Assembly (NCBI GenBank): GCA_021797635.1
Contig: JAJZZI010000120.1
Coordinates: 1 to 42,528 of the forward strand
Reading direction: 5' to 3'
Length of the DNA: 42,528 nucleotides
Source: Bacillota bacterium
GTDB taxonomy: Bacteria; Bacillota; Sulfobacillia; Sulfobacillales; Sulfobacillaceae
The notes beneath the pieces were generated by a model, which had not been told where the DNA came from, searched no databases, and saw only the letters and a list, made by a program, of their open reading frames with translations. This document shows positions 1-42,528 of this stretch, piece after piece. A program made the position numbers and the translations under genes. How positions within the stretch are numbered: position 1 is the stretch's first letter; the number at the start of each line of letters is the position of its first letter.

Positions 1-246
1 ACTGATCGGTTCGAACTGGAAGGATCCCTTCTCGCCCAGCCTGCGGAGGGGATGCATCAGTCGATCCCGATGGTAGACCCGTTCGCCCAAATCCCGAACC
101 TTATGGCAAATGGCACCTCGGGTCACGGGATGGAGAGGATCACCGGTGATTTTGACGATTTTTCCGCCCTCTTGATACACCGTAAGACCGCACGTGTCCG
201 GACAGTCAAAGGGGCAGACCGAGCGCTTGGCGGTAAGCTCTTTCAT
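1..246 (-). CDS. Molybdopterin/4Fe-4S oxidoreductase, N-terminal fragment (cut by window edge)
   Basis: The minus strand reads an open frame of 82 codons from ATG at 246 to the window edge. The N-terminus carries the motif CPFDCPDTC (Cys11, Cys15, Cys19) and a fourth Cys at residue 47 (GAICHKVR), the usual iron-sulfur ligand pattern of the molybdopterin oxidoreductase (DMSO reductase/formate dehydrogenase-like) superfamily. KIVKITGDPLHPVTRG and ERVYHRDRLMHPLRR are also typical of this family, and the segment resembles from memory the YoaE/YyaE-type oxidoreductases of Bacillus. Substrate cannot be inferred from this fragment. The ribosome binding site directly before ATG 246 is weak; a 21-codon ORF with a strong one overlaps this start by ATGA, so translation is probably coupled. 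Confident for superfamily, not for function. Confidence 0.85.
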   Translation of the reverse strand, partial: MKELTAKRSVCPFDCPDTCGLTVYQEGGKIVKITGDPLHPVTRGAICHKVRDLGERVYHRDRLMHPLRRLGEKGSFQFEPIS

Positions 247-308
247 GGTGCGATTTCCGGAGATCGGGTTTGCTTGGGCCTTGATGGGGCTGTCGCTGCA
301 GGCGCCAT
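243..308 (-). CDS. Possible 21-codon leader ORF coupled to the oxidoreductase
   Basis: On the minus strand AAGGAGG (complement of 315-321) lies 6 nt before an ATG at 308. It opens a 21-residue frame rich in Ala, Pro and Ser whose TGA (243-245) overlaps the ATG of the oxidoreductase (244-246). The peptide has no recognisable motif. Either this is a translated leader that couples ribosomes into the next gene, or a one-base indel has separated a good ribosome binding site from the oxidoreductase frame. No family is known to me. Confidence 0.35.
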   Translation of the reverse strand: MAPAATAPSRPKQTRSPEIAP

Positions 309-519
309 GTTCTGCCTCCTTCGTGATCTTTAGCCGGGATTTGCATGGCAAGGGGATTAGCGGTTACGTTTAGTACGATCTGTGATCGAGCCCTAGTCAT
401 AAGTCAGCATACCATACGGGCACTGACTTCCTCCATGCAGCCATCGTATGCTCTGGGCCGGCCTCAGCGTTCAGGCACGAAGGCCCGAGCGATGGCTTTG
501 GATTCGGCGACGACGCCAT

Positions 520-534
520 ATGACCCATGGTCAT
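520..534. promoter_or_regulatory. Small palindrome, possible operator
   Basis: ATGACC-CAT-GGTCAT is a perfect 6-bp inverted repeat with a 3-nt centre. It lies about 14 bp downstream of the minus-strand -10 box at 548-553, so it would cover the early transcribed region of the oxidoreductase. That is a common operator position, but the regulator is unknown. Confidence 0.3.
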
Positions 535-547
535 GGAGGGGGGACTC

Positions 548-553
548 ATTATA
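548..553 (-). promoter_or_regulatory. Candidate -10 box for the oxidoreductase
   Basis: The minus strand reads the consensus TATAAT here. No good -35 hexamer lies 16-18 nt upstream; that position is occupied by an inverted repeat (568-589). Transcription would start near 541 and leave about 230 nt before the leader ORF. Confidence 0.35.
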
Positions 554-567
554 ACCCAAAGTGCTCG

Positions 568-589
568 CCCCTAGGCGAAGCCTAAGGGG
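568..589. repeat. Hairpin-forming inverted repeat over the -35 region
   Basis: CCCCTAGGC, a GAA loop and GCCTAAGGGG pair with a single bulged A. There is no T-tract on either side, so it is a poor intrinsic terminator. Its position at the -35 of the minus-strand promoter candidate suggests a binding site or a remnant; the role is unknown. Confidence 0.4.
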
Positions 590-733
590 TTGCAAGATGG
601 ATTCTTCGATGGATAACCCGCTTTAGAGGGATCTTCTTGGGCGTTGTCGAAGTACGCAGGTAGGTGTTGTCGCGAGGTGGTCCACATGTGATCCGATCGT
701 GCAGAACTCGAGCTAGAGTCCATGGAGGTTATC

Positions 734-1420
734 ATGATCCGTTTAGAACAAGTGGACAAGCGTTACGGTAACGGCCATGTAGCGCTGTCCGGCGTCAACT
801 TGGTGATAAGACGAGGCGAGTTTGTTTTTGTGGTGGGACCCAGCGGTTCCGGCAAGTCTAGTCTCATTCGCCTTTTGTACCGTGAAGAATTGCCAAGCAG
901 CGGAGACGTCTATATCGACCAGTTTCATCTGACCCGAATGCGCCGTAGTCAAGTGCCTCGGCTAAGGCGACAGTTGGGCGTGGTCTTTCAAGACGTGAAG
1001 CTTCTTCCTCAGCGAACCGTCTATCAAAATGTTGCCTTTGCCATGGAGGTGCTGGGCGCGAGCAGCCGCGAGATCCAAAAGCGGGTGCCCGCTGTGTTGG
1101 AATTAGTGGGTCTGGCCCGGCGCAAGGATTCCTTTCCCCACCAACTATCGGGAGGCGAGCAGCAGCGCGTGGGTATCGCTCGAGCCTTAATCAATAACCC
1201 CGTCTATCTCATCGCCGACGAGCCCACCGGCAACCTGGACCCGGATACGGCCTCAGACATTATGCGTCTGTTCTTGGAGATCAACCGGCGTGGCGCTACC
1301 GTCATCATGGCTACTCATGCTCGCGACTTGGTGAATCAAGTGCAGCGCCGCGTGATCGCGATTGATCACGGGCGTGTCGTCCGCGATGAGCTTAAAGGAG
1401 CCTACGGCCATGAAGCCTAA
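734..1420 (+). CDS. ftsE: Cell division ATP-binding protein FtsE
   Basis: A 228-residue ABC ATPase that pairs with FtsX at the membrane to control septal or sidewall peptidoglycan hydrolases. Walker A GPSGSGKS is at residues 35-42, the Q-loop Gln at about 86, signature LSGGEQ at 138-143, Walker B YLIADE at 158-163 and the switch His near 195 (ATHA). [17 protein letters not shown] and DEPTGNLDP are typical for FtsE. I chose ATG 734 rather than ATG 722, because the ribosome binding site GGAGGT (724-729) overlaps the upstream ATG and sits 4 nt before 734. The 3' end overlaps ftsX by 11 bp, indicating coupled translation. Confidence 0.95.
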
Positions 1421-2297
1421 GACCCTATGGTATTTTGGCCGAGAGACGGGATATGGCCTGTGGAGAAATGGATGGATGACGCTTGCCTCCGTGAGTACGG
1501 TGGCGATCTCCTTATTTGTTCTGGCCTTTTTCATTGTGTTAAGTGTCAATCTCAACCATGTCGCCGGCGTCTTGGAGAGCGAGGTGGAAGTGCGGGTCTT
1601 TATTCATCAGCATGTTCCGCGCCCCCGCGAGTTGAAACTAATGAATCAGGCCAAGCATTGGCCTGAGGTGCGCCAGATCTCGTTTTTTACTAAGGCTCAG
1701 GCTGCCCACCAGTTGCAGTCGGAGTTTCCGGACCAAAAAGATTTGTTGCAACTCATTGACCAATCGAACCCGCTATTTGACGGATTTGATGTGTATACTC
1801 GCAAACCGACGCAGATTGCCCAGGTGGTACGCAAATTTCGGGCCAGTCCTCTCATCCAGAGCGTGGTGTACGAGGGAGTGGTCGCCAAGAGAATTAATCG
1901 CCTCACCCAAGTGGTGCGCGTGGTGGGCTGGGGGATTGAGGCCCTATTGGCGTTGGCTACGTTGTCTATTGTCTCTAACACGATTCGCCTAGCCGTGTTT
2001 GCCCGCCGGCGCGAGATCGGGGTCATGAAGCTCGTAGGGGCTACGGACTGGTTCATCCGCTGGCCATTTGTCATGGAAGGGGTGGTGCTAGGACTGGTCG
2101 GAGCGGCTACCGCTGATGTGTCGGTGAACTACGGGTACCGATGGGCCATCCACGCCGCCGTCACTGCGATGCCCTTCTGGCCGGTCGCCCCATTATCGTT
2201 AGTCTTGCAGCATACGGTCTGGGTGACCGTGGCGACGGGATTGTTCATTGGAGCGCTGGGCAGTTTAGTGGCCGTGCGTCGATTCCTGCGCGTGTGA
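1410..2297 (+). CDS. ftsX: Cell division permease FtsX
   Basis: A 295-residue membrane protein, partner of FtsE. A short cytoplasmic N-terminus is followed by a first transmembrane segment (about 22-47), an extracytoplasmic domain (about 50-165, including the family-typical VEVRVFIHQ stretch) and three C-terminal transmembrane segments (about 168-195, 218-236, 265-288) with the conserved REIGVMKLVGATDWFIRWPF motif between the second and third. Start ATG 1410 follows AAAGGAG (1394-1400) by 9 nt and lies inside the end of ftsE. The periplasmic peptidase or carboxy-terminal protease gene often found next to ftsX in Firmicutes is not present here; uvrB follows instead. Confidence 0.94.
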   Translation: MKPKTLWYFGRETGYGLWRNGWMTLASVSTVAISLFVLAFFIVLSVNLNHVAGVLESEVEVRVFIHQHVPRPRELKLMNQAKHWPEVRQISFFTKAQAAHQLQSEFPDQKDLLQLIDQSNPLFDGFDVYTRKPTQIAQVVRKFRASPLIQSVVYEGVVAKRINRLTQVVRVVGWGIEALLALATLSIVSNTIRLAVFARRREIGVMKLVGATDWFIRWPFVMEGVVLGLVGAATADVSVNYGYRWAIHAAVTAMPFWPVAPLSLVLQHTVWVTVATGLFIGALGSLVAVRRFLRV

Positions 2298-2301
2298 TGA
2301 T

Positions 2302-2330
2302 TTGTTCGCATATCGGCAAGGTGCTATACT
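2302..2330 (+). promoter_or_regulatory. Promoter for the uvrB operon (extended -10)
   Basis: TTGTTC (2302-2307), a 17-nt spacer and TATACT (2325-2330) preceded by TG at the extended -10 position. It sits in the only gap between ftsX and uvrB. I looked for a Bacillus-type LexA box around it and did not find one. Confidence 0.6.
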
Positions 2331-2407
2331 GAGACTGACATAGACCTCAGCGTAGCAGTCGGCTAATTTTTTGGTGGCGATCGGGATACCATATTGGGAG
2401 GGCCGTG

Positions 2408-4414
2408 GTGAGCCTATTTAAACTGGTGAGTCCCTATCAACCGACCGGCGACCAGCCCCAAGCCATCGAGCAGTTGGTGTCTGCCTTTAAAGGGCACGAG
2501 AAAAAAGCCGTACTCCTCGGAGTCACGGGGTCGGGCAAGACCTTCACGATGGCTAACGTGATCGCTCAATTGAATCAGCCCACGTTGGTGATGGCGCCCA
2601 ACAAGACCCTGGCGGCGCAATTGGCGGGGGAGCTTAAGGCCTTTTTCCCAGAGAACGCCGTCGAATATTTCGTCAGCTACTACGACTATTATCAGCCTGA
2701 AGCATATATTGCTCAGACAGATCTGTACATCGAGAAAGACGCTCAGATTAATGATGAAATCGATAAGCTGCGCCATTCGGCGACTTCGTCGTTGCTGGAG
2801 CGAGATGACGTCATCATCGTAGCTAGCGTTTCCTGCATTTATGGTCTTGGATCGCCCATAGACTATCGCGAACTGGTACTCTCCTTACGACGGGGTCAAG
2901 TACGGGAACGACGGGCAATCTTGCAAAAGTTGGTCGAGACGCAATATCATCGTAATGACCACAATTTTGTGCGGGGCACCTTTCGCGCTCGCGGTGACGT
3001 GATTGAAATCTTTCCCGCTAACCAGAGTGAGCAAGCGATTCGGGTGGAGTTGTTCGGGGACGAAATTGAACGGATTCGTGAATTTGATGCCCTGACCGGG
3101 GAAGTCGTCGGAGAACGAGAGCATGTTGCCATCTACCCCGCCTCCCATTACGTGATGGATCGAGAGCGGCTAAAGCCTGCTCTTGCTTCGATTGAAGCTG
3201 AGCTGGAGGCGCGGCTAGCGGAGTTAAAGCGACTGGGAAAGGATCTGGAAGCCCAAAGACTCGAACAACGCACGCGTTATGATCTGGAAATGCTCCAGGA
3301 AGTGGGCTTTTGCTCGGGAATTGAAAATTATTCGAGGCATTTTACCGGACGCCAGCCGGGAGAGCCACCTTATACGCTGTTGGATTATTTTCCTTCCGCG
3401 TTTTTGACCATTATCGACGAGTCCCACGTGGGTGCCCCACAGATTCGAGGGATGTACGCAGGTGATCGATCCCGCAAGGAGAGCCTTGTGGATCATGGAT
3501 TTCGCTTGCCCTCAGCGTTTGACAACCGGCCACTCACCTTCGAAGAATTCGACCGTCGCATTGATCGCGTGCTGTACGTCTCCGCGACCCCCGGACCCTA
3601 TGAGCTAGGAGTTGGCGGGACGGTGGTCGAACAGATTGTTCGTCCCACGGGCCTCTTGGATCCGGAAATTAGCGTGCGTCCCACGGCTGCGCAGATTGAC
3701 GACTTGCTGGGCGAGATACGAGATCGCACCCAGCGCGATCAGCGGGTGCTGGTGACCACTCTGACCAAGAAGATGGCCGAAGACTTGACCGAGTACTTTC
3801 GTGAAGCGGGCGTCAAGGTGCGCTACTTACACTCCGATGTCGACACCCTGGAACGCATGGCCATTTTGCGCGACCTGCGGCTGGGCGAGTTCGATGTATT
3901 GGTCGGGATTAATCTCTTGCGCGAAGGCCTGGACTTGCCCGAGGTGGGTTTGGTCGCGATTTTAGACGCGGATAAGGAGGGCTATTTACGATCCATCACC
4001 TCATTGGTTCAAACCATCGGTCGGGCAGCCAGAAATGCAGAAGGTGCCGTTATTATGTATGCCGATCGAATCACCGACTCGATGAAGGGAGCCATTGAAG
4101 AAACGAGTCGGCGACGAAGCATCCAATCCGCCTATAACCGCGAGCACAACATTACGCCAACGACGGTGAAGACGGCGGTGAGGGACGTCATCCAAGCCAC
4201 TAAAGCTGTGGAAGAGCAGCATATTGAAGACAAACCCCTCAAGGAGCTTAGTGCTCGAGAACGCGTGCGCATGGCCAACCGCCTGCGTAAGGAGATGAAA
4301 GACGCTAGCCGCAACTGGGAATTCGAGAGGGCAGCGGCGCTTCGCGACCTGTTAATCGAACTAGAGGCCGAAAAGCCGGCGGTGGCTACGGGAGGAGCAA
4401 AGAAGCGTGGCTGA
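2408..4414 (+). CDS. uvrB: Excinuclease ABC subunit B
   Basis: A 668-residue DNA damage-verification helicase of nucleotide excision repair, which receives damaged DNA from UvrA and recruits UvrC. Visible are the N-terminal [13 protein letters not shown], Walker A GVTGSGKT (38-45), the beta-hairpin region [20 protein letters not shown] used to clamp DNA, DESHV (Walker B), the late helicase motifs ([18 protein letters not shown]) and a C-terminal UVR motif (about 625-655) that contacts UvrC. Two GTG codons lie at 2405 and 2408; GGGAGGG ends at 2402, so 2408 has the better spacing. The last bases overlap uvrA. Full length for the family. Confidence 0.97.
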
Positions 4415-7247
4415 CACCATGATTCGGGTGCGCGGCGCCCGCCAGCATAATCTGAAGGGCATTGATATTGACATTCCCCGGGATCGCTTAGTCGTGGTCA
4501 CCGGGGTCTCGGGTTCGGGAAAGTCGTCGTTAGCCTTTGATACCATTTATGCCGAAGGCCAACGACGCTATGTCGAGTCGCTATCGTCTTATGCCCGTCA
4601 GTTTCTTGGGCAAATGGATAAGCCTGACGTAGACAGCATCGAAGGGTTGTCTCCGGCGATATCCATCGATCAGAAGACGACCAGCCATAATCCACGCAGT
4701 ACGGTAGGCACGGTCACCGAGATCTACGATTACCTGAGGCTCCTCTATGCCCGCGCTGGAACGCCACATTGTCCCAAATGCGGGCAACTCATTCGTCGGC
4801 AAACGATTGAACAAATGGTAGATCGGGTGATGGCCCGACCCGAGGGAACGCGGCTTGAAATCCGTGCACCCTTAATCCGGGGGCGTAAAGGCGCCCATGA
4901 GAAAGTGGTAAGTGAACTGCGGCGAGAAGGATACAGCCGTGCCCGCGTTGACGGCGAACTCGTCGAGTTAGAAACGCTGCCCGCCTTATCGAAGAACCAA
5001 AAACACACCATATCGGCGGTTGTGGATCGCGTCGTCGTGCGTCCGGGAGTATCATCGCGCTTGGCTGAATCGTTGGAGCACGCCCTGAATCTTTCGGGGG
5101 GAGCCGTCGAGGTGGGAGAGCCCGAGGGACCCGCAGAGCTCTTTTCTCGGGACTTGGGATGTGCTTCCTGTGGGATCGCCCTAGAAGAGCTTTCCCCGCG
5201 CATGTTTTCTTTCAACGCCCCTTATGGCGCGTGCCCGGCGTGCACCGGACTTGGATATAAGTTAGAACTGGATCCGGCCCTGATTGTTCCGAATCCGGCC
5301 TTGGCGGTGCGTGAGGGGGCGGTGGCCCCGTTTTTCCGAGCATCCAGCCGCTTTTATTCAGATCTCCTGGAACGGGTGCTGGAAGTGGCCGGCATCGATG
5401 GCGACACACCTTATCAAGACCTTTCCGAAGCGGCCAAAGATGTGATTCTTCATGGATATCCAGAGCCCGTGCCTTTTGAGTATGAAGGTGGGTTTGCCCG
5501 ACGGGATGGCACCATGCGCTATCAGGGCGTGATTCCCATTTTGGAACGGCGCTATCGCGAGTCGGGTAGCGAGGGCGTCAAACAGGACGTGGAAGAATAC
5601 ATGACTTCGCGTCCCTGCCACGCCTGCCACGGAAAACGCTTGGCCCCCGAGGTTCTGGCGGTGACCATCGCCGACCGCTCCATCGCCGACCTTACGGATC
5701 TGGCGGTCGTGGATCTTCAGGGGGTCCTTGCCCAAACGCGTTGGTCGGAGCGAGAGCGGCGCGTCGCCGAGCCAATTTTGAAGGAAATTAGTGAGCGCTT
5801 GGGCTTTCTCGTCGACGTGGGTCTCGGCTACCTCACCCTATCTCGCCAAGCCGGTTCGCTTTCTGGCGGGGAGGCCCAGCGCATTCGTTTGGCTACCCAA
5901 ATCGGATCGTCTCTGGTAGGGGTGCTTTATATTCTCGATGAGCCTTCGATCGGGCTTCATCAACGCGACAACGCCAAACTGATTCGTACGATGAAAAGAC
6001 TGCGCGACTTGGGTAATACCTTAATTGTGGTCGAGCACGACGAAGAGACGATGTTGGCTGCCGATTATTTGATTGATATTGGCCCTGGCCCTGGAGTGTA
6101 CGGGGGGCAGATCGTCGCCGCGGGTAGCCCAGAAGAAGTGATGCGCATGAACCACAGCTTGACGGGGAACTTCTTGTCGGGCAAGGAAGCGATCGCCCTG
6201 CCGAGCAGTCGACGGGCTCCAGGTGAACGCTGGCTTCGGGTGCAAGGAGCCACCGAGCACAACCTTCAAGAAATTACCGTGGAAATTCCCTTAGGTTTAT
6301 TTGTGGTGGTCACGGGCGTCTCGGGATCGGGCAAGTCGACCCTGGTAAACGATATCATCCGCCACCGCCTCGAACTCGATTTGAATGGCGCACGGAGCCG
6401 TAAGGTAGGAATGCACCGGGCGATGTCAGGCAAAGAATGGCTGGATAAGGTCATCGCCATTGATCAAAGTCCGATCGGACGCACGCCGCGTTCGAATCCC
6501 GCCACCTACACGGGATCGTTTGACTTGATTCGCGAAATCTTTAGCCAGACCAATGAAGCCGCGGTGCGCGGATATCGTCCCGGTCGGTTTTCTTTTAACT
6601 TAATGGGCGGGCGGTGCGAGGCCTGCCGAGGGGACGGCATTTTAAAGATTGAGATGCACTTTTTGCCTGATGTATACGTGCCTTGCGAGGTCTGCAAAGG
6701 ACGCCGTTACAACCGAGAGACCTTGGAGGTTCACTACCGGGGAAAGAACATTGCCGACGTCTTGGAGATGACCGTGGATGAAGGTCTGGAGTTCTTTCGC
6801 CATCATTCCCGGCTCCAACGAAAGCTCAAAACACTGGCCGAGGTGGGACTAGGCTATGTCCATTTGGGACAACCCGCGACCACGTTGTCTGGCGGAGAGG
6901 CGCAGCGGGTAAAACTGGCGACCGAGCTTTCGCGGCGTTCCGAAGGCCGCACCTTGTACATTTTGGATGAACCCACCACGGGCCTTCACGCTGCCGACGT
7001 GCGTCACTTGCTGGGCGTGCTCGAGCGACTGGTTAGCCAAGGGGACACGGTGCTGGTGATTGAGCACAATCTCGATGTGATAAAGACGGCGGATTGGATT
7101 GTCGACCTCGGTCCTGAGGGAGGAGATGGCGGTGGCCGCGTGGTCGCGGTGGGGCCACCAGAGCAGGTGGCCACGGTGTCTGAATCGTTTACCGGACAGT
7201 ATCTCGCGCACTATTTGGATCGGCGAAGCCAGCCAGCCATCCGCTAG
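4407..7247 (+). CDS. uvrA: Excinuclease ABC subunit A
   Basis: A 946-residue damage sensor of nucleotide excision repair, a tandem ABC ATPase. Walker A motifs are GVSGSGKS at about 33-40 and GVSGSGKST at about 637-645; signature LSGGEAQR occurs near 485 and again near 827. Zinc-binding cysteine pairs are seen near 252/276 (CASC, CPAC) and 737/761 (CEAC, CEVC), plus a further CPKC near 122. The GTG start at 4407 follows GGAGGAG (4391-4397) by 9 nt and overlaps the uvrB stop codon, so uvrB and uvrA are translationally coupled. Nothing is missing compared with the normal family length. Confidence 0.97.
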
Positions 7248-7274
7248 CGGGTTGGCCGAAGAGGAGGTGCCGTG

Positions 7275-9194
7275 GTGGATGATGCCCAGGCAGAACCGCT
7301 AAAAGAGGCTGCCAAGAGGCTTCGGGACGGGCCCGGAGTCTACCTGATGAAGGACGCCGCGGGTGTCGTGATTTATGTAGGCAAGGCGGTCAATCTCAGG
7401 AATCGGGTGAAAAGCTACTTTCAGGATCCATCTCGACTAGCCCCCAAGGTAGCTGCGATGATGCGGCACGTGGCCGACTTTGAGGTGATCACGACCGACA
7501 CGGAAGTCGAGGCGCTGATTCTCGAGGCCACGTTAATTAAGGCTCGGCAGCCGCGCTATAACATTCGATTGAAGGATGACAAGGCTTATCCCTACTTGCG
7601 GCTTACTTGGGAAGAACCCTTTCCTCGACTTCTTATCGCCAGACGATCGGGGCAAGAAGGCAGCCGGTACTTCGGTCCTTATACTCATGCCCAGTCGGTC
7701 CACGATACCATCCGTCTACTGAGACGGATATTTCCCATACGCAACTGCACTAACCAAAAGTTTAAGAATCAATCCCGACCCTGTTTAGAACACTTCATTA
7801 ATCGCTGTCAGGCCCCATGTCAGGCTATGGTCAGCCAAGAAGAGTATCGCGCGATGATGCGCGAAGTGGAGTGGTTCTTGGAAGGGCGGACGGACGCCGT
7901 GGTCCGCGATCTCAAAGAGAAGATGGAAGAGGCGGCGGATCGCTTGAACTTTGAACGGGCTGGCCAACTCCGCGACCAAATCTTAGCGGTGCAAGAAATT
8001 ACCCGAGAGCAGAAGGTATCGTCTACGGTGGGCCGCGACCTCGATGCCATTCATTGGGCGGTGGACGCCGGCGATGCCTTCGTACAAGTTTTCACCGTCC
8101 GAAGGGGCCGGGTCACCGGGCGCGATGCATTTACCTTGACCGGAGTGGACCCAGCGGATGAGGGAGAATTGGCCCGGGCGTTTTTGATCCAGTATTATGG
8201 ACGTCCGCGTGATATTCCACCACTGGTGCTGGTACCTGTGGCACCCAACGAAGACGAGGCGCTCAAAACGTGGTTAGCCAAAGCGCGGGGGTTTAGCGTG
8301 AAAATCGAGGTGCCTCGTCGAGGCGAAAAACAACGGCTGTTGGCCATGGTGGGACAAAACGCCGAGTGGTCCCGTGACGAAGCGCGCCGGCGGATCGAGA
8401 CTCGGGAGCGCGATCGAGACGAGGGACTCCTAGGGCTTCAGCATGCCCTGGGGCTTTTGGCGCCGCCTGAGCGTATGGAATGCTATGATATCTCCAACAC
8501 CCAGGGGACGGAATCGGTGGCCTCCATGGTGGTCTTTACGCAGGGAAGACCGGATAAGAGTCAGTACCGGCGGTTCAAAATCCGGACCGTCGAGGGGCCC
8601 AACGATTTTGCGTCGATGGCGGAGGTGATTAGTCGCCGCTTTCGTCATGTGGAGAAGGTGGCGGAAGTCCCAGGGAAGTCGCGGTTCGCCGTTCGCCCCG
8701 ACCTTATTATTATTGATGGAGGCAAGGGCCAACTCGGTTATGCGCTAAGGGCGATGCAAGAGGCGGGATGCGGCGATATTCCCGTGTTCGGTCTGGCTAA
8801 ACAGCATGAGTGGTTGTTCGAACCGGATCGACCGGAACCGATTATTTTAGATCGTGACTCGGCGGCTTTAAAGCTCGTGCAGCAGATTCGTGATGAGGCC
8901 CACCGCTTCGCCATTACTTTTCATCGTCAGCTCCGTACCAAGCGCAATTTAAAGTCGGTGCTCGACGACATCCCGGGCATCGGCCCCAAACGCAAGCGGC
9001 AATTGGTGGCGCACTATGCCCGGCCGGAGGCCTTGGCGCTGGCGACCGTGCCAGAACTCGCCAAGCTTCCAGGGATGACGGTGAAGGCTGCCGAAACGGT
9101 ATTGTCCTACTTAAGCGCCCAAGGCTTTTCGGAACCTGGGGCCGGTGCCAGCCAGAAGGCCGAGCTGTCAACCACGAAGGGGGGATCGTCATGA
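7275..9194 (+). CDS. uvrC: Excinuclease ABC subunit C
   Basis: A 639-residue dual nuclease that cuts on both sides of the lesion in the UvrB-DNA complex. The N-terminal GIY-YIG domain is present (GPGVYLMKD, then VIYVGKAVNLRNRV). A UVR motif near 205-235 matches UvrB's C-terminus, an RNase H-like domain carries MECYDISNTQG and IIDGGKGQL, and tandem helix-hairpin-helix motifs close the protein (IPGIGPKRKRQL). GTG codons occur at 7272 and 7275; AGGAGGT (7262-7268) is better spaced to 7275. It follows uvrA by 27 bp and overlaps the next gene, so uvrB-uvrA-uvrC form one operon. Confidence 0.96.
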   Translation: MDDAQAEPLKEAAKRLRDGPGVYLMKDAAGVVIYVGKAVNLRNRVKSYFQDPSRLAPKVAAMMRHVADFEVITTDTEVEALILEATLIKARQPRYNIRLKDDKAYPYLRLTWEEPFPRLLIARRSGQEGSRYFGPYTHAQSVHDTIRLLRRIFPIRNCTNQKFKNQSRPCLEHFINRCQAPCQAMVSQEEYRAMMREVEWFLEGRTDAVVRDLKEKMEEAADRLNFERAGQLRDQILAVQEITREQKVSSTVGRDLDAIHWAVDAGDAFVQVFTVRRGRVTGRDAFTLTGVDPADEGELARAFLIQYYGRPRDIPPLVLVPVAPNEDEALKTWLAKARGFSVKIEVPRRGEKQRLLAMVGQNAEWSRDEARRRIETRERDRDEGLLGLQHALGLLAPPERMECYDISNTQGTESVASMVVFTQGRPDKSQYRRFKIRTVEGPNDFASMAEVISRRFRHVEKVAEVPGKSRFAVRPDLIIIDGGKGQLGYALRAMQEAGCGDIPVFGLAKQHEWLFEPDRPEPIILDRDSAALKLVQQIRDEAHRFAITFHRQLRTKRNLKSVLDDIPGIGPKRKRQLVAHYARPEALALATVPELAKLPGMTVKAAETVLSYLSAQGFSEPGAGASQKAELSTTKGGSS

Positions 9195-9532
9195 TGCGAA
9201 TCTTATGGGTATGGGCCATCACCGCCATGGGGTTGGCGGTCATCGCCCATTTGGGCATGGGCATTCAAGCCAACTCCACGGTCAGCATTATTGTGGCGGC
9301 GTTGGTCTTGGGCCTGGTCAACACCTTTATTCGTCCCATCTTGCGTTTGGTGGCAATACCGTTTACCTTAGTCACGTTTGGTCTATTCGGCTGGATTATC
9401 AATGGCCTGATGCTTTGGCTGGTTTCGCGGCTGGTGCCCGGCTTTCATGTGGCTGGGTTTGTCGCAGCCGTGCTGGGAGCAGTGGTGTTGGCGGCCATAT
9501 CGGGGGTTATGCATTGGATTGTGCGACGATGA
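9191..9532 (+). CDS. Small membrane protein of the YvlD / phage-holin-like family
   Basis: A 113-residue, almost wholly hydrophobic protein with four predicted transmembrane helices. The pattern LVNTFIRPILRLVAIPFTLVTFG and a following LMLWLVSRLVPGFHVAGF is typical of the YvlD/DUF360 family (sometimes called phage holin family 4), whose function is not settled. The ATG at 9191 overlaps the uvrC stop (ATGA arrangement) and follows AAGGGGGGA; its own stop overlaps the start of the HAD gene in the same way. It is therefore co-translated with the uvr genes; there is no sign of prophage nearby. Confidence 0.8.
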   Translation: MMRILWVWAITAMGLAVIAHLGMGIQANSTVSIIVAALVLGLVNTFIRPILRLVAIPFTLVTFGLFGWIINGLMLWLVSRLVPGFHVAGFVAAVLGAVVLAAISGVMHWIVRR

Positions 9533-10383
9533 TTAGTTTGGTGGCATTGGATTTAGATGGTACCAGTCTTTGTCATGGCGGGCGAATTAGCCCAGGCCTG
9601 GAGGAAGCCATTGGAAAGGCCCAACAGAACGGCATTAAAGTCATTCTGGCTACCGGACGCATGGCCCAGTCGGCCGAAGGGTTTCGGCTAAGTTTAGGCA
9701 TCAGCGCCGGGCCGATGATTGCCTATAACGGCGCGGAAGTGGTGGCGATGCCTGAAAACCAGGTGTGGATTAGGCACGCGGTCCATGAGGAGGCGGCCCG
9801 ACGTCTCATTGCCTTGGCGCTCGCCCACAACCTTTTAGTCCAGGTGTACGTCGGTGCCGAGCTTTGGGTTTCCCGGGACGCCGAGCGGGTTCGTGACTAT
9901 GTTAAAACCAATCATGTTCCCGTCTCCGTCCGCGATGCCAAAGCGTTGACGGATTGGCCAGAGGCTCCCTTAAAGATCTTGTTGCAGGCCGATCCGCCCG
10001 TGGTGGACGCCTTTCGATCGGCGGCTGAAGAGCACATGGCAGGCTATCCCGTGCGTCTGTTTAAATCGCAGTCGGATTATCTCGAGATGGTGGCCAGAGG
10101 CGTGGGCAAGGGAAAAGCCCTGGCCGAAGTGGCCTCACGCCTTGCACTTCGCCCTAGCCAAATCATGGCGATAGGCGATAATGAAAATGATATGGACATG
10201 TTAGCATGGGCAGGCATCGGCGTCGCCATGGGGCAAAGTCATGCCGAGGTGAAGCTTTCGGCCAACTATGTGACCACCACGGTGGACCAAGGGGGGGCGG
10301 CAGAGGCGATGCGCTATTTCCTGTTTGGGCAAAGCGGGAGGCTGGTGTCGGCAGGTGGAAGGCGGCAGGGCCGTCATGAATGA
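9529..10383 (+). CDS. Cof-type HAD-superfamily phosphatase
   Basis: A 284-residue haloacid dehalogenase-type hydrolase. Motif I is DLDGT with nucleophile Asp8 and Asp10; motif II is ATGR near 43; motif IV GDNENDMDML (about 223-232) and the GVAMGQ that follows are classic for the Cof/YbjI subfamily, which hydrolyses small phosphorylated sugars and cofactors in the cytoplasm. The open frame extends further upstream, but ATG 9529 is the right start: it overlaps the previous stop (ATGA), and the conserved MISLVALDLDGT begins there. The substrate is unknown; the neighbouring probable carbohydrate-active protein hints at a sugar phosphate. Confidence 0.85.
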   Translation: MISLVALDLDGTSLCHGGRISPGLEEAIGKAQQNGIKVILATGRMAQSAEGFRLSLGISAGPMIAYNGAEVVAMPENQVWIRHAVHEEAARRLIALALAHNLLVQVYVGAELWVSRDAERVRDYVKTNHVPVSVRDAKALTDWPEAPLKILLQADPPVVDAFRSAAEEHMAGYPVRLFKSQSDYLEMVARGVGKGKALAEVASRLALRPSQIMAIGDNENDMDMLAWAGIGVAMGQSHAEVKLSANYVTTTVDQGGAAEAMRYFLFGQSGRLVSAGGRRQGRHE

Positions 10384-12316
10384 GAGCATAAGTGTGGGTG
10401 TGCAAGAAGGATCCGATGGGCACCGGATCCTTCTTTTAGCCTCTGACGGTCTAAAGCTAGTCAGCGGAGCGTGTAAAAATTGGCAGGCGACGTTTGAGGG
10501 CCAAGTGGCGGCGAGCGGAATCGATAGATACCATCTAAGGGTCCAGTATCAAGGGGACACGGCCGCCGCTGTGGGCATCTTTGTTGAGTGGCGCTTCGCG
10601 GCCGAGAGCCCGCCGAAGTGGTTGGTTCCGGGCATGTTTTACGGAAACAATCGAGAGAAGGTAAGCGCGAGACGATACCCCCGCTTCGCTGCCCATCGAG
10701 GCGTCGATGACGATCTTTTTACCTCGAGTTCCTGGGCTTTTCGCAGCGACCGACTACCGGTTCCAGCGGTGATGGCTTGGCCCTTTGAGCAAGGTGGGGT
10801 CAAGGGCTTGGCCACACGCGCACAACTTCACGGCCACCTCTCCGGCGTCGCCTTTGGGTACGATGAGACGGTAAAGCAGGCGTGGATTGGACTGAACTTT
10901 CCTTATATCGAAGAGCCCGTAGCCTATACCACCAACGTCCGCCCACCGGAACCGGAACGTGCGACCTTCACCATGAACCGAGGCGACCAGATCGATCTCA
11001 TCTTATGGAAATTCCACGGCGAATCTCATGCTCACGCCTACGACCCCTTTGTTCGCTTCTTATACCAACAGATGGCGCCCGGCGCGGCCCTATCCCCATG
11101 GATGGGTGTGGAGGAGGCCGCCGAGTTAGCCGCCTACGGACTGTACCAATGGCACTATCATGCCGAGGATCGCGCCCTGTACGAAACGGTTGCCTTTGAT
11201 CGGGAAGGCTATGACGGCGACCGTCGACACATGCACGTTGGCTGGGTGAGCGGCGCTGCGCATGCCTATGCTTTACTGGTCCATGGTATTCGTGTGAACC
11301 AGGCGGCGTATGCCGATGCTGCCCGGGCTGTGATGGATCATATTGTCGAAGGACTGGCGCCAGCAGGAATCTTGTGGGGGGAGTGGACTAAAGAAGGGGG
11401 ATTTGGTCCGGGATGGACGAACGACACGGGGGCCGTGCATACTCGGACGCTGGGTGAGGCGGTATGGTTTCTCTTTCGCGCGCTAGTGGTGGAGCGTAAA
11501 TCAGGAAGAGATCATCCTGCTTGGGAACGGCTGATATTTTCTCACCTAGAGTATTTGACGAAGATTCAGCGACGAGACGGCAGCTTTGGAACCTACTACG
11601 ACCCTCACGACGCGAAAGGACAGGTGTTGCGTTGGGATGGGTCGGGAGGCCTCATTTGGATTCCCCTGCTGCTCGAAGTCGATCGCCACGAGGGAACCCA
11701 GAGGTGGATGGAGCGTGCGGTCCGCGCAGGCGATTACTATGCGCAGTCAGTGAAAGACGGGTATCTCTTTGGAGCTCCCGAGGACGTCGACCTTTGTCCG
11801 ACGTCCGAGGACGGATATAACGCGATCATAGCGTATGTCGCCCTATTTGAGGCCACGGGGGAGCGCAGGTGGTTGGAGTTGGCCAAAATGAGCGCCAATT
11901 GGACGATGACGTTTCGCTTTGCCGACAATCTGGAGTTCTCCCCGCAAACCCTGCTCGGGATTTATGACTTTCGCACGCGCGGCGCGGACTTGGCCTCTCC
12001 CGCCAATAATCATCTACATAGTTATGGCCTCATTGCATTGCCGGAGATGCTGCGTCTAGCTCGGCATGCCCAAGACGATCACTATGCGCAGCGCACGCGT
12101 GACAACCTTGCCTGCTTTCTGCAAATGATTGCTCGCCGGGATGGCGACTTCAACGCCCTGAAGGGGATGATCAGCGAGCGTTACTATCAAACCGATTGGG
12201 CTCAGGCCAAGGGAAAACTCCTGGGTCTTTCGCATGCCTGGTGTATAGGGCTGGTGCTTTACGCCACGGAATACCTCATCGCCGAAGAGGTGGATCTCCT
12301 GTCTGGTCAGACTTGA
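10376..12316 (+). CDS. Probable six-hairpin (alpha/alpha-barrel) protein, glycoside hydrolase-like, function unknown
   Basis: A 646-residue protein with no signal peptide. The first ~235 residues look beta-rich, ending near the GDQIDLILWKFHGES stretch. From about 250 onwards there are repeated amphipathic helical units with short aromatic/Gly loops (for example RRDGSFGTYYDPHD and SGGLIWIPLLLEV), the appearance of six-hairpin glycosidase or epimerase folds. Acidic residues in GWTNDTGAVH and CPTSEDGYNA are candidate catalytic positions, but I cannot assign a family. The start ATG 10376 overlaps the HAD stop by 8 bp, so it belongs to the uvr-headed transcript. A role in modifying an intracellular or exported glycan is inference only. 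Confidence 0.6.
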   Translation: MNESISVGVQEGSDGHRILLLASDGLKLVSGACKNWQATFEGQVAASGIDRYHLRVQYQGDTAAAVGIFVEWRFAAESPPKWLVPGMFYGNNREKVSARRYPRFAAHRGVDDDLFTSSSWAFRSDRLPVPAVMAWPFEQGGVKGLATRAQLHGHLSGVAFGYDETVKQAWIGLNFPYIEEPVAYTTNVRPPEPERATFTMNRGDQIDLILWKFHGESHAHAYDPFVRFLYQQMAPGAALSPWMGVEEAAELAAYGLYQWHYHAEDRALYETVAFDREGYDGDRRHMHVGWVSGAAHAYALLVHGIRVNQAAYADAARAVMDHIVEGLAPAGILWGEWTKEGGFGPGWTNDTGAVHTRTLGEAVWFLFRALVVERKSGRDHPAWERLIFSHLEYLTKIQRRDGSFGTYYDPHDAKGQVLRWDGSGGLIWIPLLLEVDRHEGTQRWMERAVRAGDYYAQSVKDGYLFGAPEDVDLCPTSEDGYNAIIAYVALFEATGERRWLELAKMSANWTMTFRFADNLEFSPQTLLGIYDFRTRGADLASPANNHLHSYGLIALPEMLRLARHAQDDHYAQRTRDNLACFLQMIARRDGDFNALKGMISERYYQTDWAQAKGKLLGLSHAWCIGLVLYATEYLIAEEVDLLSGQT

Positions 12317-12636
12317 CCGGTGCCCTTGGTCACCTCCGCTTAGCTCACCGGGCAGATGGAACTTTGCGCGGAACGCCCATCTAATCGTCATCTTGCGGAC
12401 AGACGGTGAAGAAATCTACTGGTCGCAAACCGGGTCTCCGTTTCATCATGCGCTGGAGAAAACCTCTGGGTAATACCAAGGAATCGGAAGTGAGGGTATC
12501 CCGCCTCCATGCGCCCATACCTTAAGTCTTCGGCGAAGTGGAAGGATTTTGAGTGTTGAGGAGGTCCCGGACAACAGGGACTCCGATGCTTAAGACCATT
12601 GCCCGAGGTATAATGTAATCAAGGAGGTGTTCCTTG
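12317..12636. other. Intergenic region before the Uma2 gene
   Basis: About 320 bp. A coding-like segment survives near 12350-12475 (it reads TDGEEIYWSQTGSPFHHALE) but has no start or ribosome binding site, and may be the tail of a decayed gene. No intrinsic terminator with a T-tract is seen after 12316. The only clear signal is the promoter and ribosome binding site just before 12637. Confidence 0.4.
12609..12629 (+). promoter_or_regulatory. -10 box and ribosome binding site of the Uma2 gene
   Basis: Consensus TATAAT (12609-12614) has only a poor -35 candidate 17 nt upstream (ATGCTT, 12586-12591). AAGGAGGTG (12621-12629) is a near-perfect ribosome binding site, spaced 7 nt from GTG 12637 and only 4 nt from TTG 12634, which decides the start. 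The mRNA leader would be very short. Confidence 0.45.
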
Positions 12637-13185
12637 GTGGATCTCATCCGCTCGCGCTTTACGGTGGCCGATTTGGTGGGAGCGCCCGATGACGGTAAGC
12701 GCTACGAAATTCTGGAAGGAGACTTGGCGGTGAGTCCGTCACCGAATCGCCAGCATCAACGTATCGTTCAGAGGTTGCATCTGTGGTTTTGCCGTTTGGA
12801 GGAGGCGGAACAGGGGCAAGTGTACTTGGCTCCCTTTGACGTGGTGCTGGACCAATACAATGTTGTCGAACCCGACGTGCTCTTCATCCGTTCGGAGCGG
12901 CTCAATATTATTACCGATACGAACGTTCAGGGGGCGCCTGATCTGGTGGTCGAGGTGTTGTCCTCTAGCACGCGCGCGCGCGATCTCGGGATTAAGGCAC
13001 AGGTTTACCGGCGTTTTCGGATCGCAGAATATTGGATCGTGGATCCCGACATGCAGACCCTGGCCATCTACCGCCTGACTCCGGATGGCTACCAGGTGGC
13101 AGGGCCTTTTCGTCGGAGCGAGATCGTCGCCAGCACGCTCTTCCCCGGTGTGTCGCTGGCCGTTGCCGATCTTTTCGACAAATAG
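12637..13185 (+). CDS. Uma2-family (DUF820) restriction-endonuclease-like protein
   Basis: A 182-residue protein with the Uma2/DUF820 pattern: KRYEILEGDL (Glu27) near the N-terminus, VVEPDVLFI with Asp80, APDLVVEVLS with Asp102 and Glu106, Lys120 following, and EYWIVDPD near 131-138. These are the residues of a PD-(D/E)XK nuclease fold. Such proteins are very abundant in some cyanobacteria and other bacteria and often move with mobile DNA; their biological target is not established. It appears to be transcribed alone, flanked on both sides by gene-poor DNA. Confidence 0.85.
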   Translation: MDLIRSRFTVADLVGAPDDGKRYEILEGDLAVSPSPNRQHQRIVQRLHLWFCRLEEAEQGQVYLAPFDVVLDQYNVVEPDVLFIRSERLNIITDTNVQGAPDLVVEVLSSSTRARDLGIKAQVYRRFRIAEYWIVDPDMQTLAIYRLTPDGYQVAGPFRRSEIVASTLFPGVSLAVADLFDK

Positions 13186-13197
13186 GCTCGGCCTTTT
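13165..13197 (+). terminator. Weak intrinsic terminator candidate after the Uma2 gene
   Basis: GCCGA (13165-13169) pairs with TCGGC (13188-13192) across the stop codon, followed by CTTTT. The stem is only 5 bp with an 18-nt loop, so this is a weak call. Confidence 0.3.
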
Positions 13198-14155
13198 AGG
13201 ACTTTCGCACTATGGAACAACCGTTTATTTGGCGAACTGCCGCGCCGCCAGGTGAGCAACCCCTTGGGGTGCTGTAGAACGCATCTTGGCCTCTTCCCGC
13301 TTGCCCTTGACCCGCTTCGTGTTTATGGATGAGGCATGATGTCCTTGGTTTAGCGAAATTGAGTTCCCATCGGCTCGTCGAAGAGCCCTAGGAGTGTACC
13401 CCAAGCATTCACTGACTAGCATAGGCATTGGGGTGCCTGGAGAACTTTCGGGCGAATGATGGCGGTGTGTCAATCAGCCAATTCTAGCCCGATGAGCTGA
13501 TATCGCTTCGGATGTCTTTGTGACACGGAAGTTCGTGATGCCTAAACTAATTAACGCTAAACCCGTAGGTCCCACACGTTCCATTGGAATGGCCTGGTCT
13601 TGAGCTTGTGGCTAAACGGTAGGAACATGTCCATTTAAGGCTTGGCGGCTGAAGCCTCTTAATCTCAATCCCTTCTGCCTTTGTCGTCCGCTTGGCTATT
13701 AGCGTTAGATGGCGGCTTGGGGCCGCCTGGGCTCGACCATCCGCGAACCTGAGCCGAGGTCGCTCTCGCCGCGCAGGTGCCGTGGCGCGTCCACGGGGAA
13801 TCGATTCCGCTCTCGAGCGCCTTAAAGGACGCGAGTTCGGATTCGTGCCACTTCTCCGTCGGACACATAACGGTGAATCACGCCCCTGTTGGGCGTTCCA
13901 AAGGAAGGACGGGGCTAGGTATCTGGCCGATGATGAATCGGTTCGCACTATGCCTCAACTCCGCCTATACGACTTGGCGTGAACCCATCATTTAGATCGT
14001 TCCCGTGGTATTCTCATTAGGATCTGGCCTATGCTTGAATACTTCGCGGATCGGCTTGGGCGGTTCCTTGGCAAACGACCCGAAACGCCAAGAAAGCATT
14101 TCCCGGCTTGCCCTGAAGAAATGCGTAGCGGGCGAGCGCTAGTTGAGGCCCAGGG
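13186..14155. other. Gene-poor stretch, possibly decayed DNA
   Basis: About 970 bp without a gene I can support. Open frames exist on both strands but none combines a ribosome binding site with recognisable sequence. The minus-strand frames around 13550-13950 change phase and carry stop codons in otherwise coding-like text (for example one reading FLPFSHKLKTRPFQWNVWDL), which would suit a degraded insertion-sequence or other pseudogene. I cannot name the family. No tRNA-like cloverleaf or repeat array was seen. Confidence 0.4.
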
Positions 14156-14374
14156 TCACCCATGAGTGATGAGCTGAGCGACAGGGCTTCTGGCCACAAG
14201 GTAGGCTAGGGTGAAGACAATGACTACCACAAATAACGCCGAAAACCATCGTTCCGAGCGATGCTCTCGCTTTTCACGGTCCCGCTCACTGCGACTTCTC
14301 GAACCGCGATCGGGCGACTGGGATCGGTGACGACGTTCTCGGGGCGAGAATTCAGGCGGATGAGCTGCTGCCAT
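14156..14374 (-). CDS. Small basic single-pass membrane protein, unknown function
   Basis: A 72-residue minus-strand gene. AAGGAG (complement of 14383-14388) lies 8 nt before ATG 14374, a strong reason to accept it. Residues 1-43 are very polar and rich in Arg, Ser, Glu and Asp (for example RSRSERDREKREHRSER); residues about 44-64 form one transmembrane helix (WFSALFVVVIVFTLAYLVA), followed by a short tail. The layout resembles tail-anchored or small regulatory membrane proteins. It is divergent from rapZ. No family recognised. Confidence 0.6.
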   Translation of the reverse strand: MAAAHPPEFSPRERRHRSQSPDRGSRSRSERDREKREHRSERWFSALFVVVIVFTLAYLVARSPVAQLITHG

Positions 14375-14567
14375 CAAGGACCCTCCTTGGTAGTGAAACC
14401 TGTTATAGCTATTTCTATTCTACATCATCTTGTAAAATTCCTATGCCGACCGGAAGTGACCTATCGTGCGGATTCGAGCCCATATGGCGCTCGGTGTCGA
14501 TTTCTGGCGGTCATTTCGAGTTTTCCCCAGTGAGGGGACGAAGAGAGACATGGTCAGGTGCTGAGAC

Positions 14568-14576
14568 TGGTATGAT
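14568..14576 (+). promoter_or_regulatory. Extended -10 promoter candidate for rapZ-yvcK-whiA
   Basis: TGG followed by TATGAT fits an extended -10 element about 34 bp before the rapZ start. No good -35 is present at 16-18 nt spacing. Confidence 0.4.
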
Positions 14577-14609
14577 GAGGTAGCGACGAAAAGTGAGGGG
14601 GGGATGTAG

Positions 14610-15470
14610 ATGTGCCGTTTAGTCATCATCACCGGGCTATCGGGGGCAGGGCGTACGGAAGCAATGCGTGCCTTTGAGGATCTGGGATATTTTTGTGTAG
14701 ACAACTTGCCACCTGACCTGGTCCAAAAGTTTGCCGAACTGATTCAAAAAGGCCCGGAACTTCGCGGCGCAGCGCTCGTTATCGATATGCGCGGGGAAGC
14801 CTTTTTTGGAGACTGGCAGTCAAGCCTAGAAAACTTAAGCGCAGGCCACGTGGTCCATCAGACCTTGTTCCTCGAGGCCGACGAAGAGACTCTCATCCAA
14901 CGCTATCAACTGTCGCGCCGCCGCCACCCGTTGGAAACGGAAAACTTGGGTCTGGTTGAGGCCCTGAGTCATGAACGTAGCGCCATGATGGAAATTCGCG
15001 GCAAGGCAGATGTGGTCATCGACACCTCCCATCTTGGTCCAAGGCAGCTTCGCAAGCGAATTTCTGAGATATTTCGGCTGGATCAGCCCGGCAATCGAGT
15101 GAGATTTCGCATCGTCTCGTTTGGCTTTAAGCATGGCTTGCCCAAGGACTCGGATCTTGTCTTGGATGTGCGCTTCATCACCAATCCTCACTACGTGGAG
15201 AGTTTGCGTGAGAAGACCGGCAACGATGCTGAGGTGGAACAATTTGTCTTTGGCTCCTCGGTCGCCTTGGAAACGCTTTCGCGATTTATGGATTTGCTTG
15301 ATTTTCTCGTTCCCCAGTACCAACAAGAAGGGAAGCCTCAAGTCACCTTGGCGATTGGCTGTACGGGAGGTCAGCATCGCTCGGTCGTCTTTGCCAACCA
15401 CTTGGCCAAGCACCTGCAAGAATCGGGACTGCAGGTTTCTGTGGAGCATCGTGATGTCGAGCGCGGCTAA
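14610..15470 (+). CDS. rapZ: RNase adapter / nucleotide-binding protein RapZ (YvcJ)
   Basis: A 286-residue protein of the RapZ/YvcJ family. The N-terminal P-loop is GLSGAGRT (9-16), in which Arg replaces the usual Lys; I recall the same change in actinobacterial homologues. FEDLGYFCVDNLPP, LFLEADEETLIQRYQLSRRRHPL and the C-terminal GCTGGQHRSVVFANHLA are family hallmarks. In E. coli RapZ controls GlmZ small RNA and hence GlmS; in Firmicutes the role is less clear (competence and cell-wall links). The ATG at 14610 follows GAGGGGGG. It overlaps yvcK by 17 bp, and the rapZ-yvcK-whiA order is standard for Gram-positives. Confidence 0.93.
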   Translation: MCRLVIITGLSGAGRTEAMRAFEDLGYFCVDNLPPDLVQKFAELIQKGPELRGAALVIDMRGEAFFGDWQSSLENLSAGHVVHQTLFLEADEETLIQRYQLSRRRHPLETENLGLVEALSHERSAMMEIRGKADVVIDTSHLGPRQLRKRISEIFRLDQPGNRVRFRIVSFGFKHGLPKDSDLVLDVRFITNPHYVESLREKTGNDAEVEQFVFGSSVALETLSRFMDLLDFLVPQYQQEGKPQVTLAIGCTGGQHRSVVFANHLAKHLQESGLQVSVEHRDVERG

Positions 15471-16773
15471 AACGGCCGGCAAGGGGAGTATCCGTCGACT
15501 GCTCTATCCAGGGGTGCGCGTCAAACGATATTTAGCCGTCGTAGCCCTAGGCTTTTTCCTAGTGGGATTTGGCATTGGAGTGGCGTTAGCCACGCGTCGA
15601 ATCCGCTTTGAACTCCTGCATCATCTACTATTCAGCGGCATTGTCGGCGTAGGCCTGGCTTTAGTGGCGTTTGGCTCGTGGAAACTTTGGCGATCGGTGA
15701 ACGAAGGCGTGGGATCTAGCCGCTGGACTAGCCGATTTTACTCGCGTCACTTGGCGCGTGGCCCGAAAGTGGTGGCGCTCGGCGGAGGGACGGGGTTGCC
15801 GGCGGTGCTCCGAGGGTTAAAGGAGTACACGGGGAACTTGACCGCGGTGGTGACGGTGGCGGATAACGGCGGCAGTTCGGGCCGTCTGAGAGGGTCGCTT
15901 GGCATTCTTCCGCCTGGTGACATCCGTAATTGCATGGTGGCTTTGGCAGACACCGAGCCCCTCATGGAACGCCTATTTCAATATCGTTTCGAAGAGGGGG
16001 AGTTGGCCGGGCATTCCTTCGGAAATCTCTTTTTGGCCGCCATGGAAGAGGCGGCGGGGGATTTTGTCAGCGGCCTAAGGGCCTCTAGCCACGTGCTGGC
16101 GGTGCGCGGTCGAGTGTTGCCAGCGACGTTAGACCAGGTCGAGCTCAAGGCTGAACTAAACGACGGGCGCATCGTGATCGGCGAGAGCCAAATCGGGCGC
16201 AGTCCCTCTCGGATTCAGCGAGTATGGATGGAGCCCAAGAATGCGCGTCCGCTTCAGGAAACGATTGAAGCCATCCGCGCGGCGGATTTGATCGTGCTCG
16301 GACCGGGAAGCCTATATACCTCGGTCATTCCCAACTTGCTGGTTCAAGAAGTGGCCTTGGAGATTCAAAAAAGTCGCGCTTTGGTCGTCTATGTGGCCAA
16401 CGTCATGACTCAGCCGGGAGAAACAAGTCATTTTAGCTTAGAGGACCACGTGGATGCCATCACTCGAATCTTGGGCCCAAATGTCATCGATGTGGTCTTA
16501 ATCAACGACCGTAAAGTGCCCGCCTCGATTGCCTCTCGTTATCTTGAGGAAGGGGCAGAGCCCGTCACCGCGCGAAGCCCCAGTAAAAAGGGCAAGGGAC
16601 CGCACCTTGTCCATGACGACTTGCTGCTCGAAGATGGGGTGGCTCGTCATGATCCTGAGAAACTGGCGAGAAGCTTGCTGAAGACCTTAAACCAGTTCCA
16701 TCCCAAGTGGTCTGAAGGACACTTCTTTGATTCGCTCTGGCTTGATTCCCGCCTGCGCGAGCGAAAGTCATGA
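15454..16773 (+). CDS. yvcK: YvcK/CofD-like protein (gluconeogenesis factor)
   Basis: A 439-residue protein. Two N-terminal hydrophobic helices (about 25-50 and 55-75) are followed by the CofD-like domain starting at VVALGGGTGLPAVLRGLK (about 106-123), VTVADNGGSSGRLR near 131-144, and PPGDIRNCMVALAD. YvcK binds UDP-sugars and is needed for cell shape and envelope synthesis during gluconeogenic growth in B. subtilis. The open frame extends far upstream within rapZ in another phase, but ATG 15454 has GTGGAG (15441-15446) at correct spacing. It overlaps rapZ at its start and whiA at its end (ATGA). Confidence 0.92.
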   Translation: MSSAAKTAGKGSIRRLLYPGVRVKRYLAVVALGFFLVGFGIGVALATRRIRFELLHHLLFSGIVGVGLALVAFGSWKLWRSVNEGVGSSRWTSRFYSRHLARGPKVVALGGGTGLPAVLRGLKEYTGNLTAVVTVADNGGSSGRLRGSLGILPPGDIRNCMVALADTEPLMERLFQYRFEEGELAGHSFGNLFLAAMEEAAGDFVSGLRASSHVLAVRGRVLPATLDQVELKAELNDGRIVIGESQIGRSPSRIQRVWMEPKNARPLQETIEAIRAADLIVLGPGSLYTSVIPNLLVQEVALEIQKSRALVVYVANVMTQPGETSHFSLEDHVDAITRILGPNVIDVVLINDRKVPASIASRYLEEGAEPVTARSPSKKGKGPHLVHDDLLLEDGVARHDPEKLARSLLKTLNQFHPKWSEGHFFDSLWLDSRLRERKS

Positions 16774-17639
16774 AGGCTTGGAGCTTTTCCCGTCAAGTGG
16801 CCGAAGAGCTAAGCCATCGGCCCTTGCAGTCGGCCTCAGACCTTTGGTCGGAGTTACTGGGCATGGGAGTGGGTCAGCCCTTTGCCGCGACGGGATTCGA
16901 GTGGGGGCTGGCCTCGCCCCTGGCCGTCCGACGCGCCTACCGGATCGCCAGGGCGTTGAAGCTTTCGACCAGCGTCGAGCTCAAGCGTCGCGAACGCCGA
17001 ATTAGTTATGTGTTGTCGGTTGAAGGCGCCGTGGACCGATTCTGCCTGGACTATCCGCTAAAACCCGGTCCCTTCCTTAGAGGTTGCTTCTTGACCCACG
17101 GCTATATGAACAGCCCCGAGCGTGGGCCGCACGTGGAGTTTCGCATCGCCCAAAGCCAAGCTGAAGACGTGGTAGGTATGCTGAAAAAGATACGAGTCAA
17201 GGCTGGCACCATGCCCCACCACGGCGGGATCACCGTGTATGTCAAGGGCCAAGAAGGCATATTGCGTCTGCTGGCGGAAATGGGAGCCCATCAGTCGCTA
17301 CTGCAAATGGAAAGCTTGCGCGTGGTGCGATCCGTCAAGAATCAAGTCAATCGTTTGGTCAACTCCGAAACGGCAAACTTAGTGCGCACGGTCGAATCTG
17401 GAGTGGAACAAGCGCGCCTATTGAGCGATCTGTCGAAGACACCTGGATGGGAATCGCTGTCAGGCGGTCTTTTGCTGGTGGCTAAGATTCGTCTGGCCCA
17501 TCCGGATTGGTCGCTTCGAGAAATCGGTCAGGCCATGAACCCGCCCCTTTCCAAGTCCGCCGTGAACCACCGTATGCGACGCCTACTGCGCATCGTGCAG
17601 CAGCAGGGGTCGGGCCTTTTTTCTGACCACTGGGACTAG
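16770..17639 (+). CDS. whiA: DNA-binding protein WhiA
   Basis: A 289-residue protein of the WhiA family: an N-terminal LAGLIDADG-like fold (LRGCFLTHGYMNSPERGPHVEF falls in this region) and a C-terminal helix-turn-helix (about 245-285, WSLREIGQAMNPPLSKSAVNHR). WhiA is a sporulation regulator in actinobacteria and affects cell division and chromosome segregation in Firmicutes. It has no known nuclease activity. The ATG overlaps the yvcK TGA. An inverted repeat follows its stop codon. Confidence 0.93.
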   Translation: MKAWSFSRQVAEELSHRPLQSASDLWSELLGMGVGQPFAATGFEWGLASPLAVRRAYRIARALKLSTSVELKRRERRISYVLSVEGAVDRFCLDYPLKPGPFLRGCFLTHGYMNSPERGPHVEFRIAQSQAEDVVGMLKKIRVKAGTMPHHGGITVYVKGQEGILRLLAEMGAHQSLLQMESLRVVRSVKNQVNRLVNSETANLVRTVESGVEQARLLSDLSKTPGWESLSGGLLLVAKIRLAHPDWSLREIGQAMNPPLSKSAVNHRMRRLLRIVQQQGSGLFSDHWD

Positions 17640-17650
17640 TCGAGTTTTCC

Positions 17651-17693
17651 GGCTGAGTGGCCGAAATCTCAAAGCCACCCTGGCCACTCAGCC
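17651..17693. terminator. Strong inverted repeat after whiA
   Basis: GGCTGAGTGGCC (17651-17662) is perfectly complementary to GGCCACTCAGCC (17682-17693) with a 19-nt loop. It sits 11 bp after the whiA stop, where a terminator is expected, but the downstream CTTGATT is not a T-tract. It could be a Rho-independent terminator with a degenerate tail, an mRNA 3'-end stabiliser or a protein site. Confidence 0.5.
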
Positions 17694-17739
17694 CTTGATT
17701 AGCAGGCGGGAATTGATAGAATGGTACACGGCATACGAA

Positions 17740-17768
17740 TCGACGTTTTGGCGAAAGAACGCTATAAT
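17740..17768 (+). promoter_or_regulatory. Promoter of the nuo operon
   Basis: TCGACG (17740-17745), a 17-nt spacer and consensus TATAAT (17763-17768). It is the only such match between whiA and nuoA and leaves a leader of about 85 nt. I searched around it for a Rex operator (TTGTGA...TCACAA) and saw only partial half-sites. Confidence 0.6.
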
Positions 17769-17860
17769 TGAACATGTGAATGGTGGAACAATTGAGCCGC
17801 TGCGGCCGGGGATGAATTGACAGGCGATGGTCATTCTAATCCGAAAGGAGGTGTGCCGTC

Positions 17861-18211
17861 ACGAACCAGTATGTCGCCTTGCTGATCTACTTAATCGTGT
17901 CGTTGTTAGTGGTGTTGCAAATGTCCTTTGCATCGGACATCATGGGCCCCAAGGCACCGGGCGGGCTAAAGAAAGTCACCTACGAATCAGGAATTGTGCC
18001 TGAAGCGCCCGTGGGCTATTTTTCCGTGCGGTTCTATCGAGTTGCCATGCTGTTCATGATTTTCGATGTGGTGATCATGGCCTTATATCCTTGGGCGACG
18101 AGCCTTCACGTGCTAAAAGCCCATGGCTTTTACAATGGTCTGGCATTTTTCGCGATCGTGGTTGTCGCCTTTCTTTATGTCTGGCGCAAGGGGGGATTTC
18201 AGTGGCACTAG
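17861..18211 (+). CDS. nuoA: NADH-quinone oxidoreductase subunit A (non-canonical start)
   Basis: A membrane subunit of complex I with three transmembrane helices, about 116 residues. [13 protein letters not shown] and [18 protein letters not shown] are characteristic. The start is odd: AAAGGAGGTG (17844-17853) is followed 7 nt later by ACG at 17861 and there is no in-frame ATG, GTG or TTG until TTG 17879, 25 nt away from the ribosome binding site. Reading from ACG gives a good NuoA N-terminus ([12 protein letters not shown]), so I annotate from there. The conserved FDVE motif reads FDVV here (Val71, 18071-18073). The end overlaps nuoB. Confidence 0.88.
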
Positions 18212-18732
18212 TACAGGAACAGAAACAGGTGGAGCAGTCGATCTTGCTTACGACCATCGAGAAGATGGGGCGTTGGGCGCAAAAATCGTCGATTTGGCCA
18301 GCCACATTTGGCCTAGCTTGCTGTGCCATCGAGATGATGAGCGTGACCAATTCGCGCTATGACTTGGCGCGATTTGGTTCAGAGGTGTTTCGGGCGTCTC
18401 CTCGACAAGCGGATCTCATGATTGTGGCGGGGCGAGTCAGCCAGAAGATGGCTCCCGTGCTGAGAACCATCTGGGAGCAGATGCCTGAGCCTAAGTGGGT
18501 GATTTCCATGGGGGCTTGCGCATCGTCCGGAGGCGTTTTTGACAATTATGCGATCATTCAAGGTGTCGACCATGTCGTGCCGGTAGACGTGTATGTGCCG
18601 GGATGCCCGCCAAATCCCGAGGCCCTAATGTTTGGGATTTTGAAATTGCAGGAAAAGATTGTCCAAGGAGTGCCGCCGAAGTATAAAGAACTGGAACTTG
18701 AGAGGGCGGGGGCGAAGGCGCTTGAATCATGA
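18202..18732 (+). CDS. nuoB: NADH-quinone oxidoreductase subunit B
   Basis: A 176-residue peripheral-arm subunit carrying the terminal 4Fe-4S cluster N2, which reduces the quinone. Ligands are visible as adjacent cysteines in LACCAIE, one in GACASSGG and one in [13 protein letters not shown] 18202 follows AAGGGGGG (18189-18196) and lies within the last codons of nuoA, so translation is coupled; the open frame extends further upstream but without family sequence. Confidence 0.95.
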
Positions 18733-18733
18733 C

Positions 18734-19183
18734 ATGGATGCTATAGCGGATCGGCTTGAGGCGCAATTTCCGGGGAAGGTGTCGAAAGCATCCGCTCCCG
18801 ATCAGCCGACCTTCATGGTGCCCAAAGATGTGGCCTTGGCCGTCTTAGAATATCTCAAAAGCGAGGAAAAGTTTCCATTGCTCTTGGATGTTCTGGTGGT
18901 GGATTATTTTCCTGCACGTCCGCGCTTCGAACTGGTCTATCACCTCTATCGTCCCCAGGATTCAATTCGCCTTCGCGTGAAGGTTAAGGTAGAGGAAGGG
19001 CAACCTCACCCGAGCGTGACCCGCCTGTGGCCAGGCGCCAACTGGCCTGAGCGCGAGGCGTACGATTTGTACGGGATTGTCTTCGAAGGACATCCCGCCT
19101 TGAGTCGCATCTACCTACCTGAGGATTGGGAGGGACATCCGCTCAGGAAAGACTATCCGACGACGGGAAAGCGCACGGACTAG
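18734..19183 (+). CDS. nuoC: NADH-quinone oxidoreductase subunit C
   Basis: A 149-residue subunit of the connecting arm (30-kDa family). The signature WPEREAYDLYGIVFEGHPALSRIYLPEDWEG region is intact near 112-140, ending LRKDYP. The start is uncertain: ATG 18734 is 1 nt after the nuoB stop but lacks a strong ribosome binding site, and TTG 18722 (5 nt after an AAGG) is an alternative giving four extra residues. It is separate from nuoD, not fused as in E. coli. Confidence 0.92.
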   Translation: MDAIADRLEAQFPGKVSKASAPDQPTFMVPKDVALAVLEYLKSEEKFPLLLDVLVVDYFPARPRFELVYHLYRPQDSIRLRVKVKVEEGQPHPSVTRLWPGANWPEREAYDLYGIVFEGHPALSRIYLPEDWEGHPLRKDYPTTGKRTD

Positions 19184-19207
19184 AACGAACGGGAGAGGAG
19201 GAAGGAT

Positions 19208-20440
19208 ATGCTTAGCGATGACCGAGTGGCACCAGCATTGGAAGGCCAGGACCTCGAAGAAGAAAGCTTAACCAACGATACCATGGTGATCAACTTAGGG
19301 CCGCAGCACCCCTCGACCCACGGCGTGTTGCGCGTGCGCTTAGAGTTGGATGGAGAACGTGTGGTCGATGCACAGCCGGTGATAGGCTACCTTCACACCG
19401 GGTTTGAAAAAACTGCGGAAAGTTTAAGCTATCAGCAATGTAACACCCTTACCGACCGCTTAGATTACCTAGCCCCCATGACCAACAATTTAGCCTATGT
19501 GCTGGCCGTCGAAAAATTGATGGGGATTGAAGTGCCCAAGCGTGCTCAACGCATCCGCGTGTTGTTCTCGGAATTAACTCGGCTAGCCAGTCACTTGGTC
19601 TGGCTGGGGACCCATGTGATGGACTTAGGGGCCATGAGTCTCTTCTTCTACACCATGCGCGAGCGAGAAGTTATTTTGGATATGATTGAAGCGGCATCCG
19701 GGGTACGGATGAATCCCAGCTATTTCCGAGTGGGCGGTCTAGCTTATGATTTGCCGGACGGCTTCATGGAAAAGTTAGGAGCCTTTCTCAAAGACTTTCC
19801 CCGTTGGATGAAGTCTTATCGCACCCTTTTCGAGGGTAACCCCCTGATTAACGAACGGCTCATCGGCATTGCCCGCCTAAGTCAGGAAGAGGCCCTGGCT
19901 TGGTCCGTGACCGGTCCCAACCTTAGGGCGACGGGACTCGGCTTAGACTTGCGAAAGGCCGAGCCCTATTCTTGTTACGATGAGTTCGATTTTTCCGTAC
20001 CCGTGCGCACGGAGGCGGATGCCTACGCGAGGCTTTGGGTAAGGGTGGATGAAATGTACGAAAGTGCGAAGATCTTAGAGCAATGTCTCACCAAGATTGA
20101 GCCTCACGGCGTCTACATGACCAGTGATCGCAAAGTCGCGTTACCCCCGAGGGAGCAAATTTATGGGGATATGGAGGCACTAATTCATCAGTTTAAATTG
20201 GTGACTCAGGGATTTCCCGTGCCTCCCGGCGAAGTCTATCAAGGCGTGGAAGGGCCGCGGGGGGAAATGGGATTTTACTTGGTGTCCGACGGAGGACCTC
20301 GTCCATATCGATGGCGCGCCCGTACGCCATCGTTTTACAATTTGCAGACACTGCCGATTATGTGCAAAGACGGGCTGGTGGCCGATGTCATTACGGCGAT
20401 TGGTAGTATCGATATCATGTTGGGGGATGTCGACAAATGA
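19208..20440 (+). CDS. nuoD: NADH-quinone oxidoreductase subunit D
   Basis: A 410-residue 49-kDa-type subunit that, with NuoB, forms the quinone-reduction site. The N-terminal loop LGPQHPSTHGVLR contains the quinone-contacting histidine, followed by GYLHTGFEKTAE and the C-terminal IGSIDIMLGDVDK, a slight variant of the usual GSLDPVMGEVDR. The first ~25 residues are acidic and not conserved. ATG 19208 follows an AGGAGGAAGG-type ribosome binding site. The stop overlaps nuoE (ATGA). Confidence 0.96.
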   Translation: MLSDDRVAPALEGQDLEEESLTNDTMVINLGPQHPSTHGVLRVRLELDGERVVDAQPVIGYLHTGFEKTAESLSYQQCNTLTDRLDYLAPMTNNLAYVLAVEKLMGIEVPKRAQRIRVLFSELTRLASHLVWLGTHVMDLGAMSLFFYTMREREVILDMIEAASGVRMNPSYFRVGGLAYDLPDGFMEKLGAFLKDFPRWMKSYRTLFEGNPLINERLIGIARLSQEEALAWSVTGPNLRATGLGLDLRKAEPYSCYDEFDFSVPVRTEADAYARLWVRVDEMYESAKILEQCLTKIEPHGVYMTSDRKVALPPREQIYGDMEALIHQFKLVTQGFPVPPGEVYQGVEGPRGEMGFYLVSDGGPRPYRWRARTPSFYNLQTLPIMCKDGLVADVITAIGSIDIMLGDVDK

Positions 20441-20898
20441 AACCCAAGTGGCAAGTGTGGGCTAATGAGGCGAAGGCTGAGTTTCCTAAGGCGAACTCGG
20501 CGCTATTGCCGTTGCTTCATCGGATTCAAACCGAAGAAGGGTATCTTTCCGAGAACACCATCAATGATGTCGCCGAGCTGTTGCAATTGCCGGTGCCCTA
20601 TGTCGAATCGGTGGTCTCGTTTTATAGTCTTTACTTTCAAAAGCCGGTGGGCAAACGAGTCATCCACGTCTGCGTAGGACTGAGCTGCGCTTTGAATGGG
20701 TCTGATCAGTTGATGCATCATCTTGAAGGAAAACTGGGGATTCAAGAAGGTCAGACCACTCAGGATGGGGAGGTGACTCTGCTGGAAGCGGAATGCCTCG
20801 CGGCTTGCGATCTTGCGCCAGTGGCACAAGTCAATTTGCGCTTTGTGGCTCCGGTGGAGTCGGCCGACGCCCTTTTGGCCAAGGAGGTGAATTCATGA
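20437..20898 (+). CDS. nuoE: NADH-quinone oxidoreductase subunit E
   Basis: A 153-residue thioredoxin-like subunit carrying the 2Fe-2S cluster N1a in the NADH dehydrogenase module. Ligands are visible in VCVGLSCALNG (Cys-x4-Cys) and EAECLAACDLAP (Cys-x3-Cys). The HRIQTEEGYLSENTI region and VPYVESVVSFYSLY are typical. The ATG overlaps the nuoD stop; its own stop overlaps nuoF. Confidence 0.95.
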   Translation: MKPKWQVWANEAKAEFPKANSALLPLLHRIQTEEGYLSENTINDVAELLQLPVPYVESVVSFYSLYFQKPVGKRVIHVCVGLSCALNGSDQLMHHLEGKLGIQEGQTTQDGEVTLLEAECLAACDLAPVAQVNLRFVAPVESADALLAKEVNS

Positions 20899-22187
20899 GT
20901 CAAGGCCCGTATCTGCTTCGCAATCAAGTGATTGCTGACATTGATCAGATTGATGTTTACGAAGCCAATCAAGGGTATCAACCCCTACGAAAGGCACTGA
21001 AAGAGTACGACCCCAAGGCCCTGGTGGAAATGGTCAAGGCCTCGGGATTGCGTGGTCGTGGTGGAGCCGGATTTCCGACGGGCATGAAATGGTCATTTTT
21101 GCCTAATGATGGTCGGCCGCGGTATCTGGTGGTGAATTCGGACGAAGCCGAGCCGGGAACCTTTAAAGACCGCGAATTGATCGAAAAGAACCCGCATCAG
21201 CTCATCGAGGGCATGATTATTTCCAGCTATGCGACGGGAGCGCGCGAAGCCTACGTGTATTGCCGCGGAGAGTTCTTGTACGGCGCGGCGCAACTCAAAC
21301 GAGCCGTGGCTGAAGCCTATCAGCACGGGTATCTTGGTGAGAACATCTTAGACAGCGGATTTTCCCTTGACATCAAGGTCTACCGAGGAGCGGGAGCCTA
21401 TATCTGTGGAGAAGAGTCTGCACTTTTGGAGTCGCTTGAAGGCAAGCGAGGCAATCCCCGCTTGAAACCTCCCTTTCCAGCGGTGGCGGGACTTTACGGC
21501 ATGCCTACGGTCGTGAACAATGTCGAGACCATCTGCAATCTTCCTCCGCTTGTCGAAAATGGCCCCGAGTGGTATCGCACGATGGGCACGGAAAAGAGCC
21601 CGGGGCTTAAAGTGATGTCCGTCAGTGGCCATGTCAATCGGCCGGGAAACTACGAAATCCCCCTGTCTACGCCCCTTCGCAGTCTCATTGAGGACTACGC
21701 CGGAGGGATTAAGGGTGGCCGCCAGGTCAAGGCCATTATCCCCGGGGGGAGTTCGGTGCCCGTCTTAACGGCCGACAAGCTGGATACCCCGGTCGATTAT
21801 GAGGCTATTTTAGCGGCGGGTTCGATGTTGGGATCGGGCGGCTGCATTGTCATTGACGACCAGACGTGTATGGTGGCGGTCTCGGCTCGCCTGGTGCGTT
21901 TTTACCGGGAAGAATCCTGCGGAAAGTGTACGCCCTGTCGCGAAGGCACCTTTTGGATGACCGATGTGCTCGAGCGCATGGAAGCGGGCGCCGGCAATCC
22001 CCGCGATCTAGACCTCATTCGAGACATGGCTGATAATATCGCGGGCAAGTGCTTTTGCCCCTTGGGGGATGCGTCGCTCGGAGTGGTAGTGAGCGCGATG
22101 AAGTATTTTGAAGATGAATTTGAGGCCCACGTAACCGAACACAGCTGTCCGATGGGAGCGAGGCTTTATGATACGGTTAACCATTGA
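20895..22187 (+). CDS. nuoF: NADH-quinone oxidoreductase subunit F (NADH/FMN-binding)
   Basis: A 430-residue subunit that binds NADH, FMN and the 4Fe-4S cluster N3. FMN/NADH-binding motifs are GLRGRGGAGFPTGMKW, NSDEAEPGTFKDR and GAGAYICGEESALLESLEG; cluster ligands are in ESCGKCTPCREG plus a later Cys in AGKCFCPLGD. ATG 20895 has AAGGAGGTGA (20881-20890) 4 nt upstream and overlaps the nuoE stop; the longer upstream frame is nuoE in another phase. It overlaps nuoG by 20 bp. Confidence 0.97.
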   Translation: MSQGPYLLRNQVIADIDQIDVYEANQGYQPLRKALKEYDPKALVEMVKASGLRGRGGAGFPTGMKWSFLPNDGRPRYLVVNSDEAEPGTFKDRELIEKNPHQLIEGMIISSYATGAREAYVYCRGEFLYGAAQLKRAVAEAYQHGYLGENILDSGFSLDIKVYRGAGAYICGEESALLESLEGKRGNPRLKPPFPAVAGLYGMPTVVNNVETICNLPPLVENGPEWYRTMGTEKSPGLKVMSVSGHVNRPGNYEIPLSTPLRSLIEDYAGGIKGGRQVKAIIPGGSSVPVLTADKLDTPVDYEAILAAGSMLGSGGCIVIDDQTCMVAVSARLVRFYREESCGKCTPCREGTFWMTDVLERMEAGAGNPRDLDLIRDMADNIAGKCFCPLGDASLGVVVSAMKYFEDEFEAHVTEHSCPMGARLYDTVNH

Positions 22188-24507
22188 CGATCGCGAGATC
22201 ACCGTGCCCGAAGGCACGATGATCGTGGACGCGGCGGCGCAATTAGGCATAGACGTACCGATTTACTGCTACCACCAGGCTCTGGGACCCTTGGGGGCCT
22301 GCCGCATCTGTTTGGTTCAGGTGGAAAAGATGCCGAAGCTGGTAACCGGATGCACCACCGCCGTGCAGGAAGGAATGGTGGTGCACACCCGAGGCGCCGC
22401 CGTCGATAAGGGGCGAAAGGGTGTCCTCGAGTTTTTGCTGATCAACCATCCCTTAGACTGTCCCGTCTGTGACAAGGGCGGAGAGTGCTTTTTGCAGGAC
22501 TACACGTTTCAATACGGCGCTCCGGCCGGTCGTTACGACGAGCCCAAGATTCACAAATTAAAAGATGCTCCCATCAATGACTTTATTATTATCGACCAAG
22601 AACGCTGCGTGCTTTGTCAGCGCTGTGTTCGCTTCATGGGTGAGTACGTCGGCGAGGAGCAGCTCTTGTTAGAGGGGCGCGGTGTGGATACCGTCGTGGC
22701 CACGGTGAGCCACCAACCGATGGATAGCCAGTTCTCCGGCAATGTCATCGATCTCTGCCCCGTCGGGGCTCTGCTCTCCATTCCCTACCGCTATAAGGCG
22801 CGCCCGTGGAACTTGGAGCGCGAGGAGTCGGTTTGTCCCCACTGCCCCGTCGGTTGCACGACCTCGGTCACTTCCCGGGAGGGCCATGTCATTCGAGTGG
22901 AAGGGCGTCCCGTGGCGGGCCGAAACTGGGGATGGTTGTGTGATAGGGGGCGCTTTGGTTACGACTTTGGCTACGTCGAAAAGCGCCTGCTGAATGCCCT
23001 CGTCGAAGGAAGAGAAATGTCCGCCGCCGAGTCTACGCGTACGGTAGGACGATGGCTGGATGCGGCGTTGACCGACCGAGGGCCGGAGTCGGTGGCCTTT
23101 TTGGTTGGAGGCCAGCAGACGATGGAAGAGGCCTATCAAGTTGCGCGTTTTTCGCAAGAAGTTCTCCCGGGTTCGCGGACGGCCATGGTACGCACGGTCG
23201 AGGGGTATCTGCCCAGTGGACTAAACGGGTCCTTTCAGGACATAGAGCGCGCGGACGTGGTCGTGTATATCGGAGGCGATCCGTACGATGCGGTGCCGGT
23301 GGTCCACCTGAAGGTGCGGGAGCGCCAGCGCGCCAATCCGGGCCTAAAGGTGATGGGTGTCGGGGCCTATGAACTCACTCGGGATTTCCATGGAGCTAAA
23401 AACTTCACCGTAAAACCTCAACACCAGGCCGCGTTTTTGGCCTATGCCTTGGCACAGGCGGGGACCAAGTCCCAAGCGGTGGAGCATTTAGCTTCGCAAC
23501 TAGGTACCTATGTGCCGAGTCTTTTGAATCCGGTGACGCCTGAAGAGATTCAAGCGCTCGGTCGCACATTGCTGGAGAGTGAACACCTGGTTTTGTTGTG
23601 GGATGGCAAGGAGCCGGAAATGGAGTCGGTGTTGCTCGCCCTTCGCGCTGCCCGTGAGGATGCGACCGAGGTGTTGCCCACCTTTGGTCCATCAAACTGG
23701 CGAGGATGGGAACGGGCCGGGATTCCCGCCCATTTTGCCAGCTTGCAAACCATCATCGACGATGCCGCCCAGGGCAAGATTTCCGTGCTGTTTGTCGTGG
23801 GAGCCGACTTGCTCCGCGATTATCCCGACCGTGAGCAGGCGCGTCGAGCCTTAGAGCGCGTGGACCATGTGGTGCAGGTCGGGCTCTTTTTGCCGGAAGA
23901 GGTGCAACTTTACCATGCGGTGGTGCCTGGGGCAGGGTGGAGTGAGGTGTACGGCACGTATACCAATATGGAAGGACGCATGCAAGTGGCTATGGCCACG
24001 GTGCAGCCCCCAGGGCAGGCGCGTCCCCTGCGAACCTATTTAAACAGCTGGGCGCATGCGCTCAAGAAGAGTTTCGTCTTGGAATCCGAATGGGATCCCT
24101 TTGACGACGATTCGGGGGACTTCGTGCCCCGTGAATCCTTGCCGGAGCTTAGACCGGTAACCGTGCCTGAGCCTTCGCCGGGCACGCCGCCGGGAAGCCT
24201 CCGCGTGGTAGGATTTAGCCTGGTCATGGAAGGTGGCATGCCCTCGGAGATCCTGGCCCCGAGAGTGCCGCGCTTTCCAGGTCGCATCTCGCCTCAAGAT
24301 GCGGCACGTTTAGGTTTTAGCGAGCAAGGTGGAGAACTTCAGCTTGAGGGCACGATGGGCAAGATATCGGTGATGGTGGCCCCAGATCGGCGGATTCCGG
24401 ACGGTATTTTGGCTCTGCCCTACGGTATCCACGGCAGCCCGCTTAATCAATTGGGCGAGGGCGCGTCGGTCAAGGCGGTCCGCCTTGAGGAGGTTTCACT
24501 CGGATGA
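22168..24507 (+). CDS. nuoG: NADH-quinone oxidoreductase subunit G
   Basis: A 779-residue large iron-sulfur subunit. The N-terminus holds the 2Fe-2S ferredoxin domain (YCYHQALGPLGACRICLV), then a His/Cys 4Fe-4S region (CPVCDKGGECFLQDY) and another 4Fe-4S set (ERCVLCQRCVRF). At about 222-260 a further set (SVCPHCPVGC and WLCDRGRF) matches the extra cluster N7 found in E. coli and Thermus but absent from mitochondria. The remaining ~500 residues are a molybdopterin-oxidoreductase-like fold without visible cofactor function. It overlaps nuoF at the start and nuoH (ATGA) at the end. Confidence 0.95.
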   Translation: MIRLTIDDREITVPEGTMIVDAAAQLGIDVPIYCYHQALGPLGACRICLVQVEKMPKLVTGCTTAVQEGMVVHTRGAAVDKGRKGVLEFLLINHPLDCPVCDKGGECFLQDYTFQYGAPAGRYDEPKIHKLKDAPINDFIIIDQERCVLCQRCVRFMGEYVGEEQLLLEGRGVDTVVATVSHQPMDSQFSGNVIDLCPVGALLSIPYRYKARPWNLEREESVCPHCPVGCTTSVTSREGHVIRVEGRPVAGRNWGWLCDRGRFGYDFGYVEKRLLNALVEGREMSAAESTRTVGRWLDAALTDRGPESVAFLVGGQQTMEEAYQVARFSQEVLPGSRTAMVRTVEGYLPSGLNGSFQDIERADVVVYIGGDPYDAVPVVHLKVRERQRANPGLKVMGVGAYELTRDFHGAKNFTVKPQHQAAFLAYALAQAGTKSQAVEHLASQLGTYVPSLLNPVTPEEIQALGRTLLESEHLVLLWDGKEPEMESVLLALRAAREDATEVLPTFGPSNWRGWERAGIPAHFASLQTIIDDAAQGKISVLFVVGADLLRDYPDREQARRALERVDHVVQVGLFLPEEVQLYHAVVPGAGWSEVYGTYTNMEGRMQVAMATVQPPGQARPLRTYLNSWAHALKKSFVLESEWDPFDDDSGDFVPRESLPELRPVTVPEPSPGTPPGSLRVVGFSLVMEGGMPSEILAPRVPRFPGRISPQDAARLGFSEQGGELQLEGTMGKISVMVAPDRRIPDGILALPYGIHGSPLNQLGEGASVKAVRLEEVSLG

Positions 24508-25493
24508 TCTTGCAGATCATTGTGTTAGTGGTCAAGGTACTGCTATTAGTGGGAATTTTAATGGGCGGATTTGCCTACGTCATGTTGTTGGAAAGGCGCC
24601 TATTAGGGTTTTTCCAATTGCGGCTCGGCCCCAACCGGGTGGGCCCAGGCGGAATGCTGCAACCGATCGCCGACGCCCTAAAGATGATGCTCAAGGAAGA
24701 CCTGATGCCAGCCGGAGCGGACCCCTTAGTCTACCGTTTGGCTCCCGTGATTGCAGCCTTCGCCGCGTTGTCCGTCGATGCGGTGATCCCCTTCGGGGCA
24801 CCCATCCACTTATTTGGGCTCACCATCAGCCTCGATATCGCCAATCCTAGCATCGGCTTGTTGATTATTTTCGCGCTTAGCTCGCTTGGGGTTTACGGGC
24901 TGGTGCTGGGGGGATGGGCTTCGCAAAATAAGTACTCGCTTTTGGGTGGAATCCGAGCGACGGCGCAAATCATCTCCTATGAGCTGGCGATGGGGCTTTC
25001 GGTCATGGGAGTGCTCTTGATGGCACACACCGCCAATCTCGAGGGCATCGTGTTGGCACAAAAGACGCATGGCTGGTTTTGGTTGCCCCAGATCATTCCG
25101 TTTTTGGTCTTCACCATAACGGCCATCGCCGAAACCAATCGCACCCCTTTTGACCTGCCCGAGGCGGAATCGGAGTTGGTGGCCGGATATCATACGGAGT
25201 ATTCGGGAATGCGCTTCGCCCTATACTACGTGGCCGAGTATATCAACATGATCACCCAATCCGGGTTGATTGTGACCTTGTTTTTTGGCGGTTGGTTAGG
25301 ACCAAGCTTTTTGCCTCCGATTATCTGGTATTTCATTAAAGTGCTTATCGCGATTTTCGTCTTTGTCTGGATCCGGGCCACTTTGCCCCGCTTCCGCTAT
25401 GACAAACTGATGTCGTTTGGCTGGAAGATTCTGCTTCCCGTGGCCTTCATCTACTTTTTAGGGACAGCAGCCTTTGTTAGTGGCGTGTTGTAA
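24504..25493 (+). CDS. nuoH: NADH-quinone oxidoreductase subunit H
   Basis: A 329-residue membrane subunit with about eight transmembrane helices at the junction of the peripheral and membrane arms; it forms part of the quinone chamber. LGPNRVGPGGMLQPIADALK and AETNRTPFDLPEAESELV, with the conserved acidic funnel, are intact. ATG 24504 follows GAGGAGGT and overlaps the nuoG stop (ATGA). Confidence 0.96.
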   Translation: MILQIIVLVVKVLLLVGILMGGFAYVMLLERRLLGFFQLRLGPNRVGPGGMLQPIADALKMMLKEDLMPAGADPLVYRLAPVIAAFAALSVDAVIPFGAPIHLFGLTISLDIANPSIGLLIIFALSSLGVYGLVLGGWASQNKYSLLGGIRATAQIISYELAMGLSVMGVLLMAHTANLEGIVLAQKTHGWFWLPQIIPFLVFTITAIAETNRTPFDLPEAESELVAGYHTEYSGMRFALYYVAEYINMITQSGLIVTLFFGGWLGPSFLPPIIWYFIKVLIAIFVFVWIRATLPRFRYDKLMSFGWKILLPVAFIYFLGTAAFVSGVL

Positions 25494-25533
25494 TACGGAT
25501 GATGCGGGAAAGAGTGAGGAGGGAGGGTTCGAC

Positions 25534-25971
25534 ATGCTAGAGGGAGTTAAGGCACTTGCCAAAGGGCTGGGGACCACCTTTAAGGCGCTGACGGAGCCCC
25601 GAGACACCATAGCCTATCCGGAGAAACGGCGAGAGTATTCGCCGCGCTTTCGCGGAAAACACATGCTGGCCCGTGATGAAGATGGTCACGAGCTCTGTGT
25701 AGGTTGTGGGCTGTGCGAAGCCGTGTGCCCGGCCCAGGCGATTCGCGTGGTGGCGGCCGAGGCGCCCACCGAAAAGCCGGTATCTTGGACCAATCGTTAT
25801 TCGGTCGACTACGAAGTGGACTTGATTCGATGCATTTTTTGCGGCATGTGCGAGGAGGCGTGTCCGACGAACGCGGTTCGTCTTACGCCGTTCAATGAGT
25901 TGGCGGCTTACAACCGGTTGGATATGATCGCCGACAAAGAAGAACTGCTGTCGCCGCCAGTGCGCAGATGA
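25534..25971 (+). CDS. nuoI: NADH-quinone oxidoreductase subunit I
   Basis: A 145-residue ferredoxin-like subunit carrying clusters N6a and N6b. Two 4Fe-4S motifs are clear: CVGCGLCEAVCP and CIFCGMCEEACP. RREYSPRFRGKHML is the usual lead-in. The frame is open upstream into the end of nuoH, but ATG 25534 follows AGGAGGGA by about 8 nt and starts the conserved protein. Confidence 0.95.
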   Translation: MLEGVKALAKGLGTTFKALTEPRDTIAYPEKRREYSPRFRGKHMLARDEDGHELCVGCGLCEAVCPAQAIRVVAAEAPTEKPVSWTNRYSVDYEVDLIRCIFCGMCEEACPTNAVRLTPFNELAAYNRLDMIADKEELLSPPVRR

Positions 25972-25987
25972 GGGGGCTCAAGGTTCT

Positions 25988-26554
25988 ATGGTAGGCATTT
26001 TCATTATTGGAATCATCATGTTGGCGGCGGCGGTGGCGGTGATTGTCGTGCGCCAACCGGTGCACAGTGCCCTGGCCTTAGTCGGGGTGACCCTGGGGCT
26101 GGCCATGATCTATTTAATCCTGCAAGCTGAATTTCTGGCCGTTGCCCAAGTTATCGTCTATGCAGGCGCGATCATGGTGCTCTTTTTGTTCGTCGTGACC
26201 TTGCTCACCGCAGGCAAAGAAGAGACTGAGACGAAAGACCTGCTATCTGGACAAAGGTGGGCTTCGGTGATCACCGGCTTAGTCGTTGGGGTAGGGTTGG
26301 CCGTGGTGATCGCCACGCACCATCCGACCAAACTCGCCACGTCCCTGTCTTCCTCATTTGGCGGATTGCATCCCATTGGCCAGGAGCTATGGGGTCCCTA
26401 CTTTCTCCTGTTAGCCGGAGTCGCCTTAATGCTTTTGACGGGCGCCATCGGCGTACTCGTGTTAAATCGGACCGAAGGGACTAAAGCGCCCCGGTCGCGA
26501 CCGTTGCCTCACGGAGTGAGCGTCAGCGACGGCGAGGGGGAGAGTCGACCATGA
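25988..26554 (+). CDS. nuoJ: NADH-quinone oxidoreductase subunit J
   Basis: A 188-residue membrane subunit with five predicted transmembrane helices. VRQPVHSALALVGVTLGLAMIYLILQAEFLA and VQVIVYAGAIMVLFLFVV-type sequence (here AQVIVYAGAIMVLFLFVV) are the family signature, including the pi-bulge helix region. The C-terminal ~25 residues are polar and variable. The stop overlaps the nuoK start. Confidence 0.93.
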   Translation: MVGIFIIGIIMLAAAVAVIVVRQPVHSALALVGVTLGLAMIYLILQAEFLAVAQVIVYAGAIMVLFLFVVTLLTAGKEETETKDLLSGQRWASVITGLVVGVGLAVVIATHHPTKLATSLSSSFGGLHPIGQELWGPYFLLLAGVALMLLTGAIGVLVLNRTEGTKAPRSRPLPHGVSVSDGEGESRP

Positions 26555-26853
26555 TATCCGTGCAGTATGTGGTGGCACTAGCGGTATTGCTGTTTATGAT
26601 TGGCGCGATTGGGGTGCTGGTGCGCAAAAATCCCTTAATCATGTTTATGTCCGCTGAAATGATGTGGAATGCGGCAGCCCTGGCGTTTATTGCGTTTGCC
26701 CGGAACTACCACGATATGAGCGGGCAGGTTATGGCTTTCTTGATTATCGGTACGGCGGCCGCCGAGGTGGGTATTGGCCTCGCCATCATTGTCGCGGTCT
26801 ATCATCGCCGTCATCGTTTGGATATCGATGAGGTCTCCAAACTGAAGGGCTAA
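26551..26853 (+). CDS. nuoK: NADH-quinone oxidoreductase subunit K
   Basis: A 100-residue MrpC-like membrane subunit with three transmembrane helices. The two membrane glutamates needed for proton transfer in other NuoK proteins are present: Glu36 (MSAEMMWNAAALAF) and Glu72 (GTAAAEVGIGLAI). ATG 26551 overlaps the nuoJ stop. Confidence 0.95.
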   Translation: MISVQYVVALAVLLFMIGAIGVLVRKNPLIMFMSAEMMWNAAALAFIAFARNYHDMSGQVMAFLIIGTAAAEVGIGLAIIVAVYHRRHRLDIDEVSKLKG

Positions 26854-26878
26854 ACGGCACAGAAAGGGCGTCGAAGGA

Positions 26879-28750
26879 ATGCAAGGCTTGACGGAAATTT
26901 TACTCTTGCCACTATTTGGCGCGGTCACTATTGGGGCGTTTAAAAGCCTCGCTCCCAAGCGTTATGCCGGAATTTGGGCGAGTGTGCTGCTGGTCGCGAG
27001 TTTTGTGCTGGCCGTGCTCGCCGATGTCCATTTGGCCGAGCTTGCGGCAGGGCACCGCGTGATAAGTGGTACGCTCTTCAACTGGGCGACTGGGTTCGGA
27101 CCGAAGATTGCGTGGAATATCTATCTGGACCCCTTGTCGGGAATTTGGCTGTTGGTCATTACCGGGGTGGGGGCGCTCATCCATATATACTCGAATGGCT
27201 ATATGCACGATGATCCCGACCGTGGACGGTTTTTCGGCTACCTGAACTTCTTCATCTTTTCGATGCTGCTCCTGGTCTTGGCGGGAAACCTGCTGGTGTT
27301 GCTGATCGGTTGGGGCTTAGTCGGTCTGGCTTCATACCTGTTGATCGGATTTTGGTATCAGCGTCCCTCCGCGGTACAGGCGGCCAAAAAAGCCTTCGTC
27401 ATGAACACCATCGGCGACGTTGCCATTTTGATTGGATTGGCCCTCTTGTACTTTCGCTTTCATACCGTCACCTATGCGGGGCTCTTTAGCACGTTTGCCC
27501 ATGCGACGCCCAACACCGCCTACTTCGAGTGGACCGCGGTGTTATTATTCATTGGGGCAATGGCTAAGTCGGCGCAGTTTCCCCTCAACGGCTGGCTAGT
27601 GGACGCCATGGAAGGCCCCACCCCGGTCTCGGCGCTCATCCACGCGGCGACGATGGTCACCGCGGGCGTGTATCTCATGGCGCGCCTCTATCCGCTCTTG
27701 AGGTTAGCCCCCGACGTGGCCTATGCCATTGCCGCGATCGGGGCGTTTACGGCCATCTACGCTGCCAGCAGTGCCTTCTTCCAGCAGGACATCAAGAAGG
27801 TTCTTGCCTATTCGACACTGAGTCAGTTAGGGTACATGTTCTTAGCGCTGGGGGTTGGAGCCTACACTGCGGGCGTGTTCCATTTCATGACCCATGCGTT
27901 TTTTAAAGCGTGCCTATTCTTGGCTGCCGGTTCGGTGATTCATGCCCTTGGCGGCGAGCAAGATTTGAACCAAATGGGTGGACTGTATAAAAAGATGCCT
28001 TGGACGACGGCGAGCTTTTTGGCCGCAACCCTAGCCATTTCAGGGATACCGCCCTTTGCCGGATTCTACAGCAAAGAGGCGATTTTAGGTCAGGTGTTTA
28101 ATTCGGGCCATGGCCTTTTATGGATCGTCGGGGTGATTACCGCCGGAATGACGAGTTTTTACATGTTTCGCTTGTTTCTCCTCACTTTCTTTGGGGCTCC
28201 GCGGAACAAGAAGCTTTACGACCACGCCCATGAGGCGCCCGCCGTGATGACGGTGCCGGTCGTGATATTGGGGATCTTGGCCGTCATTGGCGGATTCTTC
28301 GGATCGTGGCTGAATGGCTGGCTTGCACCCGTGTTTCGGATGTACCCAGGGGCTAGCCATGCCGCCTTGGAGGCAGGACCGGTGTTTGGCACGGTGATTA
28401 CCGTGGGTCTCGCCGTTTTGGCCTTTTTCATTGCGTACTGGCTCTATGTGCTGAAGCGCACTGCGGCTAAGGCGGGCATTTCGACCTGGCCTGGCAAATG
28501 GATGTTGGCCGCCTATGGTGTGGATACCGGATGGCGTAACGTGGCCATCTTGCCGATTCAAGTCGTCGGTACGTGGTTTCGCGACCGCATTGACCAGGGC
28601 ATTTTGGCAGCGGTGGTGGGAGTGGCGAACGGCATCTGGCTTTGGGCGGAAGACCTGCGCCCGGTGCAATCCGGTTACGTAAGGCGCTACGGCTTATCGA
28701 TCATGGTTGGCTTAGGCGTCATTTTGGCCTACTGTTTGACCAGGGTCTAG
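26879..28750 (+). CDS. nuoL: NADH-quinone oxidoreductase subunit L
   Basis: A 623-residue antiporter-like subunit, the distal proton pump of complex I, with a long C-terminal lateral helix region. MAKSAQFPLNGWLVDAMEGP (with the TM7 lysine) and TPVSALIHAATMVTAGVYL are intact. In the TM5 motif, where E. coli has GWEGVGLCSYLLIGF with essential Glu144, this protein reads GWGLVGLASYLLIGF, with Gly146 (codon 27314-27316) in place of the Glu. NuoM and NuoN here keep theirs. ATG 26879 follows AAAGGG at about 10 nt spacing. Confidence 0.95.
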   Translation: MQGLTEILLLPLFGAVTIGAFKSLAPKRYAGIWASVLLVASFVLAVLADVHLAELAAGHRVISGTLFNWATGFGPKIAWNIYLDPLSGIWLLVITGVGALIHIYSNGYMHDDPDRGRFFGYLNFFIFSMLLLVLAGNLLVLLIGWGLVGLASYLLIGFWYQRPSAVQAAKKAFVMNTIGDVAILIGLALLYFRFHTVTYAGLFSTFAHATPNTAYFEWTAVLLFIGAMAKSAQFPLNGWLVDAMEGPTPVSALIHAATMVTAGVYLMARLYPLLRLAPDVAYAIAAIGAFTAIYAASSAFFQQDIKKVLAYSTLSQLGYMFLALGVGAYTAGVFHFMTHAFFKACLFLAAGSVIHALGGEQDLNQMGGLYKKMPWTTASFLAATLAISGIPPFAGFYSKEAILGQVFNSGHGLLWIVGVITAGMTSFYMFRLFLLTFFGAPRNKKLYDHAHEAPAVMTVPVVILGILAVIGGFFGSWLNGWLAPVFRMYPGASHAALEAGPVFGTVITVGLAVLAFFIAYWLYVLKRTAAKAGISTWPGKWMLAAYGVDTGWRNVAILPIQVVGTWFRDRIDQGILAAVVGVANGIWLWAEDLRPVQSGYVRRYGLSIMVGLGVILAYCLTRV

Positions 28751-28768
28751 CGGGGAGGGGAATTGGAC

Positions 28769-30208
28769 ATGCTGTGGATTTTTCTTTTAGGAATTCCGCT
28801 CGTCGGCGCCTTCGTGACCTTGGCCGTGTCTAATGGGGTGGCCAAGGTCACAGCGGAGGTGATCGCGGGTATTGAAGTGTTGGCCTTTATCGCCTTCCTG
28901 GTGGGCCCCAGAGCTACGTTGGACCTAAGTTGGATACCCGCCTGGGGGATTCGCTTTCACCTGACCGCTGACGGACTTGCCTTATTCTTGTTAGGACTCA
29001 CCGCCGTGATGAGCTTGGTGGCCATCTTCGCCTCCAAAGCGGATTACGGCAGAACCTATTTCTTTTGGGTCTTGTTCCTGGAATTTGCCTCGATGGGCCT
29101 CTTCGGTGCCGTCGACTTATTTCTGTTCTATGTATTTTGGGAGCTCGTCCTGATTCCCGTGTTCTTCTTGTTGACCGGGTGGTCGGGAGCCCGGGGGCGA
29201 CTGGCCGCCTTGAAGTGGCTTATCATGAACCTGTTTGGCAGCCTCTTCATGCTTATCGGGGTCGTGGCGGTGGCGGTCATCTACCAGCAGAACACGGGAC
29301 ATTTTAGCTTTGAAATTGCCAGTCTCACTCATCTGGCCATTTCGCCGGCTGCGCAACCGTGGATCTTTGGGAGTTTCGCTCTGGCTTTTGCCATCAAGGC
29401 ACCCTTGTGGCCGTTTCATGGTTGGATGCCCGACGCCTATGGTGAAGCTCCACCTCCGATCACCTCGCTGGTGGCGGGAGTGCTATCCAAAGCAGGTGTC
29501 TTCGGATTTCTCCGGGTGATGTTGCCCATCTTTGCGCCGGAGCTGGCTCGCTATCAAACTGGCTTATTGATTTGGGTTGCCGTGGGATTGGTCTATGGAG
29601 CCTTCATGGCCGTACGCCAGCGCGACATGAAGATGGTCACCGCCTATGCTTCGCTTTCCCATTTGTCGATGATTGCCTTGGGTATCTTTTCGCTGACCGC
29701 CGCAGGCATTGTGGGAGCGACGTTCCTGATGGTGGCCCACGGGCTTATGGTCGGAGGACTGTTCTTGATACTAGGCGTGGTCGAGGAACGAATAGGTCAT
29801 CGAGAATTCAACGGCGTCATGGGGTTGAACCAAGGTGCTCCGCGGCTAGCCACCTATTTTCTCTTCTTCGCTTTAGCGGCGCTCGGGCTCCCGGGGCTGC
29901 CTGGCTTTGCCGGGGAATACATGATTATCCAAGGACTCGTGGCTCATGAAGTGGTGTTTGCAGGGATTGCTGGGTTCGTGCTGGTGGTGGCGGCATGGTA
30001 TATGTTACGGCTGTTTCAAGGGATTATGCAGGGACGTCCTAATGCGCCGGCGGTGGCGGACCTTAGTCGGGGCCAGGTGGCTTGGCTTGTGCCCATGGCC
30101 CTATTGATTGTGGTCATCGGGGTATGGCCTGCGGGCATTACCAGCCAGGCCGTGCCCTCGCTGTTCCATGCCGTCCACTTTGTGGCCGACCGGGGAGGAA
30201 AAAACTGA
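28769..30208 (+). CDS. nuoM: NADH-quinone oxidoreductase subunit M
   Basis: A 479-residue antiporter-like subunit with about 14 transmembrane helices. The TM5 glutamate is present in YVFWELVLIPVFFL and the TM7 lysine in FAIKAPLWPFHGWMPDAYGE. ATG 28769 is preferred over the in-frame TTG 28763 because GGGGAGGGG (28752-28760) is correctly spaced only to the ATG. The stop overlaps the nuoN start by one base (TGATG). Confidence 0.95.
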   Translation: MLWIFLLGIPLVGAFVTLAVSNGVAKVTAEVIAGIEVLAFIAFLVGPRATLDLSWIPAWGIRFHLTADGLALFLLGLTAVMSLVAIFASKADYGRTYFFWVLFLEFASMGLFGAVDLFLFYVFWELVLIPVFFLLTGWSGARGRLAALKWLIMNLFGSLFMLIGVVAVAVIYQQNTGHFSFEIASLTHLAISPAAQPWIFGSFALAFAIKAPLWPFHGWMPDAYGEAPPPITSLVAGVLSKAGVFGFLRVMLPIFAPELARYQTGLLIWVAVGLVYGAFMAVRQRDMKMVTAYASLSHLSMIALGIFSLTAAGIVGATFLMVAHGLMVGGLFLILGVVEERIGHREFNGVMGLNQGAPRLATYFLFFALAALGLPGLPGFAGEYMIIQGLVAHEVVFAGIAGFVLVVAAWYMLRLFQGIMQGRPNAPAVADLSRGQVAWLVPMALLIVVIGVWPAGITSQAVPSLFHAVHFVADRGGKN

Positions 30209-31620
30209 TGGGCTATTTGATTCCTGAAGTGCTGTTGGCAGGAGGTGCACTGCTGGCGCTCTTGGCCGTCGCCATGCTGCCCAACGCTAAAAACTTAGGA
30301 TCATGGATTGTCCTGCTCGCGATGCTGGCGGCGGGGGTGGATGCCGCCTCGATGTGGGGTGTCACTGCGAAGTTGATTATGTCTGACACCATGGCGATTG
30401 ACAAGTACAGCATCCTGGTGACGGAATTCGTGCTCTTGGCCGGGGCATCCAGCCTGCTTTTAGCCTGGAATGCGGACCGCTTCGGTGCCGAATTGCCGCC
30501 CCTCATGGCGATTTCCGTTCTGGGCATGATGACGCTGGGCACGGCCGCCAATCTGATGGTCGTATTCGTAGGTATCGAGCTCTTGTCTCTTCCCCTCTAT
30601 ATTCTTGCCGCCAGCACTCGCACGCGAGCTGGGGGCGAGGCGGCACTAAAGTACCTGCTATTAGGGGCCTTCTCCTCGGGAATTTTATTGTTTGGCATGG
30701 CGCTTCTCTACGGAGCCACCTCGAGCCTCACCTTTGTGGTCTATCCTGCGATTACGGCGGCCAACACCTGGCTCCTATGGTCCGGGTTGGGCTTGGTCTT
30801 GGTGGGAATCGCCTTTAAGTTAGCCATTGTCCCTTTTCATATGTGGGTTCCCGATGTCTACGAGGGTTCGCCGACGCCCGTGACCCACTTGATGGCCTTT
30901 GGCACCAAGGTGGGGGCCGCAATTATCTTGCTGCGCCTGCTTGCCTTTGGCTTTTACGGCCAAGATGGGTCCTGGGGCACGCTCATCGGGTATCTGGCGG
31001 TGTTAACCATGATCGTAGGCAATTTGCTCGCCGTGCCGCAACTGAATCTAAAACGGCTGCTCGGCTATTCGGGGATTGGCCATGCGGGATTCTTGCTGGT
31101 CGGCATAGCCACCCACAGCGTGGACGGCGCCAATGCCATGATGTTTTATCTCTTGCCCTATGGCTTAGCCGCCATGGCCGTGTTTGGGGTGCTGCGCCTC
31201 ATCGAAGGACAGGGCGACGAGGTGACCCTCAGCGACTTGAGAGGGATGGCCTATCGTCGGCCATGGCTGGCGGCGGTGCTCATCGTGGGCATGCTTTCCT
31301 TCGCCGGCATCCCGCTCACGGGAGGATTTGTCGGTAAATTTTTCCTACTGCAAGCCGCCTTGTTCGCGAGCCAACCAGGCCTTGCCGTAGGCATCGTGGT
31401 GGGAACCTTAGTAGGGCTCTTTGCCTACCTGAGACCCCTTCAAATGCTGTTTCAACGCACGGAAGTGTCGGCTAAGGTACAGCACTTGCGATGGTCGGTG
31501 GCCGGAGCGGTGGTGCTCGGCGTGGCGGTAGTGGGCACCATTGGCATCGGTGTCTACCCGGCTCCCTTGGTGCATATCGTAAGTCAATCCGCCAACTTTT
31601 ACTGGCTCACGGGCGGTTAA
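30208..31620 (+). CDS. nuoN: NADH-quinone oxidoreductase subunit N
   Basis: A 470-residue antiporter-like subunit, last of the 14 nuo genes. The TM5 glutamate (VGIELLSLPLYIL) and TM7 lysine (GIAFKLAIVPFHMWVPDVYEG) are intact. The open frame runs further upstream within nuoM in another phase; ATG 30208 follows a GGAGG ribosome binding site and overlaps the nuoM stop. Confidence 0.95.
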   Translation: MGYLIPEVLLAGGALLALLAVAMLPNAKNLGSWIVLLAMLAAGVDAASMWGVTAKLIMSDTMAIDKYSILVTEFVLLAGASSLLLAWNADRFGAELPPLMAISVLGMMTLGTAANLMVVFVGIELLSLPLYILAASTRTRAGGEAALKYLLLGAFSSGILLFGMALLYGATSSLTFVVYPAITAANTWLLWSGLGLVLVGIAFKLAIVPFHMWVPDVYEGSPTPVTHLMAFGTKVGAAIILLRLLAFGFYGQDGSWGTLIGYLAVLTMIVGNLLAVPQLNLKRLLGYSGIGHAGFLLVGIATHSVDGANAMMFYLLPYGLAAMAVFGVLRLIEGQGDEVTLSDLRGMAYRRPWLAAVLIVGMLSFAGIPLTGGFVGKFFLLQAALFASQPGLAVGIVVGTLVGLFAYLRPLQMLFQRTEVSAKVQHLRWSVAGAVVLGVAVVGTIGIGVYPAPLVHIVSQSANFYWLTGG

Positions 31621-31665
31621 CAACTGCCTAGGGCTCTTGATGCCCGTGGGCCGAAAGGAGATATA

Positions 31666-32616
31666 GTGGCGGTACTAAGCTTGGTCGAGCCGGCAATGCG
31701 TGAGGTTGACTTGATGTTGGCGGATGCGTTAAAACGGGACAATCTCTTAATGGCAGAGGTGTCGGACCACTTGCTGGAGGCCAGTGGTAAACGGCTCAGG
31801 CCGGCACTCGTGCTGCTGTGTGGGTCCTTTGCAGGCGAGCACAGTGAGCGTCTAACCCGAGTGGCTACGGCCGTAGAGTTGATTCACATGGCCACCCTGG
31901 TTCACGATGATATTATTGATGATGCGGCCCTTCGGCGCGGGGTGGCGTCCGCGCGCGACCGATTTGGCGATCCGGTGGCCGTGTTGGCGGGGGACTTTTT
32001 ATTTGCCAAAGCGTTCCAATTGTTTGCCAGCGTGAATGATCCGCGGGTGGTCAACGAGGCGGCGGAAGTGGTTGGCGTCATGTGTTCGGGGGAGATTCAA
32101 CAGCAACTGGATCAGGGCCGGGTGGCCTCCGAATCGGAATACTTTGCGCGCATCGAGGCCAAGACGGCCCGTTTTATTGAGGCCAGTTGTCGACTCGGGG
32201 CGATGGCCGCCGGACTGGACCGCAGCGCGGAGGACCTCTTGGCTCGGTTTGGCCATGATATGGGAATGGCCTTTCAAGTGATTGATGATGTGTTGGACTG
32301 GTCCGAAGACAGCATGCAACTGGGAAAATCGGTGGGGGAAGACATCGCCCAAGGGGTCTATACGTTGCCTCTGATATACGCGTTGCAACAAGCGCAGTGG
32401 GCAGATGAACTCCAAGCCTACATTGCCCAGGCCAAAGAACGGCCAATGGCCAGAATCCGCCAAATGCTTAAGGCCAGCGGGGCCCTTGAGTATGCCAAGA
32501 ACCGAGCGATTGGCCTCAAGGATTCGGCAATGGCTGCCTTGGCCGGTTTGCCGCGGGGAGCGAGCCGCAATTCTTTGGAGGAGTTGGCGCAGTTTGTGGT
32601 AGACCGTAACTATTGA
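31666..32616 (+). CDS. Polyprenyl diphosphate synthase (probably for menaquinone side chain)
   Basis: A 316-residue trans-isoprenyl diphosphate synthase. The first aspartate-rich motif is DDIID at 81-85 within LVHDDIIDDAALRRG, and the second is DDVLD at about 207-211; GKRLRP at 41-46 binds diphosphate. The family makes long C30-C50 chains from FPP/GGPP and IPP. A role in menaquinone side-chain synthesis (HepT/IspB type) is inferred from its place right after the complex I operon. GTG 31666 follows AAAGGAG (31655-31661). The 45-bp gap after nuoN has no clear terminator, so read-through is likely. Confidence 0.88.
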   Translation: MAVLSLVEPAMREVDLMLADALKRDNLLMAEVSDHLLEASGKRLRPALVLLCGSFAGEHSERLTRVATAVELIHMATLVHDDIIDDAALRRGVASARDRFGDPVAVLAGDFLFAKAFQLFASVNDPRVVNEAAEVVGVMCSGEIQQQLDQGRVASESEYFARIEAKTARFIEASCRLGAMAAGLDRSAEDLLARFGHDMGMAFQVIDDVLDWSEDSMQLGKSVGEDIAQGVYTLPLIYALQQAQWADELQAYIAQAKERPMARIRQMLKASGALEYAKNRAIGLKDSAMAALAGLPRGASRNSLEELAQFVVDRNY

Positions 32617-32644
32617 ACCCACTTGGCGATGGAGATGAAACGAT

Positions 32645-33304
32645 GTGGTGCAGCGTAGAGCGAACATGAGGCGAATTCCGGAAAGCACAATTCGGCGCTT
32701 GCCGGCCTATCTCCGGGTGCTGGAGAATCAAAAAGAGACCCGAACCACGTCGGTGGCCTTGGGCGAGCGCACGGGTTATTCTTCGGAGCAAGTGCGCAAG
32801 GATCTGGCCTATTTCGGGGCGTTTGGCACGCGCGGAGTGGGCTACGACGTGAGCCAGCTGGGCCATCAAATTCGTCATATTCTGGGGTTGGACAAGAACG
32901 TCAAAGCGGTTCTGGTGGGGGCAGGTCACCTGGGCACGGCGCTCCTCCGATACACGCAAAGTGGGGTCAGCGACGTGCAGTTTGCGGCGGTTCTGGATAA
33001 TAGCCCGCAGGTGGTGGGTAGCGCGATTGGCAGTATGGTGGTAGAGGATATTCAGCACTTGGAATCGATCGTCACGGAACGCAAGATTCGTCTGGCCGTC
33101 CTTACCGTACCGGCGGAAGCGGCTGAGAAGGTCGCAGAGCGGTTGGCCGAGGCGGGTATTGGGGCGATTTTAAACTTCGCTCCAAGTCCCATTCTCACCG
33201 ACCAAGACCGGGTGCTGGTGCAAAATCTTGATTTGACGTTGGAACTACAGGCCATGGCCTATTTTGTCACGGAACACGACGACCTTGAGAGCCCTGTGTC
33301 GTAA
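32645..33304 (+). CDS. rex: Redox-sensing transcriptional repressor Rex
   Basis: A 219-residue repressor that senses the NADH/NAD+ ratio. The N-terminal winged helix begins IPESTIRRLPAYLRVLE and continues with SEQVRKDLAYFGAFGTRGVGY; the Rossmann domain has VLVGAGHLGTALL near 90-102. The C-terminal ILNFAPSPI and LELQAMAYFV match the family. Start choice: GTG 32645 (GGAGAT 10 nt upstream) or ATG 32666; homologues begin close to either. It is co-oriented with nuo and the polyprenyl synthase, whose products determine NADH oxidation. It converges on ubiB with only 10 bp between stop codons. Confidence 0.93.
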   Translation: MVQRRANMRRIPESTIRRLPAYLRVLENQKETRTTSVALGERTGYSSEQVRKDLAYFGAFGTRGVGYDVSQLGHQIRHILGLDKNVKAVLVGAGHLGTALLRYTQSGVSDVQFAAVLDNSPQVVGSAIGSMVVEDIQHLESIVTERKIRLAVLTVPAEAAEKVAERLAEAGIGAILNFAPSPILTDQDRVLVQNLDLTLELQAMAYFVTEHDDLESPVS

Positions 33305-33314
33305 AAATGGCCCA

Positions 33315-34967
33315 TTAGCGCTCGCGGCGGCGTCGAATCCAGGTAATAAGAGCGGTTAGTGCGGCCAGAGCCAGGGCGGCGGTGGCCAGCTGGGAGCGAT
33401 GCTGGCCAAGCAGTAAGACGGCCGAAAAGAGTAGGGCGAGGACGTAGAGCGAATGGCCTAAGGAGTCGATGGACCGGCGCAAGCGTCGGAGCTCCTGGCT
33501 TCCCTCCGACCATCGGATTTGTCCATCTAAATCACCGTCGTCGATGCGACGCAGCACGCGGCTGGTCAGGCTGGGCAGCTCGACCGCGTCAAGGGCCAGG
33601 GAGCGGACCCGATTGGCCGCAAACCCGGCCATGCCGCCCTGGTCTTCGGTGACGAAACGCCGTGCGTAAGGGGCGAAGAGACGGACCAGGTTGATGTTGG
33701 GATCCAAGCTGGTCGCTAAACCGACCAAGAGGGCGATGGCTCGCCCCAAAAACGCGAGTTGCCCGGGCACTTGGATGGCATCATCCTGTAAAAGGGCTTC
33801 GAAGTCCCGCAGGAGCCGGGGCACATCGAGGTTAGCTAACTGCTGGAGAGTCTCGGCGTAGTAGCGATCAAACATGTAGGCGAGGCGCTGGCGCAGCTGA
33901 ACGCGGTCGGCCTTAGGCAGAACCATCCCCAGGGCGTCCATGCTTTCTAAGAGATCTTTGGCGTTGTGGCGGGAGACGGCAATGAACAACTTTCTTAACT
34001 GGCGCTTGAACCCGATATTAAGTTGGCCAACCATGCCATAGTCGAATAAAATCAGGTTTCCTTGGGCATCGACCCAAATGTTTCCCGGATGGGGATCCGC
34101 GTGGTAGACGCCCTCTTCCATGACCATATGCAAATAGATGGCGATCAAATCTTCGGCGATGCGGGAAGGATCGATGCCTCTGGCTTGAAGTTGGTCAATC
34201 TGGTTGATTTTAATGCCGGATTTAAATTCCATGGTGAGTACCCGGGTCGACGACCAGCGCGGAAAGGTGCGGGGGACGGTGACGGTGTGGTACTCTTTCA
34301 AGACGTCGCGGATTTTTTCCGTATTGGCGGCCTCGGCGAGGTAGTCCAATTCGTCGGCAATGCTTTGACGAAACTCGCGCAACACGGTGTACAGATCAAA
34401 GGTGCGTCCAAATCGCGAGAAACGGACGGTCAAGGCCACAATGGCAGATAGCGCCCTTAAGTCGGCGCCGACGCGAGCTTCGATTCCGGGGCGCCGTACT
34501 TTGACGGCGACTTCTTGGCCGTCGGGTAAGACCGCCCGGTATACTTGGCCCAAGGAAGCCGAGGCGATAGGATTTTTGTCAAAGGAGAAGAAGCGTTCTT
34601 CGAGTGGGCCCAAGTCTTGGCTGAGAGTTCGGGCGATGCCGTCCCATGGCGCCGGGGTCACGCGATCCTGTAAGAGCTGGATCTCTTCCACGAAGGATTT
34701 AGGCAAGAGGTCGACTCGACTGGAGAGAAACTGGCCGACTTTAATTAAAAGACCGCCCAGGGACTCTGCGGTCTTGCGAAAGCGTATCGCCTGCCGCCGA
34801 TAGAGGGCATCCCGGAGGGGCGCCCGGTCCGGGCCTGGCCGGCTCCAAATGTGGTTCCACCAAAGGGCCGTCACCATGGTCACGAATAGCCAAATCACGG
34901 ATAAAATTCGGCCCACGGTGGCCGATATGCCAAGGCGTGGCTCGTAAAGTACGTTTGCTTGGGCCAT
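33315..34967 (-). CDS. UbiB/AarF-family (ADCK) kinase-like protein
   Basis: A 550-residue atypical kinase-like membrane protein. The family's KxGQ motif is at 76-79 (LLIKVGQFLSSRVDLLP), the alanine-rich loop region reads ASASLGQVYRAVLPDGQ with the lysine at about 156 (EVAVKVRRPG), the catalytic/metal region is YHADPHPGNIWV, and LILFDYGMVGQ gives the DFG-equivalent. Two hydrophobic helices close the C-terminus (about 500-545). UbiB proteins support quinone biosynthesis or lipid handling. ATG 34967 has GAGGTGA just upstream. It is transcribed divergently from cdaA. Confidence 0.9.
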   Translation of the reverse strand: MAQANVLYEPRLGISATVGRILSVIWLFVTMVTALWWNHIWSRPGPDRAPLRDALYRRQAIRFRKTAESLGGLLIKVGQFLSSRVDLLPKSFVEEIQLLQDRVTPAPWDGIARTLSQDLGPLEERFFSFDKNPIASASLGQVYRAVLPDGQEVAVKVRRPGIEARVGADLRALSAIVALTVRFSRFGRTFDLYTVLREFRQSIADELDYLAEAANTEKIRDVLKEYHTVTVPRTFPRWSSTRVLTMEFKSGIKINQIDQLQARGIDPSRIAEDLIAIYLHMVMEEGVYHADPHPGNIWVDAQGNLILFDYGMVGQLNIGFKRQLRKLFIAVSRHNAKDLLESMDALGMVLPKADRVQLRQRLAYMFDRYYAETLQQLANLDVPRLLRDFEALLQDDAIQVPGQLAFLGRAIALLVGLATSLDPNINLVRLFAPYARRFVTEDQGGMAGFAANRVRSLALDAVELPSLTSRVLRRIDDGDLDGQIRWSEGSQELRRLRRSIDSLGHSLYVLALLFSAVLLLGQHRSQLATAALALAALTALITWIRRRRER

Positions 34968-35157
34968 TTCTCACCTCATCGTAAGTCTAGCATATTCCAC
35001 CATGATTAAATGTTTGATGAGAAGCGGGGCGAAGGCTTGGCAAATGGTCCATAATATAACCATGAAGCAATGGGGTCTTAGCAGTTCGGCTTTTTCCTTG
35101 GGTATGGTACCCTAAAAAGAGGCGCGGCGGAGTTGCACCAAAAAAGGGTGGGATTTG

Positions 35158-35988
35158 GTGTTTCAGTTTATTGACAGTCTAACCTGGTCTTCCGCTATGT
35201 GGGCCATTATCGATATTCTTATCGTGGCCTACGGCTTTTATCGGCTGTTTTTGCTGATTCGAGGAACGCGGGCGGTACAGCTGGTTAAAGGCATTGTGGC
35301 GGTGCTCATTGCGGTACCCGTGTCGAAATGGCTGCATTTGAGCGCCACCCACTATGTGCTGCAAGAGATCCAGGTCATGCTGGTCGTGGCCATTCCTATC
35401 GTGTTTCAGCCAGAGCTACGGCGAGCACTGGAGACGATCGGCCAGGGACGATTTTTTTCCCCGGAGTCGATTTTCCGACAGCACGAGGAGGTCGACTTTG
35501 GCCAAGTGGTGGACGAAGTGGCAAGGGCCAGCGACCATTTGTCGCGCTCTCGAACCGGGGCGTTGATTGTTTTGGAACGCACAACGGGTCTGAACGAGTA
35601 CGTGGCCACGGGAACGCCGATCGATGCCAAAGTTTCCAGTGCCCTTTTGGAAAACATTTTCGTGCCTAATACACCGCTTCACGATGGGGCGTGTATCGTT
35701 CGGGGCGACCGCGTGGTCGCGGCGGCGGCCTTTTTGCCGCTGACCGAAAGCGCGCAACCAGGAAGTGAACTAGGTAGTCGCCATCGAGCGGCCTTAGGCA
35801 TCAGTGAGCAGTCGGATGCCGTGGTCGTGGCCGTCTCGGAGGAGACAGGATGGATCTCGCTGGCCATTTCTGGCCGCTTGCAGCGCCGCTTGGAGGATCG
35901 CACGCTACGCGAAATCTTGACCCGAAACTTGGCCCGTCCACGCACCCTTCCAAACTTTAAAATTTGGCATCGAGGGACCGAATCATGA
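35158..35988 (+). CDS. cdaA: Diadenylate cyclase CdaA
   Basis: A 276-residue membrane enzyme that makes c-di-AMP from two ATP. About three N-terminal transmembrane helices (residues ~10-90) precede the DisA_N catalytic domain with DGA at 176-178 and RHR at 208-210. c-di-AMP controls potassium/osmolyte uptake and envelope homeostasis. Start is GTG 35158 rather than TTG 35155 on spacing to AAAGGGTGG. It overlaps cdaR (ATGA), and the cdaA-cdaR-glmM order is the conserved Firmicutes arrangement, in which GlmM and CdaR modulate cyclase activity. Confidence 0.95.
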   Translation: MFQFIDSLTWSSAMWAIIDILIVAYGFYRLFLLIRGTRAVQLVKGIVAVLIAVPVSKWLHLSATHYVLQEIQVMLVVAIPIVFQPELRRALETIGQGRFFSPESIFRQHEEVDFGQVVDEVARASDHLSRSRTGALIVLERTTGLNEYVATGTPIDAKVSSALLENIFVPNTPLHDGACIVRGDRVVAAAAFLPLTESAQPGSELGSRHRAALGISEQSDAVVVAVSEETGWISLAISGRLQRRLEDRTLREILTRNLARPRTLPNFKIWHRGTES

Positions 35989-36932
35989 TGGATCGTCTGC
36001 TGGAAAACGACACCGTATTAAAGGTCTTGTCCGTGCTGGTGGCCATCTTTCTTTGGCTACAGGTCACGGATGTGGCCCATCATACCGTTCAAAAGCAAGC
36101 TATGGTGCCAGTGCCCGTGCAGTGGAGCCTTCCTAAAAAGAGCAATCTTACCGTCATCACCTTAAAGCCGACCACGGTGAATGTGGAGTTGCAAGGCCCT
36201 TCCAAGGCGCTGAGCGGGGCCAAGGGCGATACCGTGACCGCCTTCGTGAATCTGAGTGGCGTCACCCGAGCAGGGGTCTACACGCTCCGCTTGGGGGCCG
36301 CCGTGCCCTCGGGAACCAGAACGGTGAGCATTTCCCCGGCGCAAGTGACCGTGACCTTGGATCAGATTGGTTCTCGTCGGTTTGCCGTCACCGTAGTCCC
36401 CAAGGGGAGCGTCGCGGCGAAATATGAAATTACCAAAATGATTCCCTCGGTGGAGGAAGCTTCCATATCCGGACCCATGCAAGATGTTAGCCAAGTGAAG
36501 CGAGTGGTGGCCTCGGTGCCCGTGAGCGGCCATACCGCCGACTTCGAGGACCAAAGTCTCTTGGTGGCGGAGAACGCGGCGGGAACTCCCGTGCCCCACA
36601 TCGAGGTCAACCCTCCTATGGTGTCGGTGGCATCCTCAATTCGCAAGAAGCCTCCGCAGGTTTCCGTCGGGGTCATCGCGAGGGTGAGCGGACATCCGGC
36701 TAGTGGCTACGCGATTTCGTCGATTGTCGTGGATCCTACGCATTTGACCGTGACCGGGCCCTCTAGTGCCCTGCACAAGCTGTCATCGGTATATACATCG
36801 CCCGTCGACGTCACTGGGGTGACCGGCCCCGTTAGCGGGGCGCTGCCGGTGCAATTGCCATCGGGGATTTCTCCCGTCTCGGGAAGCAATTTAGTGGAGG
36901 TTACCGTGAATGTGGGGCCCAAGGCGCCTTGA
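35985..36932 (+). CDS. cdaR: CdaA regulator CdaR (YbbR-domain protein)
   Basis: A 315-residue protein with one N-terminal membrane anchor (about 15-32, VLKVLSVLVAIFLWLQV) and an extracytoplasmic chain of YbbR repeats. Repeated segments such as VTVNVELQGPSKAL, ASISGPMQDVSQVKRV and LTVTGPSSALHKLSSV mark successive repeats. It regulates CdaA at the membrane. ATG 35985 overlaps the cdaA stop and follows GAGGGA; ATG 35988 is an alternative one codon later. Confidence 0.9.
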   Translation: MMDRLLENDTVLKVLSVLVAIFLWLQVTDVAHHTVQKQAMVPVPVQWSLPKKSNLTVITLKPTTVNVELQGPSKALSGAKGDTVTAFVNLSGVTRAGVYTLRLGAAVPSGTRTVSISPAQVTVTLDQIGSRRFAVTVVPKGSVAAKYEITKMIPSVEEASISGPMQDVSQVKRVVASVPVSGHTADFEDQSLLVAENAAGTPVPHIEVNPPMVSVASSIRKKPPQVSVGVIARVSGHPASGYAISSIVVDPTHLTVTGPSSALHKLSSVYTSPVDVTGVTGPVSGALPVQLPSGISPVSGSNLVEVTVNVGPKAP

Positions 36933-36941
36933 CCTGAGACA

Positions 36942-36970
36942 GTGACCAAAAATGTGAAAGACCCTATAAT
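36942..36970 (+). promoter_or_regulatory. Promoter for glmM-glmS
   Basis: GTGACC (36942-36947), 17-nt spacer and consensus TATAAT (36965-36970). It lies in the 78-bp gap between cdaR and glmM and would allow glmMS transcription apart from cdaAR. Confidence 0.6.
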
Positions 36971-37010
36971 AGCAAGTATCTTTGACTTCTTGATGCTAGG
37001 AGGCTAATGC

Positions 37011-38360
37011 ATGGCATTGTTTGGCACCGACGGCGTCCGGGGCGTCGCCAACCAGGAGTTGTCGGCGGAAATGGCGTTGGCCGTCGGCAAGGCTGCGGGC
37101 CGGGTGCTTGGCCCAGGTAGTCAAGCCTTGATTGGGCGCGATACCCGGGTGTCAAGCGGCATGTTAGAAGCGTCCGTGGCGTCGGGCTTGACGGCCATGG
37201 GAGTGAGGGTATGGATGTGCGGTGTGGTGCCTACGCCAGCCCTCGCCTACCTGATCAAAGCCATGGGCGCCGACGCGGGCGTGATGATTTCGGCGTCGCA
37301 CAACCCTCCCGAATATAACGGGATCAAGCTCCTCGACGACTTAGGTCGCAAGTGGGATCCGGCGCGCGAAGGTGCGGTGGAGGAGATCATGGCGACGTCG
37401 GCGAGCTTGATGAGCCTGCCCAGGCAGATCGGGGCCATTCATCATGTGGAGAATGAAGCCGTGCACCGCTACCGTCGTTACTTAAGCGAAGTGTTTTGGG
37501 GACTTACGGACCCGCTACACGTGGTAGTGGATTTAGCCCACGGTGCCGCGATTAGTACGGCGGTGCCCGTCTTGGAACATCTAGGGGTCAAGGTGACGGC
37601 CCTTCATGGGGAACCCCTGGGTGAGCTTATCAATCAGCGCTGTGGCGCAACCCATCCGGCGTTATTGCAGCGAACCGTGGTGAAGCTTAAGGCGGACTTA
37701 GGCATGGCCTTTGATGGTGATGCCGATCGCTTGATCGCTGTGGATGAGACGGGTGAGGTCGTGGACGGTGACGGCATCTTGTATGCCTTGGCCAGGGAGT
37801 TGCAGCAACAGGAGAGGTTGGCCCATAACGTAGTCGTCGCCACGATAATGTCGAACTTGGGCCTGGAGCGGGCACTCGAACGGGAAGGCATTGAATTGCT
37901 CAGAACTCCCGTCGGCGACCGCTTTGTGGCGCAAGCTATGCGCGAAGGTGGCGCGGTGCTGGGCGGAGAGCAGTCTGGACATATCATTGTGCAGCAGTGG
38001 GCGGAGACCGGTGATGGCCTCTTGACGGGGCTTTGCTTGCTGGAAGTGATGCATCGCCGTCGAGCCTCGCTTTCTGAACTGGTGCGCCCGATTGAACGTT
38101 ATCCCCAGATATTGAAAAATGTACCGCTGGTGGCTCCGCTGTCTGGTGCGTGGGAGGAGTTGCCGGGACTCTTGGACGTGGTCGAGCAAGCCGAGCAGGA
38201 TTTGGGGCATGAGGGCCGTGTCTTGATTCGCCCGTCAGGCACCGAACCCCTGCTCCGAATTATGATTGAAGGCCGTTCGCATGACCAGGCCGAAGCGTGG
38301 ATCGATAGGCTGGTGGCCGCGGTAGAATCGGCTCTGGACGCGTCGCAAGCCTCGGTGTAA
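37011..38360 (+). CDS. glmM: Phosphoglucosamine mutase
   Basis: A 449-residue enzyme interconverting glucosamine-6-phosphate and glucosamine-1-phosphate for UDP-GlcNAc and peptidoglycan synthesis. FGTDGVRG is at the N-terminus; the phosphorylated serine is Ser96 in ISASHNPPEYNG; the Mg site DGDADR is at 235-240; sugar-binding GGEQSGH and phosphate-binding RPSGTEPLLRI follow. AGGAGG lies just upstream of ATG 37011. In other Firmicutes GlmM inhibits CdaA, consistent with this cluster. Confidence 0.96.
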   Translation: MALFGTDGVRGVANQELSAEMALAVGKAAGRVLGPGSQALIGRDTRVSSGMLEASVASGLTAMGVRVWMCGVVPTPALAYLIKAMGADAGVMISASHNPPEYNGIKLLDDLGRKWDPAREGAVEEIMATSASLMSLPRQIGAIHHVENEAVHRYRRYLSEVFWGLTDPLHVVVDLAHGAAISTAVPVLEHLGVKVTALHGEPLGELINQRCGATHPALLQRTVVKLKADLGMAFDGDADRLIAVDETGEVVDGDGILYALARELQQQERLAHNVVVATIMSNLGLERALEREGIELLRTPVGDRFVAQAMREGGAVLGGEQSGHIIVQQWAETGDGLLTGLCLLEVMHRRRASLSELVRPIERYPQILKNVPLVAPLSGAWEELPGLLDVVEQAEQDLGHEGRVLIRPSGTEPLLRIMIEGRSHDQAEAWIDRLVAAVESALDASQASV

Positions 38361-38413
38361 GCGCAACTTTTCGTCAAGGTCTGCGTATGGATGTGCCAAA
38401 AGGGGGATCGACC

Positions 38414-40225
38414 ATGTGCGGCATTGTTGGTTATATCGGCGATCAAGATGCGTTGCCCATCTTAATGAGGGGGCTCAAGCGCTTGGAATATCGGGGATAT
38501 GACTCCGCTGGCGTGGCCTTGATAGCTTCAGGGCAGGTGGCGACGGCGAAGTCTCCGGGCAAAGTGGCGATGCTGGAGACGCGTTTGGATCTACTGCCTG
38601 CTGGGTCCCCCTGTGGCATAGCCCATACCCGTTGGGCGACGCACGGGGCGCCCACGGATGAGAACGCCCACCCGCACGTCGACTGCAGGGGCAAGATTGC
38701 CGTCGTGCATAACGGCATCGTGGAAAACTACGTAGAGCTTCGAGCGGAATTGGCCGCCAAGGGCCATCGCTTTGTCTCTGAGACCGATAGCGAAGTCATT
38801 CCGCATCTGTTAGAGGAGTATGGCGCCACGGACGACTTGCTATCCGCCGCGCGTCAAACGGAAACACGGCTGGACGGAGCCTATGCGTTTCTGGCCGTCG
38901 TTGCCGACCGGCCCGACGTGGTCGTGGCGGTGCGACGGGCGAGTCCTTTAATCATTGGTCTGGCCCATCGAGCCAACTATATTGCCTCAGATTTCAGCGC
39001 TTTTTTGGATGCAACCAATCGGGCGCTGGTGCTGGAAAACGGGGACATGGCGGCAGTCACCGCCGATGATGTGACCATTTTTGATAGCACGGGCGCCGAA
39101 ATTGAGCGAGAACCGATGACGGTTAATTGGGATGTGCGCCAAGCCGAACGAGGTGGCTACTCCCACTTTATGCTGAAGGAAATCATGGAACAGCCAGAAG
39201 CCTGGGCCGATTGCCTGTTAGGCCGGATTCAAAATCAGTCCATTGAAGTCGAGGCGATGGGGCTTCGCACGTCCGAACTCACGCGCTGGCAAAGGGTCCA
39301 AATTGTGGCAGCGGGCACGGCCTATCATGCCGGTCTGGTAGGTAAGGTCCTTTTGGAAAACTTGGCGGGCATCCCCGTGGACGTGGATGTGGCCTCAGAA
39401 TTTCGCTATCGACGCCCGCTTTTGACGCCCGACACTTTGGTGTTGGCCGTCTCTCAGTCAGGGGAAACGGCCGATACCTTAGCCTCTTTGCACCTCGCCC
39501 GGGAACGGGGGGTTTATACCTACGCCATCACGAACTCGGTGGGGTCGACGCTGGCGCGCGACGCCGATGCGGCCGGCTATACGTATGCAGGTCCTGAAAT
39601 TGCCGTGGCATCAACCAAGGCGTATACCACTCAAATCCTCATGATCAGCCTGTTAGCACTCGCCCTGGCCCAAGCGAGAAATCGTGCGAGACCAGACTTG
39701 GTGGCTCAACTGGGGCTCTTGCCGGCGCTGGGTGAAGCGTGGTTGGCTCAGTCGGACAGCGTGCGCGATTACTCGGAACTTTTAGCAGCCTCCAACCAAA
39801 TGTTTTACATTGGACGCGGAATGGATTATGCCTTGGCGATGGAAGGCCAACTCAAAATGAAAGAGATTAGCTACATTCATGCGGAAGCGTATCCTGCCGG
39901 CGAGATGAAACACGGTACTCTCGCCCTGATTACGGAAGACGTTCCGGTAGTCGCGGTCTCGACGCAACCCGATTTAGCGGTCAAACTGCGTTCTAATGTG
40001 GAAGAGGTGAAGGCCCGGGGTGCCAAGGTGTTTGCCGTCATCGATCAGTCGCAGCGTAGTGCTTGGGGCCAAGATGCCATGGCGGAGGTGCATCCTCCTT
40101 CGCCTTGGTTGTCGCCTGTCTTGGCCGCCATGCCGCTTCAGTTGCTGGCCTACTGGACGGCGGTTGCTCGCGGCGAAGACGTTGATAAGCCAAGGAACCT
40201 GGCCAAGAGTGTTACCGTGGAGTAA
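38414..40225 (+). CDS. glmS: Glutamine-fructose-6-phosphate aminotransferase
   Basis: A 603-residue enzyme making glucosamine-6-phosphate from fructose-6-phosphate and glutamine. Cys2 (MCGIVGYIG) becomes the N-terminal nucleophile of the glutaminase domain (to about 240), with THGAPTDENAHPH typical; two SIS isomerase domains follow (SQSGETADTLASL) and the C-terminus ends DKPRNLAKSVTVE. ATG 38414 is fixed by the required Cys and by AAAGGGGG. The 53-bp gap to glmM is too short for a glmS ribozyme. The 3' end of this gene is the classical Tn7 target sequence, and a Tn7-like end begins 24 bp past the stop. Confidence 0.97.
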   Translation: MCGIVGYIGDQDALPILMRGLKRLEYRGYDSAGVALIASGQVATAKSPGKVAMLETRLDLLPAGSPCGIAHTRWATHGAPTDENAHPHVDCRGKIAVVHNGIVENYVELRAELAAKGHRFVSETDSEVIPHLLEEYGATDDLLSAARQTETRLDGAYAFLAVVADRPDVVVAVRRASPLIIGLAHRANYIASDFSAFLDATNRALVLENGDMAAVTADDVTIFDSTGAEIEREPMTVNWDVRQAERGGYSHFMLKEIMEQPEAWADCLLGRIQNQSIEVEAMGLRTSELTRWQRVQIVAAGTAYHAGLVGKVLLENLAGIPVDVDVASEFRYRRPLLTPDTLVLAVSQSGETADTLASLHLARERGVYTYAITNSVGSTLARDADAAGYTYAGPEIAVASTKAYTTQILMISLLALALAQARNRARPDLVAQLGLLPALGEAWLAQSDSVRDYSELLAASNQMFYIGRGMDYALAMEGQLKMKEISYIHAEAYPAGEMKHGTLALITEDVPVVAVSTQPDLAVKLRSNVEEVKARGAKVFAVIDQSQRSAWGQDAMAEVHPPSPWLSPVLAAMPLQLLAYWTAVARGEDVDKPRNLAKSVTVE

Positions 40226-40249
40226 ATCATGATGGGCGGATGGCGGTGT
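40175..40249 (+). other. attTn7-like attachment region
   Basis: The last codons of glmS (encoding the conserved DKPRNLAKSVTVE) and 24 bp beyond the stop precede the transposon terminus. In Tn7, TnsD reads this part of glmS and directs insertion about 25 bp downstream. If the terminus is TGT at 40250, the 5-bp target duplication would be GGTGT (40245-40249); the second copy lies outside the window. Confidence 0.65.
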
Positions 40250-40250
40250 T

Positions 40251-40320
40251 GTTCAGTGACAAAAATTACGTTAACTGAACAATAATTATCTTAACTGGAC
40301 AAAAAATAGCTTGACTGTAG
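40251..40320 (+). repeat. Tandem 20-bp TnsB-site-like repeats at the transposon end
   Basis: Three direct repeats start at 40251, 40271 and 40291 with exact 20-bp periodicity; the second and third share TTAACTG-ACAA-AA and all three share ACAA-AA--A at the same phase. A fourth, degenerate start (TTGACTGTAG) is at 40311. Clustered TnsB sites at the termini are a hallmark of Tn7-like elements. Confidence 0.75.
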
Positions 40321-40332
40321 TGGGAAAACATG

Positions 40333-40375
40333 GCACAGTTGAAACAAGTGTTTTGGGTGTTTCAACTGTGCTTTT
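40333..40375 (+). terminator. Intrinsic terminator between transposon end and tnsA
   Basis: GCACAGTTGAAACA (40333-40346) pairs perfectly over 14 bp with TGTTTCAACTGTGC (40358-40371), loop 11 nt, followed by TTTTG. It lies after glmS and before tnsA, so it probably stops glmS transcription at the edge of the element. On the minus strand a TGTTTTCCC tail follows, so it may work both ways. Confidence 0.75.
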
Positions 40376-40410
40376 GTTATATGTGGTTGGTTGGAGAAAA
40401 GGAGACCTCT

Positions 40411-41244
40411 ATGGCCAAACGCAAACGCGAGAATACATCCGACACCGTTGATCGGCGTGTAAAAGAAGGCCGGGGCATCGGGCGTGGAGTGGATTATAAG
40501 CCGTGGCTTTTGGTGCAAGATGTTCCATCCCAAGGTTTGGCCAGTCGTGTCAAGGGGGTAAAAACCGGTCGGGTTCATCATCTTCTGAGTCAATTGGAAC
40601 ATCGATGTTTTTTGATTCTGGATTGGTCGGAACGGGTTACCGATATTCGCGAGCAGTATCCGCTTTTGCCGCTCGAAGAAACCTTTGCTTTAGCGGAATC
40701 TTTGGGAATCAAACATCCACGGGATCCTAAAACCCAAAATCCTATCGTGCTTACATCGGACTTTCTTATTACGGTCAAACAAGGGGATACACTCGCCGAA
40801 CAAGTTCTCAGCATCAAGCCTTCTAACGATCTAAGTAATTCACGTGTATTGGAAAAGCTCGAACTTGAGCGCCAATATTGGGAAAAACGCAAGGTTCCTT
40901 GGCATATTGTGACTGAGCAGGATCTGCCGGCAACTCTTGTCAAGAACTTGGAATGGCTCTACCCCTATCGCTTTTCTAATGTGCTGAGCCCCTTAACTGA
41001 TTCAGAGATCTATCGGGTGCGCAGGGGACTGGAGCAGGAACTTCTTAGGTGCGAACCCCTTTCCACTACCGCGAATGCCGTAGATGACCGATTGGGTCTA
41101 GAACCTGGGACAAGCCTTTCGGTGACTCGTTATCTACTCGCCACACGCACATGGCGTGTAAACTTGCTCGATCCCATCCATTTGGTAGAACCGTTGGTGT
41201 TGCTACACCATGTGGTCCCGGAATCGGAGGTGGATGTTTCGTGA
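40411..41244 (+). CDS. tnsA: Tn7-like transposase subunit TnsA (endonuclease)
   Basis: A 277-residue PD-(D/E)XK endonuclease that cuts the 5' ends of the transposon, enabling cut-and-paste movement together with TnsB. Catalytic residues appear as Glu63 (SQLEHRCF), Asp117 (LTSDFLI) and Lys136 (LSIKPS); RVTDIREQYPL is a family hallmark. The C-terminal part (about 170-277) is the helical domain that contacts TnsC in Tn7. The frame is open from ATG 40330, but that start lies in the terminator hairpin; ATG 40411 has AAAAGGAG (40397-40404) 6 nt upstream. The stop overlaps the tnsB GTG. Confidence 0.92.
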   Translation: MAKRKRENTSDTVDRRVKEGRGIGRGVDYKPWLLVQDVPSQGLASRVKGVKTGRVHHLLSQLEHRCFLILDWSERVTDIREQYPLLPLEETFALAESLGIKHPRDPKTQNPIVLTSDFLITVKQGDTLAEQVLSIKPSNDLSNSRVLEKLELERQYWEKRKVPWHIVTEQDLPATLVKNLEWLYPYRFSNVLSPLTDSEIYRVRRGLEQELLRCEPLSTTANAVDDRLGLEPGTSLSVTRYLLATRTWRVNLLDPIHLVEPLVLLHHVVPESEVDVS

Positions 41245-42528
41245 ACTGGATGGTCAACCAAGTCATCGAATGGCTGGATGAGAACGGGGATCCGGTAACG
41301 GAACGTCTGCTGTGGATTGCTCCCACCTATACCGATGCGTACCTTTTTGACCTCCGGGATCCCCAGGCGATGCCGGTTTGGCGGCGCATTCAGGATTTGG
41401 AGGGTGCCATCAATCAGGGAATAGTCCGTGTGTTATCCGTAGACCCGTATCTTATTGGTATGCGTCCGGAGGATACCCTTTCGGATAGGCAACGACGTCA
41501 ACGCGATCAAGCCTGGGGCGTGATCCAGCCGCTTGTACAACGGGACGGTGAAGAAGCTATTTTTCAGGCTAAGACCCGAGGGATCTTGATTAACGACGCG
41601 ATTGAGCGCACGGGGATCAGTAAACCCACCATCTACAATTACCTTCGTAAATATTGGCGCGGAGGGCAAACCAAGAATGCCTTGGTACCGGATTTTGATC
41701 GCCGTGGAGGCCGTGGAAAGACAAAGAGTTCAGGAGAACGCAAACGAGGACGGCCAGCGCGGCGTACACGGACCATGACAAGTGACGCGGGTATCAATGT
41801 TGATGACATGGTTCGTGAAAAATTTCGACGGGGAATCCGCTTGTTTTATGAAACAGGCAAAGAACGGTCGTTTACCGAGGCGTATCAACTCATGCTGGAG
41901 CGTTTATTTCATCAGGGATATGAACAACACGGTGAGACGCTTGTTCCTAAGTTACCGCCTGCCACGGAACTGCCGACCTTAAGGCAATTTCGCTATTGGT
42001 ACGAAAAGGAACGGGACTGGGAAACTTCCCAAAAGCGGCGTCTGGGTGAACGACGATACGCCTTAAGCCGACGGCCTATCACGGGGGATTCTACCCAGAT
42101 GGCTCAAGGTCCTGGGTCTCTATATCAGATCGATGCCACCATCGCCGACGTGTATTTGGTGAGCCGCTGGGATCGTAACCGCGTAATCGGTCGACCCGTG
42201 GTGTATATGGTGGAAGACGTTTTTAGCCGCATGATTGTCGGACTGTCGGTTGCTCTGGAAGGTCCAAGTTGGTTAGGCGCAATGTTGGCATTGGAGAATG
42301 CGGCGAGTGACAAAACGGGATTTTGCGCCCAATTTGGGATGGAGGATACCACCTGGTGGCCGGCGCAACACCTGCCGGAAGCCATCTTGGCGGACCGGGG
42401 TGAACTGGAGGGCTACAACGCCGACCAATTGGTCAATGCGTTGGCCATTCGGGTGTCTAACACTCCACCCTACCGGGGGGATCTAAAAGCCATTATCGAG
42501 CAAAACTTCCGGTTGATGAATCTCAACC
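41241..42528 (+). CDS. tnsB: Tn7-like transposase subunit TnsB (DDE transposase), truncated by window edge
   Basis: 429 codons are visible. GTG 41241 follows GGAGGTGG (41226-41233) and overlaps the tnsA TGA, so the two are coupled but not fused. N-terminal DNA-binding helices include DAIERTGISKPTIYNYLRKY (118-137); a basic linker with an AT-hook-like RGRP is at 169-172. The DDE catalytic triad is Asp298 (YQIDATIADV), Asp385 (ILADRGE) and Glu420 (AIIEQNF); the 34-residue D-to-E gap is canonical for this superfamily. It joins the transposon 3' ends to target DNA. No stop or frameshift is seen up to the edge. Confidence 0.92.
   Translation, partial: MNWMVNQVIEWLDENGDPVTERLLWIAPTYTDAYLFDLRDPQAMPVWRRIQDLEGAINQGIVRVLSVDPYLIGMRPEDTLSDRQRRQRDQAWGVIQPLVQRDGEEAIFQAKTRGILINDAIERTGISKPTIYNYLRKYWRGGQTKNALVPDFDRRGGRGKTKSSGERKRGRPARRTRTMTSDAGINVDDMVREKFRRGIRLFYETGKERSFTEAYQLMLERLFHQGYEQHGETLVPKLPPATELPTLRQFRYWYEKERDWETSQKRRLGERRYALSRRPITGDSTQMAQGPGSLYQIDATIADVYLVSRWDRNRVIGRPVVYMVEDVFSRMIVGLSVALEGPSWLGAMLALENAASDKTGFCAQFGMEDTTWWPAQHLPEAILADRGELEGYNADQLVNALAIRVSNTPPYRGDLKAIIEQNFRLMNLN

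Follow-up and report, generated by a model that had tools for sequence, protein, structure and literature searches.

The window, that is, the whole stretch of 42,528 nucleotides analysed here, very probably holds a Tn7-type transposon from its tnsA-side end onward, brought to its site 24 bp past glmS by the TnsD (attTn7) pathway. The end, tnsA, tnsB as far as the contig end, and their position are seen in the window itself; tnsC, tnsD and tnsE, like the distal end and a duplicated target, were seen only in relatives. By homology with Tn7, TnsB would bind the end repeats and would cut and join the 3' ends, TnsA would cut the 5' ends, TnsD, bound at the glmS 3' end, would activate TnsC, and 5 bp would be duplicated on insertion.

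Table 1. Features of the window, and short elements found in related genomes
Feature	Location	Strand	Description and basis
glmS	38414..40225	+	ORF; its 3' end is the attachment site
GGTGT	40245..40249	.	candidate left copy of the 5-bp target duplication; precedes the terminus; relatives have 5-bp duplications
tnsA-side end (Tn7R equivalent)	40250..40317	+	TGTTCAGTGAC terminus and three TnsB-like sites; repeats, matrix scores
Possible tns promoter	40311..40339	+	TTGACT, 17 nt, CACAGT, with TG before the second hexamer; putative, read from the sequence
Hairpin	40333..40371	+	lies between the end and tnsA; inverted repeat of 14 bp, perfect, with a T-rich tail; fold, covariation
tnsA	40411..41244	+	277 aa, intact; Pfam and structure matches, alignment
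tnsB, first 429 codons	41241..42528	+	match to Tn7 TnsB; ends at the contig end
Short element, G021	L069, 25-1454 past the glmS stop		PIN-domain gene; same gene in G009
Short element, G030 contig C28	L017:1350-2493		Phd/YefM with ParE-like
Short element, G014	L064		MazE-like antitoxin

The stop codon of glmS occupies 40223-40225 and is separated by 24 bp from the terminus TGTTCAGTGAC, which begins at 40250. The repeat array, beginning at TGTTCAGTGACAAAAATTA, 24 bp past glmS, consists of three 20-bp direct repeats (40258-40317), with TnsB-like sites at 40259, 40279 and 40299, spaced by exactly 20 bp. When the whole 42.5-kb window was scanned with a scoring matrix built solely from repeats of other genomes, these were its three best sites (22.0, 18.9 and 16.2; the next scored 11.5). 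Two of the features by which the Tn7 family is recognized, a TGT-terminated end with multiple TnsB-like sites and a TnsA endonuclease accompanied by a TnsB DDE transposase, are present. The end adjacent to glmS is the tnsA-side end, called Tn7R in Tn7 nomenclature. The C-terminus of GlmS, NLAKSVTVE, is kept in all 23 family members compared. A second copy of GGTGT, which would complete the candidate target duplication, was absent from the assembly of the source genome (G000).

Translation of tnsA starts with the ATG at 40411, preceded by AAAGGAGA, and its product matches PF08722 (1.3e-19), PF08721 (1.6e-13) and the Tn7 TnsA of solved structure (1.2e-50). The start codon of tnsB is the GTG at 41241, so that the gene overlaps the stop of tnsA, and its frame is open up to the contig end; the product matches Tn7 TnsB (7pik) at 1.2e-68. 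Thus, the sequence-only reading, according to which a TGT terminus, repeats and tnsA-tnsB follow glmS after 24 bp, was borne out, all these elements having been located. It had also stated that all catalytic residues are intact. This stood for the DDE triad of TnsB (D298, D385 and E420) and for TnsA residues E63, D117 and K136, which align with E63, D114 and K132 of Tn7 TnsA; for TnsA as a whole it is not strictly right, because the position equivalent to Q130 is Ser134. We take E63, D114, Q130 and K132 to be the active-site residues of Tn7 TnsA. Serine at the Q130 position was found also in G017 and G006, the two aligned relatives with a complete operon.

The position just past glmS, occupied in the window, is occupied at the same distance in 13 other genomes. 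Of 23 genomes examined downstream of glmS, 14 show a Tn7-type end or its scar 20-25 bp from the stop (G000, G003, G009, G011, G012, G014, G015, G017, G018, G021, G026, G029, G030 and G031); neither was found in the other nine. This recurrence bears on the idea of an assembly or binning chimera, in which a foreign tns contig was joined to glmS. The source genome is indeed split into 241 contigs, and the element stops at a contig end; however, the junction recurs in those 13 genomes, as far from glmS as here, and the assemblies of G017 and G018 comprise only 2-3 contigs, so that a chimera is scarcely conceivable. The shared junction and the target duplications of relatives also agree with the earlier proposal of a Tn7-like element at the glmS site in Tn7 orientation.

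In the family, tnsB is present in 6 of 34 genomes, and three relatives, G017, G019 (Sulfobacillus thermotolerans Kr1) and G006 (a MAG), carry tnsA-B-C-D and a TnsE-like fifth gene. Their TnsC matches PF05621 (TniB) and PF13401 (AAA), and TnsD of relatives matches PF15978 at 290 bits and TniQ (PF06527) at 91 bits. The product of the fifth gene reached 18.8 bits with Pfam TnsE_C, under the cut-off of 26.7, and in tblastn showed 22.7% identity over 91% to an annotated TnsE of Exiguobacterium (3e-10); a search of the TnsE profile against solved structures gave no match. According to a survey, TnsE is restricted to Tn7 relatives and Tn6022 (PMC10293859). With their TnsE-like protein, the relatives would have a further route, leading into conjugative plasmids.

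Both ends of the element could be located in three relatives, the distal ends of G017 and G019 being found with a distal-end matrix. The G017 element, at glmS, has both ends, 38,440 bp apart, flanked by ATGGT and CTGGT, which agree at four of five bases; in G019 the ends lie 31,537 bp apart, with TTTTG duplicated exactly on both sides; the element at glmS in G009, joined from two contigs overlapping by 141 identical bases, measures 5,375 bp, with GGATT as an exact duplicate. All three have close-set sites at the tnsA-side end and spaced sites at the other. At the G019 end, one 20-bp TnsB-like site is lost relative to G017 (L012:7654). Two of the related complete elements sit away from glmS, which speaks against the TnsD-glmS reading. 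The complete operon of G006 follows a transporter gene and a glycolytic gene cluster (L014:9277). The element of G019 lies in a plasmid-like region, where the Tn7 of S. thermotolerans Kr1 (ORFs BXT84_00850-00865) was noted previously (PMC6803676), and the glmS site of this genome is empty; such a location would suit the TnsE route.

A separate problem is the possibility that the element is RNA-guided (CAST), with cas genes past the contig edge. The best plasmid match of the window's TnsB is cyanobacterial (53%), and cyanobacteria are a phylum rich in CASTs. Moreover, some type I-B CASTs also home to glmS (PMC10293859). On the other hand, the three relatives with complete operons have a long TnsD and a TnsE-like gene directly after tnsC, with no second short TniQ, and none of ten G017 cargo proteins scanned matched a Cas protein; we regard a CAST as highly improbable. 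The cargo of G017 includes a copper-type ATPase, a cupredoxin-like protein, a two-component system, a cation-efflux protein and insertion sequences. Hence the expectation that CRISPR effector genes or a defence island lie beyond the edge found no support, as the complete operons of relatives have TnsD, a TnsE-like gene and metal cargo, with no cas in the proteins tested. Defence cargo was also sought in G017 with PADLOC, which returned no more than weak matches to parts of domains (mad1, mad2 and SduA), judged generic. The window element is a genuine but ordinary Tn7-family transposon, and its relatives place it in a protein-guided lineage, no cas gene having been seen in the parts tested.

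The window copy itself may or may not be complete. Since the window is the complete contig C156 of the source genome (3.06 Mb, 241 contigs), tnsB is cut by the assembly itself. In the source genome, 95.85% complete, tnsC was not found, nor were tnsD (with TnsD from G017 as the query), tnsE and the distal end known from relatives; a Pfam search of it for TniQ gave no match, the search control being uninformative. The suggestion that the element may be active is not upheld by these absences, nor by the deletion of most relatives' copies at glmS. We give even chances to an internally deleted, non-autonomous remnant that has kept the end, tnsA and at least part of tnsB but has lost tnsC-D-E; this would still be a Tn7-type insertion, but a dead one. 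The genes missing from so complete a genome and the deleted or broken glmS copies of G030, G031 and G009 favour it, and the nearest tnsB (G030, 94%) itself belongs to a deleted remnant. However, the frames of tnsA and of tnsB, as far as it is visible, are fully open, dN/dS between G000 and G030 is about 0.08, and no other contig of the source genome has the same last bases as C156, which fits a continuation missing from the bin. The window copy may thus be a remnant or have an intact, unbinned continuation.

Decay at this site is common. All resolved copies at glmS are deleted or decayed, except that of G017. In G030, tnsB codon 458 is joined to about codon 495 of tnsD and tnsA is frameshifted; in G031 a deletion runs from tnsA to tnsD codon 86; in G009, tnsB has a frameshift and tnsC is reduced to its first ~104 codons; in G026 about 29 bp of the end gives way to the sequence that element-free relatives have behind glmS. 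Just past glmS, G003 (L066), G012 (L067) and G026 (L070) keep scars of the tnsA-side end, a few dozen bp long, the remainder being deleted. Directly after the distal end of G017 lies another, decayed end, and on contig C28 of G030 there are two distal ends, with a further end 5 bp after each; these tandem ends indicate that insertion beside an older copy has occurred. As relatives show, this Tn7 lineage has settled next to glmS repeatedly, and most of its copies there have since decayed. In G021, G014 and G030, short elements that have both ends but lack an intact tns gene carry toxin-antitoxin-type genes; possibly, these are kept by addiction.

Movement between hosts could be traced in tnsB. 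Between G000 and G030 its product is 94.4% identical (dS 0.33, dN 0.026), and glmS is 64% identical, with dS saturated. TnsB is far more alike than glmS between two genera, and therefore horizontal transfer is indicated; these values suggest that the element moved between genera long after the host split, and that TnsB was under purifying selection for much of that time. The window's TnsB is 76% identical to that of S. thermotolerans Kr1.

The hairpin preceding tnsA has a folding energy of -24.1 kcal/mol (z -5.4). Among 11 distinct copies, pairing is preserved in 94.2% of pair cells, four positions show paired changes, and its covariation score was reached by 0 of 500 shuffles, a control that gives no probability, as the copies are related. 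It was not listed by the terminator scan, its 11-nt loop exceeding the limit of 8. The possible promoter scores under the threshold of the promoter scan; its first hexamer falls within the third TnsB-like site, and transcription from it would plausibly start inside the hairpin. It is conceivable, if rather doubtful, that the hairpin insulates the tns operon from glmS read-through: RNA coming from outside would fold it into a terminator, RNA starting inside it at the operon's own promoter would not, and a -35 hexamer within a TnsB site would lead to self-repression. The insertion sequences IS10 and IS50 shield their transposase genes, and the proposed insulation would resemble this.

These results place the source genome in a Tn7 lineage in which the complete relatives bear copper and cation-efflux genes, and they show glmS to be a repeatedly used, mostly decayed landing site in the acid-loving, metal-leaching family Sulfobacillaceae. 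Their use is in annotation and in indicating where mobile metal resistance may be sought; they disclose no new mechanism.

Among known systems, type I-B CASTs share TnsD-type homing to glmS (PMC10293859) but differ in that no cas genes or second TniQ were found in relatives of the window element. Another known system is Tn7 of Escherichia coli. There the genes run tnsABCDE, the end lies ~25 bp past glmS, TnsB sites are clustered at one end and spaced at the other, and 5 bp are duplicated. The window has the tnsA-tnsB order with an overlap, to which relatives add tnsC-D-E, and a tnsA-side end with clustered TnsB-like sites adjoining glmS about 25 bp past the stop; the spaced sites of the other end and the 5-bp duplication are found in relatives. 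The differences are the moderate sequence similarity, the serine at the Q130 position of the window TnsA and the relatives' TnsE falling under the Pfam cut-off; the conserved hairpin before tnsA in the window lineage may be another. The Tn7 of S. thermotolerans Kr1 belongs to the same lineage as the window element and has all five tns genes, but it resides in a plasmid-like region rather than at glmS.

Follow-up and report, generated by a model that had tools for sequence, protein, structure and literature searches.

Three short repeats that abut at the start of a mobile element in a Sulfobacillaceae genome raise the question of which branch of the Tn7-like transposons this element belongs to. 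The window, i.e. the whole stretch of 42,528 nucleotides analysed, is one entire contig (G000:C156). The initial annotation had left the branch uncertain, as the terminus appeared closer to the ends of CRISPR-associated transposons (CASTs) than to that of Tn7. The locus is, with a probability of about 95%, the right end of a Tn7-family transposon in a Sulfobacillaceae host, located at attTn7 just downstream of glmS. Evidence is provided by the repeats, the terminus, the position and the homology of TnsA and TnsB in the window, and by the both-end architecture and two 5-bp duplications in its relatives.

The repeat array and its position downstream of glmS

The genes, terminus, units and leader features of the window are on the forward strand. 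The element begins with the terminal octamer TGTTCAGT at positions 40250 to 40257; the letters at 40250 read TGTTCAGTGACAAA, as originally given. The octamer is followed by three 20-bp units at 40258–40277 (unit 1), 40278–40297 (unit 2) and 40298–40317 (unit 3), and the spacing between TGT and the first unit is that of most related arrays (see below). The start-to-start distances are exactly 20 and 20 with no gaps, confirming the 20-bp steps noted at the outset. The pairwise identity of the three 20-mers, summed, is 47/60, which is the top value for a 3 × 20 tandem in the whole window. This value was never reached in shuffled DNA, the maxima being 36 (2000 shuffles of the local 600 bp), 37 (2000 shuffles of DNA of array composition) and 35 (60 whole-window shuffles).

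A site matrix made from the seven TnsB sites of Tn7 only, read from the E. coli record L022, was applied to both strands of the window. The three best matches, ranked 1, 2 and 3, were units 1, 2 and 3 with scores of 16.5, 13.9 and 12.6, respectively, which supports the earlier description of the repeats as TnsB-site-like. The single scores are unremarkable, given that the best score in 40 shuffled windows averages 13.8 and rises up to 18.9; what is remarkable is the joint in-register placing of the three matches. The units are predicted TnsB sites, binding being expected from Tn7. At a helical repeat of 10.5 bp per turn, 20 bp correspond to 1.9 turns, with an offset of ~34 degrees between successive sites. 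Hence, the suggestion that sites about two turns apart would place TnsB on one face of the DNA holds approximately, the face being common only roughly.

The element starts 24 bp past the stop codon of the host gene glmS (38387–40225; 612 aa; Pfam SIS and GATase), the 3' end of which is the Tn7 attachment determinant. The final 45 nt of this gene are identical to the E. coli glmS end at 32/45 positions. The corresponding gap is 25 bp in Tn7 and 23 bp in each of the relatives G016 and G010, and the window thus shows the insertion ~25 bp downstream of glmS that is typical of Tn7-type elements. The pentamer GGTGT at 40245–40249 is a candidate target duplication by analogy with the relatives G023 and G010; it is present in a single copy, the distal copy being unassembled.

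On the other side of the array, a ribosome-binding-like AAAGGAG (40398–40404) lies ahead of tnsA (40411–41244; 277 aa; Pfam TnsA N and C domains), whose product is 40% identical to Tn7 TnsA over 251 aa. A longer tnsA ORF from 40330 was judged an artefact, as it would start just before the leader hairpin (see below) and cross it. The next gene, tnsB (41241–42528), was assigned by homology; the contig breaks off within it, leaving its first 429 codons. Its product has all three catalytic motifs of Tn7 TnsB, namely IDATIAD, LADRGEL and AIIEQNF, which we take to carry the DDE residues.

Tn7 is described, in the relevant parts of two reports, as having close TnsB sites at the right end and spaced sites at the left (PMC11406308; PMC13370975). 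The window has abutting sites behind a TGT terminus, and the array accordingly reads as a textbook Tn7 right end. Binding, cleavage and control of orientation would follow the Tn7 model. Binding of TnsB to the three adjoining 20-bp units would be cooperative, and their tight spacing would mark the right end, the left end having three spaced sites. TnsB would then cut the 3' strand at TGT and TnsA the 5' strand, and TnsD would direct joining 23–25 bp past the glmS stop.

Affiliation of TnsB and the terminal octamer

In a comparison with solved structures, the window TnsB gave 235 bits with Tn7 TnsB, 37 with that of I-F3 Tn6677 and 18 with that of type V-K; the full-length TnsB of G023 gave 347, 57 and 33 bits, respectively. 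A quick tree was computed from 88 catalytic cores over 142 columns, with SH-aLRT as the only support measure and CAST rows partial; rows L034, L045 and L074, which have broken frames, had been dropped beforehand. In this tree, a branch of length 1.98 (support 100) separates the V-K, I-F3 and TniA rows from the 83 of Tn7 type, among them the window. The four Sulfobacillaceae rows cluster with support of 96, and many branches among the 83 Tn7-type rows are unresolved. The TnsB phylogeny called for by the initial annotation thus places the window inside the Tn7-type rows. An I-F3 affiliation was rejected on the TnsB score and the tree placement, and a V-K affiliation on the same two grounds; to our knowledge, type V-K CASTs have no TnsA, which is present in the window. 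The presence of both a TnsA endonuclease and a DDE TnsB is what would be expected of the Tn7 clade. As judged from the sequence, the element belongs with Tn7 rather than with the CRISPR-guided transposons, a placing supported by the TnsB bits, the tree and the TnsA identity.

The alternative is that the array is the end of a CAST, either V-K-like as indicated by the terminus or of type I-B, which shares the TnsB branch of Tn7. This is very unlikely. The V-K version draws on the outer 14 letters of the window, 13 of which are shared with the presumed ShCAST end (terminus TGTnCAGTGACAAA), compared with 8/14 for Tn7R and 9/14 for Tn7L. The presumed end is backed in part by a match of 92.7% over its first 41 nt on a cyanobacterial plasmid. 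Further inwards the order is reversed, the first 20-bp unit agreeing with Tn7R at 14/20, with Tn7L at 13/20 and with the presumed ShCAST end at 11/20 positions. Therefore, the claim that the terminus is more CAST-like than Tn7-like stands for the outer 14 letters, whereas the 20-bp unit, TnsB, which is far from V-K, and TnsA are all nearer to Tn7. Among 32 related arrays (see below), agreement with the 14 letters of the presumed ShCAST end ranges from 4 to 12, and the window tops this continuum. The termini of sister elements are TGTTCGGT, TGTTGAGA, TGTTGCAC, TGTTGAAC and TGTTTGAG. Since the octamer varies among sister elements, it is labile, and its CAST-like form is no lineage marker.

The I-B version draws on the shared TnsB branch. 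In a published classification, one TnsB clade contains both Tn7 and an I-B CAST, V-K and Tn5053 share a different one, and I-F belongs to a fourth (PMC8649781). A Tn7-branch TnsB is likewise found in the cyanobacterial type I-B loci L056, L064, L067, L068 and L073, of which L056 and L073 show 19–20-bp steps. Hence, 20-bp phasing is no discriminator between Tn7 and type I-B CASTs. These five loci differ from the complete relatives of the window in having CRISPR arrays, found by a simple detector, and I-B cas families among their 27 proteins scanned, and they occupy another part of the tree. In the complete relatives G016 and G023 and in G002, the same detector found no CRISPR array. Of the 83 ORFs of G023, G016 and G002, 44 were scanned, each of them from G023 or G016, and the matches listed for these include no cas families. 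An I-B affiliation was rejected for the relatives on this basis.

Ends, duplications and gene content of related elements

Window-type TnsB was found in 6 of 61 genomes, comprising the window's own genome, which is one of the six, and 60 relatives. The elements of G023 and G002 do not adjoin glmS. The complete element of G023 (S. thermotolerans Kr1) spans 129117–160653 (31,537 bp), and that of G016 has 38,440 bp. Perfect 5-bp duplications are CAAAA in G023 and GTTAT in G010; the flanks ATGGT and CTGGT of G016 differ at one base and are not a perfect duplication. Distal-end units start at +9, +76 and +131 in G023, G016 and G010, as compared with +9, +73 and +129 in Tn7L; the middle unit of G010 is a weak one, positioned by eye at the offset common to the relatives. 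A distal end lacking related repeats had been named as an outcome that would speak against a Tn7-like end, and in the relatives the distal end was found to carry three spaced units.

The same data bear on the alternative that the repeats serve tnsA as promoter or regulatory elements instead of being end sites. They do lie just upstream of tnsA, and there is one promoter-like match at 40256–40283. However, one match is not significant where 0.3 are expected, the same units recur at distal ends far from tnsA, and the outermost unit in the relatives lies 8 bp from the terminus defined by the duplication. A regulatory role in place of an end function is scarcely credible.

For the window element itself, the distal end was searched for in the assembly and not found. 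The genome of the window, which is 96% complete in 241 contigs, gave no protein match to tnsC, tnsD or tnsE. These absences, an octamer unlike the TGTGGGCG of Tn7 and the wrecked state of the nearest relative, G010, speak against the Tn7 right-end reading in its full form, and the window copy may be incompletely assembled or the remnant of an element. A dead remnant with a real array, kept only through its proximity to glmS, would be compatible with Tn7-right-end identity and is a serious contender, at somewhat less than even odds. It would account for the unmatched genes and has a parallel in G010, where the element has an internal deletion, a broken tnsA, a truncated tnsE and a tnsB joined to what is left of tnsD; a relic of a window-type end is also found beyond the G016 element. 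On the other hand, the window carries an intact tnsA and, over the 429 codons assembled, an intact tnsB with all three catalytic motifs, and the contig simply ends in tnsB, so the missing genes may be unassembled.

Traces of further elements were observed in three relatives. In G010 (L124:1300–1420 and L014:3248–3320), contig C28 carries the distal end, then GTTAT and directly after it another near end, which has three units. The same GTTAT flanks the first near end, which lies on contig C79. The arrangement is read from the sequence as tandem Tn7-type elements at attTn7. Past the distal terminus in G016 (L112:725–860) there is a degenerate window-type near end in which the hairpin and a broken tnsA start persist and the repeats are gone; this marks an earlier element at that att site. 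Another decayed element is seen on the small contig L015 of G014, where a distal end accompanies a tnsA cut at the contig edge, a disrupted start of tnsB and a tnsC fragment of 104 aa.

TnsA, TnsB, TnsC and a TnsD with TniQ are present in G016. TnsD of G023 matches Tn7 TnsD, and G002 carries homologues of the TnsABCD set. The next gene encodes a 527-aa protein with no Pfam match. In a profile comparison with Tn7-type TnsE (hhalign), this protein gave a probability of 97.9 and an E-value of 3.7e-13, one of the seven rows of the profile being a TnsD (L053) by mistake. An iterated profile started without the TnsD row reaches Tn7 TnsE at 9.6e-34 and has members in 29 of 80 TnsB-related loci. Thus, with the TnsABCD set and a divergent TnsE homologue, the complete relatives are tnsABCDE elements. 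The divergent TnsE is missed by the Pfam TnsE_C model at L012:10412–11992 (reverse strand), L011:8476–10059, L037:15750–17372 and further loci. The 29 loci span Bacillota, cyanobacteria, Acidobacteriota and Pseudomonadota; tnsE is described as restricted in the part of a report that deals with it (PMC10293859).

The 31.5-kb element of G023 (L017:7117 to L012:18654) combines Tn7 genes with metal-related cargo. Among the matches listed for 44 proteins of G023 and G016, at least two are to rusticyanin and at least one is to a copper P-type ATPase. A plasmid-like region including a Tn7 has been described for S. thermotolerans Kr1 in the section of a report devoted to it (PMC6803676), and part of this 'plasmid' cargo may be Tn7 cargo.

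Variation of the right end and the leader hairpin

Searching genome contigs with a TnsB alignment gave 459 relatives, from which 80 loci were retained. The site matrix applied to these combined sites of Tn7 and of Sulfobacillaceae, an array being accepted if it scored above all 320 Markov nulls. Arrays of at least two units upstream of tnsB were found in 32 of the 80 loci, including L032, L033 and L036, which match by construction because Sulfobacillaceae sites went into the matrix. The other 48 gave no array that exceeded the nulls; some of them are cut by contig ends and others have matrix-unlike sites or none. The steps within the 32 arrays are 20 bp in 64 of 67 cases, with one of 19 and two of 21, and the arrays have two (9 loci), three (11 loci) or four units (12 loci). 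TGT lies exactly 8 bp ahead of the first unit in 25 of the 32. Arrays of ~20-bp repeats are given as a general mark of Tn7-like elements in the pertinent part of PMC8649781.

Tn7 itself (E. coli, L022 = NZ_CP033762.1) is likewise located at attTn7 beside glmS. It shares with the window an 8-bp terminus followed by abutting ~20-bp units at the tnsA-proximal end, and with the relatives of the window the three spaced distal units and, where complete, the order tnsABCDE. The right end of Tn7 consists of TGTGGGCG, units stepping 20, 21 and 20 bp, a hairpin with TTTTGTTAT, and tnsA, and that of the window of TGTTCAGT, units stepping 20 and 20 bp, a hairpin with TTTTGTTAT, and tnsA. Hence, the two differ in the octamer, in the number of units (three in the window, four in Tn7) and in the single 21-bp step of Tn7. 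In addition, Tn7 TnsB is 32% identical to that of G016, and the TnsE of the relatives is too diverged for the Pfam model. The nearest TnsB proteins outside Sulfobacillaceae (~48–54%) belong to cyanobacterial Tn7-type elements (Stenomitos, Tildeniella and Anabaena among L035–L043, and Tolypothrix plasmid L019). Several of these have four 20-bp units, and TnsC and TnsD are present, but the units are of the GCAAATAAAGT type and the hosts are different. The window end is an ordinary, nicely preserved Tn7-family example with a standard right end, and it extends the classic end grammar of Tn7, with its 8-bp terminus, 20-bp right steps and spaced left end, to acidophilic Bacillota.

Between the array and tnsA, a perfect 14-bp hairpin followed by TTTTGTTAT forms a terminator-like feature at 40333–40371. 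The folding z value is −5.5 in the window, −4.3 in Tn7 and −8.1 in G016. Over six Sulfobacillaceae-type rows and Tn7, 94.7% of cells pair, as compared with 27–43% in slid versions. Three of the 14 pairs are changed on both sides, in rows that are few and related and with the structure drawn from the window, and 85 of 500 shuffles give as many changed pairs, taken by themselves. Hairpins with stems of 10 or more are commoner in the loci (10 of 32) than in shuffles (29 of 480), three of the ten being close Sulfobacillaceae relatives. Hairpins of any stem are no commoner than in shuffles (11/32 loci versus 137/480, ~29%), by a detector that misses the Tn7 hairpin itself. A terminator tool gave no call on the 14-bp hairpin, whose loop exceeds the limit of the tool. 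Literature searches brought up no description of a hairpin or terminator at this end of Tn7, nor anything relevant on a Tn7 right end with four TnsB sites. The hairpin could be an insulating terminator against read-through from glmS, and it offers material on how tns expression is insulated from this gene.

Natural right ends of two, three and four units offer material on how many TnsB sites are needed. A speculative extension, which we regard as doubtful, is that the array is a reducible counter and not a fixed structure, and that the covarying hairpin is a conserved insulator or attenuator that blocks glmS read-through onto the transposase, with another sequence in Tn7. The right end of S. 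thermotolerans Kr1 (L012:18607–18654) equals the G016 end (L011:1786–1853) minus exactly one 20-bp unit, and the Kr1 element is flanked by its perfect duplication.
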